From Agrobacterium pusense (GTDB lineage: Bacteria; Pseudomonadota; Alphaproteobacteria; Rhizobiales; Rhizobiaceae): a DNA stretch of 64,000 nt. Made by a program: the position numbers and the translations under genes. The stretch is from assembly GCF_900102105.1 (NCBI RefSeq), contig NZ_FNBB01000008.1, positions 62,001 to 126,000 of the forward strand. The letters run 5' to 3'. Below are positions 1-64,000 of the stretch, in pieces. Below the pieces are notes generated by a model, which was not told the DNA's origin, ran no database searches, and was given only the letters and a program-made list of their open reading frames with translations. Every line of letters begins with the position of its first letter. The first letter of the stretch is position 1.

Positions 1-511
1 TGCCCGCCGGAACACTGGCTGGGATAACGATCGTAAAATGAGGCATCAAGACCGACCTCCTCCAGCATCCGGAAAACCCGCGTCGCGCGTTCCTCGCGAG
101 AGCCGATGCCGTGCTGGGCAAGCGGTGCTTCCATGCTTTGCCCGATGCGCATACGGGGATCGAGTGCCGAATAGGGATCCTGAAACACCAGTTGCACGAC
201 CCGACGCATCCGCCGAAGCTCTTCGCCCTGGATTTGCAGTATATTATGATTACCGATGCTGACCTCGCCTTTCGTCGCGTTCGTCAGCCGCGTTATCAAT
301 CCGGCGACGGTGCTTTTGCCGCAGCCGGATTCGCCGACGAGGCCCAGAACCTCGCCTTCGCCGATCGTCAGCGACACGTCGTCAACGGATTTCACCACCC
401 GGTGACCAAAGCCTGATATGGGGTAATATTTGCAAAGATTTTTGGCAATCACATAGGGTCGGCTGTCGCTGCCGGCCGATGGCGTGGCCTGTTTCATCGT
501 TGGCGATAACA
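1..511 (-). CDS. Peptide/nickel-type ABC transporter ATP-binding protein, OppF/DppF-like (partial, 3' end outside window)
   Basis: Cytoplasmic ATPase that would energise the two permeases encoded upstream in the same operon. The frame opens with ATG at 511, preceded by a strong AAGGAGGTGAC Shine-Dalgarno that overlaps the end of the preceding ATPase gene. About 170 codons are visible: a Walker A GESGCGKST near residue 60, a Q-loop VFQDPYSALDP, and the stretch just before the ABC signature, where the window ends at CSGG. The Walker B and the C-terminal peptide-transporter extension lie outside. Pairing with OppD-like, DppC-like and DppB-like genes supports the call. The substrate cannot be deduced from an ATPase. 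Confidence 0.93.
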
Positions 512-523
512 TCGTCACCTCCT

Positions 524-1591
524 TCAGCACATTGCGTGGCCAGCATGATCATGGTTGACCTGCTCGTCACCGACTGCCCAGCACCGGGCCTTGCGTCCTT
601 CCGGCAGGGCATTCAGATTCGGTTCGGCTGCCATGCAGCGGCTGCCCATGCCGGCGGATTTGGCGAGCGCGCAGCGCGGGTGAAACCGGCAGCCGCAGGA
701 CATGTCGTGGGCCTGCGAACTGGAGCCGGGGATTGTCAGCAACTGCCCCTCGCCGTCAGTGGTCAGAAGCGAGCAGCTGATGAGCGCCTTGGTATAGGGA
801 TGCTGCGGCGCCTTGAGGATCGCCTGGGTGGGCCCTTCCTCCACGATGCGGCCGGCATACATGACCGCGATCCGGTCCGCGAATGCGGCGACAACCGAAA
901 GATCATGGGTGATGAGCAGCGTGGCCAGCCGGCGCTTGCGGCGCTCGTCATCGAGCAGGCGCAATATCTGTGCCTGAACGGTGACATCGAGCGCTGTCGT
1001 CGGCTCGTCGGCGATCAGCAGTTGCGGATTGCCCGAGAGTGCTGCGGCGATCATGACACGTTGCGCCATGCCGCCGGAAAGTTCGTGCGCGAAGCATTGC
1101 GCCCGTGCAGACGGATCGGGAATACCGACATCGGACAGAAGGCCGACGACCCGATTGAGAGCGGCGTGCCGGCTCATCTTGCGATGGACCCATAGCGGTT
1201 CGGCAACCTGCGTCCTCACCCGGCTGGTGGGATCCAGCATGGCCTGTGGCTGCTGAAACAGCATGCCGATATCTGCGCCGCGCAACGCGTCGAGTTCGGC
1301 GGATGACAGGGCGAGAATATCACGCCCGGCAAAGGAAATTCGGCCGGAGTTGATTTCCGCACCCTGTGGCAGGAGCCGCATCAGCGATAGCGCCGTCATG
1401 CTCTTGCCGGATCCGGACTCGCCGACGAGAGCGACAACTTCCCCGGCATTGACGGAAAGCGTCAGCCCGGAGATGACGAATTTCCGGCCATGTTGCGCCG
1501 GCACCGAAACGTGCAGGTCCTCAATTTCCAGAAGCGGTGCGCATTCGGAAGACATGGCCGTGCTGGCATGGGTGTGTCCTTCGATATTCAT
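524..1591 (-). CDS. Peptide/nickel-type ABC transporter ATP-binding protein, OppD/DppD-like
   Basis: Second ATPase of the importer, 355 aa. Visible motifs are Walker A GESGSGKS (about residues 56-63), Q-loop LFQQPQAMLDP, signature LSGGMAQR, Walker B LLIADEPTTALD, switch His in ITHDLS, and the Cys-rich C-terminal oligopeptide-transporter extension (CGCRFHPRC). Length is usual for OppD/DppD. The start has an AAGGGGAA ribosome site. A second ATG at codon 13 is possible. It follows the permease C gene after a 139-bp gap without other features and ends 12 bp before the next ATPase, so it is co-transcribed with it. Confidence 0.95.
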   Translation of the reverse strand: MNIEGHTHASTAMSSECAPLLEIEDLHVSVPAQHGRKFVISGLTLSVNAGEVVALVGESGSGKSMTALSLMRLLPQGAEINSGRISFAGRDILALSSAELDALRGADIGMLFQQPQAMLDPTSRVRTQVAEPLWVHRKMSRHAALNRVVGLLSDVGIPDPSARAQCFAHELSGGMAQRVMIAAALSGNPQLLIADEPTTALDVTVQAQILRLLDDERRKRRLATLLITHDLSVVAAFADRIAVMYAGRIVEEGPTQAILKAPQHPYTKALISCSLLTTDGEGQLLTIPGSSSQAHDMSCGCRFHPRCALAKSAGMGSRCMAAEPNLNALPEGRKARCWAVGDEQVNHDHAGHAMC

Positions 1592-1730
1592 AAGAGTTCC
1601 CCTTATTTTTATTGAATCGGAGGCATTTACGGATTTTCATGCGGCTTCAGACGATATTACTCTCCTTCATTGTCCGTGGCGTCATCTATGTTTGACGGCA
1701 GTCAAATCGACCATTGCCCCTTCGCGGGCG

Positions 1731-2630
1731 TCAATGACCGCTCGTTTTCTTGGTTTCAAGGTTGAGGCCATGGCCGATCCAGGTCACGCTGAGCGCCGCC
1801 AGGAAAATCGCCAGACCCGGTGCGATAACCAGAACGGGCATGCGTTCGGCGTAGGCCTGCGCATCGGACAGCATCAGCGCCCAGTCGGCGGCCGGCGGCT
1901 GTACGCCGAGCCCCAGAAATGACAGTCCGCCCACCGTGATCAGCTTGTGGCCGAACCGCAGGAACGCGACAGCGGCAATGGGCCAGATCGTGTTGGGAAT
2001 AATATGCCGGAAGATGATGAAGCTCCGCGTACATCCAAGCACCTCTGCCGCGCGGATATATTCACGGGAATTGATCGAAAGCGTCAGTCCCCGTGCCAGC
2101 CGTGCGAAAGGCGTCCAGCCAACGATGGTCAGCGAGGCGATCAGTGTGCCGTATCCGGGCCCGAAGATGGCGACGAGGAAAATCGCGATCACGACATCTG
2201 GTATGGCTATGAGCAGGTCCACGATGCGCATCAAAATCTGATCGACTATGCCGCGGCTGCGGCCGCTGACGATGCCGATCAAGGCTCCTATCACGACCGA
2301 GAGAATGACGGTGATCGCGGCGATGGTGACCGTGAAACGGCCGCCTATGAGCAGACGGCTGAGCACATCACGCCCCAGATGGTCCGTTCCGAGCCAATGG
2401 GCGGCGCTCGGCGCGTTCAGCCGCAGGCGAAGGTTCTGCTGCGCCGGATTATAAGGCGAAATCCACGGCGCAATGATGAGCAGCAGGATGATGGCGAGAA
2501 AGATCGCCGATCCCGCATAGAAGGTCCAGTGCCGCCGGCGAATGAAATCCGTGAACCGGTTGAGTGTCGAGGGGCGTCTGGGCGCGGTCATCGTCATGGC
2601 GGCAGCCTGTGGAAAGTGACTAATGGTCAT
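1731..2630 (-). CDS. Peptide/nickel-type ABC transporter permease, DppC/OppC-like
   Basis: Inner membrane permease, 299 aa, with an N-terminal cytoplasmic segment, a first membrane helix near residues 35-55 and the DppC-specific domain containing LGTDHLGRDVLSRLL. The EAA loop typical of binding-protein-dependent importers is present (EYIRAAEVLGCTRSFIIFRHIIPN). It starts 11 bp inside the end of the upstream permease gene, with a GAGG ribosome site, so the two are translationally coupled. Family and partner are clear. Substrate (peptide, opine, metal chelate) is not. Confidence 0.95.
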   Translation of the reverse strand: MTISHFPQAAAMTMTAPRRPSTLNRFTDFIRRRHWTFYAGSAIFLAIILLLIIAPWISPYNPAQQNLRLRLNAPSAAHWLGTDHLGRDVLSRLLIGGRFTVTIAAITVILSVVIGALIGIVSGRSRGIVDQILMRIVDLLIAIPDVVIAIFLVAIFGPGYGTLIASLTIVGWTPFARLARGLTLSINSREYIRAAEVLGCTRSFIIFRHIIPNTIWPIAAVAFLRFGHKLITVGGLSFLGLGVQPPAADWALMLSDAQAYAERMPVLVIAPGLAIFLAALSVTWIGHGLNLETKKTSGH

Positions 2631-3564
2631 GGCGACCTCGCATTGCCGGATTGATCAGGACATAGAAGCTGTCGGCCAGGGTATTGATCAGGATGGAAAG
2701 CGCGACGATGCAGATGAAGCCGCCCTGCAGCATCGGGATGTCGCGGTTGACCACCGCATCGTAGAGAAGCCGACCCATTCCGGGGATGGCGAAGATCACC
2801 TCCACCACCACCGATCCGCCCAGCAGCCCCGCAAGCCACAGGGCAAAAAACGTGACTACCGGAAGCGAGCCGTTGCGGATGCCGTGCCGCATGACCGTGC
2901 CATGCATGCCCAGCCCGCGGCTGCGCGCCGCCGTGATATAAGGGGCGCGTAAAACTTCGGCCATCGCCGCGCGCGTCACCTGCGTGAAATAGGCGAGCGG
3001 TCGCAGGGTCAGCGTCAGCGCAGGAAGGACCAGCGAACGCCAGCTGTCCCATCCCGCGGAGGGCAGCCAGCCAAGATAGAGGGCAAAGACGAGCGCAGAC
3101 ATGGGCGCGAACCAGTATTCGGGCGTGGCGACGAAGGTCTGGATCATCAGCGTCGCGAAATTGTCCAGCCGTCCGCCGGGACGCATTGCGGCCAGCGTGC
3201 CGAGCGGCAGGGCAACGGCCACCGCTATTGCCAGCGCCGTCAGCGCCAGTGTCACCGACACGCCGAGGGAACGCAAAAGCTCACCGGCGACGGGTTGGCT
3301 GCTGGTGAAGGAGAAGCCAAGGTCACCGCGTAACGCGTTCGACAGCCAGGCGAAATATTGCACATAGAGCGGACGGTCGAGCCCGAGGCTGGTTCTCAGC
3401 GCTTCAACGGCGTGTGGATCAAGCGCCGTATCGCGCATGCGCGAAAACAGGATGGTACGGGCCGGATCGCCACCGGCCATATAGGGCAAAAGAAACGCGA
3501 TGACGGAGACGATCGCCAACATCAGGCACAGGATAAGGAACCGCTGTAATATCTGTATCCACAT
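2620..3564 (-). CDS. Peptide/nickel-type ABC transporter permease, DppB/OppB-like
   Basis: Inner membrane permease, 314 aa, first gene of the visible transporter operon. It has the DppB layout: an N-terminal helix, a periplasmic loop with the conserved LGLDRPLYVQYFAWL segment, then a multi-helix domain with the EAA motif PYITAARSRGLG followed by RHGIRNGSLP. An AAGGAGAT ribosome site precedes the ATG. No periplasmic binding-protein gene lies upstream: the next gene is the copper regulator, ending 68 bp before. The binding protein may lie beyond the left edge or elsewhere. Confidence 0.95.
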   Translation of the reverse strand: MWIQILQRFLILCLMLAIVSVIAFLLPYMAGGDPARTILFSRMRDTALDPHAVEALRTSLGLDRPLYVQYFAWLSNALRGDLGFSFTSSQPVAGELLRSLGVSVTLALTALAIAVAVALPLGTLAAMRPGGRLDNFATLMIQTFVATPEYWFAPMSALVFALYLGWLPSAGWDSWRSLVLPALTLTLRPLAYFTQVTRAAMAEVLRAPYITAARSRGLGMHGTVMRHGIRNGSLPVVTFFALWLAGLLGGSVVVEVIFAIPGMGRLLYDAVVNRDIPMLQGGFICIVALSILINTLADSFYVLINPAMRGRHDH

Positions 3565-3631
3565 GGCTGATCTCCTTCACCGCATTGGCATTTTTACCGC
3601 AATCGACGACGTCCACGATTGGAACGGCCGC

Positions 3632-4120
3632 TCATTTCGCAAGGCGCTGTAGTTCCGCTACCGGGCCGGACGTGCCCTTCAACATGCCCGACCGTTTCGG
3701 CACCACCGCCGCCGGGATGAAATCGGGATCTTCCGATTGTGCCAGATCCTGAATGATCGGACACTCCGGCTCGCCATTATCCGGGCAATAGGTCGCCAGA
3801 TGGCGGAGCGTATCGGCCATGTCGCGAAGCGTTTGCATCTTGGCTTCGAGATCGACGACGTGTTCCATGACGATGCGTTTGACGTCGCAGGAGGCGCCGC
3901 CGGGATCACGCCACAAGGTCATGAGCTGCCTTATCTTTTCGATTGAAAAACCGAGGTCGCGGCCGCGCCTTATAAAGCGCAGTGTTTCCAGATCATTGGC
4001 CGTATAGACCCGGTAGCCGGAATCGGTGCGGGTCGCCGATTTGATCAGGCCGATCGTCTCGTAATGTCTGATCATCTTTGCAGAAACGCCGGATGCGGTA
4101 GCGGCTGTGCCGATGTTCAT
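3632..4120 (-). CDS. cueR: Cu(I)-responsive MerR-family regulator CueR/HmrR
   Basis: 162-aa MerR-family activator that bends long-spacer promoters when it binds monovalent coinage metal ions. The N-terminal winged helix (residues 1-70) reads IGTAATASGVSAKMIRHYE. The metal site matches E. coli CueR residue for residue: Cys112 and Cys120 in the loop CPDNGEPEC, and Ser77 at the position that is Cys in divalent-ion sensors. Selectivity for Cu+, Ag+ or Au+ is therefore likely. It is the last gene of copA-ferredoxin-cueR (11 bp after the ferredoxin), so it probably controls its own operon. The C-terminal tail is longer than in E. coli. Rhizobial homologues are called HmrR. Confidence 0.93.
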   Translation of the reverse strand: MNIGTAATASGVSAKMIRHYETIGLIKSATRTDSGYRVYTANDLETLRFIRRGRDLGFSIEKIRQLMTLWRDPGGASCDVKRIVMEHVVDLEAKMQTLRDMADTLRHLATYCPDNGEPECPIIQDLAQSEDPDFIPAAVVPKRSGMLKGTSGPVAELQRLAK

Positions 4121-4131
4121 GGATCCTGCTC

Positions 4132-4467
4132 CTATCTTTCCGGGGTGGACAACAGATCTGCATCACTGTCGGAGAGCGCGTCAGCGCCATTCAGCCAGCC
4201 GATCGCCACGTCGCTTAATGGTATGGCTCGGCATGCAAGCGTCAGGCCATCTGCTTTCTCTTCCTCAGTCAGCGAAAAAGGCGTGTGCTTGAGAAGGTCG
4301 ACCTCACCGGAGATCAGCCTCGACTTGCAGGCCCCACAGCGGCCCATGCGACAGCCGTGCGGGTAAGCGATGCCTGCTGCCAGGGCGGCCTGAAGGACAG
4401 TCTCGCCCTCCGCCACCGCGATGCTGCGATCAATCTGCGGCAAGTGGATGGACCGGGGGAGCGCCAT
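4132..4467 (-). CDS. Plant-type [2Fe-2S] ferredoxin within the copper operon
   Basis: 111-aa small electron carrier. The cluster ligands are visible as Cys39, Cys44, Cys47 (C-x4-C-x2-C) and Cys79, the plant-type ferredoxin pattern, inside a beta-grasp sequence starting with IHLPQIDRSIAVAEGETVLQ. No fused reductase domain is seen. It starts 11 bp after the copA stop and ends 11 bp before cueR, so it is made whenever copper export is induced. Its job in copper handling is not known to me. Possible roles are reduction of Cu(II) to the exported Cu(I), or replacing an iron-sulphur protein damaged by copper. Both are inferences. Confidence 0.9.
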   Translation of the reverse strand: MALPRSIHLPQIDRSIAVAEGETVLQAALAAGIAYPHGCRMGRCGACKSRLISGEVDLLKHTPFSLTEEEKADGLTLACRAIPLSDVAIGWLNGADALSDSDADLLSTPER

Positions 4468-4478
4468 TGTGTCCCCTC

Positions 4479-6983
4479 CTATTCCGCTGCTGCGAGCTGC
4501 AAGCCCGCGGGTCTGTCCGTGAGCGGCGCACGGAAGCTTTTCAGGCGCAGCGCGTTCGTCAGGACGAAGACGCTGGAAAGTGCCATTGCGCCGGCAGCAA
4601 GGACGGGTGACAGCAACACGCCGTTGACAGGATACAATATTCCGGCCGCCACGGGAACGAGCGCGGCGTTGTAAGCGAAGGCCCAGAACAGGTTCTGGCC
4701 GATATTGCGGATCGTGGCCTTGGACAGGGCGATGGCATTGGCCACACCGCGCAGATCGCCCGACATCAGCACCACATCGGCGCTCTCAATCGCGACATCC
4801 GTGCCCGTTCCGATGGCGAGGCCGACATCGGCTGCCGCAAGCGCCGGTGCATCGTTGATGCCATCGCCTACGAAGGCGACCCGGCGCCCACCGGTGGCAA
4901 GCCTTTTGACGGCTTCCACCTTGCCGTCCGGCAGCACTTCCGCCACCACCTCGTCAATGCCGAGGCGACGGGCGATGGCCTCTGCGGTGCGGCGATTGTC
5001 ACCCGTGATCATCGTGACCTTGAGGCCGAGCGCATGCAGCGCCGCGATCGCCTCCGGGGTCGTCTGCTTCACCGGATCGGCCACTGCGATAATCGCGGCC
5101 AGCCTGCCGTCGACTGCAGCATAAAGCGGCGACTGCCCTTCCCTGCCCAGCCGGTCTGCTTCATGCGCAAACATCGCAGTATCGTAACCGAGCTTCGCCA
5201 TGAACCGGTCCGCGCCCGCTTCAACCCTGCGCCCTTCAACCACCGCCGCCACGCCAAAACCCGGCGTTGCCTCGAAACCTTCCGCATCGGCAAGCGCCAG
5301 GCCGCCATGTTTCGCGGCTTCGACGATCGCCTCCGCAATCGGGTGTTCGGATCGGCTTTCGAGGGATGCCACAAGGCGCAGCACCTCATCGGCACCGAAG
5401 CCCTCGGTCGTTGTAAAATGCACCAGTTTCGGCCTGCCGAGCGTCAACGTGCCGGTCTTGTCGACGGCGATCACCTCGGCATCGCGGAGCGTCTGCAACG
5501 CATCGCCGCGCCGGAACAGCACGCCCATCTCGGCGGCGCGGCCAGTGCCGACCATGATCGAGGTAGGCGTGGCAAGGCCCATGGCACAGGGACAGGCGAT
5601 GATGAGAACCGCAACCGCATTGACGAGCGCGAAGGTCAGAGCCGGATCCGGGCCGAAGAAGAACCACACGAGGAAGGTGGCGGCTGCGGCCAGCATCACC
5701 GCCGGCACGAACCAGTTGGTGACCTTGTCGACCAGCGCCTGAATGGGCAGCTTGTCGGCCTGTGCTTCCTCGACCATGCGGATGATCTGGGCGATCAGCG
5801 TATCGGCACCCACCTTGGTGGCGCGGAAGGTGAAAGAGCCGTTGCGGTTCACCGTACCGCCCACGACCTCGGAACCCGCCGTTTTCGTAACCGGAACGGG
5901 TTCGCCGGTTATCATTGATTCATCGACATAGGACGAGCCACTGAGGATCACGCCATCGACCGGCACTTTCTCGCCAGGACGGACAATGATCACATCACCG
6001 GCGCGCACATCCTGCAACGGCACATCCACGGTTTCGCCGTCGCGTAACACCCGCGCCGACTTGGCCTGCAACCCGAGCAATCGCTTTATCGCCTCGCTGG
6101 TGCGGCCTTTGGCGCGCGCTTCAAGGAACCGGCCAAGGAGGATGAGCGTGACGATGACAGCAGCGGCCTCGTAATAGACATTCGCCGTGCCGCGCGGCAA
6201 TATTTCGGGCAGGAAGGTTGCGACAACCGAAAATCCCCAGGCGGCGGCGGTGCCCAACACGACAAGCGAGTTCATATCCGGCGCGAGCCGCAGAAGTGCG
6301 GGTACGCCTTTTTTGAAGAAACGCAGACCCGGTCCAAAGAGTACCAGCGTCGTCAGAACGAATTGCAGATACCAGCTTTCCCGCATGCCGACCGTTTCCA
6401 TCACGATGTCGTGGATCGCGGGGACAAGATGCGAGCCCATTTCAAGAACGAAGACTGGCAGGGTCAAAGCAGCGGCCACGACCAGGTTGATTTTCAGGCT
6501 GCGCAACTCCACGGCGCGTCGGTCCTGCTCCACTTCGCCGGCCCTGTCGGCGACGATTTCCTTCGCCGTGTAACCCGCCCGTCTGATCGCCTCCCCCAAG
6601 GTGGCGGTAGAAGCGGCATTGCCGGCGACGCGGATGGTGGCGCGCTCGGTCGTCAGGTTGACGCTCGCTTCCGAAACACCGGAAACAGCCTTCAGGGCCT
6701 TTTCAACACGGCCCACACAGGAGGCGCATGTCATGCCCTGAATATCAAGCTCTATGGTTCTTTCTTCGACCCCATAGCCGGCATTCCGCACCGCCGCGAT
6801 CACGGCCGGCACGTCGGGCGATCCGGAAAAAGAGATGTCAGCGCGTTCCGTCGCAAGATTGACCGAAGCCTTGAGAACCCCGGGTACCCTGGCGATCGCC
6901 TTTTCAACGCGGCCGACGCAGGAGGCGCATGTCATGCCATCGATCGCAATCTGATGGCTCGCCCGGATCTCCATTTGTGACAT
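4479..6983 (-). CDS. copA: Cu(I)-translocating P1B-type ATPase CopA/ActP
   Basis: 834-aa inner membrane pump exporting Cu(I) from the cytoplasm. Two N-terminal heavy-metal-binding domains each carry GMTCASC (Cys19/Cys22 and Cys86/Cys89). The core has the membrane copper site CPC in [12 protein letters not shown], the phosphorylated Asp in DKTGTLTLG, and the hinge [16 protein letters not shown]. Two metal-binding domains is the common arrangement for bacterial CopA. I chose ATG at 6983. An ATG at 7031 in the same frame would lie upstream of the predicted transcription start, inside the CueR promoter, whereas 6983 has a GAGGGG ribosome site and a leader of about 25 nt. Confidence 0.96.
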
Positions 6984-7014
6984 GCGTATGACCCCTCTTT
7001 TCTCATTTAAAAAA

Positions 7015-7045
7015 AAGATAGGGCTTCCCATCGTGGCAAGGTCAA
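7015..7045 (-). promoter_or_regulatory. CueR-type promoter of copA with 19-bp spacer
   Basis: Read on the minus strand, a -35 hexamer TTGACC (7040-7045) and a -10 hexamer TATCTT (7015-7020) are separated by 19 bp instead of 17. Between them is an imperfect dyad, ACCTTGCC then GGGAAGC. This is the layout of promoters activated by MerR-family proteins, and -35 plus first half-site closely resemble the E. coli copA promoter. It lies directly upstream of copA, whose operon ends with cueR. The site is seen in the sequence. Binding is inferred. Confidence 0.88.
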
Positions 7046-7222
7046 TAGGTTCTTTCGGGTGATTTCAACGGAAAAATGCCGCCTGCGTGATCAAGCACAC
7101 TTTTAAGGCAATCCTGCGGATCTCAGCGCCAACCATGCCGAAAACCTGGAAAATTCGGCATAAAATCCTCCCAGACGCCGGGAAACCGCAGGGAAGCAAA
7201 AAAGAAAATTTAATCGGGGTTA

Positions 7223-7308
7223 TGGTGCGGACGGCGGGACTTGAACCCGCAAGACCAATGGTCGGCAGATTTTAAGTCTGCTGCGTCTACCGATTTCGCC
7301 ACGTCCGC
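7223..7308 (-). tRNA. tRNA-Leu (anticodon UAA)
   Basis: On the minus strand the sequence folds as a class II tRNA. The acceptor 5' GCGGACG pairs with 3' CGTCCGC, followed by discriminator A and an encoded CCA. The anticodon stem GCAGA/TCTGC encloses loop CTTAAAA, giving anticodon UAA. The T arm GCGGGTTCAAGTCCCGC is canonical, and a long variable arm is present as expected for leucine. Total length is 86 nt with CCA. It reads UUA and, by wobble, UUG codons, both rare in this high-GC sequence. Confidence 0.97.
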
Positions 7309-7444
7309 ATTGCGGCGCCATGAACCGTTTGGGGTCAAGTCGCTGCAAAAATGCTGTCATCGTTCAGGTGGCCGGCGCAAAGGCCGACCTTAAACACGAC
7401 CGCGCCTCATCTACACAGTCCGGGCCGTTTCGGTCAACGGGGCC

Positions 7445-8173
7445 TCAGCCACACCAGGACTGATTTTTTCCCGAGAGCGGATGGGCCAGACCTTCGCGCA
7501 CGAGCTGATCGGCGAAGGAGACGCCTGAACGCGAAAGGCGTGTCCGTTCCGTAGCTTGCCCGCCCGCAGCACCGGTAGATGCGACATCGAAGGCGCCGGC
7601 GTTCAGCATTTCGCGAAGCCTGACTTTCGCAATGAAACCGCGCTGGCGTTCTTCCATGCAGCGCGCCCGGTCGATCTGCGGAACCTCGATGCCGGCGAGC
7701 TGCATTTTGACGCCCTTCATCCAGAAGGTGTTGCCATCGGCCACACAATTGTTGAGGCCGGAGCGGCCGCAAAAGGCAAAAGTTCCGCTTTTTTCGCCGA
7801 GCGAGACCTTTTCGACTGACGGGCGGGTTTCCGGCAGGATAGCTGCGACCTTGTTCTGAGAGGCCGTAGGCGGCATGGCGATGGGGCGTGGCGGAACCGG
7901 TGCGTTGCCGGGCAGGACGGGGGCAGCAGGGCGCATGGCCGCGACTTTCTCGGAGGTAACCGCCTCGCGCTTGGCCGCCGTCGTGACTTTAGGAGCGTTG
8001 GCTGCCGAAGACGTCGCCTTTGCAACAGCCCGCTGCGGCAAAAGACTATCGCGATGTTCGTAGGCCTGAATGCCGCCGGCAACCACACCCAGCATCAGCA
8101 CCCAGGGCCAAACGCTACCGCCACTCGATTTCTTCGCCGTGCGGCGTCGCGCTGTCGATTTTCGGTTGCTCAC
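7445..8173 (-). CDS. Membrane-anchored staphylococcal-nuclease-like protein, probably catalytically dead
   Basis: 242 aa with GTG start and AAGGAG ribosome site. The N-terminus is basic (residues 1-16), followed by a single membrane helix (about 21-37), a long Ala/Pro-rich linker to about 120, then an SNase-like fold with DGNTFWMKGVKMQLAGIEVPQ. The catalytic positions of staphylococcal nuclease appear changed: the second Asp of DGD is Asn148, the Arg of the RLL strand is Gln158, and the Glu of DTPE is Gln166. Four Cys in the domain (135, 143, 174, and near the C-terminus) could form disulphides in the periplasm. A structural or binding role is more likely than nuclease activity. Family assignment is from sequence pattern only. 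Confidence 0.7.
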   Translation of the reverse strand: MSNRKSTARRRTAKKSSGGSVWPWVLMLGVVAGGIQAYEHRDSLLPQRAVAKATSSAANAPKVTTAAKREAVTSEKVAAMRPAAPVLPGNAPVPPRPIAMPPTASQNKVAAILPETRPSVEKVSLGEKSGTFAFCGRSGLNNCVADGNTFWMKGVKMQLAGIEVPQIDRARCMEERQRGFIAKVRLREMLNAGAFDVASTGAAGGQATERTRLSRSGVSFADQLVREGLAHPLSGKNQSWCG

Positions 8174-8257
8174 GGTCGGACTCCTTTTTACGGAGCCGCA
8201 TTATCGGCCAAAGGGGTTTCTGAAAGGTTGGCGTCCCGAAACAGCTGTGGAAAAGGT

Positions 8258-8791
8258 TTAGCGAACCTGATCCAGCAGGCGCTTGCATTCGAGCAGATCA
8301 AACAGGGCCTCCTGCAAAAGCGCCTGGTCATCCTTGCCAATGCCGGACTTGCCCACCGATATTTCAGCGTCGCTGCCGCCACCGCCAAAACCGAAAAACC
8401 GGCCGCTTGGCTTCGCCTTCGGACGGCCGACGACCTCATCGCCATCGGTATCGATAACCCGCGGCTCGTTGACTTCCTTTTCGCCGCTCGCCGCCATGAT
8501 GGCTTCCATGGTCGCGAGATCACCGGAGGCAATGGCAGCCACGAAGCGGTTGCCATTGGCTTTCAGCAGCTTCTGCACGCCCTTGATAGTGTAGCCATGG
8601 TCATAAAGAAGATGGCGTATGCCTTTCAGCAGGTCGATGTCATCAGGGCGGTAATAACGGCGGCCCCCGCCCCGTTTCATCGGCTTGATCTGCGGAAAGC
8701 GCGTTTCCCAGAAACGCAGCACATGCTGCGGCAGGTTCAGCTCATCCGCCACTTCACTGATCGTCCGAAACGCGTCGGGGCTTTTATCCAA
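8258..8791 (-). CDS. MerR-family transcriptional regulator next to ihfA
   Basis: 177-aa protein with an N-terminal MerR-type winged helix (residues 8-75): [19 protein letters not shown], then [19 protein letters not shown]. There is no metal-binding Cys pair and no ligand domain. The C-terminal half is low-complexity, with a Gly-rich FFGFGGGG patch and a short helical end ([16 protein letters not shown]). It lies downstream of ihfA on the same strand with a 276-bp gap in which I see no gene. The same pair is common in Rhizobiales, but the ligand and targets are not known to me. Confidence 0.85.
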
Positions 8792-9067
8792 ATTTCCACT
8801 CCCATCCGAACCGGAGCGCCATGCATCCGGCCGGACACTGAACGAGAACGCTTTTCACCCGCCGGCCCGCATATCACGCAAGGTCAGGTCCGACCTTCGC
8901 GCCAACACCGGTTGCGGCAGGATACAAATCACTAAAATTGATTATGATGTGAGTCGACCGGATTTCAACGGCTTGCGCGTTGAAATTCAAGCATGTTCAC
9001 AGGAAGAATGGGAAAAAGGGCTTACGGAGGCGCAAAACCGCGCCATGGCGCTGCTTCGCGCGCAGGC

Positions 9068-9418
9068 TTACGTACCGGACTTCTGGCCCTTCTGCTTGGC
9101 TTTACGAGCGGTATGCGCTTTCAGAATGCGCTGCTTCAATACATTCGAAGCCTTGAAGGTCATGACGCGACGTGGGGAAATCGGAACTTCCTCCCCCGTC
9201 TTCGGGTTGCGGCCAATGCGCTCGTTCTTTTCCCTGATCTGAAACGTCGCGAAAGAGGAGAGCTTGACGACTTCGCCGCGGGTGATCGCGTTGCATATTT
9301 CGTCGATAATCGTTTCGACCAGCTCAGCGGATTCGGTGCGGGACAGCCCGACTTTACGAAACACAGATTCTGCAAGATCTGCGCGTGTCACTGTCTTCCC
9401 GGCCATTTTTCCCCACAA
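9068..9418 (-). CDS. ihfA: Integration host factor subunit alpha
   Basis: 116-aa DNA-bending protein of the HU/IHF family that works as a heterodimer with IhfB in promoter architecture, replication and recombination. The start [20 protein letters not shown] is typical of the alpha subunit. The DNA-intercalating beta arm holds the signature with [16 protein letters not shown]. The C-terminal tail is basic ([11 protein letters not shown]), longer than the 99-aa E. coli protein, as in other alphaproteobacteria. Upstream, 9419-9649 (231 bp, to the fabH stop) shows no gene. Confidence 0.95.
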
Positions 9419-9649
9419 ACCGTGTCTGAATTCTTCTCTAGGAGACGCCGAGATTATTTCCCTTGTGGCGGCCGGTCAAGGGACTGTTCCAGATTCATTT
9501 GCGGCTTTCGGCAATCGCTGCAAGGGCTTAGAGCAACTGATACGGTTTTGACACAGGCCGAGCCGTCAAGACGCGCCTTATCGGGGCGTGAGCGCGAAAA
9601 TCACAGCGGATTTCGCTTCACCGCCCCGGCAAACGCTGAAATCGCGCCT

Positions 9650-10621
9650 TTACCAGCGCAGCAACACCGCACCCCAGGTGAAACCGCCGCCCATGGCCTC
9701 CAGCATGACAAGATCGCCCTTCTTGATGCGGCCATCGCCTGCGGCAACGGCAAGCGCCAGCGGAATGGAGGCCGCGGAGGTATTGCCATGCTGATCGACG
9801 GTAATGACGACCTTTTCCGGGTCGATGTTGAGCTTTTTCGCCGATCCGTCGATGATGCGCTTGTTGGCCTGATGCGGAACGAGCCAGTCCAGATCGTCTG
9901 CCGTGGTGCCCGTGGCTTCGAATGCCTGCTCGATCACGTCGGTGATCATGCCGACGGCGTGTTTGAACACTTCGCGGCCTTCCATGCGCAGATGACCGAC
10001 CGTGCCCGTTGTTGAGGGCCCGCCATCGACATAGAGCTTTTCCTTGTGCGAACCGTCGGAACGCAGCTGTGCCGTCAGGATACCGCGATCGGCAGAGGTA
10101 CCCTCGCCTTCCCCAGCTTCCAGAACAAGCGCCCCGGCGCCATCGCCGAAGAGAACGCAGGTGGTGCGGTCCTTCCAGTCAAGAATGCGCGAAAAGGTCT
10201 CGGAGCCGATTACGAGAACGCGCTTGGCCATGCCGCCGCGAATATAGAGGTCGGCGGTAGAGACGGCATAGACAAAGCCGGAGCAGACAGCCTGCATGTC
10301 GAAGGCGAAGCCGTGGGTCATGCCGAGGCGGTTCTGGATGTTCACTGCCGTCGCGGGGAAGGTGTTATCCGGCGTCGAGGTGGCCAGGATGATGAGATCG
10401 ATATCGTCGGGCGTCAGACCGGCATTGTCGAGAGCCGCACGCGCCGCCGCTTCGCCGAGAGACGCGGTGGTTTCACCTTCGCCGGCGATGTAGCGCTGCT
10501 TGATGCCGGTTCGCTGCACGATCCATTCGTCTGACGTCTCCACGACGCCTTCGATTTCACTGTTGGTCATCACACGCTTCGGCAGCGCTGCCCCGAAACC
10601 ACGAACTATAGAGCGGATCAT
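9650..10621 (-). CDS. fabH: 3-oxoacyl-[ACP] synthase III (FabH)
   Basis: 323-aa condensing enzyme that starts fatty acid synthesis by joining acetyl-CoA and malonyl-ACP. The catalytic triad is visible: Cys in [11 protein letters not shown] (about residue 113), His in PHQANKRII (about 250) and Asn in [10 protein letters not shown] (about 280). Length is normal. The ATG has a GAGGA ribosome site in the 4-bp gap region after plsX, so plsX-fabH is an operon, the usual arrangement that couples acyl-phosphate and fatty acid initiation. Confidence 0.97.
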
Positions 10622-10625
10622 TCCG

Positions 10626-11687
10626 TTATTCCTCGTCAGCCACGAGTGCTTCGGGCGCCGGGGGCGGAAGCCGTCTTGCGTGGTAAATCTTGAGATCGTT
10701 TTCTATCTTGGCCGTCAGGCCGTTATGAACCATGTCGTAGCCGACATCGACGGCGGAAGCAAAACCGATGGCATCCGTACCGCCATGGCTCTTGATGACA
10801 ATGCCGTTCAGGCCGAGAAACACGCCGCCATTGACCTTGCGCGGATCCATCTTTTCACGCAGCACGTCGAAGGCGCTCTTTGCGAGAACATAACCGATCT
10901 TGGCGAAGAAGCTGCGGGAGATCGCCTCACGCAGCAACGTGCTGATCTGGCGGGCGGTGCCTTCGGCCGCCTTCAGCGCGATATTGCCGGTGAAACCTTC
11001 GGTCACCACGACATCCACCGTGCCCTTGCCGATATCGTCACCCTCAACGAAACCGCGATAATCGATGGTGCCGAGATCTGCCTCGCGGATCAGCCGTCCG
11101 GCCTCGCGAACCTCTTCCTGACCCTTCACCTCCTCGACGCCGACATTGAGCAGGCCGACCGTCGGACGGTCGATATCGAAGAGCGCGCGCGCCATGGCGC
11201 CGCCCATCAGGGCGAAATCCAGAAGCTGCTGGGAGTCGGCGCCGATCGTCGCGCCTATGTCGAGCACGATGCTTTCGCCCTTCAGTGTCGGCCAGATACC
11301 GGCGATTGCCGGGCGCTCCACCCGCGCCATGGTGCGCAGACAGAATTTCGCCATGGCCATCAGCGCACCGGTATTGCCGGCGGAAACGGCGACGTCAGCC
11401 TCGCCGAGTTTCACGGCCTCGATGGCGCGCCACATGCTGGAGACGTAGCGGCCGCGGCGCAGCGCCTGGCTGGGCTTCTCGTCCATGCTGACAGAGACTT
11501 CACAATCGTGAAAGACCGACTTTTCCCGAAGTGCGGGATATTGTGCCAGAATGGGGTCGCATTTGCTCTTCTGCCCGTAGAGCAGAAAAGTTACATCGTT
11601 GTGCCGTTCGAGCGCCTTGGCGGCACCCGGGATGGCAACATCTGGGCCGAAATCGCCGCCCATGACGTCAATTGCAATTCTGATCAC
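10626..11687 (-). CDS. plsX: Phosphate acyltransferase PlsX
   Basis: 353-aa enzyme converting acyl-ACP to acyl-phosphate, the donor for PlsY in phospholipid synthesis. The N-terminal [11 protein letters not shown] motif and VGAT-like central segment ([11 protein letters not shown]) are characteristic. I start it at GTG 11687, which gives [12 protein letters not shown]. An in-frame TTG at 11714 would add nine residues without family support. It is followed 4 bp later by fabH. Upstream, after 101 bp, is a DUF177 gene on the same strand. Confidence 0.95.
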
Positions 11688-11788
11688 TCGTCCCTTATCC
11701 TTACTTGCCGCCAATCAAGCGGATTTTGCGCGAAAATACCTTTTCCGGCCTTCGTTACAATAAAATTATTTCAGCCCGGCTGGGCCAT

Positions 11789-12352
11789 TCAGTCTTTTTT
11801 CCAATCTTTCAGCACGGCAAAGGGCGATGGCCGCTTCTCTTCTTCAGGTTCTTTTTCGGCCGTTTCGGGGAACGCCGCATCCGGTTTGCGCGGATAGGGA
11901 TCGATGGCAAGGGCGGCAAATTCGGCAACGACAGCGCCGACATCGATGCTGTCGCCGGTGAACTGATCGGGAATGTCGGGACCATCGGGATCGAGCACGA
12001 TCTCGCCGTCTTCGTTCGTGACCATCCGCGCCAGTTTCGAACCTTCCGGCACGAAAATCTGCTCGACAGTCTCGTCGATCTTGCTCGACACCGGCTCCAG
12101 CGTCACGACGCAGGACTGGGTCACGGCCGCATGCACCTCGCCTTTTACCTTCACGCCATCCTTCTTCCAGCGGGATACCTGCAGCTCTGCCTTCAGATAT
12201 TCGACGGAAACCACGTCCCAGAATTTCGCCAGCGCCTTGAGTTCTTCGGCATCGGCTTCGAGACCAATCCTGACGGGATTGGCGGAAATATGGCCTACCT
12301 TCACGGGATAGGAGAAAGGCAGGTCGTCATTTGCGGCGTGTCGCGCGTTCAT
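11789..12352 (-). CDS. DUF177/YceD-family protein
   Basis: 187-aa cytoplasmic protein of the DUF177 (YceD) family, which in many bacteria sits beside rpmF and plsX and is linked to 23S rRNA metabolism. Seen here are the core segment around QSCVVTLEPVSSKIDETVEQIF, with a single Cys instead of the paired zinc-binding Cys seen in some homologues, and an acidic C-terminus ending in a charged tail (EKEPEEEKRP). It lies 7 bp after the cytochrome chaperone gene and before plsX, so probably in one transcript. Role is inferred from the family only. Confidence 0.85.
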   Translation of the reverse strand: MNARHAANDDLPFSYPVKVGHISANPVRIGLEADAEELKALAKFWDVVSVEYLKAELQVSRWKKDGVKVKGEVHAAVTQSCVVTLEPVSSKIDETVEQIFVPEGSKLARMVTNEDGEIVLDPDGPDIPDQFTGDSIDVGAVVAEFAALAIDPYPRKPDAAFPETAEKEPEEEKRPSPFAVLKDWKKD

Positions 12353-12359
12353 GTGAACC

Positions 12360-12899
12360 TCATCGTCCAGGCAAGGGCAGCGTCAGGCTTCCGGCTGCAA
12401 TTGTTTCTTCGGAACAGGCGGCAAGGATGGAAGAAGCCTTCATCATCCAGCCCGCCAGCCCATCCAGCGCCGGCGCGTTCTCGTCTGCCTGCGGATATAT
12501 ATTGCGCCGGAGCGCTGCGGCAAGGGCCGCAAGGTCGGACGTATCCAGCGCCGCCGCGTAGGATTCGAGACGGCCATAAAACATGCCGGCGAATTTCTTC
12601 ATGCGTTTTGGCACGCCCTGATCGCCAATGCCAAGCTCACGGATGGAGTGATCAAGGTCCTGAAAGAAGGCGTCGACAATCTCCTGGGCAATCTCCTGCC
12701 CGCTGACACCGGAGGATTTGGTGCGGCGGAAATAGAGAATCATCATGACTGACAGCATCTCGAAACGGCCCATTACAGTGTCCGGTACCCCGAGATCGAG
12801 ATAAAATTCGGGTGTGCGGGCTGCTGCCGTCAAGGTCGCATATTGCCTGTCAACTATGGCGCGATTGTTGTTTTTCTTCTTGAACAGCCCGAATATCAT
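12360..12899 (-). CDS. Ubiquinol-cytochrome c chaperone family protein (CBP3-like)
   Basis: 179-aa protein of the Cbp3/UQCC1 family, which assists assembly of cytochrome b in the bc1 complex. Recognisable family features are the aromatic RFEMLSVMMILYFRR helix, then EIVDAFFQDLDHSIRELGIGD and KRMKKFAGMFYGRL. A basic N-terminus (FGLFKKKNNNR) may favour membrane association. First gene of a minus-strand run with DUF177, plsX and fabH. The 271-bp region to bamE is a divergent promoter region. Confidence 0.88.
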   Translation of the reverse strand: MIFGLFKKKNNNRAIVDRQYATLTAAARTPEFYLDLGVPDTVMGRFEMLSVMMILYFRRTKSSGVSGQEIAQEIVDAFFQDLDHSIRELGIGDQGVPKRMKKFAGMFYGRLESYAAALDTSDLAALAAALRRNIYPQADENAPALDGLAGWMMKASSILAACSEETIAAGSLTLPLPGR

Positions 12900-13113
12900 C
12901 GTTTTTTTTCCGAACGGGACGGGTGAATGCGCTTACCGCCCATCGCACTTGTTGCATGATCGTCAAAGCTGGTTTACCGAAGCATCCACGAATTGCAATG
13001 CTGTCGCGGTCACGTTCGTCTTTGCGCTGAAACAGTCGAAGAGAACCGGAGGAGTTCCAAAAGGCCGGGAAAGCATTGAATTTGGGGGGTGATCGGGATT
13101 TTCCGTCCCCGGA

Positions 13114-13145
13114 TTGACACAATCATGTGCACAGACACTGTGCAC
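13114..13145 (+). promoter_or_regulatory. Candidate bamE promoter with a perfect inverted repeat
   Basis: A TTGACA -35 hexamer sits at 13114-13119. Eight bases downstream is a perfect inverted repeat GTGCACAG-ACA-CTGTGCAC (13127-13145), 25 bp before the bamE ATG. No good -10 hexamer is seen at 17 bp spacing, so the palindrome would cover the spacer and -10 region. It could be an operator in either direction, because the bc1 chaperone gene diverges from here. Promoter function is inference. Confidence 0.45.
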
Positions 13146-13170
13146 CACGCAATGCCGGAAGGTGCCATTC

Positions 13171-13701
13171 ATGATCGCAGTCGGGGAAAAGCAGTTGAGC
13201 AAGCAGAAATCCGCAAGTCACGGCAAAATTCTGAGCAAGACCGCCATCGCAATCGTGCTCGCATCCGGCCTGCTTTCCGCCTGCACCAGCACGACAGATG
13301 TATTCCATAACGGCTATGTCATGGACGAGCAGTCGCTCCAGCTGATCCCGGAAGGCTCGAGCCGTGAGCAGGTTCTCCTGACCATGGGCACGCCCTCCAC
13401 GACCGCGACCTTCGGCAATGAAGTGTTCTATTACATCTCGCAGAAGCGTGTGCGCCGCGCCGCCTTCATGAAGCCGTCGCTGGTCGAACAGAACATTCTC
13501 GCCATTTATTTCAACAAGGACGGCGTCATCGAGCGCAAGGCCAACTACACGCTGCAGGACGGCAAGGTCTTCGACACGATTTCGCGCACCACGCCGACAG
13601 GCGGCAAGGACCTCACCTTCCTGCAGCAGCTGCTTTCCGGCGGCACCTCGGGCGCCAATATCGCCAAGAGCATTCTCGGCCAGGGCGGCAATACGCCCTG
13701 A
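13171..13701 (+). CDS. bamE: Outer membrane protein assembly factor BamE (lipoprotein)
   Basis: 176-aa lipoprotein of the BAM complex that helps insert beta-barrel proteins. A basic N-region and hydrophobic helix end in lipobox LLSAC with the lipidated Cys38. The SmpA/OmlA domain follows: LIPEGSSREQVLLTMGTPSTT, then FYYISQKRVRRAAF. The ATG at 13171 has a GGAAGG ribosome site 8 nt upstream. An in-frame ATG at 13114 coincides with the candidate -35 and is unlikely. A TTG at 13195 would give a shorter, more ordinary signal peptide. A strong bidirectional terminator follows. Confidence 0.9.
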   Translation: MIAVGEKQLSKQKSASHGKILSKTAIAIVLASGLLSACTSTTDVFHNGYVMDEQSLQLIPEGSSREQVLLTMGTPSTTATFGNEVFYYISQKRVRRAAFMKPSLVEQNILAIYFNKDGVIERKANYTLQDGKVFDTISRTTPTGGKDLTFLQQLLSGGTSGANIAKSILGQGGNTP

Positions 13702-13723
13702 CCTCAGCAGGAACGGAAAATTC

Positions 13724-13754
13724 AAAGGCCCGGGGATCGCTCCCCGGGCCTTTT
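13724..13754. terminator. Bidirectional intrinsic terminator between bamE and hppA
   Basis: A 13-bp GC-rich hairpin arm (AAAGGCCCGGGGA) pairs perfectly across a TCGC tetraloop and is followed by TTTT, with AAAA on the other side. It lies between convergent genes bamE (plus, ending 13701) and hppA (minus, ending 13777), so it can stop transcription both ways. Confidence 0.92.
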
Positions 13755-13776
13755 CAATTTGTCGAAACGGTAGCCT

Positions 13777-15915
13777 TCAGTGGGCGAGAACCGCCAGCAG
13801 CAGCAGCGCCACGATATTGGTAATCTTGATGGCCGGGTTGACCGCCGGACCCGCGGTATCCTTATAGGGATCGCCTACGGTATCACCCGTCACCGATGCC
13901 TTGTGCGCCTCCGAACCCTTGACGTGGCGCACGCCATCCTTGTCGACGAAACCGTCTTCGAAGCTTTTCTTGGCGTTATCCCACGCACCACCACCAGACG
14001 TCATGGAAATCGCCACGAAGAGGCCATTGATGATGACACCGAGCAGTGATGCGCCGAGTGCGGCAAAGGCCGAGGCCTTGGAACCGGAAATCAGCAGCAC
14101 ACCGAAATAGACGACGAGAGGCGCCAGAACCGGCAGAAGCGACGGGATGACCATTTCCCTGATCGCCGCCCTGGTGAGCAGGTCCACAGCCTTGCCGTAG
14201 TCAGGCTTTTCCGTGCCGGCCATGATGCCGGGTTTTTCGCGGAACTGGCGACGGACTTCCTCAACGATGGCGCCTGCCGCCTTGCCCACCGCCGTCATGG
14301 CAATGCCGCCAAAGAGATAAGGAATGAGGCCGCCGAACAGCAGGCCGGCAACCACGTAAGGGTTGGCGAGGCTGAAGGAAATCTCGCCTATATCCTTGAA
14401 GTAGGGATAGGTGTCGCCGTTGGCTGCGAAATAGGAAAGGTCGTTGGCATAGGCGGCAAACAGAACCAGCGCGCCGAGACCGGCTGAGCCGATGGCATAA
14501 CCCTTGGTCACGGCTTTCGTGGTATTGCCGACGGCATCCAGCGCGTCTGTCGCCTTGCGAACGTCTGGATCAAGACCAGCCATTTCAGCAATGCCGCCGG
14601 CATTGTCCGTGACCGGGCCGAAAGCGTCGAGCGCGACGATCATGCCGGCGAGACCAAGCATGGCGGTAACGGCAATACCGGTGCCGAACAGGCCACCGAG
14701 CTGGTAGGTGCCGATGATGCCGCCGACGATGACGATGGCCGGCAACGCGGTCGATTCGAGCGAAACCGCAAGCCCCTGGATGACGTTGGTGCCGTGGCCC
14801 GTCACCGAGGCCTGGGCGATGGAATTGACCGGGCGCTTGTTGGTGCCGGTATAATATTCGGTAATGACAACGATCAGCGCCGTCACGACGAGACCGACAA
14901 GGCCGCACAGGAAAAGATTGGTGCCGGTGATTTCCGTGCCGGCCACCGTGCCCACCGTCCCCCAGCCGATCGTCGCATAAGTGGCGACGGCAAGACCCGC
15001 GACGGAGAAGATGCCGGTGGCGATCAGGCCCTTGTAGAGCGCGCCCATGATGGAATTGTTGGTGCCGAGCTTCACGAAGAAGGTGCCGGCAATCGAGGTC
15101 AGGATGCAGGCGCCGCAGATCGCCAGCGGATAGACCATTGCGCTTTCGAGTATCGGCGTTCCCGCAAAGAAGATCGCGGCGAGAACCATGGTGGCCACCA
15201 CCGAAACGGCATAGGTCTCGAAAAGATCGGCCGCCATGCCGGCGCAGTCACCGACGTTGTCGCCGACATTGTCGGCGATGGTTGCGGGGTTGCGCGGGTC
15301 ATCCTCAGGAATGCCCGCCTCGACCTTGCCGACGAGATCGCCGCCGACATCGGCGCCCTTTGTGAAGATGCCGCCGCCGAGACGCGCGAAGATGGAGATC
15401 AGCGAAGCGCCGAATCCGAGCGACACCAGCGCATCGATCACTTCCCGCGAGCCGGGCGCATGGCTCATCACCGAGGTGAGGATGAAATAATAGATGGATA
15501 CGCCGAGCAGCGCGAGGCCCGCCACCAGCATGCCGGTAATGGCGCCTGATTTGAACGCGATGTCGAGTCCGGCGGACAGGCTGTGCGACGCGGCCTGCGC
15601 CGTACGCAGATTGGCCCTGACGGACACATGCATGCCGACGAACCCGGCAACACCTGAAAGGACAGCGCCGATGATGAAACCGATCGCGGCCATGGATGAC
15701 AGGAGATACCAGGCCAGAACGGCGACGATCAGGCCGACGATGGCGATGGTGAGATATTGGCGGGTGAGATAAGCTTGCGCACCTTCACGGATATAACCTG
15801 CTATTTCACGCATGCGCTCGTTGCCCTGATCGGCATCGAGGACGCTCTTGGTTGCCCATACCGCGTAAACCACGGACAGGACACCGCATAAAATGACTAT
15901 GGGTATTACGGTCAT
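13777..15915 (-). CDS. hppA: Membrane-bound proton-translocating pyrophosphatase, K+-independent type
   Basis: 712-aa integral membrane pump hydrolysing pyrophosphate to move protons. The substrate-binding loop [22 protein letters not shown] and the later [19 protein letters not shown] are intact. The segment [18 protein letters not shown] has Lys where K+-dependent enzymes have Ala (GNTTAA), which marks the K+-independent class. I start at ATG 15915, 9 nt after GGGAGG. A GTG at 15921 lies too close to that site. About 15-16 membrane helices are expected. In Agrobacterium this enzyme is known from acidocalcisomes. It stands alone with its own terminator. Confidence 0.96.
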
Positions 15916-16123
15916 GCGCACTTACCTCCCAAAAGGCCGGGCCTCACTCCCACCCCGGCGTGGCGAAACCATGTGCAGCGGGACGCGGACGGCCTGTCCG
16001 AAGTCCCCTATTGGGCATTTGTTCCCCTCCCAAGGAAAAATGTCCTCGACGGGAGATTGCGTTGGCGCGACGTCTCGCGTCAAGCCCACAAATTTGCCTG
16101 AAACTTGAAAGGCGTAGCGCCGA

Positions 16124-17353
16124 CTATGCGACTGAGGCCGCTTTTCTGCGTGCCGTGAAGATGAGCGACAGCACCAGCAGGAGGCAAAGCCCTGAAACGG
16201 GCCAGATGACGAGGTTCATAACCGACCAGCCCCATGCCGTGAAGACCTTGCCGGAGGAGAAGGATGACAGGGCAACCGTGCCGAACAGCACGATATCGTG
16301 AAATCCCTGCACCTTGTCCGCTTCATGCGGGCGGTAACTTGACGTGATGATGGCGGTCGCGCCGATGAAACCGAAATTCCAGCCAAGCCCGAGCAGAATC
16401 AGCGCCGTCCAGAAATTCCACAATTCGATGCCCATGTGGGCGACGATGGCACACGCCATCAGCACGATGAGGCCGGAAGCGACAATCTTTTCCGCGCCGA
16501 ACCGGGAAATCAGCATCCCGGTGAAGAAACTCGGGCCGAACATGGCAAGGACGTGCCACTGGATGCCGAGCGTAGCGAGTTCGGTCGGGAAACCGCAGCC
16601 GACCACCATGGCAAGCGGTGCGCCGGTCATCATGAAGGTCATCAGCGCATAAGAGCCGATGCCGCAGATCATGCCGGTGACAAAACGCTGCGTGCAGACG
16701 ATTTCAGAAAGCGGCCTTGCCGATTCGACATGGGTGGCGGCCTTGGGATCGGGCAACTTCAAAAACGCCAGAATGGCGATCGAAACGAGCCCCAATGGCA
16801 CAAGCGCCATGAAAGCGCCGGCAAAGGTGACCGGCGCCAGCAGGTCCTTGCCGAAGATGGCGAGCTGCGGTCCGACAATGGCGGAGATGATACCGCCCGC
16901 AAGTATCCAGGAGATAGCCTTGGGTTTGTAGAAGGACGGCGATGCGTCGGCTGCGGCAAATCGGATCTTCTGCGTAAAGCCGCCGGAAATGCCGATCAGC
17001 AGCAGGCCGACGGCAAAAAGCCAGAAATCCGACCGGAAGAGCGCGACCGCAGCAACTCCGCCGCCGATCGAGCACATCAGTGCGCCGACCATGAAGCCAG
17101 CCTTGCGGCCCAGGAAACGGGATGCGGCCGCCACGCAGATCGCGCCAAGCGCCACACCGATATTAAACCCGGTAAGCGGTGCGGTCGCCAGCGACTTGTC
17201 GGCGCCAAGCAGTTGGTACCCTGCGAGCGCGCCGACGGAAAAGCTCATGGGCGCGGCTGATCCCATGATCGCCTGCGCCATGGTGAGGAGGAAGACGTTG
17301 CGCTTCGCCTCGTCCAGTTGACCTTCAAGTCCGGGGACGGAAACGGCGCTCAT
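16124..17353 (-). CDS. MFS transporter
   Basis: 409-aa inner membrane protein with about 12 hydrophobic helices and the MFS pattern (ASRFLGRKAGFMVGALMCSIGG after helix 2, a central charged loop near PDPKAATHVESARPLSE). It ends in basic residues (FTARRKAASVA). The ATG at 17353 has a GAGGA site and lies 22 bp after the nusB stop. An ATG at 17428 would overlap nusB. Probably co-transcribed with nusB. Substrate unknown. The sequence reminds me of antiporter-type MFS members, but I cannot narrow it. Confidence 0.85.
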   Translation of the reverse strand: MSAVSVPGLEGQLDEAKRNVFLLTMAQAIMGSAAPMSFSVGALAGYQLLGADKSLATAPLTGFNIGVALGAICVAAASRFLGRKAGFMVGALMCSIGGGVAAVALFRSDFWLFAVGLLLIGISGGFTQKIRFAAADASPSFYKPKAISWILAGGIISAIVGPQLAIFGKDLLAPVTFAGAFMALVPLGLVSIAILAFLKLPDPKAATHVESARPLSEIVCTQRFVTGMICGIGSYALMTFMMTGAPLAMVVGCGFPTELATLGIQWHVLAMFGPSFFTGMLISRFGAEKIVASGLIVLMACAIVAHMGIELWNFWTALILLGLGWNFGFIGATAIITSSYRPHEADKVQGFHDIVLFGTVALSSFSSGKVFTAWGWSVMNLVIWPVSGLCLLLVLSLIFTARRKAASVA

Positions 17354-17375
17354 CTCTTCCTCATCTGCTTTTAGT

Positions 17376-17873
17376 TCAGCGTTTTGCCTCGCCGCGCACC
17401 TGCTTGGCAATGCGGTCAAGAACCGCATTCACCAGCTTCGGCTCGTCATGCTCGAAGAAAGCGCGGGCGATTTCAACATATTCCGTGACAATGACGGCGA
17501 CCGGCACGTCCTTGCGCTCGAGAATCTCGAAAGTTCCTGCACGCAGGATAGCGCGGACGGTGGCATCGAGTCGCGACAGCGGCCAGTCTTCGAGAAGGGC
17601 GGAGCGCACCAGCGGGTCGATCTTCGTCTGGTCGCGGACGACGCCCGACACGATCGAACGGAACCACGACGGGTCGGCCTTGAGATAGGTATCGCCATCG
17701 ACTTCCTGGCCGAGACGATGCGCTTCATATTCAGCGACGACTTCCATAACGCCGGTTCCGCCGACATCCATCTGATAAAGCGCCTGCACGGCCGCAAGGC
17801 GGGCTGCGCCGCGCTGATTGGCGGGCTTTACCGAAGGCTGGCGCGGTTCACCGCCATTTTCCACATTAGACAT
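17376..17873 (-). CDS. nusB: Transcription antitermination factor NusB
   Basis: 165-aa all-helical RNA-binding protein that, with NusE, binds boxA in rRNA antitermination complexes. The family pattern is clear: [19 protein letters not shown] at the N-terminus and [13 protein letters not shown] at the C-terminus. I start at ATG 17873, 4 bp after the ribH stop. A GTG at 17885 would overlap ribH. The ribH-nusB pair is a widely conserved gene order. Confidence 0.94.
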
Positions 17874-17877
17874 GCGT

Positions 17878-18324
17878 TCAGCCACCCAGTTTTTTCTTCA
17901 ACTCGATCATCGTGAGCGCCGCACGGGCAGCGAAACCACCCTTGTCCTTGTCGGAGCGGCGCACGCGCGCCCAGGCCTGCTCGTCGTTCTCGACGGTGAG
18001 GATGCCGTTGCCGATCGGCAGCGATTCGCTGACGGCCAGATCCATCAGGGCACGGGAAGATTCGTTGGCGACGATATCGAAGTGATAGGTCTCACCACGA
18101 ATGACCATGCCGAGTGCGACAAAACCGTCATATTCGGTGCCGTCATTGTCGGCGCCGTCAAGCGCCATGGCGATGGCGGCCGGGATTTCGAGCGCGCCGG
18201 GAACGGTGATGACGTCATAGGTGGCGCCGGCTTCATCAAGCGCGAACTTCGCGCCTTCGAGAAGAGCGTCGGCCATATCATCGTAAAAACGTGCTTCCAC
18301 GATAAGAAGATGGGGTTTGGACAT
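17878..18324 (-). CDS. ribH: 6,7-dimethyl-8-ribityllumazine synthase RibH
   Basis: 148-aa enzyme making the lumazine precursor of riboflavin from 3,4-dihydroxybutanone 4-phosphate and the RibD product. Visible motifs are the [17 protein letters not shown] start, [11 protein letters not shown], and [16 protein letters not shown] with the catalytic His, followed by [13 protein letters not shown]. It lies upstream of nusB. The rest of the riboflavin genes (ribE, ribD) are on the same strand but separated by a lysE-type gene and a repeat region. Confidence 0.95.
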
Positions 18325-18500
18325 GTGAGGGTTCCTGGGGATTTTCCCGAAAAGCTTGACGCCGGATCACACCGGCATTTGCGGCGGTCAAACCACGGCT
18401 GGCCGTTTTTGGCAAGTAATTTCATGTGTCGGCGGCGCAAGCGGCCGCGTTTGCAGGGCATTTGGCCGGGTTTTGCGCTCCCGGCGCGGCTCCCCGTGAA

Positions 18501-19133
18501 TCAGGTTTTCTGGAAAGCGAGATGGACGCCGAGCCCCATCAGCACCGTTCCGGCAGCACGGCGGACAAGCATCTGCGCCGCTCTCGAACGCTTCAAGCGC
18601 CCGACCATTGCGCCTGCCAGAAGCACGCCGACGAGATCGGCGGAGGAGAAAATGAAATTGACGGCGATGCCAAGGATCAGGAACTGCAGCCAGACGGGAA
18701 AGGCGGCGGCCGGATCGACGAATTGCGGCAGGAAAGCCAGAAAGAACAGCGCTGTCTTCGGGTTGAGTACATCAACGATGATGCTGTCGATGAAGGCGCG
18801 GCGTGCCGATTTCGGCTCGATGGTCAGATTGACCGCCTCGCCTTCCATCTTGCTGCGCAACATCGAGAAGCCGAGCCAGACGAGATAAAGCGCGCCACAG
18901 AGCTTCACGGCGAGATAGAGCCACGGAACCGCCTGAAACAACACCGAGAGACCGGCCGCAGAGGCGAAGATGTGGACATAGCAGCCGACATGGATGCCGA
19001 GCACTGCCATCAACCCGGCAAACCGGCCCCGCGCCATGGTCTGCGCCGCCGCGTAAAGCATGGCCGGACCGGGGATATAGGCGAACAGGGCGGTGGTTAG
19101 GAAAAAGGCGGTCAGCAGTTCGAAGGAAGGCAT
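18501..19133 (-). CDS. LysE/RhtB-family amino acid exporter
   Basis: 210-aa inner membrane protein with about six helices and the LysE signature near the N-terminus (FAYIPGPAMLYAAAQTMARGRFAGL). Central VWLGFSMLRSK and FIDSIIVDVLNPKTALFFLAFLPQFV segments are typical of RhtB/LeuE-type exporters of amino acids or homoserine lactones. It lies between ribE and ribH in the riboflavin region, with a palindromic repeat upstream, which suggests an insertion into an ancestral rib operon. Substrate not identifiable. Confidence 0.88.
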   Translation of the reverse strand: MPSFELLTAFFLTTALFAYIPGPAMLYAAAQTMARGRFAGLMAVLGIHVGCYVHIFASAAGLSVLFQAVPWLYLAVKLCGALYLVWLGFSMLRSKMEGEAVNLTIEPKSARRAFIDSIIVDVLNPKTALFFLAFLPQFVDPAAAFPVWLQFLILGIAVNFIFSSADLVGVLLAGAMVGRLKRSRAAQMLVRRAAGTVLMGLGVHLAFQKT

Positions 19134-19188
19134 GATGTATTTCCCCTACCCCGTTTGGCTCGCGGTCGATTTCAAACGGCCAAAAAGT

Positions 19189-19243
19189 CCTATAGCGTTT
19201 CCAGCTTCATCGGAAGCGGGTGCTTGAGAACAATTGCTATAGG
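19189..19243. repeat. Short inverted-repeat element CCTATAGC...GCTATAGG
   Basis: 8-bp perfect terminal inverted repeats (19189-19196 and 19236-19243) flank a 39-bp core containing TTCCAGCTTCATCGGAAGCGG. The same kind of short element is familiar from intergenic regions of Rhizobium and Agrobacterium chromosomes. It is non-coding, in the 297-bp gap between lysE and ribE. Confidence 0.6.
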
Positions 19244-19273
19244 CCGCGATTTCAGGTGTTGGCCACTCCCCTT

Positions 19274-19390
19274 TCCGTCATTCCGGCCTTGAGCCGGAAT
19301 CCAGTCGACGCGCGTCTGCGCGGCGGGAAAAGTTCTTTCAGCCCAAAGACTTGAGCTGACTGGATTCCGGCTCGAGGCCGGAATGACGGA
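19274..19390. repeat. Rhizobial palindromic intergenic element (33-bp arms)
   Basis: Two 33-bp arms (19274-19306 and 19358-19390) are inverted repeats matching at 32 of 33 positions. Each arm contains its own small palindrome (TTCCGGCC...GGCCGGAA type), so the whole can fold as a cruciform or a long RNA hairpin. This matches the general look of rhizobial palindromic elements whose ends read CGTCATTCCGG. It lies 41 bp after the ribE stop and may protect or end that transcript. Confidence 0.85.
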
Positions 19391-19430
19391 GGAGGCGTCG
19401 GTGCGTCCTCCTCTCCAAAGCATCGTCACA

Positions 19431-20042
19431 TTACGCCGAGGGGAATTCCGCAAGCCGCGCGGCGTAACGCGCCATGGTGTCGACCTCGAAATTGACGAAA
19501 TCGCCCGGCTGGCGCTCACCCCAGGTGGTGACGGAAAGCGTGTGGCGGATCAACAGCACGTCGAAATCGGTGCCATCAACGGCGTTCACGGTGAGCGATG
19601 TGCCGTCGAGCGCCACGGAGCCCTTGGGGGCAACGAATTTCGCCAGATGTTCCGGCGCGCGCAGGCGGATACGCACCGCCTCGCCTTCCGGCTCAACCGA
19701 CAGGATTTCCGCCTTGCCGTCCACATGGCCGGAGACGATATGACCGCCAAGCTCATCGCCGATCTTGAGCGCCCGCTCCAGATTGACGTGGGTGCCCTTC
19801 TGCCAGCTGGCGATCGTCGTCAGGCGCAGCGCCTCTTCCCAGGCCTCGACCTCGTACCAACGCTCATTGCTGCCATCATCAGGCAGTCTCGTCACCGTCA
19901 GGCAGACGCCGCCATGGGAGATGGACGCGCCCATATCGATGGTCTTGGGGTCGTAATTTGTAGCCACCCGCAGACGCACGCCTTCGGCCAGAGCTTCCAG
20001 CTCGGAAACGGTTCCGACGTCGGTGACAATTCCGGTAAACAT
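19431..20042 (-). CDS. ribE: Riboflavin synthase alpha chain RibE
   Basis: 203-aa enzyme dismutating two lumazines into riboflavin. It has two homologous barrels. The first starts MFTGIVTDVGTV and carries ISHGGVCLTVT. The second carries VALDGTSLTVNAVDGTDFDV, the repeated G-x-CLTV/SLTV signature. ATG 20042 overlaps the ribD stop as ATGA, so it is translationally coupled to ribD. Confidence 0.95.
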   Translation of the reverse strand: MFTGIVTDVGTVSELEALAEGVRLRVATNYDPKTIDMGASISHGGVCLTVTRLPDDGSNERWYEVEAWEEALRLTTIASWQKGTHVNLERALKIGDELGGHIVSGHVDGKAEILSVEPEGEAVRIRLRAPEHLAKFVAPKGSVALDGTSLTVNAVDGTDFDVLLIRHTLSVTTWGERQPGDFVNFEVDTMARYAARLAEFPSA

Positions 20043-21283
20043 CAAATCGGCCTTTCATAATTGAAGCAGCGATCCGGCCCGTAGGTGGTTTCACTGATCA
20101 GAGCATAGTCGCCCTTGATGTCGGCACGGCTGAGCGGCGTTTCAATGCCGCCCGTGCCGATCACGACGGGGCTTTCAAACAGCATGATACGATCCACCAA
20201 TCCAGCTTCAAGGAATGATTTTGCGGCAAAGGCGCCGCCTTCGACCAGAAGTTCCGACATGCCGCTTTCGGCGAGGATGTGGAGGAGGTTTTCGAGCGTG
20301 GGGGCTTCGAGGACCTGGACGCCGGCGTTGGTCAGGAGTTGGCGGCGGAGGTCGAGGTTACCCCCCTCTGCCCTGCCGGGCATCTCCCCCTCAACGGGGG
20401 AGATTGGCAAGGGGCTGTCCGCTCGGTCAAATTGCGCCCTAGACGCACCCTCTCCAGCCGTCGATGCAGGGCGAAGCAGCGCTCCATCGTTCTCCCCCCT
20501 TGAGGGGGAGATGCCCGGCAGGGCAGAGGGGGGTAAAGCGGCAACCACCACCGGAACCTCCCGCGCAGTCCGCACCAGTTTCGACGTCAATGGCAATTCA
20601 AATTGCCGATCCAGCACGATCCGCACAGGCGAGCGGTTTTCCAGACCGGCAATGCGCACAGTCAGCTCAGGATCATCCGCGATAGCGGTCCTGATACCAA
20701 CGAGAATGCAGTCGCAGCGCGCCCGAAGTTGGTGCACTGCATGGCGTGACTCAGGGCCGGTAATGGCAATCTGCCCCTCACCTTGCCTGCCGATCATTCC
20801 GTCAGCAGAAACCGCAAGCTTCAGAATCACATGCGGGCGTTTTTTCACCTGCCTTGTGAGGTAACCGGCGAGCGCCCGTTGGGCTTCGGCACGCAGCAGA
20901 CCGGTTTCCACCACGATACCGGCATCACGCAATATCTGATAACCACGGCCGGAGACGCGCTCATCCGGATCGTCCACCGCGACCACGACACGGGCAACGC
21001 CATATTCCACCAGCGCGTTGGCGCAGGGCGGGGTTTTGCCCCAGTGTGAACAGGGTTCGAGCGTCACGTAGGCGGTCGCGCCGCGTGCCGTCTCTCCGGC
21101 CAGTTCCAGCGCCTGGCGTTCGGCATGGGGGCGTCCGCCGATGGCGGTCACGGCTTCGGCGATGATTTGTCCATCCTTGACGAGAACACAGCCGACCGAG
21201 GGGTTGGTCAGCGTCTGGCCCTGGTGGCGAAGCGAAACCTCGATGGCCCGCGCCATGAACCTTTCGTCATCGGCACGGCTCAT
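20042..21283 (-). CDS. ribD: Bifunctional riboflavin deaminase/reductase RibD with an in-frame repeat insertion
   Basis: 413-aa enzyme of riboflavin synthesis. The N-terminal deaminase has the zinc site HAE (RPHAERQAL) and PCSHWGKTPPC. The C-terminal NADPH-dependent reductase starts near KKRPHVILKLAVSADG. The length exceeds the 367 aa of E. coli RibD by about 46, because a palindromic repeat lies in frame between PVVVAALPP and NLDLRRQLLTNAG, adding about 60 residues rich in Pro, Gly and Ser. Without it the protein would be about 353 aa. Conserved motifs on both sides are intact (LLVEGGAFAAKSF after it), so the enzyme may still work with a surface loop. GTG 21286 is an alternative start. Confidence 0.93.
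   Translation of the reverse strand: MSRADDERFMARAIEVSLRHQGQTLTNPSVGCVLVKDGQIIAEAVTAIGGRPHAERQALELAGETARGATAYVTLEPCSHWGKTPPCANALVEYGVARVVVAVDDPDERVSGRGYQILRDAGIVVETGLLRAEAQRALAGYLTRQVKKRPHVILKLAVSADGMIGRQGEGQIAITGPESRHAVHQLRARCDCILVGIRTAIADDPELTVRIAGLENRSPVRIVLDRQFELPLTSKLVRTAREVPVVVAALPPSALPGISPSRGENDGALLRPASTAGEGASRAQFDRADSPLPISPVEGEMPGRAEGGNLDLRRQLLTNAGVQVLEAPTLENLLHILAESGMSELLVEGGAFAAKSFLEAGLVDRIMLFESPVVIGTGGIETPLSRADIKGDYALISETTYGPDRCFNYERPI
20358..20536. repeat. Palindromic repeat element inside ribD (37-bp perfect arms)
   Basis: Arms 20358-20394 and 20500-20536 are perfect 37-bp inverted repeats separated by 105 bp. Each arm ends in its own hairpin (TCTCCCC...GGGGAGA). Read in the ribD frame, the ends give PPSALPGISPSRGE and SPVEGEMPGRAEGG, with no stop codon. 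On the plus strand it is open as well, giving Pro-rich translations of the sort seen in many spurious rhizobial ORFs. It is therefore a mobile or dispersed palindrome tolerated inside a gene. Exact borders need comparison with an empty site. Confidence 0.9.
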
Positions 21284-21288
21284 CACGT

Positions 21289-21768
21289 CTATGCTCCAGC
21301 GTCGGTATCGCGCGCGATCTTGGCGTTGATTTCGGCAATCACGTTCTCGAAATCCTCGGCATGGCTGAAATCGCGATAGACCGAAGCATAACGAACGAAG
21401 GCGACGTCATCGAGGCTTTTCAGTGCTTCCAAAACCTGAAGACCGATTTCTTCCGAGGGAATTTCCGTCTCGCCGGAGCTTTCCAGACGACGGGCAATAC
21501 CTGATACGGCCCGTTCGATCCGGTCTCGATCAACCGGCCGCTTGCGCAGCGCGATCTCGAAGGAGCGCACCAGCTTTTCGCGGTCGAAAGGAAGCTTGCG
21601 GCCGCTTTTCTTGATGACCATCAGCTCGCGCAGTTGCACGCGCTCATAGGTCGTAAAGCGGCCGCCGCAATCCGGGCAGATGCGCCGCCGGCGGATGGAG
21701 GTGTTGTCCTCCGCCGGACGCGAGTCCTTGACCTGTGTGTCTTCGGAACCGCAGAATGGGCAGCGCAT
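21289..21768 (-). CDS. nrdR: Transcriptional repressor NrdR
   Basis: 159-aa ATP/dATP-sensing repressor of ribonucleotide reductase genes. The N-terminal zinc ribbon has [15 protein letters not shown] and [15 protein letters not shown]. The ATP-cone domain follows ([20 protein letters not shown]). Length is normal. It lies 12 bp after glyA and 5 bp before ribD. The glyA-nrdR-ribD order is standard in alphaproteobacteria. Confidence 0.96.
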
Positions 21769-21780
21769 CGTCTTCTTTCC

Positions 21781-23070
21781 TTACATGTACGGATACATCG
21801 GGAAACGGTCCGTCAGGCCGACGACCTTTTCACGCACCGCAGCCTCGACGGAGGCATTGCCTTCATCCGAATTGGCGACCTTCAAACCATCGAGAACCTC
21901 AACGATCAGCTTGCCGATTTCGCGGAATTCCGCTTCCTTGAAACCGCGCGTCGTGCCGGCCGGCGTGCCGAGACGGACACCAGAGGTAACGAAGGGCTTT
22001 TCCGGGTCGAAGGGAATGCCGTTCTTGTTGCAGGTGATGTAGGCGCGACCAAGTGCTGCCTCCGCACGCTTGCCGGTGGCGTTCTTCTTGCGAAGGTCGA
22101 CCAGCATCAGGTGGTTGTCTGTGCCGCCGGAAACGACATCAAGACCGCCTTCAACCAGGGTTTCGGCCAGCGCCTTGGCGTTCTTCACGACCTGTGCGGC
22201 ATAATCCTTGAACTCGGGCTTCAGCGCTTCACCGAAGGCAACAGCCTTGGCGGCGATGACGTGCATCAGCGGGCCGCCCTGCAGGCCGGGGAAGACGGCG
22301 GAGTTGAACTTCTTCGCCAGATCCTCGTCGTTGGTGAGGATCATGCCGCCACGCGGGCCGCGCAGGGACTTGTGCGTCGTCGTGGTCGCGACGTGGCAGT
22401 GCGGGAACGGCGACGGGTGCTGGTCACCAGCCACGAGACCGGCGATGTGAGCCATGTCGACCATGAGGTAAGCGCCGACTTCGTCAGCGATTTCGCGGAA
22501 GCGCTTCCAGTCCCAGACGCGCGAATAGGCGGTGCCGCCGGCGAGAATGAGCTTCGGCTTATGTTCCTTGGCCTTGCGCTCCACTTCGTCCATATCGAGC
22601 AGGTTATCGCCTTCGCGCACGCCGTAGGACACGACATTGAACCACTTGCCGGACATGTTGACCGGGGAACCATGCGTCAGGTGACCTCCCGAATTCAGAT
22701 CGAGACCCATGAAGGTGTCGCCCGGCTGCAGCAGCGCGAGGAACACGGCCTGGTTCATCTGCGAGCCGGAATTCGGCTGAACGTTGGCGAAGTTGACGCC
22801 GAACAGCTTCTTGGCGCGTTCGATGGCGAGTTCTTCAGCAATGTCGACGAACTGGCAGCCGCCGTAATAACGCTTGCCCGGATAACCTTCCGCATATTTG
22901 TTCGTCATGATCGAACCCTGTGCTTCGAGCACGGCACGGGAAACGATGTTTTCCGAGGCAATCAGTTCGATCTCGTGGCGCTGGCGGCCCAGTTCCTTCT
23001 CGATCGCGCCGAAAATTTCCGGATCGACATCGGCAAGCGGACTGGAGAAGAAAGCATCTGTGTTCGACAT
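21781..23070 (-). CDS. glyA: Serine hydroxymethyltransferase GlyA
   Basis: 429-aa PLP enzyme converting serine and tetrahydrofolate to glycine and methylene-tetrahydrofolate. The PLP lysine lies in [13 protein letters not shown] (about residue 240). [10 protein letters not shown] and the [13 protein letters not shown] motif near the N-terminus are intact. I start at ATG 23070, with AGGAG 8 nt upstream, because the family begins at [11 protein letters not shown]. The open frame continues upstream to 23295, but that part is repeat DNA and not conserved. First gene of the glyA-nrdR-ribD run. Confidence 0.96.
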
Positions 23071-23262
23071 GGTGAAGGCTCCTGAAACAGTAATGCGATG
23101 GCGTCTTAGCGCCCTGCCCGAACAAGAGCAATACGGAGAGCGAGATTTGCCCGTCAAACTGCGACGTCGCGACGAAAAGTGGCAGTTGTTTTCAGGAAAA
23201 GCAGAGCGCGACGGAAACTTAAAGGCGGCGCTGCGATGATGCGCGGCCAAGCCGCGCACCTG

Positions 23263-23348
23263 CGTCATCCTCGGGCTGGCCCCGAGGATCTGCAATGCTC
23301 TATTTTACGATAGGTGATTAGGTCCTCGGGACAAGCCCGAAGATGACG
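23263..23348. repeat. Palindromic intergenic element upstream of glyA (28-bp arms)
   Basis: Arms 23263-23290 and 23321-23348 are inverted repeats matching at 24 of 28 positions. Each contains a smaller palindrome of the TCCTCGGG...CCCGAGGA type and ends in CGTCAT, like the element at 19274-19390. It occupies most of the informative part of the 352-bp gap between glyA and the L,D-transpeptidase gene. The rest (23071-23262) holds the glyA leader and presumably its promoter. Confidence 0.8.
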
Positions 23349-23422
23349 GCGGAGGGACTGGCCGGTTTCCGGCGATCACCTCTCCCCTCGCTCACAATTC
23401 AAAGCTTATGGCAAAAGCCCGA

Positions 23423-24754
23423 TCAGTTGCGCGGCAGCAGATCGTCGTCCACGGCACCGGCCGGCTGTTCCATGCCCGCCGTCGTGTTCAGCGCCAGTTC
23501 GGCATTGCCGTCCTTGCCGTAGATATCGTCGCGGAACTGAACCACGCCGTCCTTCGCCGACCATGCGGTGATGTAGACGAAGTAGACGGGCACTTCCTGT
23601 GCGAGCTTGATCGGCGTGTTGACGCGCGAGGCGATGACGCGTTCCATTTCCTGGCGCGACCAGCCGGGCGTGTCGCGCAGCAGCCACGACGTCAGGTCGC
23701 GCACGTTCTGCACGCGGACGCAACCGGAGGACTCAAAGCGCATCAGCTTGTTGAACAGGCCCTGCTGCGGCGTGTCGTGCATGTATTCGTTGTTCGGATT
23801 GTGGAAGTTGATCTTCGTCGAGGACATGGCGTTGATCTTGCCGGGGTCCTGGCGGAACATCAGGTTCGGCGCTTTCGGCGCGAACCAGTCGACCGTGGTC
23901 GGCGAGACTTCCTGTCCCTTGCCGTCGATAAGGCGGATGTTGTTCCGCTCCAGATAGGTCGGGTCCTTCTGCATCAGCGGCACGATGTCCTTTTCGACGA
24001 TCGAGCGCGGTGCGGTCCAATAGGGGTTGAGGATGACCTCGTAAATCTTCGAATTGATAACGTGCGTCGGACGGCTGGCGCGGCCGACAACGGCAGTGTT
24101 GCGCAGCACGACGCGTTCGTTTTCAACGGCTTCAATGGCGGCGGCCGGAATGTTCACCATCAGGTGACGCTGACCGAGATCGCCGGACATGGACTGGATG
24201 CGCACGAGGTTGGTCTGCAGCTGCGCGAGACGGATCTGCGCGGAGACATTGAGAGCCTTGGTGGTGTATTCGCCGCTGACGCCATCAGCCGGAAGGCCAT
24301 GACGGGCCTGGAAACGCTTCAGCGCGCCATCGACATAGGAGTCGAAGGCGCTGGAAATGCCGGCTTCACGCGGCAGGTCGCCCGATACCATCAGTCGCTG
24401 GCGCAGTGCCTGAACGGAGGGATCGGAGACGCCGATCTGCAGACGCTGCTGCGACGCCGGAACTTCCGGCCAGCCGCCATTCTGCACGATCTGCTGATAT
24501 TGCATGATCGCCTGCTGCATATAGACGGGGGCTTCGCGGCCGAGGACCGGATTGTTGGAAACGACGCCCACAGCCGAACGCGACGTATTGGCGTCGAACT
24601 GGTCATCCCAGTTGCCGCGGCGCGAGGAACCCATGAGATCGTTAAACGCGTCCTGCGCCAAGGCCGGCGCAGCGAGCGCGGCGACACCAGCGGAAACGGC
24701 CGAGCGCAGAAGCGTGCGGCGCGATACGGAATTGGAAACGGATGTCTTTGTCAT
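23423..24754 (-). CDS. ldtP: L,D-transpeptidase with Tat signal (LdtP-like, YcbB type)
   Basis: 443-aa periplasmic enzyme that forms 3-3 peptidoglycan cross-links or anchors proteins. A twin-Arg motif SRRTLLRSA (residues 11-19) precedes a hydrophobic stretch and AQA-type cleavage region (ALAQDA). A peptidoglycan-binding domain (VDGALKRFQARHGLPADGVSG) and the YkuD domain follow. The YkuD domain has His in YMHDTPQQGLFNK and catalytic Cys in SSGCVRVQN. The regulator gene ldtR lies upstream on the same strand. In Liberibacter the homologous pair LdtR/LdtP is known to be a regulator and its target. Confidence 0.9.
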   Translation of the reverse strand: MTKTSVSNSVSRRTLLRSAVSAGVAALAAPALAQDAFNDLMGSSRRGNWDDQFDANTSRSAVGVVSNNPVLGREAPVYMQQAIMQYQQIVQNGGWPEVPASQQRLQIGVSDPSVQALRQRLMVSGDLPREAGISSAFDSYVDGALKRFQARHGLPADGVSGEYTTKALNVSAQIRLAQLQTNLVRIQSMSGDLGQRHLMVNIPAAAIEAVENERVVLRNTAVVGRASRPTHVINSKIYEVILNPYWTAPRSIVEKDIVPLMQKDPTYLERNNIRLIDGKGQEVSPTTVDWFAPKAPNLMFRQDPGKINAMSSTKINFHNPNNEYMHDTPQQGLFNKLMRFESSGCVRVQNVRDLTSWLLRDTPGWSRQEMERVIASRVNTPIKLAQEVPVYFVYITAWSAKDGVVQFRDDIYGKDGNAELALNTTAGMEQPAGAVDDDLLPRN

Positions 24755-25128
24755 TCTACCTACCAGCCACTCTATTCGGCATTCTCTATAATGCCTAAAT
24801 CAATATGATTAACAAACACGTACAACGTGCCTGCCGGCCTGGAATACTCGACACCCATCGCCTGGGCGCTATTGTCTGGCAGAACGGTCGGGACTTGCCG
24901 CGACAGCAGGAGAAACAGCCGGCTCCTCAAGCTTTGCGGGTCCCATATCAATATGGCCAATTCGTGTCACGGGCCATTTCTCACGAAGCTGTGTATGCCC
25001 CACAAAACAGGGTTCCTACGAGCTTTGCAGGTTGGGCTTGACATGAAGAAACGGCAGAGATGTAGCCGCCGAATCCGCAGGCCGGGAGCAAGAATGCCCC
25101 CGGCCTAAACAGTGAAACCGTCGCGGTA
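24755..25128. other. 374-bp intergenic region between ldtR and ldtP
   Basis: No gene is seen. It should carry the ldtP promoter. A 10-bp sequence GATTAACAAA at 24807-24816 recurs upstream of ldtR. Near the ldtR stop, arms AGGCCGGG (25079-25086) and CCCGGCCT (25099-25106) form a hairpin with a 12-nt loop but no T-run, so at best a weak terminator for ldtR. Confidence 0.5.
24807..24816. promoter_or_regulatory. Candidate LdtR box upstream of ldtP
   Basis: GATTAACAAA, 53 bp before the ldtP start codon, identical and in the same orientation to the copy at 25737-25746 upstream of ldtR. It could be the regulator's site, but a 10-bp AT-rich match could also be chance. Confidence 0.35.
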
Positions 25129-25641
25129 TTACAGGCGGTAAGCGATCGAGTCGTTCCAGAAGCGATCGAGGCGCTGCAGCAGCTTGTTCATTTCGGAGAA
25201 CTCACCGGTGCCGATGCCGCCGACCTTTTCGATCGAGCCGACGTGGCGTTCATAAAGGCGGGCAACCGTTTCGGCGATTTCCTGGCCCTTTTCGGTCAGG
25301 CTGATGCGAACCGAGCGGCGATCGACGCGAGAGCGCTGGTGGTTGATGAGACCAAGGTCGACCAGCTTCTTGACGTTGTAGGAAACGTTCGAGCCGAGAT
25401 AATAACCACGCGAACGAAGCTCGCCGGCGGTCAGTTCAGAATTGCCGATGTTGAACAGCAGCAGGGCCTGAACGGCGTTGACGTCATCGCGACCCTGGCG
25501 GTCGAACTCATCCTTGATGACATCGAGGAGACGGCGGTGGAGACGTTCCACCAGATGCAGCGATTCCATGTAGAGCGAGCGGATGGTATCTTCATGTGCA
25601 TCGGCAACAACGGCCTGGGGCTTAACTTTGCTATTGATCAT
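25129..25641 (-). CDS. ldtR: MarR-family regulator LdtR
   Basis: 170-aa winged-helix regulator. The helix-turn-helix region reads ELTAGELRSRGYYLGSNVSYNVKKLVDLGLI, the wing follows with SRVDRRSVRISLTEKG, and the flanking helices form the dimer (SLYMESLHLVERLHRRLLD and LLQRLDRFWNDSIAY). It precedes an L,D-transpeptidase gene, as the LdtR/ldtP pair does in Liberibacter and other Rhizobiales, where LdtR senses small molecules and controls cell-wall and stress genes. Likely autoregulated. Confidence 0.9.
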   Translation of the reverse strand: MINSKVKPQAVVADAHEDTIRSLYMESLHLVERLHRRLLDVIKDEFDRQGRDDVNAVQALLLFNIGNSELTAGELRSRGYYLGSNVSYNVKKLVDLGLINHQRSRVDRRSVRISLTEKGQEIAETVARLYERHVGSIEKVGGIGTGEFSEMNKLLQRLDRFWNDSIAYRL

Positions 25642-25736
25642 GACTGCCTCACTGTTTTGTTTGGCGGTGTGTTTGTTTGTCTCCCGCCTTGAGTGAGAAC
25701 CTAATCAATGCGCATAAAATTCTACTTAAAAGCTAC

Positions 25737-25746
25737 GATTAACAAA
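25737..25746. promoter_or_regulatory. Candidate LdtR box upstream of ldtR
   Basis: GATTAACAAA, 96 bp before the ldtR start, identical to the copy upstream of ldtP. It lies in the 231-bp AT-richer gap between ldtR and the small membrane protein gene. Function is inferred from duplication only. Confidence 0.35.
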
Positions 25747-25872
25747 TGGTTACCTGCATTTTGCCTGGAGGCCCCAACTTGTGGCGAAGTGGGAATGCCT
25801 GACAGGCGATCGTTATAAATCAATGGGTTAAATATGAAATTCGGCCGCAAATCAGGCCGAATTGCTTTATTC

Positions 25873-26310
25873 TTATGGTAAATCAATTCTTGCCCGTTCT
25901 TCATTCTGGCGCTGATCCAGCCAGAAAGCGACCAGGAATAGTATATAAATGGTTGCCACAAGACCGTGCATGACGGGCACCAGCGTGTTGGCGCCGAAGA
26001 TGTGGGGCCACACCTTATACATCGCGATCTGCGTGCCCGCGCCCATCACCCACATGACAGCGCCCCAGGAGGCGCCGAGCCAAAGGCCGAGGGCCGCGAC
26101 CGGGAAAATGACGGCAAGCGCGCTGCCGGCCACACGCCAGGGCAGGTTCAGCATATCGAACCTGCCGTGACCGCCCAGAGAATAGCCCGTCAGCATTGCC
26201 CAATATTGCAGCCCGAACCAGAAACACGAAACCGCGACCAGCCTCATGAAGACCAGAAACAGGATTTCAGTGAGCGGGCGCTTCGGCAGAGGTTGAGAAT
26301 CAGGTTCCAT
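25873..26310 (-). CDS. Small integral membrane protein (DUF6163-like)
   Basis: 145 aa with four predicted membrane helices (about 18-40, 58-80, 83-105, 110-130), a Pro-rich N-terminus and a charged C-terminus. I recognise it as the kind of protein annotated DUF6163 beside hemB in Rhizobiales. No catalytic motif is visible. It is divergent from hemB, sharing the 174-bp region 26311-26484. Function unknown. Confidence 0.75.
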   Translation of the reverse strand: MEPDSQPLPKRPLTEILFLVFMRLVAVSCFWFGLQYWAMLTGYSLGGHGRFDMLNLPWRVAGSALAVIFPVAALGLWLGASWGAVMWVMGAGTQIAMYKVWPHIFGANTLVPVMHGLVATIYILFLVAFWLDQRQNEERARIDLP

Positions 26311-26484
26311 GGCCGGAAGATACGGTCTCGACGAACGGGCGACCAGCCCATATTGAATTCCGCCGCCTGCCTTGTCAAAGCATCATCGTCATTGCCGGAC
26401 GGCAATGAGGGAAGATTGTCGCATTCGCATGCGCCGCGCTTCATGGTATGCAGCCTTCCAAATTTGATCGAAGGACATTCTGAC

Positions 26485-27498
26485 ATGCAGGACAAAACCC
26501 ACCTGGTCGACGAAATCACCGGCCATCGCCGCATGCGTCGCAATCGCAAGGCGGATTGGACGCGCCGTCTGGTACAGGAAAGCCGCCTCACTGTGGACGA
26601 CCTGATCTGGCCGGTCTTCATCGTGCCGGGCAGCAATATTCTGGAGCCCATTCCGGCGATGCCTGGCGTCAACCGTATGAGCATCGACAGACTGGTCGAA
26701 GCGGCGAAGGAAGCCGCCGATCTCGGCATTCCGGCAATCGCCACCTTCCCGAATGTCGAGATGGAATTGCGGGACGAGACCGGCTCGAACGCGCTTGAGG
26801 CCAATAACCTCATCAATCAGGCGACTGCCGCCGTCAAGAAAGCCGTTCCCAATATTGGCATGATCACCGACGTGGCGCTCGACCCATTCACCAGCCACGG
26901 GCATGACGGCATTCTGCGCGGCAACGAGATCGTCAACGACGAGACCGTGGAACAGGTCGTCAAGGCGGCGATCCTGCAGGCGGAAGCCGGATCGGACATT
27001 ATTTCTCCTTCTGAGATGATGGACGGCCGTATCGGCGCCATCCGCCGCGGCCTTGATGCGGCCGGGCACCAGAATGTCGGGATCATGGCCTACGCGACAA
27101 AGTTCTCATCCGGCTATTACGGCCCCTATCGCGAGGCGATTTCCACCGCCGGCCTGCTGAAGGGCGACAAGGCAAGCTATTACATCAGCCCTGCCAACGG
27201 CATGGAGGCCATCCGCGACGCGGCGCTCGATGTGGAAGAAGGCGCGGACATGCTGATGGTCAAGCCCGGCCTGCCCTATCTCGACATCTGCTGGCGGCTG
27301 AAGGAGAATTTCGGCCTGCCGACCTTCGCCTATCAGGTCTCCGGCGAATATACGCAGATCAAGGCTGCGGCGATGAACGGCTGGATCGACGGCGAGCGGG
27401 TGATGATGGAAACGCTTCTCTGTTTCAAGCGTGCGGGTTGCGACGGCATTCTGACTTATTTCGCCATCGAAGCCGCACGCAAACTCAACAGGGGCTAA
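26485..27498 (+). CDS. hemB: Delta-aminolevulinic acid dehydratase (porphobilinogen synthase)
   Basis: 337-aa enzyme joining two 5-aminolevulinates into porphobilinogen for haem synthesis. Both Schiff-base lysines are visible, in MAYATKFSSGYYGPYR and DMLMVKPGLPYLD. The metal loop reads ALDPFTSHGHDG, without the Cys triad of zinc enzymes, so a magnesium-type enzyme as in other alphaproteobacteria. ATG 26485 has AAGGA 9 nt upstream. The frame stays open far upstream but without family support. Confidence 0.96.
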   Translation: MQDKTHLVDEITGHRRMRRNRKADWTRRLVQESRLTVDDLIWPVFIVPGSNILEPIPAMPGVNRMSIDRLVEAAKEAADLGIPAIATFPNVEMELRDETGSNALEANNLINQATAAVKKAVPNIGMITDVALDPFTSHGHDGILRGNEIVNDETVEQVVKAAILQAEAGSDIISPSEMMDGRIGAIRRGLDAAGHQNVGIMAYATKFSSGYYGPYREAISTAGLLKGDKASYYISPANGMEAIRDAALDVEEGADMLMVKPGLPYLDICWRLKENFGLPTFAYQVSGEYTQIKAAAMNGWIDGERVMMETLLCFKRAGCDGILTYFAIEAARKLNRG

Positions 27499-27593
27499 GG
27501 CCAGCGCTTATTGTATTCGGTGGTTCCTTACCCATATTGTTGCTGACACGGCACTCATGCCGAGCTGTCAGTTCTTTCAGGAGAAAACGACCG

Positions 27594-28052
27594 ATGAGCC
27601 TCGACCAGAACCCCACCTATGCCGCACCGGATGACTGGCGCGCCTATAGCGGCGTCCTGAGCCGGCGGGTCTTCGCGTTCCTGATCGATTACGCAATCGT
27701 TCTCCTCCTGTGCATCCCGGCCGCCGTGATTGTCTTCTTTCTTGGCGTGATCACGCTGGGTCTCGGCTTCTTCCTCTACCCGGCGCTGTTCGTCATTGTG
27801 GCAGTACTCTATTTTGGCATGACGCTCGGAGGCCCGTCGCAGGCGACCCCCGGTATGCGGGCGATGGGGATTGCGATGGCGCGCATGGACGGGCGGCGAA
27901 TCGATTTCCTGCTGTCCACCGTTCACATCGTGCTTTTCTGGATCATCAACTCGGTTTTGACGCCGCTGATCCTGCTTGCCGGCCTGTTTACGGAGCGCTC
28001 GCGCCTCGTTCACGACTTCCTGCTCGGCACCGTCATCGTCAGAACACGCTAA
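27594..28052 (+). CDS. RDD-family membrane protein
   Basis: 152-aa protein of the RDD family. The motif is seen as SRRVFAFLIDYAIVLLL, where Arg and Asp sit at the start of helix 1, with three or four hydrophobic helices overall and conserved ATPGMRAMGIAMARMDG in the middle. ATG 27594 has AGGAG 10 nt upstream. It lies 95 bp after hemB on the same strand and ends at a short hairpin. Transport or ion-related roles are known for some family members, but none can be assigned here. Confidence 0.85.
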   Translation: MSLDQNPTYAAPDDWRAYSGVLSRRVFAFLIDYAIVLLLCIPAAVIVFFLGVITLGLGFFLYPALFVIVAVLYFGMTLGGPSQATPGMRAMGIAMARMDGRRIDFLLSTVHIVLFWIINSVLTPLILLAGLFTERSRLVHDFLLGTVIVRTR

Positions 28053-28059
28053 TATTACG

Positions 28060-28083
28060 GAAAGCCACGGAAACGTGGCTTTC
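28060..28083 (+). terminator. Possible intrinsic terminator after the RDD gene
   Basis: A 10-bp perfect stem (GAAAGCCACG with CGTGGCTTTC) closed by a GAAA tetraloop starts 8 bp after the stop codon. The T-run is only three bases long, so termination may be partial. Confidence 0.55.
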
Positions 28084-28228
28084 ACCCCGCCAAATACCTC
28101 ATCCCGCAGTTGACGTTTTCCGTCATTTTGCCATTCTGTGACATTATGCATGTCGCTTGAAGCGCCGCCGTCAGCCCCGTGAAATCGCGGCGCGCTTTAT
28201 AACAGACGCAGGAGGCGATCACGGTTCG

Positions 28229-28987
28229 ATGAACACGCAGGCGACGCCCTCTCCACAATTCTATCTTACGGCGCCGGCCACCTGCCCCTATCTGCCGAAC
28301 CAGATGGAGCGGAAGGTCTTCACCCATCTGGTTGGCCCGCGCGCCTCGGAAATGAACGACCTTCTGACCCAGGGCGGTTTCAGGCGCTCGCAGAACATCG
28401 CCTATCGTCCGGCCTGCGAAAACTGCCGCGCCTGTGTATCCGTGCGGATCCTGACCGAGCAGTTTCAACCGACAAAATCGATGCGACGCGTTCTTGCCGC
28501 CAACAAGGATGTCGTCGCCACGGTGCATGCGGCCGAACCCTCCACCGAACAATTCGCCCTGTTTCGCCGCTACCTCGACCACCGCCACCAGTCTGGCGGC
28601 ATGTCCGACATGTCGGCGCTGGATTATGCGATCATGGTGGAAGACACACATGTGAACACCCGCATCATCGAATACCGCGTCCGCGAGCCCGGCTCCGGCA
28701 TCGATTCCAGCAAACGCGGCGAGCTTCTGGCTGTGGCGCTCAGCGACGTGATGAGCGACGGCCTGTCGATGGTCTATTCCTTCTTCAATCCGGAACTCGA
28801 GAAGCGCTCGCTTGGCACCTACATGATCATCGATCATATCACCCGCACCCACGCGCTCGGCCTGCCACACGTCTATCTCGGCTATTGGGTCGATGGCTCT
28901 GAAAAGATGGGCTATAAGACCCGCTACCACCCGCAGGAGCATCTGACGCCGCGCGGGTGGGAAGTTTATACGCCGGATCCAGTTTGA
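28229..28987 (+). CDS. bpt: Aspartate/glutamate leucyltransferase Bpt (arginyltransferase family)
   Basis: 252-aa enzyme of the bacterial N-end rule that adds Leu from Leu-tRNA to proteins starting with Asp or Glu, marking them for ClpS/ClpAP. The N-terminal domain has [16 protein letters not shown] and the paired Cys in [14 protein letters not shown]. The C-terminal acyltransferase part has [20 protein letters not shown] and [16 protein letters not shown] chose ATG 28229, where the family begins ([11 protein letters not shown]). GGAGG is 13 nt upstream, a long spacing. An in-frame ATG at 28157 is less likely. Confidence 0.9.
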
Positions 28988-29025
28988 TCGAAATATTGCA
29001 ACTACGTTGCGACAGAGACTCAGCA

Positions 29026-29048
29026 ATGTTATAACGCCGTTATAACAT
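29026..29048 (+). promoter_or_regulatory. Perfect palindromic operator upstream of the AbrB-Doc pair
   Basis: Two 10-bp arms, ATGTTATAAC and GTTATAACAT, are perfect inverted repeats around a GCC spacer. The site ends 13 bp before the antitoxin ATG at 29062 and just before its GGAG ribosome site. Toxin-antitoxin operons are usually repressed by their antitoxin binding such a palindrome. The two TATAAC copies may also serve as -10 elements. Confidence 0.82.
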
Positions 29049-29061
29049 GGAGTCTCTAGCA

Positions 29062-29283
29062 ATGAACGTGACGGTCCGCAGAATTGGTAATTCCGAAGGC
29101 ATCATTATCCCCAAGGAAGTTCTGGAACGCATGGGCGTTAAGGCAGGCGACACGCTTGATCTTAACGAAAGCAACGGTGAACTGCGTGTGCGCGTTGCAG
29201 ACGAAGCCTTCGCACGTCAACTAGAACATGCACGTATCTTTATGGATAAATACAAGGTAGCCTTGAAGAAACTTGCTGAATGA
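29062..29283 (+). CDS. AbrB/MazE-type antitoxin
   Basis: 73-aa swapped-hairpin DNA-binding protein: VTVRRIGNSEGIIIPKEVLE followed by MGVKAGDTLDL is the SpoVT/AbrB fold of MazE-like antitoxins. The C-terminal tail (about residues 52-73) is charged and probably wraps the toxin. ATG 29062 has GGAG 9 nt upstream. An ATG at 29047 would place the start inside the operator. Its stop overlaps the toxin start (ATGA), so the two are translationally coupled. Confidence 0.9.
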   Translation: MNVTVRRIGNSEGIIIPKEVLERMGVKAGDTLDLNESNGELRVRVADEAFARQLEHARIFMDKYKVALKKLAE

Positions 29284-29669
29284 CAGAGTTTATTTTCCTA
29301 GACGTCAAGACCGTCAAGCAGCTCCACAAAATGCAAATCGACAATTTCGGGGGCATTCATGGACTGCGTGATGAGGGCATGCTGGATTCAGCCTTAAACC
29401 GACCCATCAACAAAGCTGGCTATGGCGGCAACCACGTCTGCGATCTCGCGGCGGCCTATCTTTTTGGACTGGCGAGAAATCATGCGTTTCTGGATGGCAA
29501 TAAGCGGATCGCTATCGTGACCGCCGGTGTTTTCCTGATGGAAAACGGCTTCATGATCCAAACGGAAGAAGCACATCTCTACCAATTCGTTATGGCCGTC
29601 GCTTCTGAAGAGATCGATGAGGATGGCGTGAGCCGGTTCCTCAAAGATCATATCGTTCCATACCCGTAA
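29280..29669 (+). CDS. doc: Doc-family (Fic fold) toxin
   Basis: 129-aa toxin. The catalytic motif HAFLDGNKR (His68, Asp72, Lys75, Arg76) fits the Doc form H-x-F-x-D/N-A/G-NKR, which in phage P1 Doc phosphorylates elongation factor Tu. It differs from AMP-transferring Fic (HPFxxGNGR). The Doc N-terminal GLRDEGMLDSALNRP segment is present. Usual partner is Phd. Here an AbrB-type protein takes that place. It ends 3 bp before the convergent parC stop with no terminator seen. Confidence 0.92.
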   Translation: MTEFIFLDVKTVKQLHKMQIDNFGGIHGLRDEGMLDSALNRPINKAGYGGNHVCDLAAAYLFGLARNHAFLDGNKRIAIVTAGVFLMENGFMIQTEEAHLYQFVMAVASEEIDEDGVSRFLKDHIVPYP

Positions 29670-29672
29670 CTC

Positions 29673-31925
29673 TTACCCACCAAACTTTCCACTCCTCGGA
29701 AAGCCCTTCGGCACGGTGCGGCCTGCCGTTGCACGGTCGGCCAACCATTCGCGCAGTTCTTCACCCACCTTGTTGAAGAGACGCCCGGCCGTGTCGGACC
29801 AGCTGAGGCCGTCGGCAAGCGCGAAACATTTCACATCCACGACGCCGCCGTCCTTGTAACGCTGCAGGCGCACGCCCTTGCCGCGCGACATTTCCGGGAC
29901 CTGCGCCAGCGGGAACGCCAGGAGCTTGCGGTTTTCGCCGACGACAGCGACGTGGTCGCCGGTAACGGGAACCGCGAGCTTGGCCTCATCGGGCATGGAT
30001 ACGTTCATGATCTGCTTGCCCTTGCGGGTATTCGCCACCATTTCGCTTTCCGCTACGACGAAGCCATTCCCGGCCGTCGAAACGAGCAGCAGCTTGCGCG
30101 ACGGATCATGCACGAAGGCGGTGAGGACATCCTGATCGTTTTCCATATCGACCATGATGCGGATCGGCTCGCCATGGCCGCGTCCGCCCGGCAGCTTGTC
30201 GGCGCCGAGCGTATAGGCCTTACCGCCCGTCGTCAGCAGCAGCAGCTTGTCGGTCGTCTGCGCCGGGAATGCAAGCTTTGGACCGTCGCCTTCCTTGAAG
30301 GTCAGGGTCGAGGTGTCGGACATATGACCCTTCAGCGCCCGGATCCAGCCCTTCTGCGAGATAACGATGGTGACCGGTTCCTTTTCGATCATCGCCTGCT
30401 GAATGGCCTCGATATCGGCGTCAGGCGCGTCGGCAAACTGCGTGCGACGGCGGCCGAGTTCGGTCGCCTTGGCATATTTCTTTTTGACCTCGCCGATTTC
30501 CCAGGCGATGGTCTGCCACTGTTTGTCATCAGAGGCGATCAGCGCTTCGATCTCGGCCTTCTCATTCGTCAGTTCGTCGAATTCCTTGCGGATTTCGAAT
30601 TCCTCGAGCTTGCGCAGGTTGCGCAGCCGCATGTTGAGGATGGATTCGGCCTGCAGGTCCGTCAGCGACCATTTCGCCATCATCACCTGTTTCGGCTCAT
30701 CCTCCTCGCGGATGATGCGGATCACCTCATCAAGATTAAGATAAGCGACGAGCAGGCCGCCCAGAATTTCCAGTCTGCGATCAATTGCCGCCAGACGATG
30801 GCGCGAGCGGCGGACCAGCACGTCCTTGCGGTGCGCCAGCCACTCCGTCAGCACCTCGTTCAGCGCCATCACCTTCGGCACCTTGCCGAGCGACAGCACG
30901 TTCATGTTGAGCGGCAGGCGGCTCTCAAGATCGGAGAGACGGAACAGCGATTCCATCAACAGCGTCGCATCGACGGTGCGGCTCTTCGGCACCAGAACGA
31001 TACGCACATCTTCGGCGGACTCGTCTCTGACATCTTCGAGCAGCGGCAGCTTGCGCGCAATCAGCAGTTCGGCGATCTTTTCGATCAGGCGTGATTTCTG
31101 CACCTGGAACGGAATTTCGGTGATGACGATCTGATAACCGCCGCGCCCGAGGTCTTCCGTCTCCCATTTGGCGCGCACGCGGAAACCGCCGCGGCCGGTC
31201 TTGTAGGCATCGAGAATATTCTCGCGGCTTTCAACGATCACGCCGCCGGTCGGCAGGTCGGGACCGGGAATGAATTCCACCAGCTTTTCAACGGTCGCAT
31301 CGGGATGCTTGATGAGGTACAGCGCCGCGTCACACAGTTCATGCGCATTGTGCGGCGGGATCGACGTCGCCATGCCCACAGCGATGCCGGAAGCACCGTT
31401 CGCCAGCAGATTGGGGAAAGCGCCGGGCAATACCACGGGCTCGGAATTGGATTCGTCATAGGTGTCGCGGAAATCGACCGCGTCTTCCCCGATACCTTCC
31501 AGCAGAAGCTCGGCCACCGCCGTCATCTTGCTTTCGGTGTAACGCATGGCGGCGGGGCTATCACCGTCAATGTTACCGAAGTTGCCCTGCCCGTCGACCA
31601 GCGGATAACGCAGCGAGAAATCCTGCGCCAGACGCGCCAGCGCATCATAGATCGCCTGGTCGCCGTGGGGGTGGTAGTTACCCATCACCTCACCGACAAT
31701 CTTGGCACATTTGCGGAAGGCGGAATTGGGTCTCAGGCCCATTTCGCTCATCGCATAAACAATGCGGCGATGGACCGGCTTCAGGCCATCGCGAACATCC
31801 GGCAGCGCACGATGCATGATCGTGGACAAGGCGTAAGCGAGGTAGCGCTCTTCGAGCGCTGCCTTCAAATCGACCGGATGAATATTATCGTCTCCGCCGG
31901 ACGGAGGTACAAGATTTTTTCCCAT
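29673..31925 (-). CDS. parC: DNA topoisomerase IV subunit A
   Basis: 750-aa subunit that cuts and religates DNA to separate daughter chromosomes, acting with ParE. The N-terminal domain has [24 protein letters not shown] and the catalytic Tyr in [12 protein letters not shown]. The six-repeat C-terminal beta-pinwheel starts after about residue 490. The QRRTA-like quinolone region ([16 protein letters not shown]) lacks the GyrA box QRRGGKG, supporting ParC over GyrA. Stands alone on the minus strand. Confidence 0.95.
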
Positions 31926-32154
31926 GGTGCTTGACTAGCGGAAATGGCGATTCCCGGCAAGAAACACAGGGGTCGCGGCTGTGGATGAAACCAGCCCTTC
32001 CATGCGGTTTTTTGTTAACCGCGCTGCAAATGCCGCAATGCCGCCGTCATGGGAATCGATCTAAATACCCTAGACCTTTGATTATCAGCGAATATAAGTA
32101 TCACCATTAGCATTAAGGCTCGGTTTGCAGCCGTACGTTGAGGGAAGAAACATC

Positions 32155-33345
32155 ATGAGACTGAAATCCACCCGGCAGGTTCTTTTTGCGAGCGCCGCGC
32201 TTCTTGCCCTTTCCGCGCCGGCTTTCGCGCTGGATGGTGGGGATGTGCTGAAGAAGATCAATGCGGCCTATGCCGCGCAGGGCGGTCAAATTGATGCAGG
32301 CTCCGTCGCCCTCAACGGCTCGACGGTCACGCTGAACGACGTGACCCTCAGTGCCGCTGCCGACCCGGCCAAGAAAATCCCGGTTGGCAATATCACGCTT
32401 GATGGCGTCGAGGAAAACAACGGCGGCTACAAGATCAAGAACGCCCGCTTCGACAATATCGACTACAAGCAGGACAAGGTCGAGATCAAGGCCAGCGACA
32501 TCTACATGTCCGGCCTCGTCATCCCCGCTGATGCCACCACCGGCACCGTCGATGCGCTGATGTTCTACGACGAAGCCCATAGCGGCCCGATTACTGTTTC
32601 CGTTGACGGCAAGCAGGCTTTCTCGCTTGAGGAAACCAGCGCGACGATGTCGGTCAGCGACGACAAGAACTCGATCGGCTTTGACCTTGACGCCTCCGGC
32701 TTCAAGGCCGACCTCAGCGACGTCACCGACCCCGCCACCAAGGATGCAATCGAAAAACTGAAGCTGCAGGCACTTTCCGGCGACATGACCATGAGCGGCA
32801 GCTGGGAAGTGGCTTCCGGCACTGTTGATGTCGAGGAATACGCGATCGACCTCGATGATGTCGGCCGCCTGAACATGTCGTTCGGTTTCTCCGGCTATAC
32901 GCTCGCCTTCATCAAGTCGATGCAGGAAACGGTGAAAGCGCAGGCTGCCAACCCGAACAAGGAACAGGCAGACCAGGCCGCGAGCCTTGCCATGCTCGGC
33001 CTGATGCAGCAACTCTCCTTCGTCAACGCCGAGATCAGCTTCGAAGACGCCAGCATCACCAAGCGCGCGATCGATTATGCGGCGAGCCAGCAGGGTATGA
33101 CGGGCGACCAGCTTGCACAGACCATCAAGGGCATGGCGCCGATCATGATGGCCTCGCTCAACGTTCCCGAATTGCAGAACATGGTGTCGGCGGCGATCAA
33201 CACCTATATCGACGATCCGAAGAACTTCTCGATCACGGCAGCGCCGGAAAAGCCGGTCCCCTTCCCCATGATCATGGGCGCTGCCATGGGCGCGCCGAAC
33301 ACCTTGCCGAAAATGCTCGGCGTCACGGTGACGGCAAACGAATAA
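32155..33345 (+). CDS. Secreted protein of unknown function
   Basis: 396 aa with a clear Sec signal peptide (RLKSTRQ, hydrophobic core, APAFALDG with cleavage after AFA). The mature part is rich in Asp, Ala and short beta-like stretches, for example GSVALNGSTVTLNDVTL and VGNITLDGVEE, reminiscent of AsmA/YdgA-like periplasmic proteins. No known motif can be named. ATG 32155 has AGGGA 9 nt upstream. A terminator follows. No partner gene is apparent: parC diverges, creD converges. Confidence 0.8.
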   Translation: MRLKSTRQVLFASAALLALSAPAFALDGGDVLKKINAAYAAQGGQIDAGSVALNGSTVTLNDVTLSAAADPAKKIPVGNITLDGVEENNGGYKIKNARFDNIDYKQDKVEIKASDIYMSGLVIPADATTGTVDALMFYDEAHSGPITVSVDGKQAFSLEETSATMSVSDDKNSIGFDLDASGFKADLSDVTDPATKDAIEKLKLQALSGDMTMSGSWEVASGTVDVEEYAIDLDDVGRLNMSFGFSGYTLAFIKSMQETVKAQAANPNKEQADQAASLAMLGLMQQLSFVNAEISFEDASITKRAIDYAASQQGMTGDQLAQTIKGMAPIMMASLNVPELQNMVSAAINTYIDDPKNFSITAAPEKPVPFPMIMGAAMGAPNTLPKMLGVTVTANE

Positions 33346-33353
33346 GACTAAAG

Positions 33354-33385
33354 AGCCCCGGTCCATTGCACCGGGGCTTTCCTTT
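33354..33385 (+). terminator. Intrinsic terminator after the secreted protein gene
   Basis: A 9-bp perfect stem (AGCCCCGGT with ACCGGGGCT) with a 7-nt loop is followed by TTCCTTTT, starting 9 bp after the stop codon. Confidence 0.9.
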
Positions 33386-33495
33386 TGTGCTCAATTAACA
33401 TCCGGGAATGTCGTCAGCTCCCGATAACTTATCTCACGATCAACGCCAAAAGCGGGTCGCAGCTTGCGTCCCGCTTTTGGGGGCGGCAGTGGCAC

Positions 33496-34947
33496 TCAGG
33501 CCGTTTCGCCCTGTGCGATTATCCTGCCCTCACCTGCAGTGCCCGCTCCCCACCAGTCAACGCGGCGCGTCGCAAACATTGTGGCGGCTATGGCGATGAA
33601 CGAGATTACCGCGCCGGCCAACAGCGCATATTCATCTTCATTCAGCACCAGATACATGACGCTGTAGGCGAGTGAGAGCACGCCGAACAGGGCAATGCCG
33701 TTCCTTCGGCTACGGGTTGCGCTGCCGAGATAAAAGGAGATCAGGACCGCTGTTGAAAGTGCGGCGGCGACATAAGCAATGGTGAATCCCGTGTGCTCCG
33801 AAAGCGCCAGGAGAAGTACATAAAAAACGATCAGCGCCAGCCCTGTCAGCACATATTGTAGCCAGTGCACGATGGTGCCGCCCTTGAGTTCGACGATAAA
33901 GACGGCAAGGAAAACGAGAGAGATGAACCCGATCGAATATTTCAGTGTCCGCGCGATGATCTGGTAAAATTTCACTGGCTCTACGAGATTGATTGTCATC
34001 AGACTGTTGGAGAGCGGCAATCGCGGGCCTTCAACAACCCGATCCAAGCCCCGTGCGAGATACGGAATGGTCCAACTGGCATTGAACTCCGTGGCGGTGA
34101 TCGTTTTTTCCTCCGGCAAAAACAGGCCTTCGAAACCCGGATGTGGCCAATTGGCTTTTGCGGCAAAACTCGTCGTCTGACCTGCCGGCGCGACGGCGAA
34201 ACTGCCCGACCCGTTCAGCGAAAAGGCGATATCGAAGGCAAAGCCGGTTTCAATGAGGCTTCTGTCAATCTGCCTATGCACTCCGGCATCGGACATCATT
34301 CGCGCCTGCGGGTCGTCATGCGTTGCCGTTGCGGACATGTCCCGCATGCCGGGATCAAATGGCAGAACGGGCCCGCCGTCTATCCGGACCCCTGCGCTGG
34401 ACCGGATGCCTGTCATGTCAGCGATATTGAGAACCAGGACGGCGTTATCGAGACGGGGCGTGCCAGCAAAACGGGCGAGATCCGTCAGGATGCCGGAACC
34501 AAAGCGACCGGCAAGCGCGAGATCGCCTTTATAAACGGGCAAGCTATAGATCGACAGCTGCTTTTCCTCGGTCTTGAGATCAGCCGTGACCTTTAGTGTT
34601 TCCGGCATGACAAGCACCCATTCCGTCACACGATCAACGACGCTTTGGCCATTGACCTCGCGGCGGCGTTCCACATCGAAGGGCACGGCAAGATAAGGTC
34701 CATTCACCACCTGATCGCCACCCCATCCATGGGCGATCCGTCCGGATACCTCTTGTGCACGCGAGGCGCGTTCTTCCGTCAATGCCCAGACCAGCAGGAG
34801 CGGCACCAGCAAGACCATCGAAATGAAGCCGATCATGACAAATTTCGCGCCCGGCGAGCGCAGCCCGGCCGCGAAATGAGTGCGGTGCGTGGCCGGATGC
34901 ATATGCCCGGCCGCGATGGCAGGGTCTTTTTCCGTTTGATGAACCAT
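33496..34947 (-). CDS. creD: Inner membrane protein CreD
   Basis: 483-aa member of the CreD (cell envelope integrity) family. One N-terminal helix (about 37-57) is followed by a large periplasmic domain with PYLAVPFDVERRREV. Four or five closely spaced C-terminal helices follow (YSIGFISLVFLAVFIVELKGG onward), ending at about 470. ATG 34947 has AAGGA upstream. An in-frame start at 35010 lacks family support. No creBC genes are adjacent, so its control here is unknown. Confidence 0.88.
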   Translation of the reverse strand: MVHQTEKDPAIAAGHMHPATHRTHFAAGLRSPGAKFVMIGFISMVLLVPLLLVWALTEERASRAQEVSGRIAHGWGGDQVVNGPYLAVPFDVERRREVNGQSVVDRVTEWVLVMPETLKVTADLKTEEKQLSIYSLPVYKGDLALAGRFGSGILTDLARFAGTPRLDNAVLVLNIADMTGIRSSAGVRIDGGPVLPFDPGMRDMSATATHDDPQARMMSDAGVHRQIDRSLIETGFAFDIAFSLNGSGSFAVAPAGQTTSFAAKANWPHPGFEGLFLPEEKTITATEFNASWTIPYLARGLDRVVEGPRLPLSNSLMTINLVEPVKFYQIIARTLKYSIGFISLVFLAVFIVELKGGTIVHWLQYVLTGLALIVFYVLLLALSEHTGFTIAYVAAALSTAVLISFYLGSATRSRRNGIALFGVLSLAYSVMYLVLNEDEYALLAGAVISFIAIAATMFATRRVDWWGAGTAGEGRIIAQGETA

Positions 34948-35177
34948 TCTGAAATCCTTACCAATATTATCGCGCGAACCGGATTCAACGTTCGGTCGGC
35001 GCCGTCCCAAGTTTAAAATCTGCGTTAGACTTGCATCCTCCTGGTGGACGCAGGGCTATACTGGGATCGGATTTCGGCTGATTATGTGCGGAAGTGGGTT
35101 CGACTCGCGGTAAAATTGTGTCTTTGCCGCGTTCGCGAGAAAAAGACGGAAAATTCCTCATCCACCAGTGGTGACGG

Positions 35178-35654
35178 CTAGAGTTTCAGCCGTTCGCGAA
35201 AGAAGACCAGCGCTACGGTGACACCGGTCGCGACACCCACGATCACGTCGATGAAGCGGACAAGGCCGGCAACCTGCGGCCCCATGAGGAGCACGAGCAT
35301 GGCGGAAGCACCAGCCTGTATCGGTACGACTGGCGGCAGGCCGAACATGGAGGCGAGGATCATGGCGATGAAGGTCGCCGAGGCCAGCCTGATTTCGGCG
35401 AAATCATGCGGGACCAGGAGGGCTATTTCCCCGACGAGAATGCCGACGGTGACGCCCACCATCAAGCCGAGGCCCTGACGAACATGGCTTGGAATTCCCG
35501 GCGCCAGACAAATGAGCGCGCTGATCGCTGCGAAGACGGGTTGCGGATGGCCTAGCCAGCGATGCGCGACCCAGAACGCAAAAGCGGCCGCAAGTGCGGC
35601 CGCCAATGCACGGGTGAAGGCTGCGCGAACACGGTCGAGCAGCGTCTTCAACAC
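35178..35654 (-). CDS. FUSC-like membrane protein
   Basis: 158-aa protein with four or five helices in FUSC/aromatic-acid-exporter style: RALAAALAAAFAFWVAH, PVFAAISALICLAPG, RQGLGLMVGVTVGILVGE, then VVPIQAGASAMLVLL. It is much shorter than full-length exporters (no cytoplasmic domain). I start at GTG 35654, 2 bp after the aspS stop. The open frame continues upstream inside aspS but only as an overlap. It probably follows aspS in one transcript. Substrate unknown. Confidence 0.8.
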   Translation of the reverse strand: MLKTLLDRVRAAFTRALAAALAAAFAFWVAHRWLGHPQPVFAAISALICLAPGIPSHVRQGLGLMVGVTVGILVGEIALLVPHDFAEIRLASATFIAMILASMFGLPPVVPIQAGASAMLVLLMGPQVAGLVRFIDVIVGVATGVTVALVFFRERLKL

Positions 35655-35656
35655 GA

Positions 35657-37444
35657 TCAGTCTTTCTTGGACGGAACGACGCGCAGCGCCAGTTCGCGAA
35701 GCTGCGTCGGCGTTGCCGGCGACGGCGCGTTCATAAGGAGGTCCTGCGCCTGCTGGTTCATCGGGAACAGCGTGATTTCGCGCAGGTTCTTCGCACCGAC
35801 CAGCAGCATGACCACACGGTCGATACCGAAAGCGCAACCGCCATGCGGAGGCGCGCCATACTGGAAGGCGCGGTAGAGACCGCCGAAGCGCTCTTCAACG
35901 TCGGTCTGCGACAGGCCAACCTTTTCGAAAGCCTTGACCATCAACTCGGGCGACTGGTTACGGATCGAACCGGAGGCGATTTCGAAGCCGTTGCAGACGG
36001 CGTCGTACTGGAAGGCCTTGATGGAGAGCGGGTCCTGCCCTTCCAGCGCTTCCAGACCACCCTGCGGCATGGAGAAGGGGTTGTGGGCGAAATCGATCTT
36101 CTTTTCTTCTTCGTTGTATTCGAAGAAGGGGAAGTCGACGATCCAGCACATTTCGAAGCGGTCGCGATCGATCAGGTTCAGTTCATCGGCAGCGCGGGTG
36201 CGCGCCTCACCGGCAAACTTGTAGAACTTGGCGGGATCACCGGCGACGAAGAAGCAGGCATCACCTGCCTCGAGGCCGAGCTGCTGGCGCAGCGCCTCGG
36301 TGCGTTCCTCGCCAATGTTCTTGGCGAGCGGACCGGAACCGCCGACCTTGCCGTCCTCTTCCTTCCAGAAGATGTAACCGAGGCCGGGCTGACCCTGAGA
36401 CTGCGCCCAGGCGTTCATGCGGTCGCAGAATGCGCGCGAACCGCCGGTCTTGGCCGGAATTGCCCAGACCTGAACCTTCGGGTTGGAGGCGATCATGTTC
36501 GCGAAGACCTTGAAACCCGAACCATCGAAATGTTCGGTCACGGCCTGCATGACGATCGGGTTGCGCAGGTCCGGCTTGTCGGAGCCGTATTTGCGGATCG
36601 CTTCATCATAGGGAATGCGCGGCCACTCTTTGGTGACAGGCTTGCCTTCGGCAAACTTTTCGAAGACGGCAGTCATCATCGGCTCCATCGTGGTCCAGAC
36701 ATCTTCCTGGGTCACGAAGCTCATTTCGACGTCGAGCTGGTAGAATTCGCCCGGCAGGCGGTCGGCGCGCGGGTCTTCATCGCGGAAGCACGGCGCGATC
36801 TGGAAGTAACGGTCGAAACCCGCCACCATCAGAAGCTGCTTGTACTGCTGCGGCGCCTGCGGCAGCGCGAAGAACTTGCCCTCATGAATACGCGACGGCA
36901 CGAGGAAGTCGCGTGCACCTTCCGGCGAGGAGGCCGTGAGGATCGGCGTCGTATATTCGGCAAAGCCGGCATCGGCCATGCCGGTGCGCATGGCGGAGAT
37001 GATCTGCGTGCGCTTGACAATGTTCTTGTGCAGCGTTTCGCGGCGCAGGTCGAGGAAGCGGTACTTCAGGCGAACGTCTTCCGGATAGTCAGGCTCACCG
37101 AAGACCGGCAGCGGCAGTTCCTTGGCGACGCCGAGAACCTCGATCTCCTGAGCGTAAAGTTCGATCTCGCCGGTCGCCATGCCCTTGTTGACGGTGTCTT
37201 CCGAACGCGCCTTGACGAGGCCGTCGATGCGGATGACCCATTCGCCGCGCACGGTTTCCGCAACCTTGAAAGCCGGGCTGTCAGGATCGGCAACCACCTG
37301 GGTGATGCCGTAATGGTCGCGAAGGTCGATGAAGAGAACGCCGCCATGATCTCGCACGCGATGAACCCAACCGGAAAGGCGAACGGTTTCGCCGACGTCG
37401 GACTTGCGGAGAGCGGCACAGGTGTGGCTGCGGTAACGATGCAT
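35657..37444 (-). CDS. aspS: Aspartyl-tRNA synthetase
   Basis: 595-aa class II synthetase. The N-terminal OB fold has [26 protein letters not shown]. Motif 2 is in [20 protein letters not shown], and motif 3 is [14 protein letters not shown] near the C-terminus. The bacterial GAD insertion domain is present in the middle. ATG 37444 has AGGAT about 8 nt upstream, and the family starts at MHRYRSHTC. Whether it also charges tRNA-Asn depends on a gatCAB system not seen here. Confidence 0.96.
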
Positions 37445-37635
37445 TTTTTTATCCTGGAACGTGTCGTGGGCCTGTTGGAGGCCAGATGGGCGGCACTGTC
37501 GAAATTTGCCGGAAAAGCGCATGGCCAGCCTGATTTGTCAAGGCAAAGCGCAACAATGTCGCCTTCAGCCTGTCCTTTCCCCCGCCTTGGCTTTAGATAG
37601 TGCATATTCAGCCCGCCAAACCGAGTCGGCCCGCA

Positions 37636-38907
37636 ATGAGCCAGATCAGACCCCTCATCCCGCTTCTCGTCACCGCCGGCATCCTGATCGGCGGCAACGG
37701 CCTGCAGGGAACCTATATTGCCCTGCGCGGCATCTCCGAAGGTTTTTCCGCCAGCACCATCGGCGTCATCAGCGCCGCCTACAGCTTCGGATTCGCACTC
37801 GGCTGCATTTCGGTGACGCGGCTTCTGCGAAAGATCGGCCATATCAGAACATTTGCCACCATGGCAGCGGTCGCCTCGGCCGCTTCCATCGCCATGCCGC
37901 TCATCATCCACCCGCTATTCTGGATGCTGATGCGTTTCGTCATCGGCATTGCCGTCGCCTGTCTTTTTGCGGCCATCGAAAGCTGGATCAATGCGCAGGT
38001 GACGAATTCCAATCGCGCGCGCACGCTTTCCATCTATCGTTTCGTCGATCTCGGCTCCGTGACGCTGGCGCAATATGTCATTGCCGTGATGGGTGTCGAA
38101 GGCCCGGTGGTGTTTTCGCTGATCGCGATAGCGCTGGTGCTGTCTCTGGTGCCGATCTCGCTTGCCGACAAATCCAACCCTGCCCCGCCGAAGCAGATTC
38201 CCTTCGACCTTTTCGCCGTCTGGCGCATTTCCCCGCTTGCCGTCGTCGGTTGCGTGGCAGTCGGCCTCAGCATGGCAGCCTTCCGCAACATTGGCCCGAT
38301 CTATGCCGAACAGATCGGCTTTTCCGTCACCGCCATCGCCACCTTCATGAGTGCGGGCATTATTGGCGGTGTGGTGCTGCAATATCCGCTTGGCGTTTAT
38401 TCCGACCGTTATGACCGGCGCATCATCATCCTCGCCACCACGGCCGCCTCTGTCATCGTCGGGCTGTTTCTCGCTTTCTTCGCCGGCACGGACGAATGGA
38501 GCAATATCATCGGCGTCTTCATCTTCGGCGCCTTCGCCCTGCCGCTTTATTCGCTGAGTTCGGCGCATGGCAACGACCACGCCAGGGAAGGCGAACATGC
38601 GATGATGTCAGCCGGACTGCTGTTCTTCTGGTCGGTGGGCGCAACCGTGGGGCCGCTTCTCGCCTCCGTCCTGATCGATCAGTTCGGTCCGAAGGCACTC
38701 TTCAGCTATACCGCCGCGATCCAGATCGTTTTCATCGGCTACACCATATATCGGCTGCAGGTGCGCGAGGGCGTTCCGCTTGAGGAGAGGAACTGGCGTT
38801 TCAGTTCGCTGTTGCGCACCTCGGCCTATTTCCAGAAGCTCGCCGCACCCGCACCACCTAAAAAGAATGGGTCGGAGCCCAATCCGCCGGAGAAAAACGA
38901 TCGTTAG
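37636..38907 (+). CDS. MFS transporter (YcaD-type)
   Basis: 423-aa inner membrane protein with 12 helices. The sequence has the look of YcaD-like efflux MFS proteins: LIGGNGLQGTYIALRGISEGFS at helix 1 and RFVIGIAVACLFAAIESWINAQ at helices 4-5. The second half is marked by YPLGVYSDRYDRR in the loop between helices 8 and 9. A hydrophilic C-tail ends the protein. GTG 37600 is an alternative start. It diverges from aspS with 191 bp between. Substrate unknown. Confidence 0.85.
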   Translation: MSQIRPLIPLLVTAGILIGGNGLQGTYIALRGISEGFSASTIGVISAAYSFGFALGCISVTRLLRKIGHIRTFATMAAVASAASIAMPLIIHPLFWMLMRFVIGIAVACLFAAIESWINAQVTNSNRARTLSIYRFVDLGSVTLAQYVIAVMGVEGPVVFSLIAIALVLSLVPISLADKSNPAPPKQIPFDLFAVWRISPLAVVGCVAVGLSMAAFRNIGPIYAEQIGFSVTAIATFMSAGIIGGVVLQYPLGVYSDRYDRRIIILATTAASVIVGLFLAFFAGTDEWSNIIGVFIFGAFALPLYSLSSAHGNDHAREGEHAMMSAGLLFFWSVGATVGPLLASVLIDQFGPKALFSYTAAIQIVFIGYTIYRLQVREGVPLEERNWRFSSLLRTSAYFQKLAAPAPPKKNGSEPNPPEKNDR

Positions 38908-38989
38908 GCCTTCAAAAACGGGCTTTGTATTGACATGCGCCCGGCAAAGGGAAAGTAAGACGGATAATTTTCACGAGTGGCCATTTGCA

Positions 38990-40150
38990 ATGATTGAAAC
39001 GACTGCCGCCCTCGCCGAGGCCTGCACGGAACTGGCGAAATCGGAATTCATCACCATCGACACCGAATTTTTGCGGGAAACCACCTTCTGGCCGGAACTC
39101 TGCCTCGTGCAGATGGCAAGCCCGACTCTCGAGGTGCTGGTCGATCCGCTGGCGAAGGGCCTCGATCTTACGCCGCTTTTCGAGTTGATGGCCAATCCCG
39201 ACGTCGTAAAGGTTTTCCACGCGGCGCGACAGGACATCGAAATCATCTACCATCTCGGCGGGCTTATTCCGCATCCGATCTTCGACACGCAGGTCGCCGC
39301 CATGGTCTGCGGTTTCGGCGATTCGATCTCCTACGACCAGCTGGTGCAGAAGATCAAAAACGTGCAGATCGACAAATCCTCCCGTTTCACCGACTGGAGC
39401 CGCCGCCCGCTGACCGAAAAGCAGCTGGATTACGCGCTGGCCGACGTGACCCATCTGCGGGATGTCTATCTCTCGCTGAAAGCCCAGCTCGAGCGCGAAG
39501 GCCGCTCGCTATGGCTGACCGAAGAGATGGATATTCTCGAGTCTCGCGACACCTATGACATGCATCCCGACGATGCCTGGCTGCGGCTGAAATCGCGCCT
39601 GCGCAAGCCGACCGAGCTTGCCATCCTCAAATTCATCGCCGCCTGGCGCGAGCGTGAGGCGCGCTCCCGCAACGTGCCGCGTTCGCGCGTGCTGAAGGAC
39701 GATGCGATCTTCGAAATCGCCCAGCAGCAGCCGAAGGATGCCGAGGCGCTGTCGCGGCTTCGCACCATTCCCAAGGGCTGGGAACGCTCCGCGTCCGGCA
39801 ACGCCATCGTCGAGACGGTGAATGCGGCGCTGGCGCTGCCGAAAGAAGAAATGCCGAAGGCACCGCGTCACAGCCACGCGCCGGAAGGTTCGGGCGCTGC
39901 CGTGGAACTGTTGAAGGTTCTGCTGAAGCTGACGGCTGATAAGCACGGCGTCGCCGCCAAGGTCATCGCCAATAGCGACGATCTGGACAAGATTGCCGCC
40001 GAGGGCGAAAAGGCAACGGTGGCAGCACTGACCGGTTGGCGGCGGGAGCTTTTCGGCAATGTGGCGCTGAAGCTCATCAATGGTGAGGTCGCCCTGCGTT
40101 TTGCCGGCAAGAAGGTCGAGGCTGTAGAGGTTGCGGCGAACGAGTCGTAA
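38990..40150 (+). CDS. rnd: Ribonuclease D
   Basis: 386-aa 3'-5' exonuclease trimming tRNA and other stable RNAs. The DEDDy residues are visible: Asp and Glu in ITIDTEFLRE, Asp in VFHAARQDIEIIYHLGG, and Tyr/Asp in LDYALADVTHLRDVY. One HRDC domain follows (LAILKFIAAWREREAR to about residue 290). The C-terminal region is weakly conserved. ATG 38990 places MIETTAALAEACTEL at the start. No clear ribosome site is seen. Confidence 0.94.
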   Translation: MIETTAALAEACTELAKSEFITIDTEFLRETTFWPELCLVQMASPTLEVLVDPLAKGLDLTPLFELMANPDVVKVFHAARQDIEIIYHLGGLIPHPIFDTQVAAMVCGFGDSISYDQLVQKIKNVQIDKSSRFTDWSRRPLTEKQLDYALADVTHLRDVYLSLKAQLEREGRSLWLTEEMDILESRDTYDMHPDDAWLRLKSRLRKPTELAILKFIAAWREREARSRNVPRSRVLKDDAIFEIAQQQPKDAEALSRLRTIPKGWERSASGNAIVETVNAALALPKEEMPKAPRHSHAPEGSGAAVELLKVLLKLTADKHGVAAKVIANSDDLDKIAAEGEKATVAALTGWRRELFGNVALKLINGEVALRFAGKKVEAVEVAANES

Positions 40151-40479
40151 CGCTCGCTCTTTCCGCGACCTTCTCATACCGCGTGTCGCCTCATTCGCTA
40201 GCGCTGCATCTGAATGGCGCTGGCTGAACACCCGAATCGCCCGACAGCGCGTCGGGCGACAAAATCGGTGAAGCCATCGAATACACAATATAAACTTAGG
40301 CGGGGTGCGGGCCCCGTCCGTTGCGGCAACCGGGCAACAGGCTTTCCGATCCTTTATGCAACCTTACCGATTGCTCACTTTTTCCAGCGCTTTTTCCACA
40401 TTAATGTCGCATATGACCTGAACAGAAGCTTTGCCCGCAAGGAGCGACGGGCCTGCCCTTCCCGAGATCAAGAATCGAC
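40151..40479. other. 329-bp intergenic region between rnd and the adenylate cyclase gene
   Basis: No gene is seen. A 9-bp hairpin (TCGCCCGAC/GTCGGGCGA, 40237-40259, loop AGCGC) lies 87 bp after rnd. It has no T-run and is not a convincing terminator. The right half should hold the cyclase promoter. Confidence 0.5.
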
Positions 40480-41508
40480 ATGAGAAAATTGCTGCCCATT
40501 CTGGATTACGTGGTGCTCTTCGTTGCCGTGGCCGGCAGCGGCGTGGCCTACGCCTTCCTGGAATATGGCGGTGGCGCGCTCATCGGCGCGACCTATGCGC
40601 TGTTTGCCTGCGCGCCAATCCTCGCCTTCGAGCGCGGTTACATCATGCCCGGCCTGTCGCGGCAGGTCAGCGCCCTGCCGACACCGGTTTACATTGCCGT
40701 CGGTCTTGTCATCTATGCTGTTCTCGTCTTCTGCGGCTTCGGGCTGGGCGGCACGATCCTGTGGCTGAGCGGCATCTTTCCCGGCACCTGGAAACGCGCC
40801 GTTCATGCCGAAGTACAGACGCTGGTCTTCACGCTCATCGTCTGCGGCATCATCGTCTTCATCATGCGCGTGCGTGAACTTCTTGGCCGCGATATCTTCA
40901 TCGACCTCATTCTCGGGCGCTATCGCAGACCGGTGAGCGAAGACCGTGTCTTCATCTTCATCGACCTTGTAGGCTCCACCTCCTTCGCCGAAACTCATGG
41001 CGACCTGAAGGCACAGGAGTTTCTCGGCGAAATCTTCGCGAGCTATGCCGCACCGGTCAGGAAACACGGCGGCGTCATCGACGATTACATCGGCGACGCC
41101 GCGATCATCACCTGGCCGTACCATAGGGCGATAAGGCGCGCGGCCTGCGTGCGCTGCGTTTTCGATATTCAGGCGACCATCGAGGAAAAGCGCGACATGT
41201 GGCTTTCCCGCTTCGGTGAAGTGCCGCGCCTGCGCTTCGCCATCCATGGCGGACCTGTCATCACTGCGGAAATCGGCGTCGACCATCACAAGATCACCTA
41301 TTTCGGCGATACGGTGAACACGACCTCCAGACTCGAATCGCTGAGCAAGATGCTTGGCCATCCCGTGCTGATTTCCGCCGACCTCGCCCATCAGCTGGTG
41401 CTTCCCAAGGGCGTGCGCAGCGAATATCTCGGCGAGCACGCGGTCAAGGGCCGTGGTCAGACGCTCGGTGTCTGCACGCTCAGCCAGTATCAGGCCCCCG
41501 CCGCTTAG
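40480..41508 (+). CDS. Membrane class III adenylate/guanylate cyclase
   Basis: 342-aa protein with four N-terminal helices (about 9-28, 34-51, 70-90, 112-130) and a C-terminal cyclase domain from about residue 155. Metal ligands Asp162 (FIDLVGST) and Asp206 (YIGDAA) and the transition-state pair Asn280/Arg284 (GDTVNTTSRLE) are present. At the position of the purine-recognising Lys (usually KFIGD) the protein has Asp202 (DYIGD), and the partner position carries Thr273. Substrate is therefore uncertain. Many rhizobia have dozens of cyclases of this class. Confidence 0.88.
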   Translation: MRKLLPILDYVVLFVAVAGSGVAYAFLEYGGGALIGATYALFACAPILAFERGYIMPGLSRQVSALPTPVYIAVGLVIYAVLVFCGFGLGGTILWLSGIFPGTWKRAVHAEVQTLVFTLIVCGIIVFIMRVRELLGRDIFIDLILGRYRRPVSEDRVFIFIDLVGSTSFAETHGDLKAQEFLGEIFASYAAPVRKHGGVIDDYIGDAAIITWPYHRAIRRAACVRCVFDIQATIEEKRDMWLSRFGEVPRLRFAIHGGPVITAEIGVDHHKITYFGDTVNTTSRLESLSKMLGHPVLISADLAHQLVLPKGVRSEYLGEHAVKGRGQTLGVCTLSQYQAPAA

Positions 41509-41650
41509 GGCGGAGCAACGTCGCCGTCACCTTTGCCAGCAGCGCCGTCATCAAAATTCATCAAAGCTTCAAATGGCAATCACCTCTCTGTCATGTGCTG
41601 CCCCTATCGCGTCAATCCTGTCTTCAACAGGTACTGAGAGGGGTCTCAAC

Positions 41651-43009
41651 ATGAAGCACGTTCTTTTCGCCTCTTGCGCGGTTCTCGCGCTCGCTTCCGC
41701 ATCGCTGGCAGCGGAAAAGGAGTTTCCGGCAAAGCTGGTTTCACATGCCATTCTGCCGGCCAACACCATCATCGCCGCGCCTGCCGATGCGCCGGCACAT
41801 CTCAAGACCTCCGCCAAGTTCACCACAGCCGACCGCAAGCGCGCCGAAGGCCTCGGCACCGTGCCCGGCAAGGACGGCGTGCGCCTGACAGGCCTTTCCA
41901 TGCCGTTCAACGGCCAGCCCATGCAGGGCTTTTCCGGCATCAAGGCCATGCCGGACGGCAGCTTCTGGAGCCTTTCCGACAACGGTTTCGGCTCCAAGCT
42001 CAATTCGAGCGACGCCATGCTGATGCTTCACCATCTGAAGTTCGACTGGGAAGCCGGCAAGGTCAATGCGCTTGAAACCGTGTTTCTCTCCGACCCCGAC
42101 ATGAAATCGCCCTTCCCCATCGTTCTGGAAGGCACGGAAAAGCGCTACCTGACGGGCGCCGATTTCGATGTCGAATCCATTCAGCCTGTTGCCGACGGTT
42201 TCTGGGTGGGTGAGGAATTCGGTCCTTACATCCTGAAATTCACCCGCGACGGAAAGCTGACCGATGTGATCTCCACCAAGGCCGGCGATATCGAGGTGAA
42301 GTCTCCCGACCATCCGGCTCTCACACTGCCTGGCAACCCGACTCAGAAAATGCCCGCTTTCAACCTGAAACGCTCCGGCGGTTATGAAGGCATGGCGCTC
42401 TCCAAGGACGGCTCAAAGCTCTACGGCCTTCTCGAAGGACCGCTCTATATGGCGGACGGGCAAGTAGAAAAGACCGAAGACGGCGCGACCGCGCTGCGCA
42501 TCATCGAACTGGACACCGCCAAGAAAGAGTGGACCGGTCGCAGCTGGCTTTATCCGCTGGCGGAAGGCGGCGAGGCGATCGGTGACTTCAACATGCTGGA
42601 CGAGACCACTGCCCTCGTCATCGAACGCGACAACGGCGCCGGCACGGCCGACAAGGCCTGCGCCGACCCGAAGGCTCCCACTGCGGACTGCTTCGCCCGC
42701 CCAGCCAAGGTCAAGCGCATCTACAAGATCGAATTCAACGACGCCAATGTCGGCAAGGCCGCCCGCAAGATCGGCTATATCGACCTGATGAAGATCTCCG
42801 ACCCTGATAACAAGAAGCGCCAGGGCGGCGGCAACGGTTTCTACGACATGCCTTTCGTCACCATCGAGAATGTCGACCGCGTCGATGCCACGCATATCAT
42901 CGTCGGCAATGACAACAACCTGCCTTTCTCTGCCGGGCGGGCGCTGGACAAGGCTGATGACAACGAATTCGTTCTGCTTGAGGTCAAGGACCTGCTCGAG
43001 GCGAAGTGA
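41651..43009 (+). CDS. Secreted esterase-like protein of the phytase family
   Basis: 452 aa with a Sec signal peptide (KHVLFASCAVLALASASLAAE). It fits the family described as esterase-like activity of phytase: GFSGIKAMPDGSFWSLSDNGFG, then WVGEEFGPYILKFTRDG and GYEGMALSKDGSKLYGLLEG, repeated blade-like motifs of a beta-propeller. One Cys pair near residues 337-345 (KACADPKAPTADC) probably forms a disulphide. ATG 41651 follows AGAGGGG. Phosphate-ester substrate is a family inference. Confidence 0.85.
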   Translation: MKHVLFASCAVLALASASLAAEKEFPAKLVSHAILPANTIIAAPADAPAHLKTSAKFTTADRKRAEGLGTVPGKDGVRLTGLSMPFNGQPMQGFSGIKAMPDGSFWSLSDNGFGSKLNSSDAMLMLHHLKFDWEAGKVNALETVFLSDPDMKSPFPIVLEGTEKRYLTGADFDVESIQPVADGFWVGEEFGPYILKFTRDGKLTDVISTKAGDIEVKSPDHPALTLPGNPTQKMPAFNLKRSGGYEGMALSKDGSKLYGLLEGPLYMADGQVEKTEDGATALRIIELDTAKKEWTGRSWLYPLAEGGEAIGDFNMLDETTALVIERDNGAGTADKACADPKAPTADCFARPAKVKRIYKIEFNDANVGKAARKIGYIDLMKISDPDNKKRQGGGNGFYDMPFVTIENVDRVDATHIIVGNDNNLPFSAGRALDKADDNEFVLLEVKDLLEAK

Positions 43010-43145
43010 GGCCACGGCTGCCGTCATTTGCATTGACGGTCACCAATGATCCGGACGGAGCGCTGGCAGACACGAACGTCTGCGCGGCGCTCCTTCCGAT
43101 TTTCCGGCCGCGACAGAAACATGCTTGCGGAAAAGAAGACGTTTC

Positions 43146-43493
43146 ATGCAGGACCATGCCGAAAGACTGTACTACGCCCTGAAGAGAAGCTGGTCGGGCG
43201 AGACCAGCGGCCTCTGGTCGCGCGAAAATCCAGCCAGGGGGCAAGGAAGCGTCACTGCCCTGGTGGTTCAGGACATTTTCGGCGGCGAAATTGCGAAAAC
43301 CGCTGTCAGCGGCGCGCAACACTTCTACAATATCATTGATGGCGTCCGCTGGGATTTCACCTTCACCCAATTCGATCTGCCGGTGGGTTATCAGGATCAT
43401 CCCGCCAATCGGACCGAAGTCATGGCGACGATAACGCCGCTGCAATATGCCTATCTCAGCGCCTGCATTCGAAAGGCACTCGGCCACGGCTGA
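43146..43493 (+). CDS. YunG-like small protein
   Basis: 115-aa cytoplasmic protein resembling Bacillus YunG: MQDHAERLYYALKRSWS, then NPARGQGSVTALVVQDIFGGEI and HFYNIIDGVRWDFTFTQF. The GQG/GQC-S/A-VTALV pattern followed by W-D-x-T is shared. The usual Cys of this family's GQC motif appears as Gly-Ser here, so a Cys-based activity would be lost if it exists. No function known. Stands alone, 136 bp after the phytase-like gene. Confidence 0.7.
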   Translation: MQDHAERLYYALKRSWSGETSGLWSRENPARGQGSVTALVVQDIFGGEIAKTAVSGAQHFYNIIDGVRWDFTFTQFDLPVGYQDHPANRTEVMATITPLQYAYLSACIRKALGHG

Positions 43494-43661
43494 ACGGCTT
43501 GCAAAAAGGACAGCCCATTGCTGTTCGATCCGCACGGACGGCATGGAGGTCAACCGGCGCGCTACACTTCAAGACCAAGATTTATGTTTCCCGCAAAGCG
43601 GACACAATCCACGCGATAATATTGCTTGGCGAAATGGTTGTACCCACAGGAGAGACATTTA

Positions 43662-43979
43662 ATGAGCGAGAGTTGTCCGGTTCTGACACCGGCAGAACGG
43701 CAGGTTCAGGATATATTGGAACGCAACGAAGCGGCGATGATGGCGAGTGTTCATGCAGCGGTTGAGCGCGCCAGCAAAGAAGTCGCCGAAGCATTCGAGG
43801 CGACCGGGTCAGACATGCAGCCACCACCCCGGGATTATTTTGCCGCGGTCGCGCATCAACAGCTCTTTTTGTTGTTATGCGGGGCCGACCCGCAGACCTT
43901 CGAGGGCGGCGACCCAGAAATCGCCGGTCATATCATTCGGAATGCTCAAAACATAACGGAGCACTACTGGAAACGATAA
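43662..43979 (+). CDS. Hypothetical protein, 105 aa
   Basis: No family recognised. A helical N-terminal half (LTPAERQVQDILERNEAAMM, then HAAVERASKEVAEAFEA) is followed by DYFAAVAHQQLFLLLCG, which is moderately hydrophobic but not a membrane helix. It ends NAQNITEHYWKR. ATG 43662 has AGGAGAG upstream, a good ribosome site, supporting a real gene. Probably an accessory cytoplasmic protein. Confidence 0.65.
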   Translation: MSESCPVLTPAERQVQDILERNEAAMMASVHAAVERASKEVAEAFEATGSDMQPPPRDYFAAVAHQQLFLLLCGADPQTFEGGDPEIAGHIIRNAQNITEHYWKR

Positions 43980-44156
43980 TGCGCCCGAATGTCGCCGACA
44001 GGTGACGCCGATCTGTAAGGAGAGAATGTCACACGAAGCAAGAGACGTGTTCTGAACTTGACAGGGTATGCCGGTCACGGATGGAATGCTCCGCCGTCTC
44101 GCGTCATAGGGCCTTCATCATGCCCGGTTAAGCAGGCGCAAAATCGGGAGACTGCA

Positions 44157-44789
44157 ATGGATTCGACCGCACAGATCAAGCGCCCTAAGCTCGCAGAGAC
44201 CGTCATTCATGCAACAGCCAGCGTAAGAGACTCGAGCATCGGCAGATGCTGCGAGATTTTGGCCGATACCTCGCTGCATAATGTTGAGCTCGGAGACTAC
44301 TCTTATCTTGGTCCCCGCTGCATGGTGGGGGATGCGATCATCGGGAAGTTCTGCGCCATCGCCGCGGAGGTCAGGATAGGCGCTCCCAACCATCCGATGG
44401 ACCGGCCATCCATGCACCGTTTCAGCTACTGCCCTGAATATTACTCTGCCGATGCGGTGCGCGACGATGCCTTTTTCGCGCAGCGGAAGCAGGATCGCGC
44501 CGTTATCGGTCACGATGTCTGGATCGGACACGGGGTCATCGTCCTGCCGGGCGTCAAGGTGGGAGACGGCGCGGTGCTGGCCGCCGGCGCCGTGGTGACC
44601 AGGGACGTGCCGCCCTATACCATCGTCGGCGGCGTACCTGCAAAAATCATTCGCGAGCGCTTTTCACGATCAATTGCGCAGAAGCTTACCGCTATTGCCT
44701 GGTGGGACTGGCCCTTCGAGACGATCATGGCGCGGCTTGGCGACTTTCAGTCAAACGATATCGAAGCGTTCTGCGAGCGCTGGTCCTAG
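44157..44789 (+). CDS. Hexapeptide-repeat acetyltransferase, phosphonate-associated type
   Basis: 210-aa left-handed beta-helix transferase of the Vat/CatB class. The catalytic His lies in [17 protein letters not shown]. Hexapeptide repeats include [33 protein letters not shown] and the family end [15 protein letters not shown]. The insert with [17 protein letters not shown] and the WWDWPFETI tail match the subfamily found in phosphonate (phn) clusters. No phn gene is here. GGGAG precedes ATG 44157 by 6 nt. Substrate unknown. Xenobiotic acetylation is an alternative. Confidence 0.8.
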
Positions 44790-44836
44790 CACGGGGCCAA
44801 TGTCATTTCTGTCGTGAACAGAAACTCCGCCGCTCC

Positions 44837-46360
44837 TTATTCGAACACGAAGGCCAGCCGCTTGCCCGTCAGCTTCGCCAGTTGCTGCAAACGTCCGTCC
44901 AGCCGCTCGCCGGCAAAATCGCAATAATCATGCGGCACCACAAATTCCAGATCGAGATCCGGATTATCTGTCTTGCGGAATTTCAGGTGATCCACGACAC
45001 CCGGCATGGAGGCTGAAAAAAGATATACGACGCGCAGCAGGCCGCCCAGCAGTTTGGCGAGTTCCTGCAGACGCTCCCCCGCCATGGCGGCAAGCGGCTC
45101 GGTGGTGCCGTTGTCGTTCAGGCCTTCAAAGCGGTAATAATTGGCAAGTGCAATATAGGCGCGCCCGGGATGGGTGATCGCCACGAAGGACGAGTGGGCG
45201 ATGATATTGAGCGCCTGCAGACCGCGGTAATCGGGATGCGCGCGCCAGCTGATGTCGGCCAGCAGGCAGGCGGCCTGCCGATAGCGGCTTTCCTCTTCCG
45301 TCTCGTCGATGCCGAAAACCGGGAAGGTGCGACCGCTCCAGTCCGCCAGTTCTCGCGCATGCTCCGGAGAACGGGCGCGCAAAATGGCAAGTTCGTCGGC
45401 GGCAACCAGCAGCGGATCGGATTCGCGCTCCGCCTCCGTCAGCAGCGAATAAAGGTAACCCTCGCGTACGCCCTGTGCGGAAAAAGCGATCCTGGCCGGC
45501 TTCATCATCTTCAGAACTTCGCGCATGGCGATGGCACCGAATGGCAGGAGCGAGCGGCGGTTCTTGGAGACCGCCTGCCAGGCGGGATCCTTGCTATCCC
45601 GGGAGACGATGACCTCCTCGAGGAAATTCAGCATTTCCTCCAGCGGCAATTCATAACCCTGCATCATGTGCAGGGGATAACCGGATATCTCCATATGCAG
45701 CTTGGCGATATTTCGCCAGGTGCCGCCGACGGCGTAAAAGGTGCGCCCCTCACCCGCCGCCAGAAGTTTGGCGAAGGATTTGACGTGTTTTCTGGCAATG
45801 GTCGCCGCTTTTTCCAGCGAGCCGTCCGATTGCTCCGAAAGCCGCAGACCGCCAAGCGGCAGGGTGATGCCTTCGCCGCAGCTCTTGCCCTTGATGTCGA
45901 TCAGCTCCAGCGAGCCGCCCCCGAGGTCGCCGGCGATGCCATCAGGATCATGGAAACCGCTGATCACGCCATAGGCCGAATAAAGCGCTTCCTTCTCACC
46001 CGACAGAACCTCGATCTCACAGCCGAGGATGGCTTCGGCCTCACGAATGAAATCGGGACCATTTTCCGCTTCTCGGGCCGCGGCCGTGGCCAGCACATAA
46101 AGCTGCTGCGCCTGCGCCTGCTCGGAGAGGGCGTGAAAACGCCTGAGCGCCAGGAGCGCGCGGCTCACACCTTCCTCATGCATGCGCCCCGTCAGCGCCA
46201 AACCTTTGCCAAGCCCGCAAAGCACCTTTTCGTTGAACAGCACCGCAGGCGCGCGGGAAAGACCTTCATATACGACAAGACGAACGGAGTTCGAGCCAAT
46301 ATCTATGACGGAAACGGGGGCAAGGCCGGTCAGCCGCCCCTGTGCTTCTGATCGAGTCAT
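44837..46360 (-). CDS. ppx: Exopolyphosphatase Ppx
   Basis: 507-aa enzyme hydrolysing polyphosphate or pppGpp. ASKHA motifs are seen: [17 protein letters not shown] at the N-terminus and [17 protein letters not shown] in the middle. A C-terminal HD-like helical domain starts near residue 310. The ATG overlaps the ppk stop (ATGA), so the pair is translationally coupled, with polyphosphate synthesis and breakdown from one transcript. Confidence 0.95.
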
Positions 46361-48603
46361 TCAGCCTGTTTCTTGCGGGACGAAATCAACCCGGCAATCA
46401 ATTTGGGCGCACTGGATTTCAGGGCTTCACCACGTCCGGAAAGGCTGGGATTGGTCATGAAATAGTGCTGCGCGTTGAACGGTTCTTCGCCTTTACGCAC
46501 CTCGATGCGCCTCGACGTTCCGTCCGCAAGTATCTCGTAGCTCTGCTGGTTGTCAATGAGATTGCCCAGCATAATCTGTGAAAGAACCTGCTCATGCACG
46601 GTGGGATTGGTCAGCGGCACCAGCGTTTCCACGCGGCGGTCGAGATTGCGCGGCATCATGTCGGCGGAGCCGATATAGACCAGCGCCTTGTCCGACGGCA
46701 GGCCGAAACCATTGCCGAAGCAGAAGATGCGGCTGTGCTCCAGGAAGCGGCCGACGATGGATTTGACGCGGATATTGTCCGACAGGCCGGGCACCTGCGG
46801 GCGCAGGCAGCAGATGCCGCGCACGACGAGGTCCACCTCAACACCCGCGGCGCTGGCATGGTAGAGCGCATCGATGATCTCCGGATCGACAAGCGAATTC
46901 ATCTTCATCCAGATCGCCGCCGGCGCGCCGCGCTTGGCGTGCTCGATTTCCTCGTGAATATGCTTGAGGATGCGCGCGCGTAGCGTATAGGGCGAGACGG
47001 CCAGCTTCATGCCCTCCTCCGGTTCGCCGTAACCCGTGATGAAGTTGAAGATATTCGCCATGTCGTGGGCGATCTTCGGGTTGCAGGTGAAGAAGGACAG
47101 GTCGGTATAGATCTTCGCCGTGATCGGGTGATAGTTGCCCGTGCCAAGGTGGCAATAGGTCCGGAGCTTCCCATCCTCGCGGCGCACCACCATCGACATC
47201 TTGGCGTGGGTCTTGAGTTCGATGAAGCCGAACACGACCTGCACGCCGGCGCGCTCCAGATCGCGCGCCCAGCGGATGTTTGCTTCCTCGTCGAAACGCG
47301 CTTTGAGCTCGACCAGCGCGGTGACGGATTTACCTGCTTCCGCGGCGTCGATCAGCGCGCGAACGATCGGGCTGTCGTTAGAGGTGCGGTAAAGCGTCTG
47401 CTTGATGGCGAGTACTTCGGGATCGCGCGCAGCCTGCAGGAGGAACTGCACCACCACGTCGAAGCTTTCATAGGGATGGTGAACCACCATGTCCTTTTCG
47501 CGGATAGCAGCGAGGCAATCGCCGGCATGTTCACGAACGCGCTCCGGGAAACGGGCATTGTAGGGCTCGAATTTCAGGTCGTCGCGCGGGGCACGCACGA
47601 TTTCCGAGATCGTGTTGAGCGCGAGAAGACCGGGCAGAACCGCGACGCGATTATCCGGCACACCGAGTTCGTGCACCACGAACTGCCTCAGCGACTGCGG
47701 CATTTCGCTATCGGTCTCGATGCGGATGACGGAACCGCGGCGGCGGCGTTTCAGCGCGCTTTCGAAGAAGCGCACCAGATCTTCGGCCTCTTCCTCCACC
47801 TCGATATCGCTATCGCGGATGATGCGGAACGTGCCGGAACCGCGAACGGTATAGCCGGGATAGAGCCGGTGAATGAACAGACCAACCACATCCTCGAGCG
47901 TGATGTAGCGGATGGCGTTCTTTTCATCAGGCAGCCGCACGAAGCGGTCGAGCGCCGGCGGCAGCCGCAAAAGCGCCGTCATCGGCTCGCGGCCGTTGAC
48001 GCTGTCCAACTGCAGGCCCATGGAAAAGCCGAGATTGGGAATGAAGGGGAACGGGTGCGCCGGATCGATGGAGAGCGGCGTCAGCACCGGGAACATGCGT
48101 TCCTCAAACTCGGTCTCCAGCCAGTTGCGATCCTCATCCGAAAGCGCAGCCGGGCGTACGATGTAGATTTCTTCCTTGGCAAGATATTGCTGCAGAACGG
48201 CAAGCGAGGCCTGCTGCTCCATCTGCAGGTTGTCGATTTCCTTCAGAATATCTTCGAGCTGTTCTGCCGGGGTCTTGCCGTCCGGGGTCCTGACGGTGAT
48301 CTTCTGGCGCACCTGGCCTTCGAGGCCGGCGACGCGAACCATGAAGAACTCATCGAGATTGGCCGCCGAGATGGACAGGAAACGCAGCCGCTCCAGCAGC
48401 GGGTGATCGGTGTTCAGCGTTTCCTCAAGGACACGGCGGTTGAACTGGAGCCAGGAGAATTCGCGGTTGATGAAACGCGCGGGGCTATCCCAGAGGTTCT
48501 CGCCCTCGGTCTGCGGCTGAACCTTGTTGAAATCTTCCTGCGCGACAGCGTCCATGCCCTGTTCCATCCCCTGACCAATTTCCAATCCGTGATCCTGCTG
48601 CAT
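46357..48603 (-). CDS. ppk: Polyphosphate kinase 1
   Basis: About 748-aa enzyme polymerising ATP gamma-phosphate into polyphosphate. Family motifs are [18 protein letters not shown] near the N-terminus, the catalytic His in [12 protein letters not shown] and the second His of the phospholipase-D-like domain near the C-terminus ([11 protein letters not shown]). Start choice: ATG 48603 has AAGGA 10 nt upstream. A TTG at 48660 overlapping the hda stop is in frame but has no ribosome site, and ATG 48567 is also possible. The first 50 residues are not conserved. Confidence 0.94.
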
Positions 48604-48656
48604 CCCGCGATCGTCCTTCTTGCCCGTATAACAGTTTGACGACGGAACTGTGACAG

Positions 48657-49385
48657 TCAATCGTCGTCCGGTCCGTTATGTCTCTCGGCATTGTCCATCG
48701 CGTTGAGGACTTCCGCGACCAGTGGGCGGGTGATCCTCGTTCCGCGCGAAAGCGCCAGCCTGTCGATCCGCTCTACGATCGTCTGCGCCGTATCGAGCGA
48801 ACGTTCCATTCTGTTGACGATGTAGCCTATGAGTTTGTCATCCATGTAAAGCTGCCGGTCAGCGAAGAGCTTCACCAGCACCTGCGCCAGCAACGCCTCG
48901 TCCGGTTCACCCGTTTCCACCACCGTCACGGCCTTGAGGCGCGAGCGCAGATCCGGCAGCGCGACCGGCCAGGCCGACGGCCATTGCCGGCTGGTCATCA
49001 GAAGCGTCGTGCCATTCTGGCGTACGCTGTTGATGACATGGAAGAGTTCGGTATCGTCAAAACCACGCCGATCGGCGTCCTCGAACAGCACCGCCCCCCT
49101 TTCGGCCGCGCGCGCGGCATCCGCGCCCGCTTGCGGATGAATCTCGCGGGCCTCGCTGATATTTTTCCAGATATTGGCAAGGTGCGATTTTCCGGAACCG
49201 GGCGGCCCTGCCAGCACGACCACCGGCGAGGGCCAGTGCGGCCATGCGTCAACGAGGCTGACGGCGGCCTCCAGCGAAGCCGACACGAGGAGATCCTCCC
49301 GGCCGGAGGCGGACGGATGCGAAAATGCGAGCGGCAGCTGCTCGGCCTTCGACCGGGCGTTGTCGGTTTTGATTGGGTCAGTCAT
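48657..49385 (-). CDS. hdaA: DnaA-regulatory ATPase Hda/HdaA
   Basis: 242-aa AAA+ protein related to the DnaA ATPase domain that, bound to the beta clamp, promotes ATP hydrolysis by DnaA after initiation. The clamp-binding motif QLPLAF lies at residues 16-21, Walker A is GPPGSGKSH, the Walker B region is [10 protein letters not shown], and sensor/arginine-finger regions follow ([11 protein letters not shown]). Known as HdaA in Caulobacter. It lies 2 bp after the permease gene and upstream of ppk. Confidence 0.92.
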
Positions 49386-49387
49386 TG

Positions 49388-50545
49388 TCAGCTCTGAGAG
49401 TCAACCTTGCCGGAGGACGTTTCCCTTTCTTCCAGGGTAAGGTTGGCTTCCCAGGGAAGGTTGGCGGCGTGCCCGTGGTAAAGATCGCTTTCAAGATACC
49501 GCGACAAGGCGAAGCGGACAAGCACGCCGACCGCCGCCGCGGCCGGCACCGCGACGAGAAGCCCGACGAAGCCAAAAAGCGCGCCGAAAGCGAAGAGGGC
49601 AAACATCAGCCAGACAGGATGCAGGCCGACGCTGCTGCCGACAAGTTTCGGCTGCAGGATGTTGCCTTCGATGAACTGGCCGGAAAAGAACACGACGAGG
49701 GTCAGCACGACATAGAGATAATCCGGCCAGAACTGCACGATGGCGACGCCAACCGCCAGGATCAGGCCGACCATGGAGCCGATATAGGGAATGAAGCTGA
49801 TGAGGCCCGAAAAAAGGCCGATCAAAAGGCCGAAATTAAGCCCGACCAGCGACAGGCCGACGGCGTAATAAACCCCGAGAATGAGGCAGAGCGAGCCCTG
49901 CCCACGCACGAAACCGGCAATGGTCTTGTCCATGTCGCGGGCGATCTGGCGCACCGTGTGCACGTAATCGCGCGGGATCCAGCTGTCGACCTTGTCGATC
50001 ATCCGGTCCCAGTCAAGCAACAGGTAAAAGGCGACGACGGGGGTGACCACCAGGAGCGAGACGACATCGACCAGCGATTTCCCGGAATTCCATATCTGCG
50101 TCAGCAATGTGCCGATGAAACCCGCACCTTCGGTGAGGAGTTTCGAGAAGTTCTCCTTTACCGCGTCGATCTGGCTGCTCACCCAGTCCGGCAGGAGATT
50201 GGTATCGGCGCCGGCGATCAGCTGCTGCAGCGACGAGATATATTGCGGTATGCGCGTAATGAATTCCGAGGCCTGGGCGGCAATGAGCGGAATGATGATG
50301 ATGAGCGACAGCGCGAAGACCAGCACAAAGGAGATGAGAATGACGACTGTGGCCATCAGCCGGCTGAGGCCGCGCCTCTCCAGCCAGTCGGCCACCGGAT
50401 CGAGAAAATACGCTAGCGCCATGCCAGCCACGAAAGGCAGGAGAATGGAGCTGAAGACCATCAGGAAGAGGATAAAGACGGCAAGCACGCCGATCCAGAA
50501 AAACACCTGCCGGCGCAGGCTGGTACCGCTTACATGGGGTTGCAT
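49388..50545 (-). CDS. AI-2E/PerM-family transporter
   Basis: 385-aa inner membrane protein with about eight helices in the PerM arrangement: two or three N-terminal helices, a long amphipathic region ([18 protein letters not shown] to about 180), and C-terminal helices with [17 protein letters not shown] and [20 protein letters not shown]. The hydrophilic tail is acidic. ATG 50545 has AAGGA 7 nt upstream. First gene of the permease-hda-ppk-ppx run. perM-like genes often sit beside hda and purM. Substrate not known. Confidence 0.9.
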
Positions 50546-50829
50546 CCGTTCATCCTTCTGTCACCGCATCGTCATCCCGCATCATGGAGATAGGATGGGC
50601 GTGGGCACATGGTCAAGACTGCGTCGGCAAAGGGATAAGGGGGGCTGAAAAAGCCCACAACGCAGAATATTCGGTCCCACCTTCGCCGCATTGCGGCAAA
50701 TGCTGCCGAGAGCGGCCATCGCGGAACGTCAAAGCCGTTAAAAACCGGAGGTTTTGCCACTCAAACCCTTGCATCAGGCCCCGTCCCGTGCGAATGGCGA
50801 CGCCAAACGAACCAGCGGAGACGAGAGCC

Positions 50830-51903
50830 ATGAGCCAGTCGGGCAAGAACGGTCTTACCTATAGTGACGCAGGGGTGGATATCGACGCCGGCAATCTGAT
50901 GGTCGAGAAGATCAAACCGGCGGTGCGTTCCACGCGACGTCCCGGCGCGGACGGCGAAATCGGCGGCTTCGGCGGCCTGTTCGATCTGAAAGCCGCTGGC
51001 TTCACCGACCCGGTTCTGGTGGCCGCCAATGACGGCGTCGGCACCAAGCTGAAGATCGCCATCGACGCAAACTATCACGACACCGTCGGTATCGATCTCG
51101 TCGCCATGTGCGTCAACGATCTCGTGGTTCAGGGTGCAGAACCGCTGTTCTTCCTCGATTATTTTGCCACCGGCAAGCTCGATCCCGACCAGGGCGCTGC
51201 GATCGTTTCCGGCATCGCCGCCGGCTGCCGCGAATCCGGTTGTGCGCTGATCGGCGGCGAAACCGCTGAAATGCCGGGAATGTACTCAGATGGCGATTAC
51301 GACCTCGCGGGCTTTGCCGTGGGCGCGGCCGAACGCGGCCAGCTTCTGCCCGCCGGCGACATTTCCGAGGGCGACGTCATTCTTGGCCTGTCCTCATCCG
51401 GCGTCCACTCCAACGGCTTCTCGCTGGTGCGCAAGATCGTATCGATCTCCGGGCTCGACTGGGATGCACCCGCTCCCTTCGCCGATGGCAAGAAGCTGGG
51501 CGAAGCGCTGCTGACTCCAACCCGCATCTATGTGAAGCCACTTTTGAAAGCGATCCGAGAGACCGGCGCGCTGAAGGCACTGGCGCATATTACCGGCGGC
51601 GGTTTCCCGGAGAATATTCCGCGCGTTCTGCCCAAACATCTCGCCGCCGAGATCGATCTCGAAGCGATAGAGGTTCCCGCCGTCTTCTCCTGGCTTGCGA
51701 AAACCGGTGGTGTCGAAGCAAAGGAAATGCTGCGCACCTTCAATTGCGGCGTCGGCATGATCGTCGTGGTTTCGGCTGAAAATGCCGAAAAGGTCACCGA
51801 AGTTCTGACGGCCCAAGGCGAGACCGTCTTCCCGCTCGGCCGCATGGTCGCCCGTGAAGAAGGCGCGCACGGCACGATCTACAAGGGCGCCCTCGCCCTA
51901 TGA
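50830..51903 (+). CDS. purM: Phosphoribosylformylglycinamidine cyclo-ligase PurM
   Basis: 357-aa enzyme of purine synthesis converting FGAM to AIR with ATP. The N-terminal signature [14 protein letters not shown], the ATP-binding [14 protein letters not shown] and [12 protein letters not shown] are present, and the C-terminal half carries [17 protein letters not shown] start at ATG 50830, giving [15 protein letters not shown]. The open frame to 50584 is not conserved. 284 bp separate it from the divergent permease gene and should hold its promoter. Confidence 0.95.
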
Positions 51904-52574
51904 TGCCCGCCGCCCTTTCGTCCGGCCGCAAACGTGTCGTCGTTTTCATCTCCGGCAGCGGCTCCAACATGGTGTCGCTGGTAAAGGCCTGCCAGACGGC
52001 GGATTTTCCGGCGGAAATCGCCTGCGTGATCTCGGACAAGGCAACTGCCGGCGGGCTGGAAAAGGCACGGGGTTTCGGCATTCCGACCCTCGTCTTCGAA
52101 CGCAGGACCTATGCGAGCAAGACGGAACATGAGGGCGCCATTCTGGCCGCTCTTGGGGAGATTGCGCCTGACATCATCTGTCTCGCCGGCTATATGCGGC
52201 TGATCTCGGGGGATTTCATTGCCCCCTATGAAGGCCGCATCATCAATATCCACCCTTCCCTGCTGCCGCTTTTCCCCGGTTTGCATACGCATCAGCGTGC
52301 CATCGACAGCGGCATGAAGATTTCCGGCTGCACGGTGCATTTCGTCACCGAAGGCATGGACGAGGGCCCGACGATTGCGCAGGGGGCTGTGCCGGTTCTT
52401 TCCGACGACACGGCCGATACCCTGGCTGCGCGGATTCTCACCGTCGAGCACCAGCTCTATCCACTGGCGCTGAAATTACTCGCCGAAGGCAAGGTACGGA
52501 TGGAAGGCGGAAAAGCCGTTTTCGACAAGAGCGAAAGTAAAACCGAGTATTCCATCCTTGTCTCTGCCTCGTGA
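51900..52574 (+). CDS. purN: Phosphoribosylglycinamide formyltransferase PurN
   Basis: 224-aa folate-dependent transferase making FGAR from GAR. The substrate loop [11 protein letters not shown] is at the N-terminus, the signature [13 protein letters not shown] carries the catalytic His, and the Asp lies in [11 protein letters not shown] overlaps the purM stop (ATGA), so purM-purN is coupled. Length is close to the usual 212 aa with a slightly longer tail. Confidence 0.95.
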
Positions 52575-52707
52575 TGTAGCTATTCCTAAAGTACATAGAT
52601 AAATCAGAATTGGTATCTTCGGTGAAATAAACCGATCATTTACCATAATCGTCTTTAATGACCGCAACGGCCTCTACTTCAGGCCCTCCGGACGTTCAGG
52701 AGCGATT

Positions 52708-53643
52708 ATGCGATTTTCGAGATTTCCCCTGCCGCTTTCTGCGGCTTTACTGATGGGTACCTGCCTGCCACTCGCCGCCGAACAAAACGGCATTACGGCT
52801 TCACTGGATGCCGGCGTTCTCAATCTCCGGGCGACGGAAACTGTTCATCTCGGTGGCCGCAAGGTGAGCGAACTGGAATGGGAAACGAAAAACGCCGTGG
52901 CGTTGCGCGGCTCGCTCGGGCTTGAACTAGCGCCCGGCTGGCGCGTCAAGGCGGAAGGCCGCATCGGTTTTGAAGGCGATGGCTACATGACCGACTACGA
53001 CTGGGTATGGCCTTTTTCGAAAGACAGCTCCAAGGAGAATTGGAGCGATCGCTCCCAGCATGATGACACACGGCTCGACCATTATTTTTCGGGAGGCCTC
53101 GAACTCAATCGCACATTGCTGGAGGATCCGCAGCAATATCTCAGCGCGGGCGTCGGTTTTCGCTACACCGATGTGCAATGGTCGGCCTATGGTGGCAACG
53201 CCGTTTACAGTGTTTTCTCCCGCCGCGATTTCTCGGGCAAATTCAAGGATGGCCTCAAGGGAATAACCTATCGCCAACAAATACCGGTTTTCTACGGCAA
53301 CCTGACGGGCGGCCAGAGATTCGGCAACTGGTCGCTCAATCTCGGTCTCGAAGGTGGCGCCATGGTCTACGCCAAGGCGACTGACGATCACTGGCTGCGC
53401 GACATGCGCTTCACTGACAAATTCGACGTTGCCGGCATGTTCGGGGTGAAGGCAGGCGTTGCCTATGACGTGACTGAAAACGCCTCGATCTACCTCGACG
53501 GCGCTTACGACTATACCAGCCTCGGGCGCGGGAACACGCATTATAGCGGCGCGGGCGCCGGAAGCCTGTCGTCGGAGAAGAACGCTGGTGGCGGCGACTT
53601 GCAGTCGATTTTCGTGGGTGCCGGCGTCAGGGGGCGGTTTTAG
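52708..53643 (+). CDS. Omptin-family outer membrane protease
   Basis: 311-aa beta-barrel protease. A signal peptide (RFSRFPLPLSAALLMGTCLPLAAE) is followed by SELEWE, the first omptin landmark. Then come Asp96/Asp98 (TDYDW) matching the Asp83/Asp85 pair of OmpT, and the omptin signature W-S-D-x-S-x-H-x-x-T at 112-121. Near residue 226 the D-D-H (Asp226/His228) matches Asp210/His212. The sequence ends in Phe after a last beta strand (GAGVRGRF). The catalytic set is therefore complete. Stands alone after purN, ahead of a Nudix gene on the opposite strand. Confidence 0.85.
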   Translation: MRFSRFPLPLSAALLMGTCLPLAAEQNGITASLDAGVLNLRATETVHLGGRKVSELEWETKNAVALRGSLGLELAPGWRVKAEGRIGFEGDGYMTDYDWVWPFSKDSSKENWSDRSQHDDTRLDHYFSGGLELNRTLLEDPQQYLSAGVGFRYTDVQWSAYGGNAVYSVFSRRDFSGKFKDGLKGITYRQQIPVFYGNLTGGQRFGNWSLNLGLEGGAMVYAKATDDHWLRDMRFTDKFDVAGMFGVKAGVAYDVTENASIYLDGAYDYTSLGRGNTHYSGAGAGSLSSEKNAGGGDLQSIFVGAGVRGRF

Positions 53644-53699
53644 CGTTGATGGCTGTATCCGTGGGTTAGTTCACTGGATATGCTCAAGCCGCCCCGCCT

Positions 53700-54311
53700 T
53701 TAAAGCCGATCACGATTCAACATCGCCCATTGCAGCAGAATGATCGTCTTGGAATCCGTGATCTCACCCGAGGCGATCATTCCGAAGGCTTCGTCGAGAC
53801 CGTAGGTCAGAACCTCGATATCTTCGCCTTCATCCTCCAGTCCACCACCGCTGCCCGCTTGCACGTCGAGATCGATACGGGCGACGAAGAGGCTCACCTT
53901 TTCCGTCAGTGTGCCGGGGCTGGCATACATGTCGAAGAGGTATTCAACCTTTTCGACGGCGTAACCGGATTCCTCCATCGCCTCACGGCGGATCGCATCA
54001 GCGGCATCGTCGCCATCGAGAAGCCCTGCCGGAACTTCGATCATGAAGTTCGGATCGCCGTTGACGAAGGCGGCGGGGCGAAACTGCCGCACCATTACCA
54101 CGCTGTCACGTTTCGGGTCGTACAGGAGAATGGCGGCGGCGAGGCCGTGATGATGGACCTCCCTCACAATACGGATCATCTTGCCGTCAGCCATGCGCTG
54201 GTCAAAAACGAGCTTCTGCAAATGCACGAAGCCCTTCCAGACGGTTTCCTTTTCCACCAGCCGGATCCGGTCAGTCGCGGCAGCGGGCGACTTTAAGAGC
54301 GACACGTTCAT
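53700..54311 (-). CDS. Nudix hydrolase, NudF/NudK-like (copy 1)
   Basis: 203-aa hydrolase of nucleoside diphosphate derivatives such as ADP-ribose or GDP-mannose. The Nudix box runs GLLDGDDAADAIRREAMEESG, with Glu at its seventh position replaced by Asp. The family feature RQFRPAA precedes it. ATG 54311 follows GGAG by 7 nt. A closely related gene lies 26 bp upstream, so the two arose by tandem duplication and are probably co-transcribed. Confidence 0.88.
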   Translation of the reverse strand: MNVSLLKSPAAATDRIRLVEKETVWKGFVHLQKLVFDQRMADGKMIRIVREVHHHGLAAAILLYDPKRDSVVMVRQFRPAAFVNGDPNFMIEVPAGLLDGDDAADAIRREAMEESGYAVEKVEYLFDMYASPGTLTEKVSLFVARIDLDVQAGSGGGLEDEGEDIEVLTYGLDEAFGMIASGEITDSKTIILLQWAMLNRDRL

Positions 54312-54337
54312 AAGAGTCTCCGAAAGATGATGAAATC

Positions 54338-54934
54338 TCAGGCTGTCAGGGAGGCGCGGTTCAACGCCGCCCATTGCAGCAGCATGATCGTCTTGCCATC
54401 GCAGATCTCGCCCGTCTCGATCATCTTCATGGCGTCGTCCAGCGGGATTTCCACGACCTCGATATCCTCGTCCTCATGGGCCGCACCGCCGCCTTCTTCG
54501 ACACGATCCGAAGATTCGACAATCGCGGCGAAGAAATGAATGATCTCGGTGACAGAACCGGGCGACATGAACGATTTGAAGAGGAACCGCACGTCCCTCA
54601 CGACGTAGCCCGTTTCTTCCGTCACCTCGCGGCGAATGGCTTCGGCCGGGTTATCGCCGTCCAGCAGGCCAGCCGGGGCTTCAAGGAGCCAGCCGGGATG
54701 ACCGTTCACATGGGCCGGCATGCGAAACTGCCGTACCAGAACAACCGTCTGGCGTCGTGGATCAAACAGCAGGATCGTCGCGCCGTTGCCACGGTCATAG
54801 GCTTCGCGCCTGATGACTTTCGTTTCGCCACGGGAATTGGTGTAATTGTAGGTTATGTTGCGGAGGTGATACCAGTTCTTTGAAAGCGTTTCGTCTTTCA
54901 GAATTTCAATTGTCACGTTGTCGAACTTCGTCAT
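54338..54934 (-). CDS. Nudix hydrolase, NudF/NudK-like (copy 2)
   Basis: 198-aa paralogue of the gene just downstream, with the same layout: RQFRMPAHVNGHPGW, then Nudix box GLLDGDNPAEAIRREVTEETG, where the seventh position is Asn. The REVTEETG part with the metal-binding Glu is intact. C-terminal DGKTIMLLQWAALNR also matches the other copy. It lies 13 bp before the stop of the molybdopterin oxidoreductase gene, in one minus-strand run. Confidence 0.88.
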   Translation of the reverse strand: MTKFDNVTIEILKDETLSKNWYHLRNITYNYTNSRGETKVIRREAYDRGNGATILLFDPRRQTVVLVRQFRMPAHVNGHPGWLLEAPAGLLDGDNPAEAIRREVTEETGYVVRDVRFLFKSFMSPGSVTEIIHFFAAIVESSDRVEEGGGAAHEDEDIEVVEIPLDDAMKMIETGEICDGKTIMLLQWAALNRASLTA

Positions 54935-54947
54935 TCAAAATCTTCCG

Positions 54948-57086
54948 TCAGCTTTTGCGCAGCCAAACCTTGTTGTCGTGAAATGCCGCGCCGCCATAGG
55001 GAGCGACGGCGTCGGCACCGGTCAGCACGTTGATGCCCTCCCCGTCCAGATGCGCCTTGTTCGGCCATAGCCCTTCGGCAATGAGCACTCCCGGCCTAGC
55101 ACCTTCCACGATTTTCGCGTGGAGCCGGACCTCGCCTCGCCCGTTGCCGATGCGGACGATGTCGCCATCAGAAATGCCGTTGATGGCAGCATCCTCAGGA
55201 CAGATCATCAGTTCCGGGCGACCTTCCTTCTGCACGGAGGTTTTGGTTTCCGCGAAAGTGGAATTCAGGAAGTTGCGCGCGGGCGATGTCGCCAGTCGGA
55301 AGGGATGGTCAGCATCCGCAACCTCGATGACATCGACCTGATCCGGGAATTTCGGAAATTCCGACACCGGCCCCATCACGCCGATGTTCTTCGGCGGCTT
55401 GTTGGGAGAAGGCCCCGTTGCCCAATCGGGGCTGAAACGGAACTTCCCGTCACCGTAACCGAAGCCTTCAAGATAATGCGCGACCTCGAACGGTGGCTGC
55501 GCATCGATCCATTTCTCTTCGGCGAGCGTATCGAAGTCGCCCCAGCCACTGACTTTCAGCATATGATCGACATGATCGCGCGCTGAAAGGCCAAAGCCCG
55601 GCATGTGGTCGATCCCGAGACGCTTTGCCAGCTCCTCGATGACGAAGAGGTTGGTACGCACCGTTTCGGGCGGCTCCACCAGTTTGGGCCCAAGCAAAAT
55701 GTGATTCTGGCCGCCGGCGCGGTAAATATCGTCATGTTCGAGGAACATGGTGGCGGGCAGCACGATATCGGCAAGCTCGGCCGTTTCCGTCATGAATTGC
55801 TCATGCACGGCGGCGAAGAGATCATCGCGCAGGAAGCCCTGCTTCACCAACCTCTGTTCGGGCGCGACATTGACCGGATTGGTGTTCTGGATGAGCAGCG
55901 CCGTCACCGTACCGCCATGGCGCAGCGCTTCGGCGTCCCCCGTCAGCACGCGGCCGATCTGCGACTGGTCGAGCTGGCGCACGTCGGGGTCGGCATAGGC
56001 CGTGCCCATGAGCTCCGCCTTGTTGAGCCGGAAGATGTCGCCATTATTGTGGAACGCGCCGCCGCCCTCATATTGCCAGGAACCGAGCACCGTGGCGATC
56101 GAAAGCGCTGCATGCATGGCGACCGCGCCGTTGCGCTGTCGGGCAAACCCATATCCGAGCCGGAAGAAGGTCTTTTTCGTGACGCCAACCAGCCTCGCGA
56201 AATCCTCGATCTCGTCGACCGAAAGGCCCGTGATCTCTGATGCCCACTGCGGCGTCTTCGTCTTCAAATGCGCCTCCAGCCCGGCCGGGTCGTCGGCGAA
56301 GCGCGCCATGTAACCACGGTCGGCGTAACCGTCGCGGAAGGCGATGTGCATCACGGCGCATGCCAGCGCCGCATCCGTGCCCGGCCGGACGACGAGGCGC
56401 ATATCCGCCTGTTTCATGGTCGGATTGTCATAGATATCGACCACGACGATCTTCGCGCCGCGTTCCTTGCGGGCCTTGACCGCATGGGTCATGACATTGA
56501 CCTGCGTGGCGACCGCATTGGTGCCCCAGATGACGACGACATCGGCCTTGCCGATCTCGCGCGGATCGGGGCCACGCAAGGCGCCCGTGCCCATCACATA
56601 GCCGGTCCAGGCCATGTTGGTGCAAATCGAGCCGAAGAAGCCCGAATATTTCTTGGCGTGGCGCAGCCGCTCGATGGAGTCGCGCTGCACCTGCCCCATG
56701 GTGCCCGCATAGAAATAAGGCCAGATGGCCTCCGCGCCGTGCCGGGCTTCTGCCTTCACAAAAGCGTCGGCGACCTCGTCCAGCGCCGCTTCCCAGGAAA
56801 TTTCCTGCCAGTCGCCCGCCCCTTTTGCGCCCTTGCGGCGCTTCGGGGTCAGCAGACGACCGGGATGATAGATGCGCTCGGAATACCGCGCCACCTTGGC
56901 GCAGATCACGCCGGCGGTATAGGTGTTGGCATTGGCGCCGCGCACACGACCGATGCGGCCATCGGCATTGATATCGACCTCCAGCGCGCACGCGCTCGGA
57001 CAGTCATGCGGGCAGACCGTGTGTCCGATACGGACTTCGGCCTTCAGGGTGGCTTTTTCAGCGGAAATCGGGGTCGCAACGTTCAT
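54948..57086 (-). CDS. Molybdopterin oxidoreductase (bis-MGD family)
   Basis: 712-aa cytoplasmic-type oxidoreductase. Iron-sulphur ligands Cys25, Cys29, Cys33 and Cys62 (C-x3-C-x3-C-x28-C) bind a [4Fe-4S] cluster. Molybdopterin-binding segments VVIWGTNAVATQVN and ATVLGSWQYEGGG follow, and the dinucleotide-binding C-terminal domain starts near residue 590. No Tat signal is seen. ATG 57086 is my choice, with only a weak AAAAGA site. In-frame starts at 57104 and 57152 exist. No second subunit gene is adjacent, so its electron partner is unknown. Confidence 0.88.
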   Translation of the reverse strand: MNVATPISAEKATLKAEVRIGHTVCPHDCPSACALEVDINADGRIGRVRGANANTYTAGVICAKVARYSERIYHPGRLLTPKRRKGAKGAGDWQEISWEAALDEVADAFVKAEARHGAEAIWPYFYAGTMGQVQRDSIERLRHAKKYSGFFGSICTNMAWTGYVMGTGALRGPDPREIGKADVVVIWGTNAVATQVNVMTHAVKARKERGAKIVVVDIYDNPTMKQADMRLVVRPGTDAALACAVMHIAFRDGYADRGYMARFADDPAGLEAHLKTKTPQWASEITGLSVDEIEDFARLVGVTKKTFFRLGYGFARQRNGAVAMHAALSIATVLGSWQYEGGGAFHNNGDIFRLNKAELMGTAYADPDVRQLDQSQIGRVLTGDAEALRHGGTVTALLIQNTNPVNVAPEQRLVKQGFLRDDLFAAVHEQFMTETAELADIVLPATMFLEHDDIYRAGGQNHILLGPKLVEPPETVRTNLFVIEELAKRLGIDHMPGFGLSARDHVDHMLKVSGWGDFDTLAEEKWIDAQPPFEVAHYLEGFGYGDGKFRFSPDWATGPSPNKPPKNIGVMGPVSEFPKFPDQVDVIEVADADHPFRLATSPARNFLNSTFAETKTSVQKEGRPELMICPEDAAINGISDGDIVRIGNGRGEVRLHAKIVEGARPGVLIAEGLWPNKAHLDGEGINVLTGADAVAPYGGAAFHDNKVWLRKS

Positions 57087-57193
57087 GTCTTTTGTATATT
57101 GCATCAACGATGCGGCAAAAAGGCCGAAGTGACGTCCATCAAGAATATTCATCCTGACCATTCATCCGGATAAACGGCAAGCGAGACACATCC

Positions 57194-58057
57194 ATGAACT
57201 ACCGCCACATTTATCACGCCGGCAATTTCGCGGATGTCCTCAAACATGCCGTTCTCGCCCGCCTCGTGCGTTACCTGCAGAACAAGGACAAGGCCTTTCG
57301 GGTACTGGACACCCATGCCGGCATCGGTCTTTACGACCTGACGTCTGAAGAGGCGCAGAAAACCGGCGAATGGCAGACCGGCATCGGAAAGCTGATGGAG
57401 GGTGATCTGCCCGACCCTATCGCCGAGCTGCTGGAGCCCTATCTTGCCGCCGTGAAGGAACTCAATCCTGAAGGCGGTGTCAAATTCTACCCCGGCTCAC
57501 CGAAACTCGCGCGTATGCTGTTTCGCCCGCAGGACCGGCTTTCGGCCATGGAACTGCACCCGGATGACAGCCGCGCGCTCGCGCGGCTATTCGAAGGTGA
57601 CTATCAGGTGCGGGTGACCGAGCTCGATGGCTGGCTGTCGCTTGGCGCGCATCTGCCGCCGAAAGAAAAACGCGGCCTCATCCTCGTTGATCCGCCATTC
57701 GAGCTGGAGAATGAATATCAGCGCTTGGCCGATGGCCTGAACAAAGCCTACCGACGTTTTTCCACTGGCACATATTGCCTGTGGTATCCGCTCAAGAAAG
57801 GCGCGCCGATCAAGGATTTCCACGAGCGGCTGCAATCCTTCGAGATTCCGAAGATGCTATGCGCGGAACTTTCCGTCAGGAGCGACCGGCTGGATGGGCT
57901 GAGCGGCTCCGGCCTCATCATCGTCAATCCGCCCTACACGCTGAAAGAAGAGCTGCACACGTTGCTGCCTTACCTCAAGACAAGGCTGGCGCAGGACAGG
58001 TTTGCCTCGCAACGCGCCTTCTGGCTGCGCGGCGAGGAAAAGCCGGAAGACGGCTGA
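57194..58057 (+). CDS. rlmJ: 23S rRNA (adenine(2030)-N6)-methyltransferase RlmJ
   Basis: 287-aa methyltransferase modifying A2030 of 23S rRNA. The family start MNYRHIYHAGNFADVLKH is exact, the SAM site DTHAGIGLYDL is near residue 38, and the N6-adenine motif is DPPF in ILVDPPFELE. Length is normal. It diverges from the oxidoreductase gene and ends 1 bp before the convergent membrane protein gene. Confidence 0.95.
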   Translation: MNYRHIYHAGNFADVLKHAVLARLVRYLQNKDKAFRVLDTHAGIGLYDLTSEEAQKTGEWQTGIGKLMEGDLPDPIAELLEPYLAAVKELNPEGGVKFYPGSPKLARMLFRPQDRLSAMELHPDDSRALARLFEGDYQVRVTELDGWLSLGAHLPPKEKRGLILVDPPFELENEYQRLADGLNKAYRRFSTGTYCLWYPLKKGAPIKDFHERLQSFEIPKMLCAELSVRSDRLDGLSGSGLIIVNPPYTLKEELHTLLPYLKTRLAQDRFASQRAFWLRGEEKPEDG

Positions 58058-58058
58058 G

Positions 58059-59006
58059 TTACCTCAACCCTTCCCTTTTCTGCGCCGCGGCCAGCTGTGA
58101 TCTTTCGAAGAAGAGGATCACGAACAGCGCCATGACGAAGGGGATGATGAGGTAAAACAGGCGGAAGACCAGGAGCGCCGCGATGACGTCGGCCGGGTTC
58201 ATGTCCGGCAGGCCGGTGACGAAGACGAGTTCCAGCACGCCCAATCCGCCCGGCGCATGCGAAATGAGCGCTGCGGAAAACGACACCAGAAATATGCCGA
58301 GAATGACCATATAGCCGGGATTGCCGGCTTCCGGCAGCGCGAAATAGATGATGCCCGCCGCGCCGATCAGCTCGATGGGGCCAATGACCAGTTGCTGCGC
58401 CACAAGCTTCGGCGCCGGGTATGGCAACACGAAGGAGCCGATCTTCAGAGGCTTCAGCCTGAGCAGGCTACCGAGAACATAAAGGCTGACGAAAAAGAGC
58501 AGCACGACGCCTGTCGTGGTCGAGGCTTCGACCGGCAGTATGCCCGTGAACCGTTCAGTGATGTCAGGCTCGTAAAGCAGCACCAGTCCGATCAGCATGA
58601 TCGTGCCGATGAGGAAGGTGAAAGAGCAGAGGCCGACGAGAACGCCCACTTCCGCCACACTTAGTCCCTTCGACGTATACGCCCGATATCGCACCACGGC
58701 GCCCGAAAACACCGACGCACCGACATTGTGGGACAGCGCATAGGTGGTGAAGGAGGTGAGCGTGATGAAGAGCCAGTTCACCTTGCGGCCAAGATGCTGC
58801 AACGCGATGCGGTCATAACCGGCAAGCGCGGCATAGGCCAGCAGGGTGGAGAGACCCGAACACAACCAGTCCCGCACCCGAATGGCCTTCAGGCTGTCCC
58901 AGAGATCATCGAGCGACAGGCCGCGCAATTCGTGAAAGAGCAACCAGGCGGAAAAACCGATCGTCGCAAAGCCAACGACGGGCCAGATATATTTCTTGAA
59001 TTTCAT
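58059..59006 (-). CDS. UPF0104/flippase-like integral membrane protein
   Basis: 315 aa with about eight helices, of the lysylphosphatidylglycerol synthase N-terminal (flippase-like) family. The motifs HNVGASVFSGAVVRYRAYTSKG near residue 100 and SHAPGGLGVLELVFV near residue 245 are typical. Start is uncertain: ATG 59006 gives MKFKKYIWPVVGF. A GTG at 59039 would add 11 residues. Neither has a clear ribosome site. No synthase domain is fused. Lipid transport is a family inference. Confidence 0.8.
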   Translation of the reverse strand: MKFKKYIWPVVGFATIGFSAWLLFHELRGLSLDDLWDSLKAIRVRDWLCSGLSTLLAYAALAGYDRIALQHLGRKVNWLFITLTSFTTYALSHNVGASVFSGAVVRYRAYTSKGLSVAEVGVLVGLCSFTFLIGTIMLIGLVLLYEPDITERFTGILPVEASTTTGVVLLFFVSLYVLGSLLRLKPLKIGSFVLPYPAPKLVAQQLVIGPIELIGAAGIIYFALPEAGNPGYMVILGIFLVSFSAALISHAPGGLGVLELVFVTGLPDMNPADVIAALLVFRLFYLIIPFVMALFVILFFERSQLAAAQKREGLR

Positions 59007-59212
59007 GCGGTCATGCCCGCCTATTTCCTCCAGCTTCACCCCAGCCTGTTCCGTCTTTTGCGGAGATTCGTTCGACTCTATTCGTTATGCGGCGAAGCTT
59101 TCAACCTTTTCATCAAAGATTGGCGGTTTGCCCCGTTCACAAGTTGATGTAAGACCGGATCGTCGCCTGCCGGCGATATGAGGTCGTCCATTTTCCGGGG
59201 AACGTACACGGA

Positions 59213-59983
59213 ATGAAGCGTTATGCCGGTTTCATCGCTCTGGGCCTTCTGTCGCTCGGCGCCTTATGGTTCGCGCAGCAAAATCCGGCCCCAACCACAC
59301 CGGCCGACCGGCAGACACAACCCCAATCGCAGACCGCCGGCAATTCCGGGCCGGACGCTCCAGGGCGCGCGGTTTCTCAAGCGAAGCCGGATAAGAGGCC
59401 TCCGCCGCGCGGAAGCGGCTTCGATTTTTATGTGCTCTCGCTTTCATGGTCACCGGCATTCTGCGCCAGTTCCGAAGGCTCGGGCAACCGACAGCAGTGC
59501 GGCAGCGACAGGCGTTACGGATTCGTGGTGCACGGGCTATGGCCGCAGAACGAAAACGGCTATCCCGAATTCTGCCGAAGCGACGAGCCTGAGCGTGTTC
59601 CGGACGCGATTGGCCGCACCATGTTCGACATCATGCCCTCCATGGGCCTGATCGGCCATCAGTGGCGCAAACACGGCTCCTGTTCCGGCCTGTCGCAGCT
59701 AGACTATTTCTCGGCGACGCGGGCCGCCTTCGAGGCCATCCGGCTGCCGGAGAGAATCGCTTCCGGCGCCGAAACAGCCACGCTTTCCGCCGATGCGATA
59801 GAAACCGCCTTTACCGATGCCAATCCCGGCCTGTCGAAACGCGGCATTTCTATCAGCTGCGATGGCAAGCGCCTCGAAGAAGTGCGCATCTGCCTTAACC
59901 GGGACATGACATTCCGCGATTGCCCGGAGCTTGACCGCAAGGGCTGCCGCGCGAGTTCAACCGAAATCATCCCCATTCGCTGA
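59213..59983 (+). CDS. Secreted ribonuclease T2 family protein
   Basis: 256 aa with an N-terminal signal or anchor (about 4-21), a Pro/Gln-rich linker to about 68, then the T2 domain. CAS I is FVVHGLWPQ with His107. CAS II is GHQWRKHGSC with His149 and His154, but the usual catalytic Glu (HEW) is Gln150. Four or more Cys suggest disulphides in the periplasm. It follows a divergent membrane protein gene, with GST 21 bp downstream, so the two may be co-transcribed. Confidence 0.88.
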   Translation: MKRYAGFIALGLLSLGALWFAQQNPAPTTPADRQTQPQSQTAGNSGPDAPGRAVSQAKPDKRPPPRGSGFDFYVLSLSWSPAFCASSEGSGNRQQCGSDRRYGFVVHGLWPQNENGYPEFCRSDEPERVPDAIGRTMFDIMPSMGLIGHQWRKHGSCSGLSQLDYFSATRAAFEAIRLPERIASGAETATLSADAIETAFTDANPGLSKRGISISCDGKRLEEVRICLNRDMTFRDCPELDRKGCRASSTEIIPIR

Positions 59984-60004
59984 TCAACCCACAGGGACCC
60001 AACC

Positions 60005-60601
60005 ATGGAACTGCTCTATTCGCCTGCCTCCCCCTACTCCGCCAAGGTGCGCATGGCGGCCCGTCATCTCGACATCGACATAACCTCCGTTCGCGTTGAC
60101 ACCAACGCCGAGCCGGCCACGCTGATGGACAATAATCCGCTGGGAAAGATTCCGGTACTGCTGCTTGATGATGGCGGATCGGTCTACGACAGCGTGGCCA
60201 TCATGCATTATCTCGACCGTCTTTCAGGCGGTAAACTCTACCCCAAAAAGAACGGCAAGCGCACGGATGTGGAAATTCTGGAGGCGCTGTGCGACGGCAT
60301 CATGGATTGCCTGCTGGCCATCGTCTACGAGCGCCGTTTCCGACCGGAAGAGAAAATTCACCAGCCCTGGATCGACAAGCAGTGGAGCAAGGTGGTGCGC
60401 GGGCTCGACCATCTCAACGCCAACCTGCCGAAGACCGGCAAGAAGCTGCACGGCGGCCATTTCGCGCTGGCTGCGATGATCGGTTATCTAGACCTGCGTT
60501 TTGCGGGCGAGTGGGCCGAAGGGCGCGATGCGCTGGCGGCGTGGCCGGAAACCTTTGGCAAGCGATTCGAGGCCTATACGGAAATGAAGGCCGCCGCCTG
60601 A
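60005..60601 (+). CDS. Glutathione S-transferase family protein
   Basis: 198-aa GST. The N-terminal thioredoxin fold begins MELLYSPASPYSAKVRMAA, with Ser in the usual active-site region (PASPYS), then NPLGKIPVLLLDDG (cis-Pro) and DSVAIMHYLD (glutathione-binding Asp/Ser). The all-helical C-terminal domain starts near residue 85. 21 bp after the RNase T2 gene. A bidirectional terminator follows. Substrate not identifiable. Confidence 0.92.
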   Translation: MELLYSPASPYSAKVRMAARHLDIDITSVRVDTNAEPATLMDNNPLGKIPVLLLDDGGSVYDSVAIMHYLDRLSGGKLYPKKNGKRTDVEILEALCDGIMDCLLAIVYERRFRPEEKIHQPWIDKQWSKVVRGLDHLNANLPKTGKKLHGGHFALAAMIGYLDLRFAGEWAEGRDALAAWPETFGKRFEAYTEMKAAA

Positions 60602-60660
60602 CGTGACCGCGCAGAACACCCGGCTTTTTGCCGGGCGTTCAACGGCAAATCACAGACACA

Positions 60661-60690
60661 AAAAGCCGGGGCATGACCCCGGCTTTTCTT
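60661..60690. terminator. Bidirectional intrinsic terminator between GST and outer membrane protein genes
   Basis: An 11-bp perfect stem (AAAAGCCGGGG with CCCCGGCTTTT) with loop CATGA, carrying T-runs on both strands, lies between convergent genes. A second shorter hairpin (CCCGGC-TTTTT-GCCGGG, 60619-60635) lies just upstream. Confidence 0.9.
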
Positions 60691-60708
60691 TGACCGATCC
60701 GGAAAGGA

Positions 60709-61365
60709 TCAGAACTTGACGCCGATACCGGCCTTGACCGAGTGGTCGTCATAACCGCGCGAGAAGGCGTCGTTGCCGAGCGTATAGTCCTTCTTCTGGT
60801 AATCGCTGTAGCGATATTCCAGACGGGCGGTGATGTTGTCGGTCACCATGGCTTCTACACCGGCACCAACCGTGTAACCGAGAGCCGTGGCGCTGTCCTT
60901 GTTGACGCCGTCACGAACCTTGTTGTCGGAGACAGCAAGACCGGCCGTACCATAGAGCAGGAACGGGTTCATGTCGTAACCAACGCGGCCACGCAGCGAG
61001 CCGTTGACGCCCTGCTTGCCTTCGACCGAGCGACCTGCGACCGTACCGGCGGAACCGCGCTCGTCACCCATGTTGACGTCAGCTTCGGCACCGTAAACGA
61101 TCTGGCCATTCTGCCAGTTGTAACCGCCATACAGACCGCCGCCAGCGCCCTTGGCGTCACGGCCGTCGTTGCTGGAGCTGAAACGGCCCCAGTCGTAGTT
61201 GACGGTACCACCGAGGTAAGCGCCGGACCAGTCCTTGACCGGTGCTGGCTGGTCGTAGGAAACCGGTGCCTGCGGCACTTCGTTTACGGCGTCAGCGGCG
61301 CGAGCAGCCGAAAATCCTGCGGCGGCCATGGTCGAAGCCATAAGGGTTGCTACGAAAATACGCAT
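60709..61365 (-). CDS. Outer membrane beta-barrel protein, RopB/Omp25-Omp31 family
   Basis: 218-aa barrel of the rhizobial/Brucella Omp25 family. A signal peptide (RIFVATLMASTMAAAGFSAARA/AD) is followed by WSGAYLGGTVNYDWG, then GLYGGYNWQNGQIVYGAEADVN and the closing VKAGIGVKF with C-terminal Phe. AGGAG lies before the ATG. Rhizobial RopB is a major outer membrane protein. The long AT-rich upstream region suggests strong, regulated expression. Confidence 0.92.
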   Translation of the reverse strand: MRIFVATLMASTMAAAGFSAARAADAVNEVPQAPVSYDQPAPVKDWSGAYLGGTVNYDWGRFSSSNDGRDAKGAGGGLYGGYNWQNGQIVYGAEADVNMGDERGSAGTVAGRSVEGKQGVNGSLRGRVGYDMNPFLLYGTAGLAVSDNKVRDGVNKDSATALGYTVGAGVEAMVTDNITARLEYRYSDYQKKDYTLGNDAFSRGYDDHSVKAGIGVKF

Positions 61366-61713
61366 GTTATTCTCCTTTCAGGACCGCTCTGCACTCAAAA
61401 CATTGTTTTCAGACGCGGCATAATTCGTCGGGTTGATCGCCCCTCTGGAAACCGAATTTGATGGGAGAATGCGGAGATCAAAGAGCCAAAATGTGAATTG
61501 TTTGGGGCAGACGCGTGACTAGAATTAGACGTTGCCTAATTGCCACAAGGGTTTTATTAACCCTAACAAAAGGCTAAACAAAAATAGATCGCCTTTAAAC
61601 TTCGTTATATTAAAATTAAACCAAAATTGCATTGTGAATAAAAAATCGCCCAATTCTTTTCGGGCCGAGTGACAGCTTGCGATTTGCATTTATATCCAGC
61701 AAATAGGGCGTGT
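61366..61713. other. 348-bp AT-rich divergent regulatory region
   Basis: No gene is seen. It separates the outer membrane protein gene (minus) from an SDR gene (plus). Two small inverted repeats are present: AATTAG/CTAATT (61523-61528 and 61536-61541) and AGGGTT/AACCCT (61548-61564). The block about 61550-61650 is unusually AT-rich for this sequence, consistent with promoter and regulator binding. Confidence 0.5.
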
Positions 61714-62502
61714 ATGAGCAAATGCAGGTCCGCTGTGAAAGAAGATATACCGAAGACAGTCTTGATTACCGGGGCCGCACGGCGGCTTGGGCGCGCTATC
61801 GCCACCGATCTGGCCAGCCACGGCTTTGCGATCGCGGTCCATGCCAATGAATCGATCGCGCAGGCGGAGGAATTCGCTAACGAAATAAGGCAGAAAGGTG
61901 GCAGAGCTGCTGCCGTTCAGGCGGACCTGACACAATCAGCCCCGACAGCGGCGCTGATCGAAAAGGCGTCTTCCGCCCTCGGCCCCATCGGCGTCGTCGT
62001 CAACAATGCGTCTGTTTTTCTCGGCGACACGGCGGAAGCGCCTGACCCTGATATCTTCGATGCGCATTTTGCCGTGCATGTGCGGGCGCCTTCCCTCATC
62101 GCCGCCGCCTTTGTCGAACAGTTGCCCGCCGATAAATCCGGGCTGATCGTCAATATCATCGACCAGCGTGTGCTTGCGCTCACGCCACGCTTTTATTCCT
62201 ACACCCTTTCGAAATCAGCGCTTTGGACCGCCACACGGACGATGGCGCAGAGCTTCGCGCCGCGCGTCAGGGTGAATGCCATCGGGCCTGGACCCACCTT
62301 CAAAAGCGAAAGACAGGCGCCCGAGGACTTTCAGGCGCAGATCGACGGCCTTATATTAAAGCGTGGTCCTGCGCCGGACGAGTTCGGGCGGACGATTCGC
62401 TTTCTTTACGACACGCCGTCGGTCACCGGACAAATGATCGCGCTCGACGGCGGCCAGCACCTTGGCTGGGAAACCCCTGACGTGGCGGAGATACCTGAAT
62501 GA
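61714..62502 (+). CDS. SDR-family oxidoreductase, pteridine-reductase-like
   Basis: 262-aa short-chain dehydrogenase. The NADPH-binding [12 protein letters not shown] has Arg in the T-G-x3-R-x-G form seen in pteridine reductases and FolM. The catalytic Tyr-x3-Lys is in YTLSKSALW, and the end DGGQHLGW also fits that branch. Reduction of dihydropteridines or folates is likely but not proven. ATG 61714 is chosen. An ATG 45 bp earlier is possible. Its stop overlaps the uvrC start (ATGA). Confidence 0.85.
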
Positions 62503-64000
62503 ACGGAAAGAAGCTGCCTGACGGCGGTATTCTCTTCGATGACACCGACGACGAAGATGACGATGCAAGCCTCGCCGCAACGGAAACGGCCGAGGCTCCG
62601 CGCGACGTCGCCGGCATGGACTGGAATGCGGGATGGAAGAACGAATCCGGCCTGAAGGGCATGGACCTCATTGGCGAATTCGTCAAACACCTGCCAAATG
62701 CGCCGGGTGTCTATCGCATGTTCAACGAGGCGGGCGACGTGCTTTACGTCGGCAAGGCACGCTCGTTGAAAAAGCGCGTCGGCAATTATGCGCAGGGCCG
62801 CGTGCATTCCAACCGCATCGCCCAGATGGTGCGTCACACCACGCACATGGAATTCGTCACCACCCGCACGGAGACCGAGGCGCTTCTTCTGGAAGCGAAT
62901 CTAATCAAGCGCTTGCGGCCGCGATTTAACGTACTTCTGCGCGACGACAAGTCCTTCCCCTATATTCTCATCACCGCCGACAACCGTGCCCCAGCGATCT
63001 TCAAGCACCGGGGAGCAAGGGCGCGCAAGGGCGACTATTTCGGACCCTTCGCGTCCGCCGGCGCGGTTGGCCGCACGATCAATTCGCTGCAGCGCGCCTT
63101 CTTGATACGCACCTGCACAGACAGCGTGTTCGAAACCCGCACCCGTCCCTGTCTTCTGTACCAGATCAAGCGCTGTTCCGGGCCCTGTACGCATGAGATC
63201 AGCGACGAGGGCTACGCGGAGCTGGTCAAGGAAGCCAAGGATTTCCTGTCCGGCAAGAGCCAGAGCGTCAAGACCGCAATTGCGCGACAAATGAACGAGG
63301 CTTCCGAAGACCTCGATTTCGAGCGCGCCGCCATCTATCGCGACCGGCTGGCGGCACTTTCGCACGTCCAGAGCCACCAGGGCATCAACCCCGCCGGCAT
63401 TGAAGAGGCGGATGTCTTCGCCATCCACCACGAAGGCGGCATTTCCTGTATTCAGGTGTTCTTTTTCCGCACCGGCCAGAACTGGGGCAACCGCGCCTAT
63501 TTCCCCAAGGCCGATCCTTCCCTGCCCGGCTCGGAAATTCTCAACGCGTTTCTGGCGCAGTTCTACGACGACAAGCCGGTGCCGAAACAGATCCTGCTTT
63601 CCGAAACGGTGGAGGAACAGGAACTGCTGGCGGCCGCCCTCGGGGAGAAAGCCGGGCACAAGGTCACGATCAGCGTGCCGCAGCGCGGCGAGAAGAAGGA
63701 CATTACCGATCACGTGCTTGCCAATGCCCGCGAGGCGCACGGCCGCAAGCTCGCGGAGACCTCGTCTCAGGCGCGGCTGCTGAAGGGCTTTGCCGAGACT
63801 TTCGGCCTTGCCTACGTGCCTCGGCGGATCGAAATCTACGATAACTCGCACATCATGGGCACCAATGCGGTCGGCGGCATGGTGGTGGCGGGGCCGGAAG
63901 GTTTCGTGAAGAACCAGTATCGCAAGTTCAATATCAAATCGACCGACATCACGCCGGGCGACGATTTCGGCATGATGCGGGAGGTGATGACCCGCCGCTT
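62499..64000 (+). CDS. uvrC: Excinuclease ABC subunit C (partial, 3' end outside window)
   Basis: Nucleotide-excision repair endonuclease that cuts on both sides of UvrAB-bound damage. About 500 residues are visible. The N-terminal GIY-YIG domain reads [26 protein letters not shown]. The Cys-containing region [13 protein letters not shown] and the UvrB-interacting UVR motif ([14 protein letters not shown]) follow, then the start of the C-terminal RNase H-like domain with the catalytic Asp in [14 protein letters not shown] 62499 overlaps the SDR stop. An acidic 40-residue extension precedes the domain. Confidence 0.94.

Follow-up and report, generated by a model that had tools for sequence, protein, structure and literature searches.

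The window analysed here is a stretch of 64,000 nucleotides from Agrobacterium pusense (NZ_FNBB01000008.1, positions 62,001 to 126,000). It carries on its reverse strand an intact open reading frame (20042-21286), identified as ribD by the TIGR00326 profile (294.9 bits; cut-off 156.35), whose same-strand neighbours we take, from their translations, to be nrdR and ribE. Pfam gives a deaminase match and a RibD_C match that is split in two stretches. Within this frame lies a palindromic element of 179 nt, arm to arm (20358-20536), delimited by inverted-repeat detection and by comparison of copies. Its two arms (20358-20403 and 20491-20536 of the forward strand) are 46 nt each and 98% complementary, each contains a nested hairpin (20382-20390/20396-20404 and 20491-20498/20504-20511, respectively), and they are separated by a core of 87 nt (20404-20490). 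The initial annotation had recognized perfect 37-bp inverted arms with nested hairpins inside an intact ribD of 413 codons; the inverted-repeat and reading frame analyses bear this out, the 37-bp part being the outer section of the 46-nt arms, except that the gene measures 414 codons.

As read in the RibD frame on the reverse strand, the element contributes residues 252-309 (PPSALPGIS...AEGG; 20361-20533, 173 nt), or 58 residues, without which RibD would have about 356. This compares with 357-365 codons in 10 of the 11 Agrobacterium ribD genes that lack the element, the eleventh (G009) having 374. The protein is otherwise a normal RibD, which matches PDB RibD structures from E 4.7e-39 and is modelled by AlphaFold2 from a 60-row alignment with a mean pLDDT of 85.6. 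The only segment of at least three residues with pLDDT below 50, residues 257-308, falls between a strand (246-250) and a helix (311-320), and since low confidence is confined to the insert, the prediction is that this part of the reductase domain forms a loop without fixed structure.

The element is dispersed in the genome of the window, where it gives 78 BLAST matches (40 of 42 candidates scored) that reduce by hand to at least 33 distinct places, 31 of them two-armed and two one-armed. The initial proposal of a dispersed element would have been refuted had the arm been confined to ribD, which it is not. The two-armed copies are 141-181 nt long and mostly end in TTACCCC or TCACCCC. Terminal inverted repeats and multiple copies are traits of a MITE; no clear target-site duplication was found at the flanks of the copies, where there is only weak further complementarity outside the arms. 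An open reading frame of at least 80 residues spans 12 of the 30 two-armed copies other than that in ribD, and the four longest (L003, L006, L019, and L022) were considered as intragenic copies and rejected, as by eye they look like antisense frames or terminal extensions. The count of intergenic and intragenic copies that the initial annotation had proposed thus leaves the ribD copy as the only one judged to be intragenic in this genome, the rest looking intergenic by eye, without a family search. Some copies of the element (L005, L151, and L002) are nested in longer imperfect inverted repeats formed by their flanks. Immediately 3' of ribE (19274-19390) there is another dispersed repeat, about 117 nt in length, and this intergenic stretch has 62 matches in the genome, many places being hit on both strands in a palindrome-like manner.

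Among relatives, the two-armed element is present in the ribD of 27 of 38 judged Agrobacterium genomes and absent from the other 11 (39 were sampled; G018, whose contigs end at this position, was left out). Each of the 148 Rhizobium genomes has a ribD, and the 92 loci that were read comprise 62 with a two-armed element, four with a one-armed or partial element and 26 without one; they include all loci with a long match, the other 56 being listed with an N-terminal match only, so the 66 of 148 genomes with the element are a lower bound. Rhizobium oryzicola (L042) and Rhizobium sp. SL86 (L050) likewise have it in ribD. It was found in none of 43 genomes of other genera (23 read by arm score, 20 by eye), drawn from 195 with a RibD match. 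The initial annotation had proposed to look for empty sites, and its reading would have failed had all relatives carried a conserved, non-repetitive sequence there; with element-free ribD genes in both genera the element is, on this comparison, not a conserved part of RibD. That RibD is here a decaying pseudogene or an assembly artefact can practically be dismissed: palindromes are hard to assemble, as the broken contigs of G018 illustrate, but similar inserts with full-length frames occur in dozens of separate assemblies, and the genome of the window has a single RibD match at E<=1e-40.

The presence of the element on a quickly computed tree of the ribD flanks (153 rows) requires 11 changes. 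By eye, the insertion point in Rhizobium is displaced along the loop by some 6 to 13 residues relative to that of the main Agrobacterium clade, to a later position, and these differing insertion points make it likely that there were at least two separate insertions into ribD. The cores do not decide the matter, as those of Agrobacterium and Rhizobium are only weakly alike, about as much as either is to other copies in the genome of the window, and a single origin is neither shown nor excluded. Four element-free Rhizobium genes within occupied clades (G247, G066, G315, and G310) have a 'PPT' stretch resembling the outer right flank of the element, and we infer that these stretches may be scars of in-frame loss. 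In the Rhizobium inserts of G287, G266, G261, and G311, part of an arm is replaced by YRGRATGLDPSFGPP / GGEARAGEAGAIDPV, still in frame, which looks like the insertion of another repeat into the element. The same loop of RibD is filled in a genome of another genus (L173 / G082) by a different repeat (PRPRGEGARRADEG...LSPHAGRG), which is presumably of a known type.

A new observation, judged from alignments, is that the core of the element is inverted between species, and one element would accordingly encode two distinct in-frame peptides. Of 20 main-clade Agrobacterium species that were compared, 8 have an insert similar to the opposite-strand translation of the core in the window, and gapless comparison of 77 pairs of cores in the two orientations, designated A and B, gives 68% identity when one is inverted (53-76%) versus 34% directly (28-44%). 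For the pair G000/G005, the gapless inverted identity of 71% was not reached in 10,000 shuffles; with gaps the test is weak (76.5% versus a shuffle maximum of 77.6%). A second Agrobacterium clade shows the same, where G030 and G038 are 79% identical inverted and 37.5% directly over 120 nt (BLAST E 3e-29, minus strand). The flank tree needs seven orientation changes for A/B and two for C/Cinv, with the starred branches alone forcing three (A) or four (B), while the core tree needs only two for A/B, with weak support (4 of 17 inner branches starred). Hence frequent flipping of orientation, which had been considered, was toned down. What fits best is that a few inversions were followed by the exchange of core alleles between species. 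G005 and G006 have flanks that are about 99% identical and opposite orientations; the core of G006 shares 92% with the core of G032, and 72% with that of G005 once the latter is inverted. In the AlphaFold model of the inverted-core allele of G005, only residues 258-308 fall below pLDDT 50.

There are 88 two-armed copies in ribD, of which G345 was set aside for a gap of Ns, and in 85 of the remaining 87 the insert is open and a multiple of three in length. By comparison, 60 frames from the 30 other copies in the genome of the window, taken on both strands, include 18 that are open, 14 that are in phase and seven that are both. The arm edges are out of strict phase in 19 of the 88, and only three of the genes have lost the frame; in G353 a frameshift within the insert is compensated, without stops. 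Two Agrobacterium genomes (G026 and G013) have stops or a frameshift in ribD caused by small indels in the arms, mostly in homopolymer runs, and it is undecided whether these are sequence errors or real losses. When 67 natural inserts are read on the opposite strand, stops appear in 20, versus none on the strand that is read, and restoring G026 and G013 makes this 20 versus two. The would-be-translated strand is therefore the one that is kept open. The unread-strand stops are distributed as 0/9 in orientation A, 8/8 in orientation B, 1/5 in the C group and 11/45 in Rhizobium; the eight of orientation B are the same TGA, perhaps one event, and the unread strand of one orientation-A copy (G012) was taken in a shifted frame, the other eight being in matching phase and open. 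The significance of both the frame and the strand contrasts is overstated, since related species are not independent.

These data bear on whether the insert could remain untranslated, because it is cut out of the mRNA or because the ribosome skips it at the very stable hairpin, such that its frame would be irrelevant. The RNA (20340-20560) does fold with -158 kcal/mol (z = -9.65; 0 of 200 shuffles equally stable), and the stops or frameshift found in the inserts of two species would be accommodated. Against this, it is only the unread strand that has stops, none of the 21.5 stop gains expected in 57 cores is seen, and an Rfam search of the region returned no family at the gathering score (three matches at E<=1, every one below it). 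We regard an untranslated insert as very unlikely. Still less probable is that the inverted core is a phase-variation switch by which two forms of RibD alternate within a strain. Both orientations are open in each of two Agrobacterium clades, and so is the unread strand of the eight orientation-A copies with matching phase, but all eight orientation-B copies that were read have a TGA on the unread strand, and the two changes on the core tree versus seven on the flank tree point to few flips with allele exchange.

The frame, then, is maintained; the peptide, as far as substitutions can tell, is under almost no constraint. Parsimony on the cores of the 57 copies, out of the 88, that fall in six alignable groups (orientation A, 9; orientation B, 7; Rhizobium, 18, 9, 9, and 5) gives 649 changes, of which 191, 225, and 233 (29, 35, and 36%) are at codon positions 1, 2, and 3. 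Outside the insert, 68-76% of the differences in ribD are at position 3 in five of the six groups, the sixth not being computable. Single core groups vary, and in some of those from Rhizobium the share of position 2 exceeds that of position 3. The nearly equal change at all codon positions stands against the possibility that RibD has come to use the loop, in binding or regulation, with selection on its sequence, as do the range in insert size (53-266 nt between the outer arm ends), the element-free genes inside occupied Rhizobium clades and the different peptides obtained from inverted cores. Its retention in many species of two genera might suggest such a role, and the peptide encoded by the arms does stay similar, but copies outside genes also have arms that resemble one another. 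We consider an adopted loop very improbable.

The element family is, from the evidence of frames and profiles, also present in frame in two other Rhizobium genes, cobN and ftsY, which is a new observation. Ten copies with long frames were read in Rhizobium, nine open throughout and one broken off, and three of these are in cobN (L307, L308, and L309; the two that were scanned both match TIGR02257) and one in the N-terminal part of ftsY (L311; TIGR00064, 317 bits), while the remainder look antisense, terminal or unclear by eye. Among the best 30 cobN loci from 60 genomes, a DNA match to the arm lies inside the open frame in 25, at two sites in 11 of them, and all 30 are included if the arm peptide is counted; some of these loci have a stop in the matched stretch, and the count is restricted to arms within the open frame that surrounds the anchor. 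For the best 30 ftsY loci, also from 60 genomes, an arm match is present in 26. These fractions are biased upward, since the query used to rank the loci itself bears the element. No report of palindromic inserts in rhizobial ribD, cobN or ftsY was found among the matches listed in a search of the open literature, which covered titles and opening abstract lines and left out most subscription papers, and four arm fragments used as letter strings had no occurrence in the open literature.

The palindromic elements of Rickettsia are dispersed palindromes of 105-146 bp that occur in frame in genes for conserved proteins, and a Rickettsia Gmk carrying such an insert is translated and active (PMC2229807; PMC10969869); protein-coding palindromic repeats of Wolbachia are also cited there (PMC2229807). 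The initial annotation had inferred that a comparable process acts in Rhizobiaceae, and this is supported by the empty sites, the 33 places and the in-frame copies in cobN and ftsY. The present element shares in-frame insertion into genes for conserved proteins (ribD, cobN, and ftsY) and differs in its free-living Rhizobiaceae host, 173-nt insert and 46-nt arms, in occupying the same gene loop in many species and in having a core that is found inverted. It works like the Rickettsia elements, a likeness in mode that implies no kinship. Among rhizobial repeats, the Rhizobium-specific intergenic mosaic elements (RIME) are said to have been described by Osteras in 1995. They are dispersed (PMC2573895; PMC2245857), and the present element resembles them by description only, without sequence comparison; RIME are described as intergenic, and by eye the other copies in the genome of the window look so too, the copy in ribD being intragenic.

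Other bacteria also have repeats in coding sequence. The GTAG/CGTC REPs are palindromic repeats found in open reading frames of several bacteria and considered neutral there because of a position in loops or linkers (PMC3733652). They are units of 20-40 bp with short stems, in contrast to the 46-nt arms and TTACCCC ends found here, and an assignment to them was rejected, as the criterion is not met by units of 141-181 nt that mostly end in TTACCCC or TCACCCC. Reviews also mention MITEs that are inserted in frame in other bacteria. The Correia elements of Neisseria are a MITE reported to invert (PMC10969869), and that inversion is discussed for promoters near genes, while the inverted core in RibD is coding. 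Long perfect inverted repeats within translated genes are described for Nematomorpha mitochondria (PMC6649704), where both arms encode conserved protein, unlike the extra, tolerated segment proposed here.

We therefore consider it highly probable that a non-autonomous palindrome of Rhizobiaceae sits in frame in a loop of the RibD reductase domain and is translated as a tolerated, disordered passenger of about 58 residues, with selection on its frame and hardly any on its amino acids, and with cores that have been inverted and alleles that have been exchanged. Translation of the insert, as a flexible loop at the protein surface, is very probable, which is inferred from sequence evolution in the absence of peptide or transcript data. 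The dispersal, the element-free genes, the maintenance of frame and the inverted cores are established; the disorder is predicted; and how the element inserts and is lost, and how cores invert and are exchanged, is, like translation, inferred. The palindromic repeat would have entered the reductase domain at a surface loop, in frame, and would be transcribed and translated with the gene, and the enzyme would tolerate the loop. Selection would hold the frame open and hardly act on the amino acids, so the core would drift about as fast as neutral sequence. Owing to the long arms the core could invert, by what we infer to be recombination between them, and core alleles would pass between species, both orientations being open in the RibD frame. 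The suggestion in the initial annotation that a translated insertion is a new protein segment made from selfish DNA holds for a tolerated passenger, whose translation is inferred, and does not extend to a demonstrated new functional segment, given the near absence of constraint.

Protein-coding palindromes are best known from Rickettsia and Wolbachia, which are obligate intracellular bacteria; in-frame cases reported from other bacteria are shorter REPs and some MITEs. Culturable rhizobia with inserts in ribD, cobN, and ftsY make it directly testable whether such segments are translated, tolerated or used, dozens of occupied, inverted and element-free natural alleles are available for comparison, and the contrast between the read and unread strands offers a simple sequence test for the translation of palindromic inserts. 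More tentatively, the palindrome may be a recurrent maker of new protein segments in Rhizobiaceae by in-frame entry into several conserved proteins, both of its strands being used in turn, through core flips that the arms permit, for different stretches of one enzyme, and its alleles circulating among species.
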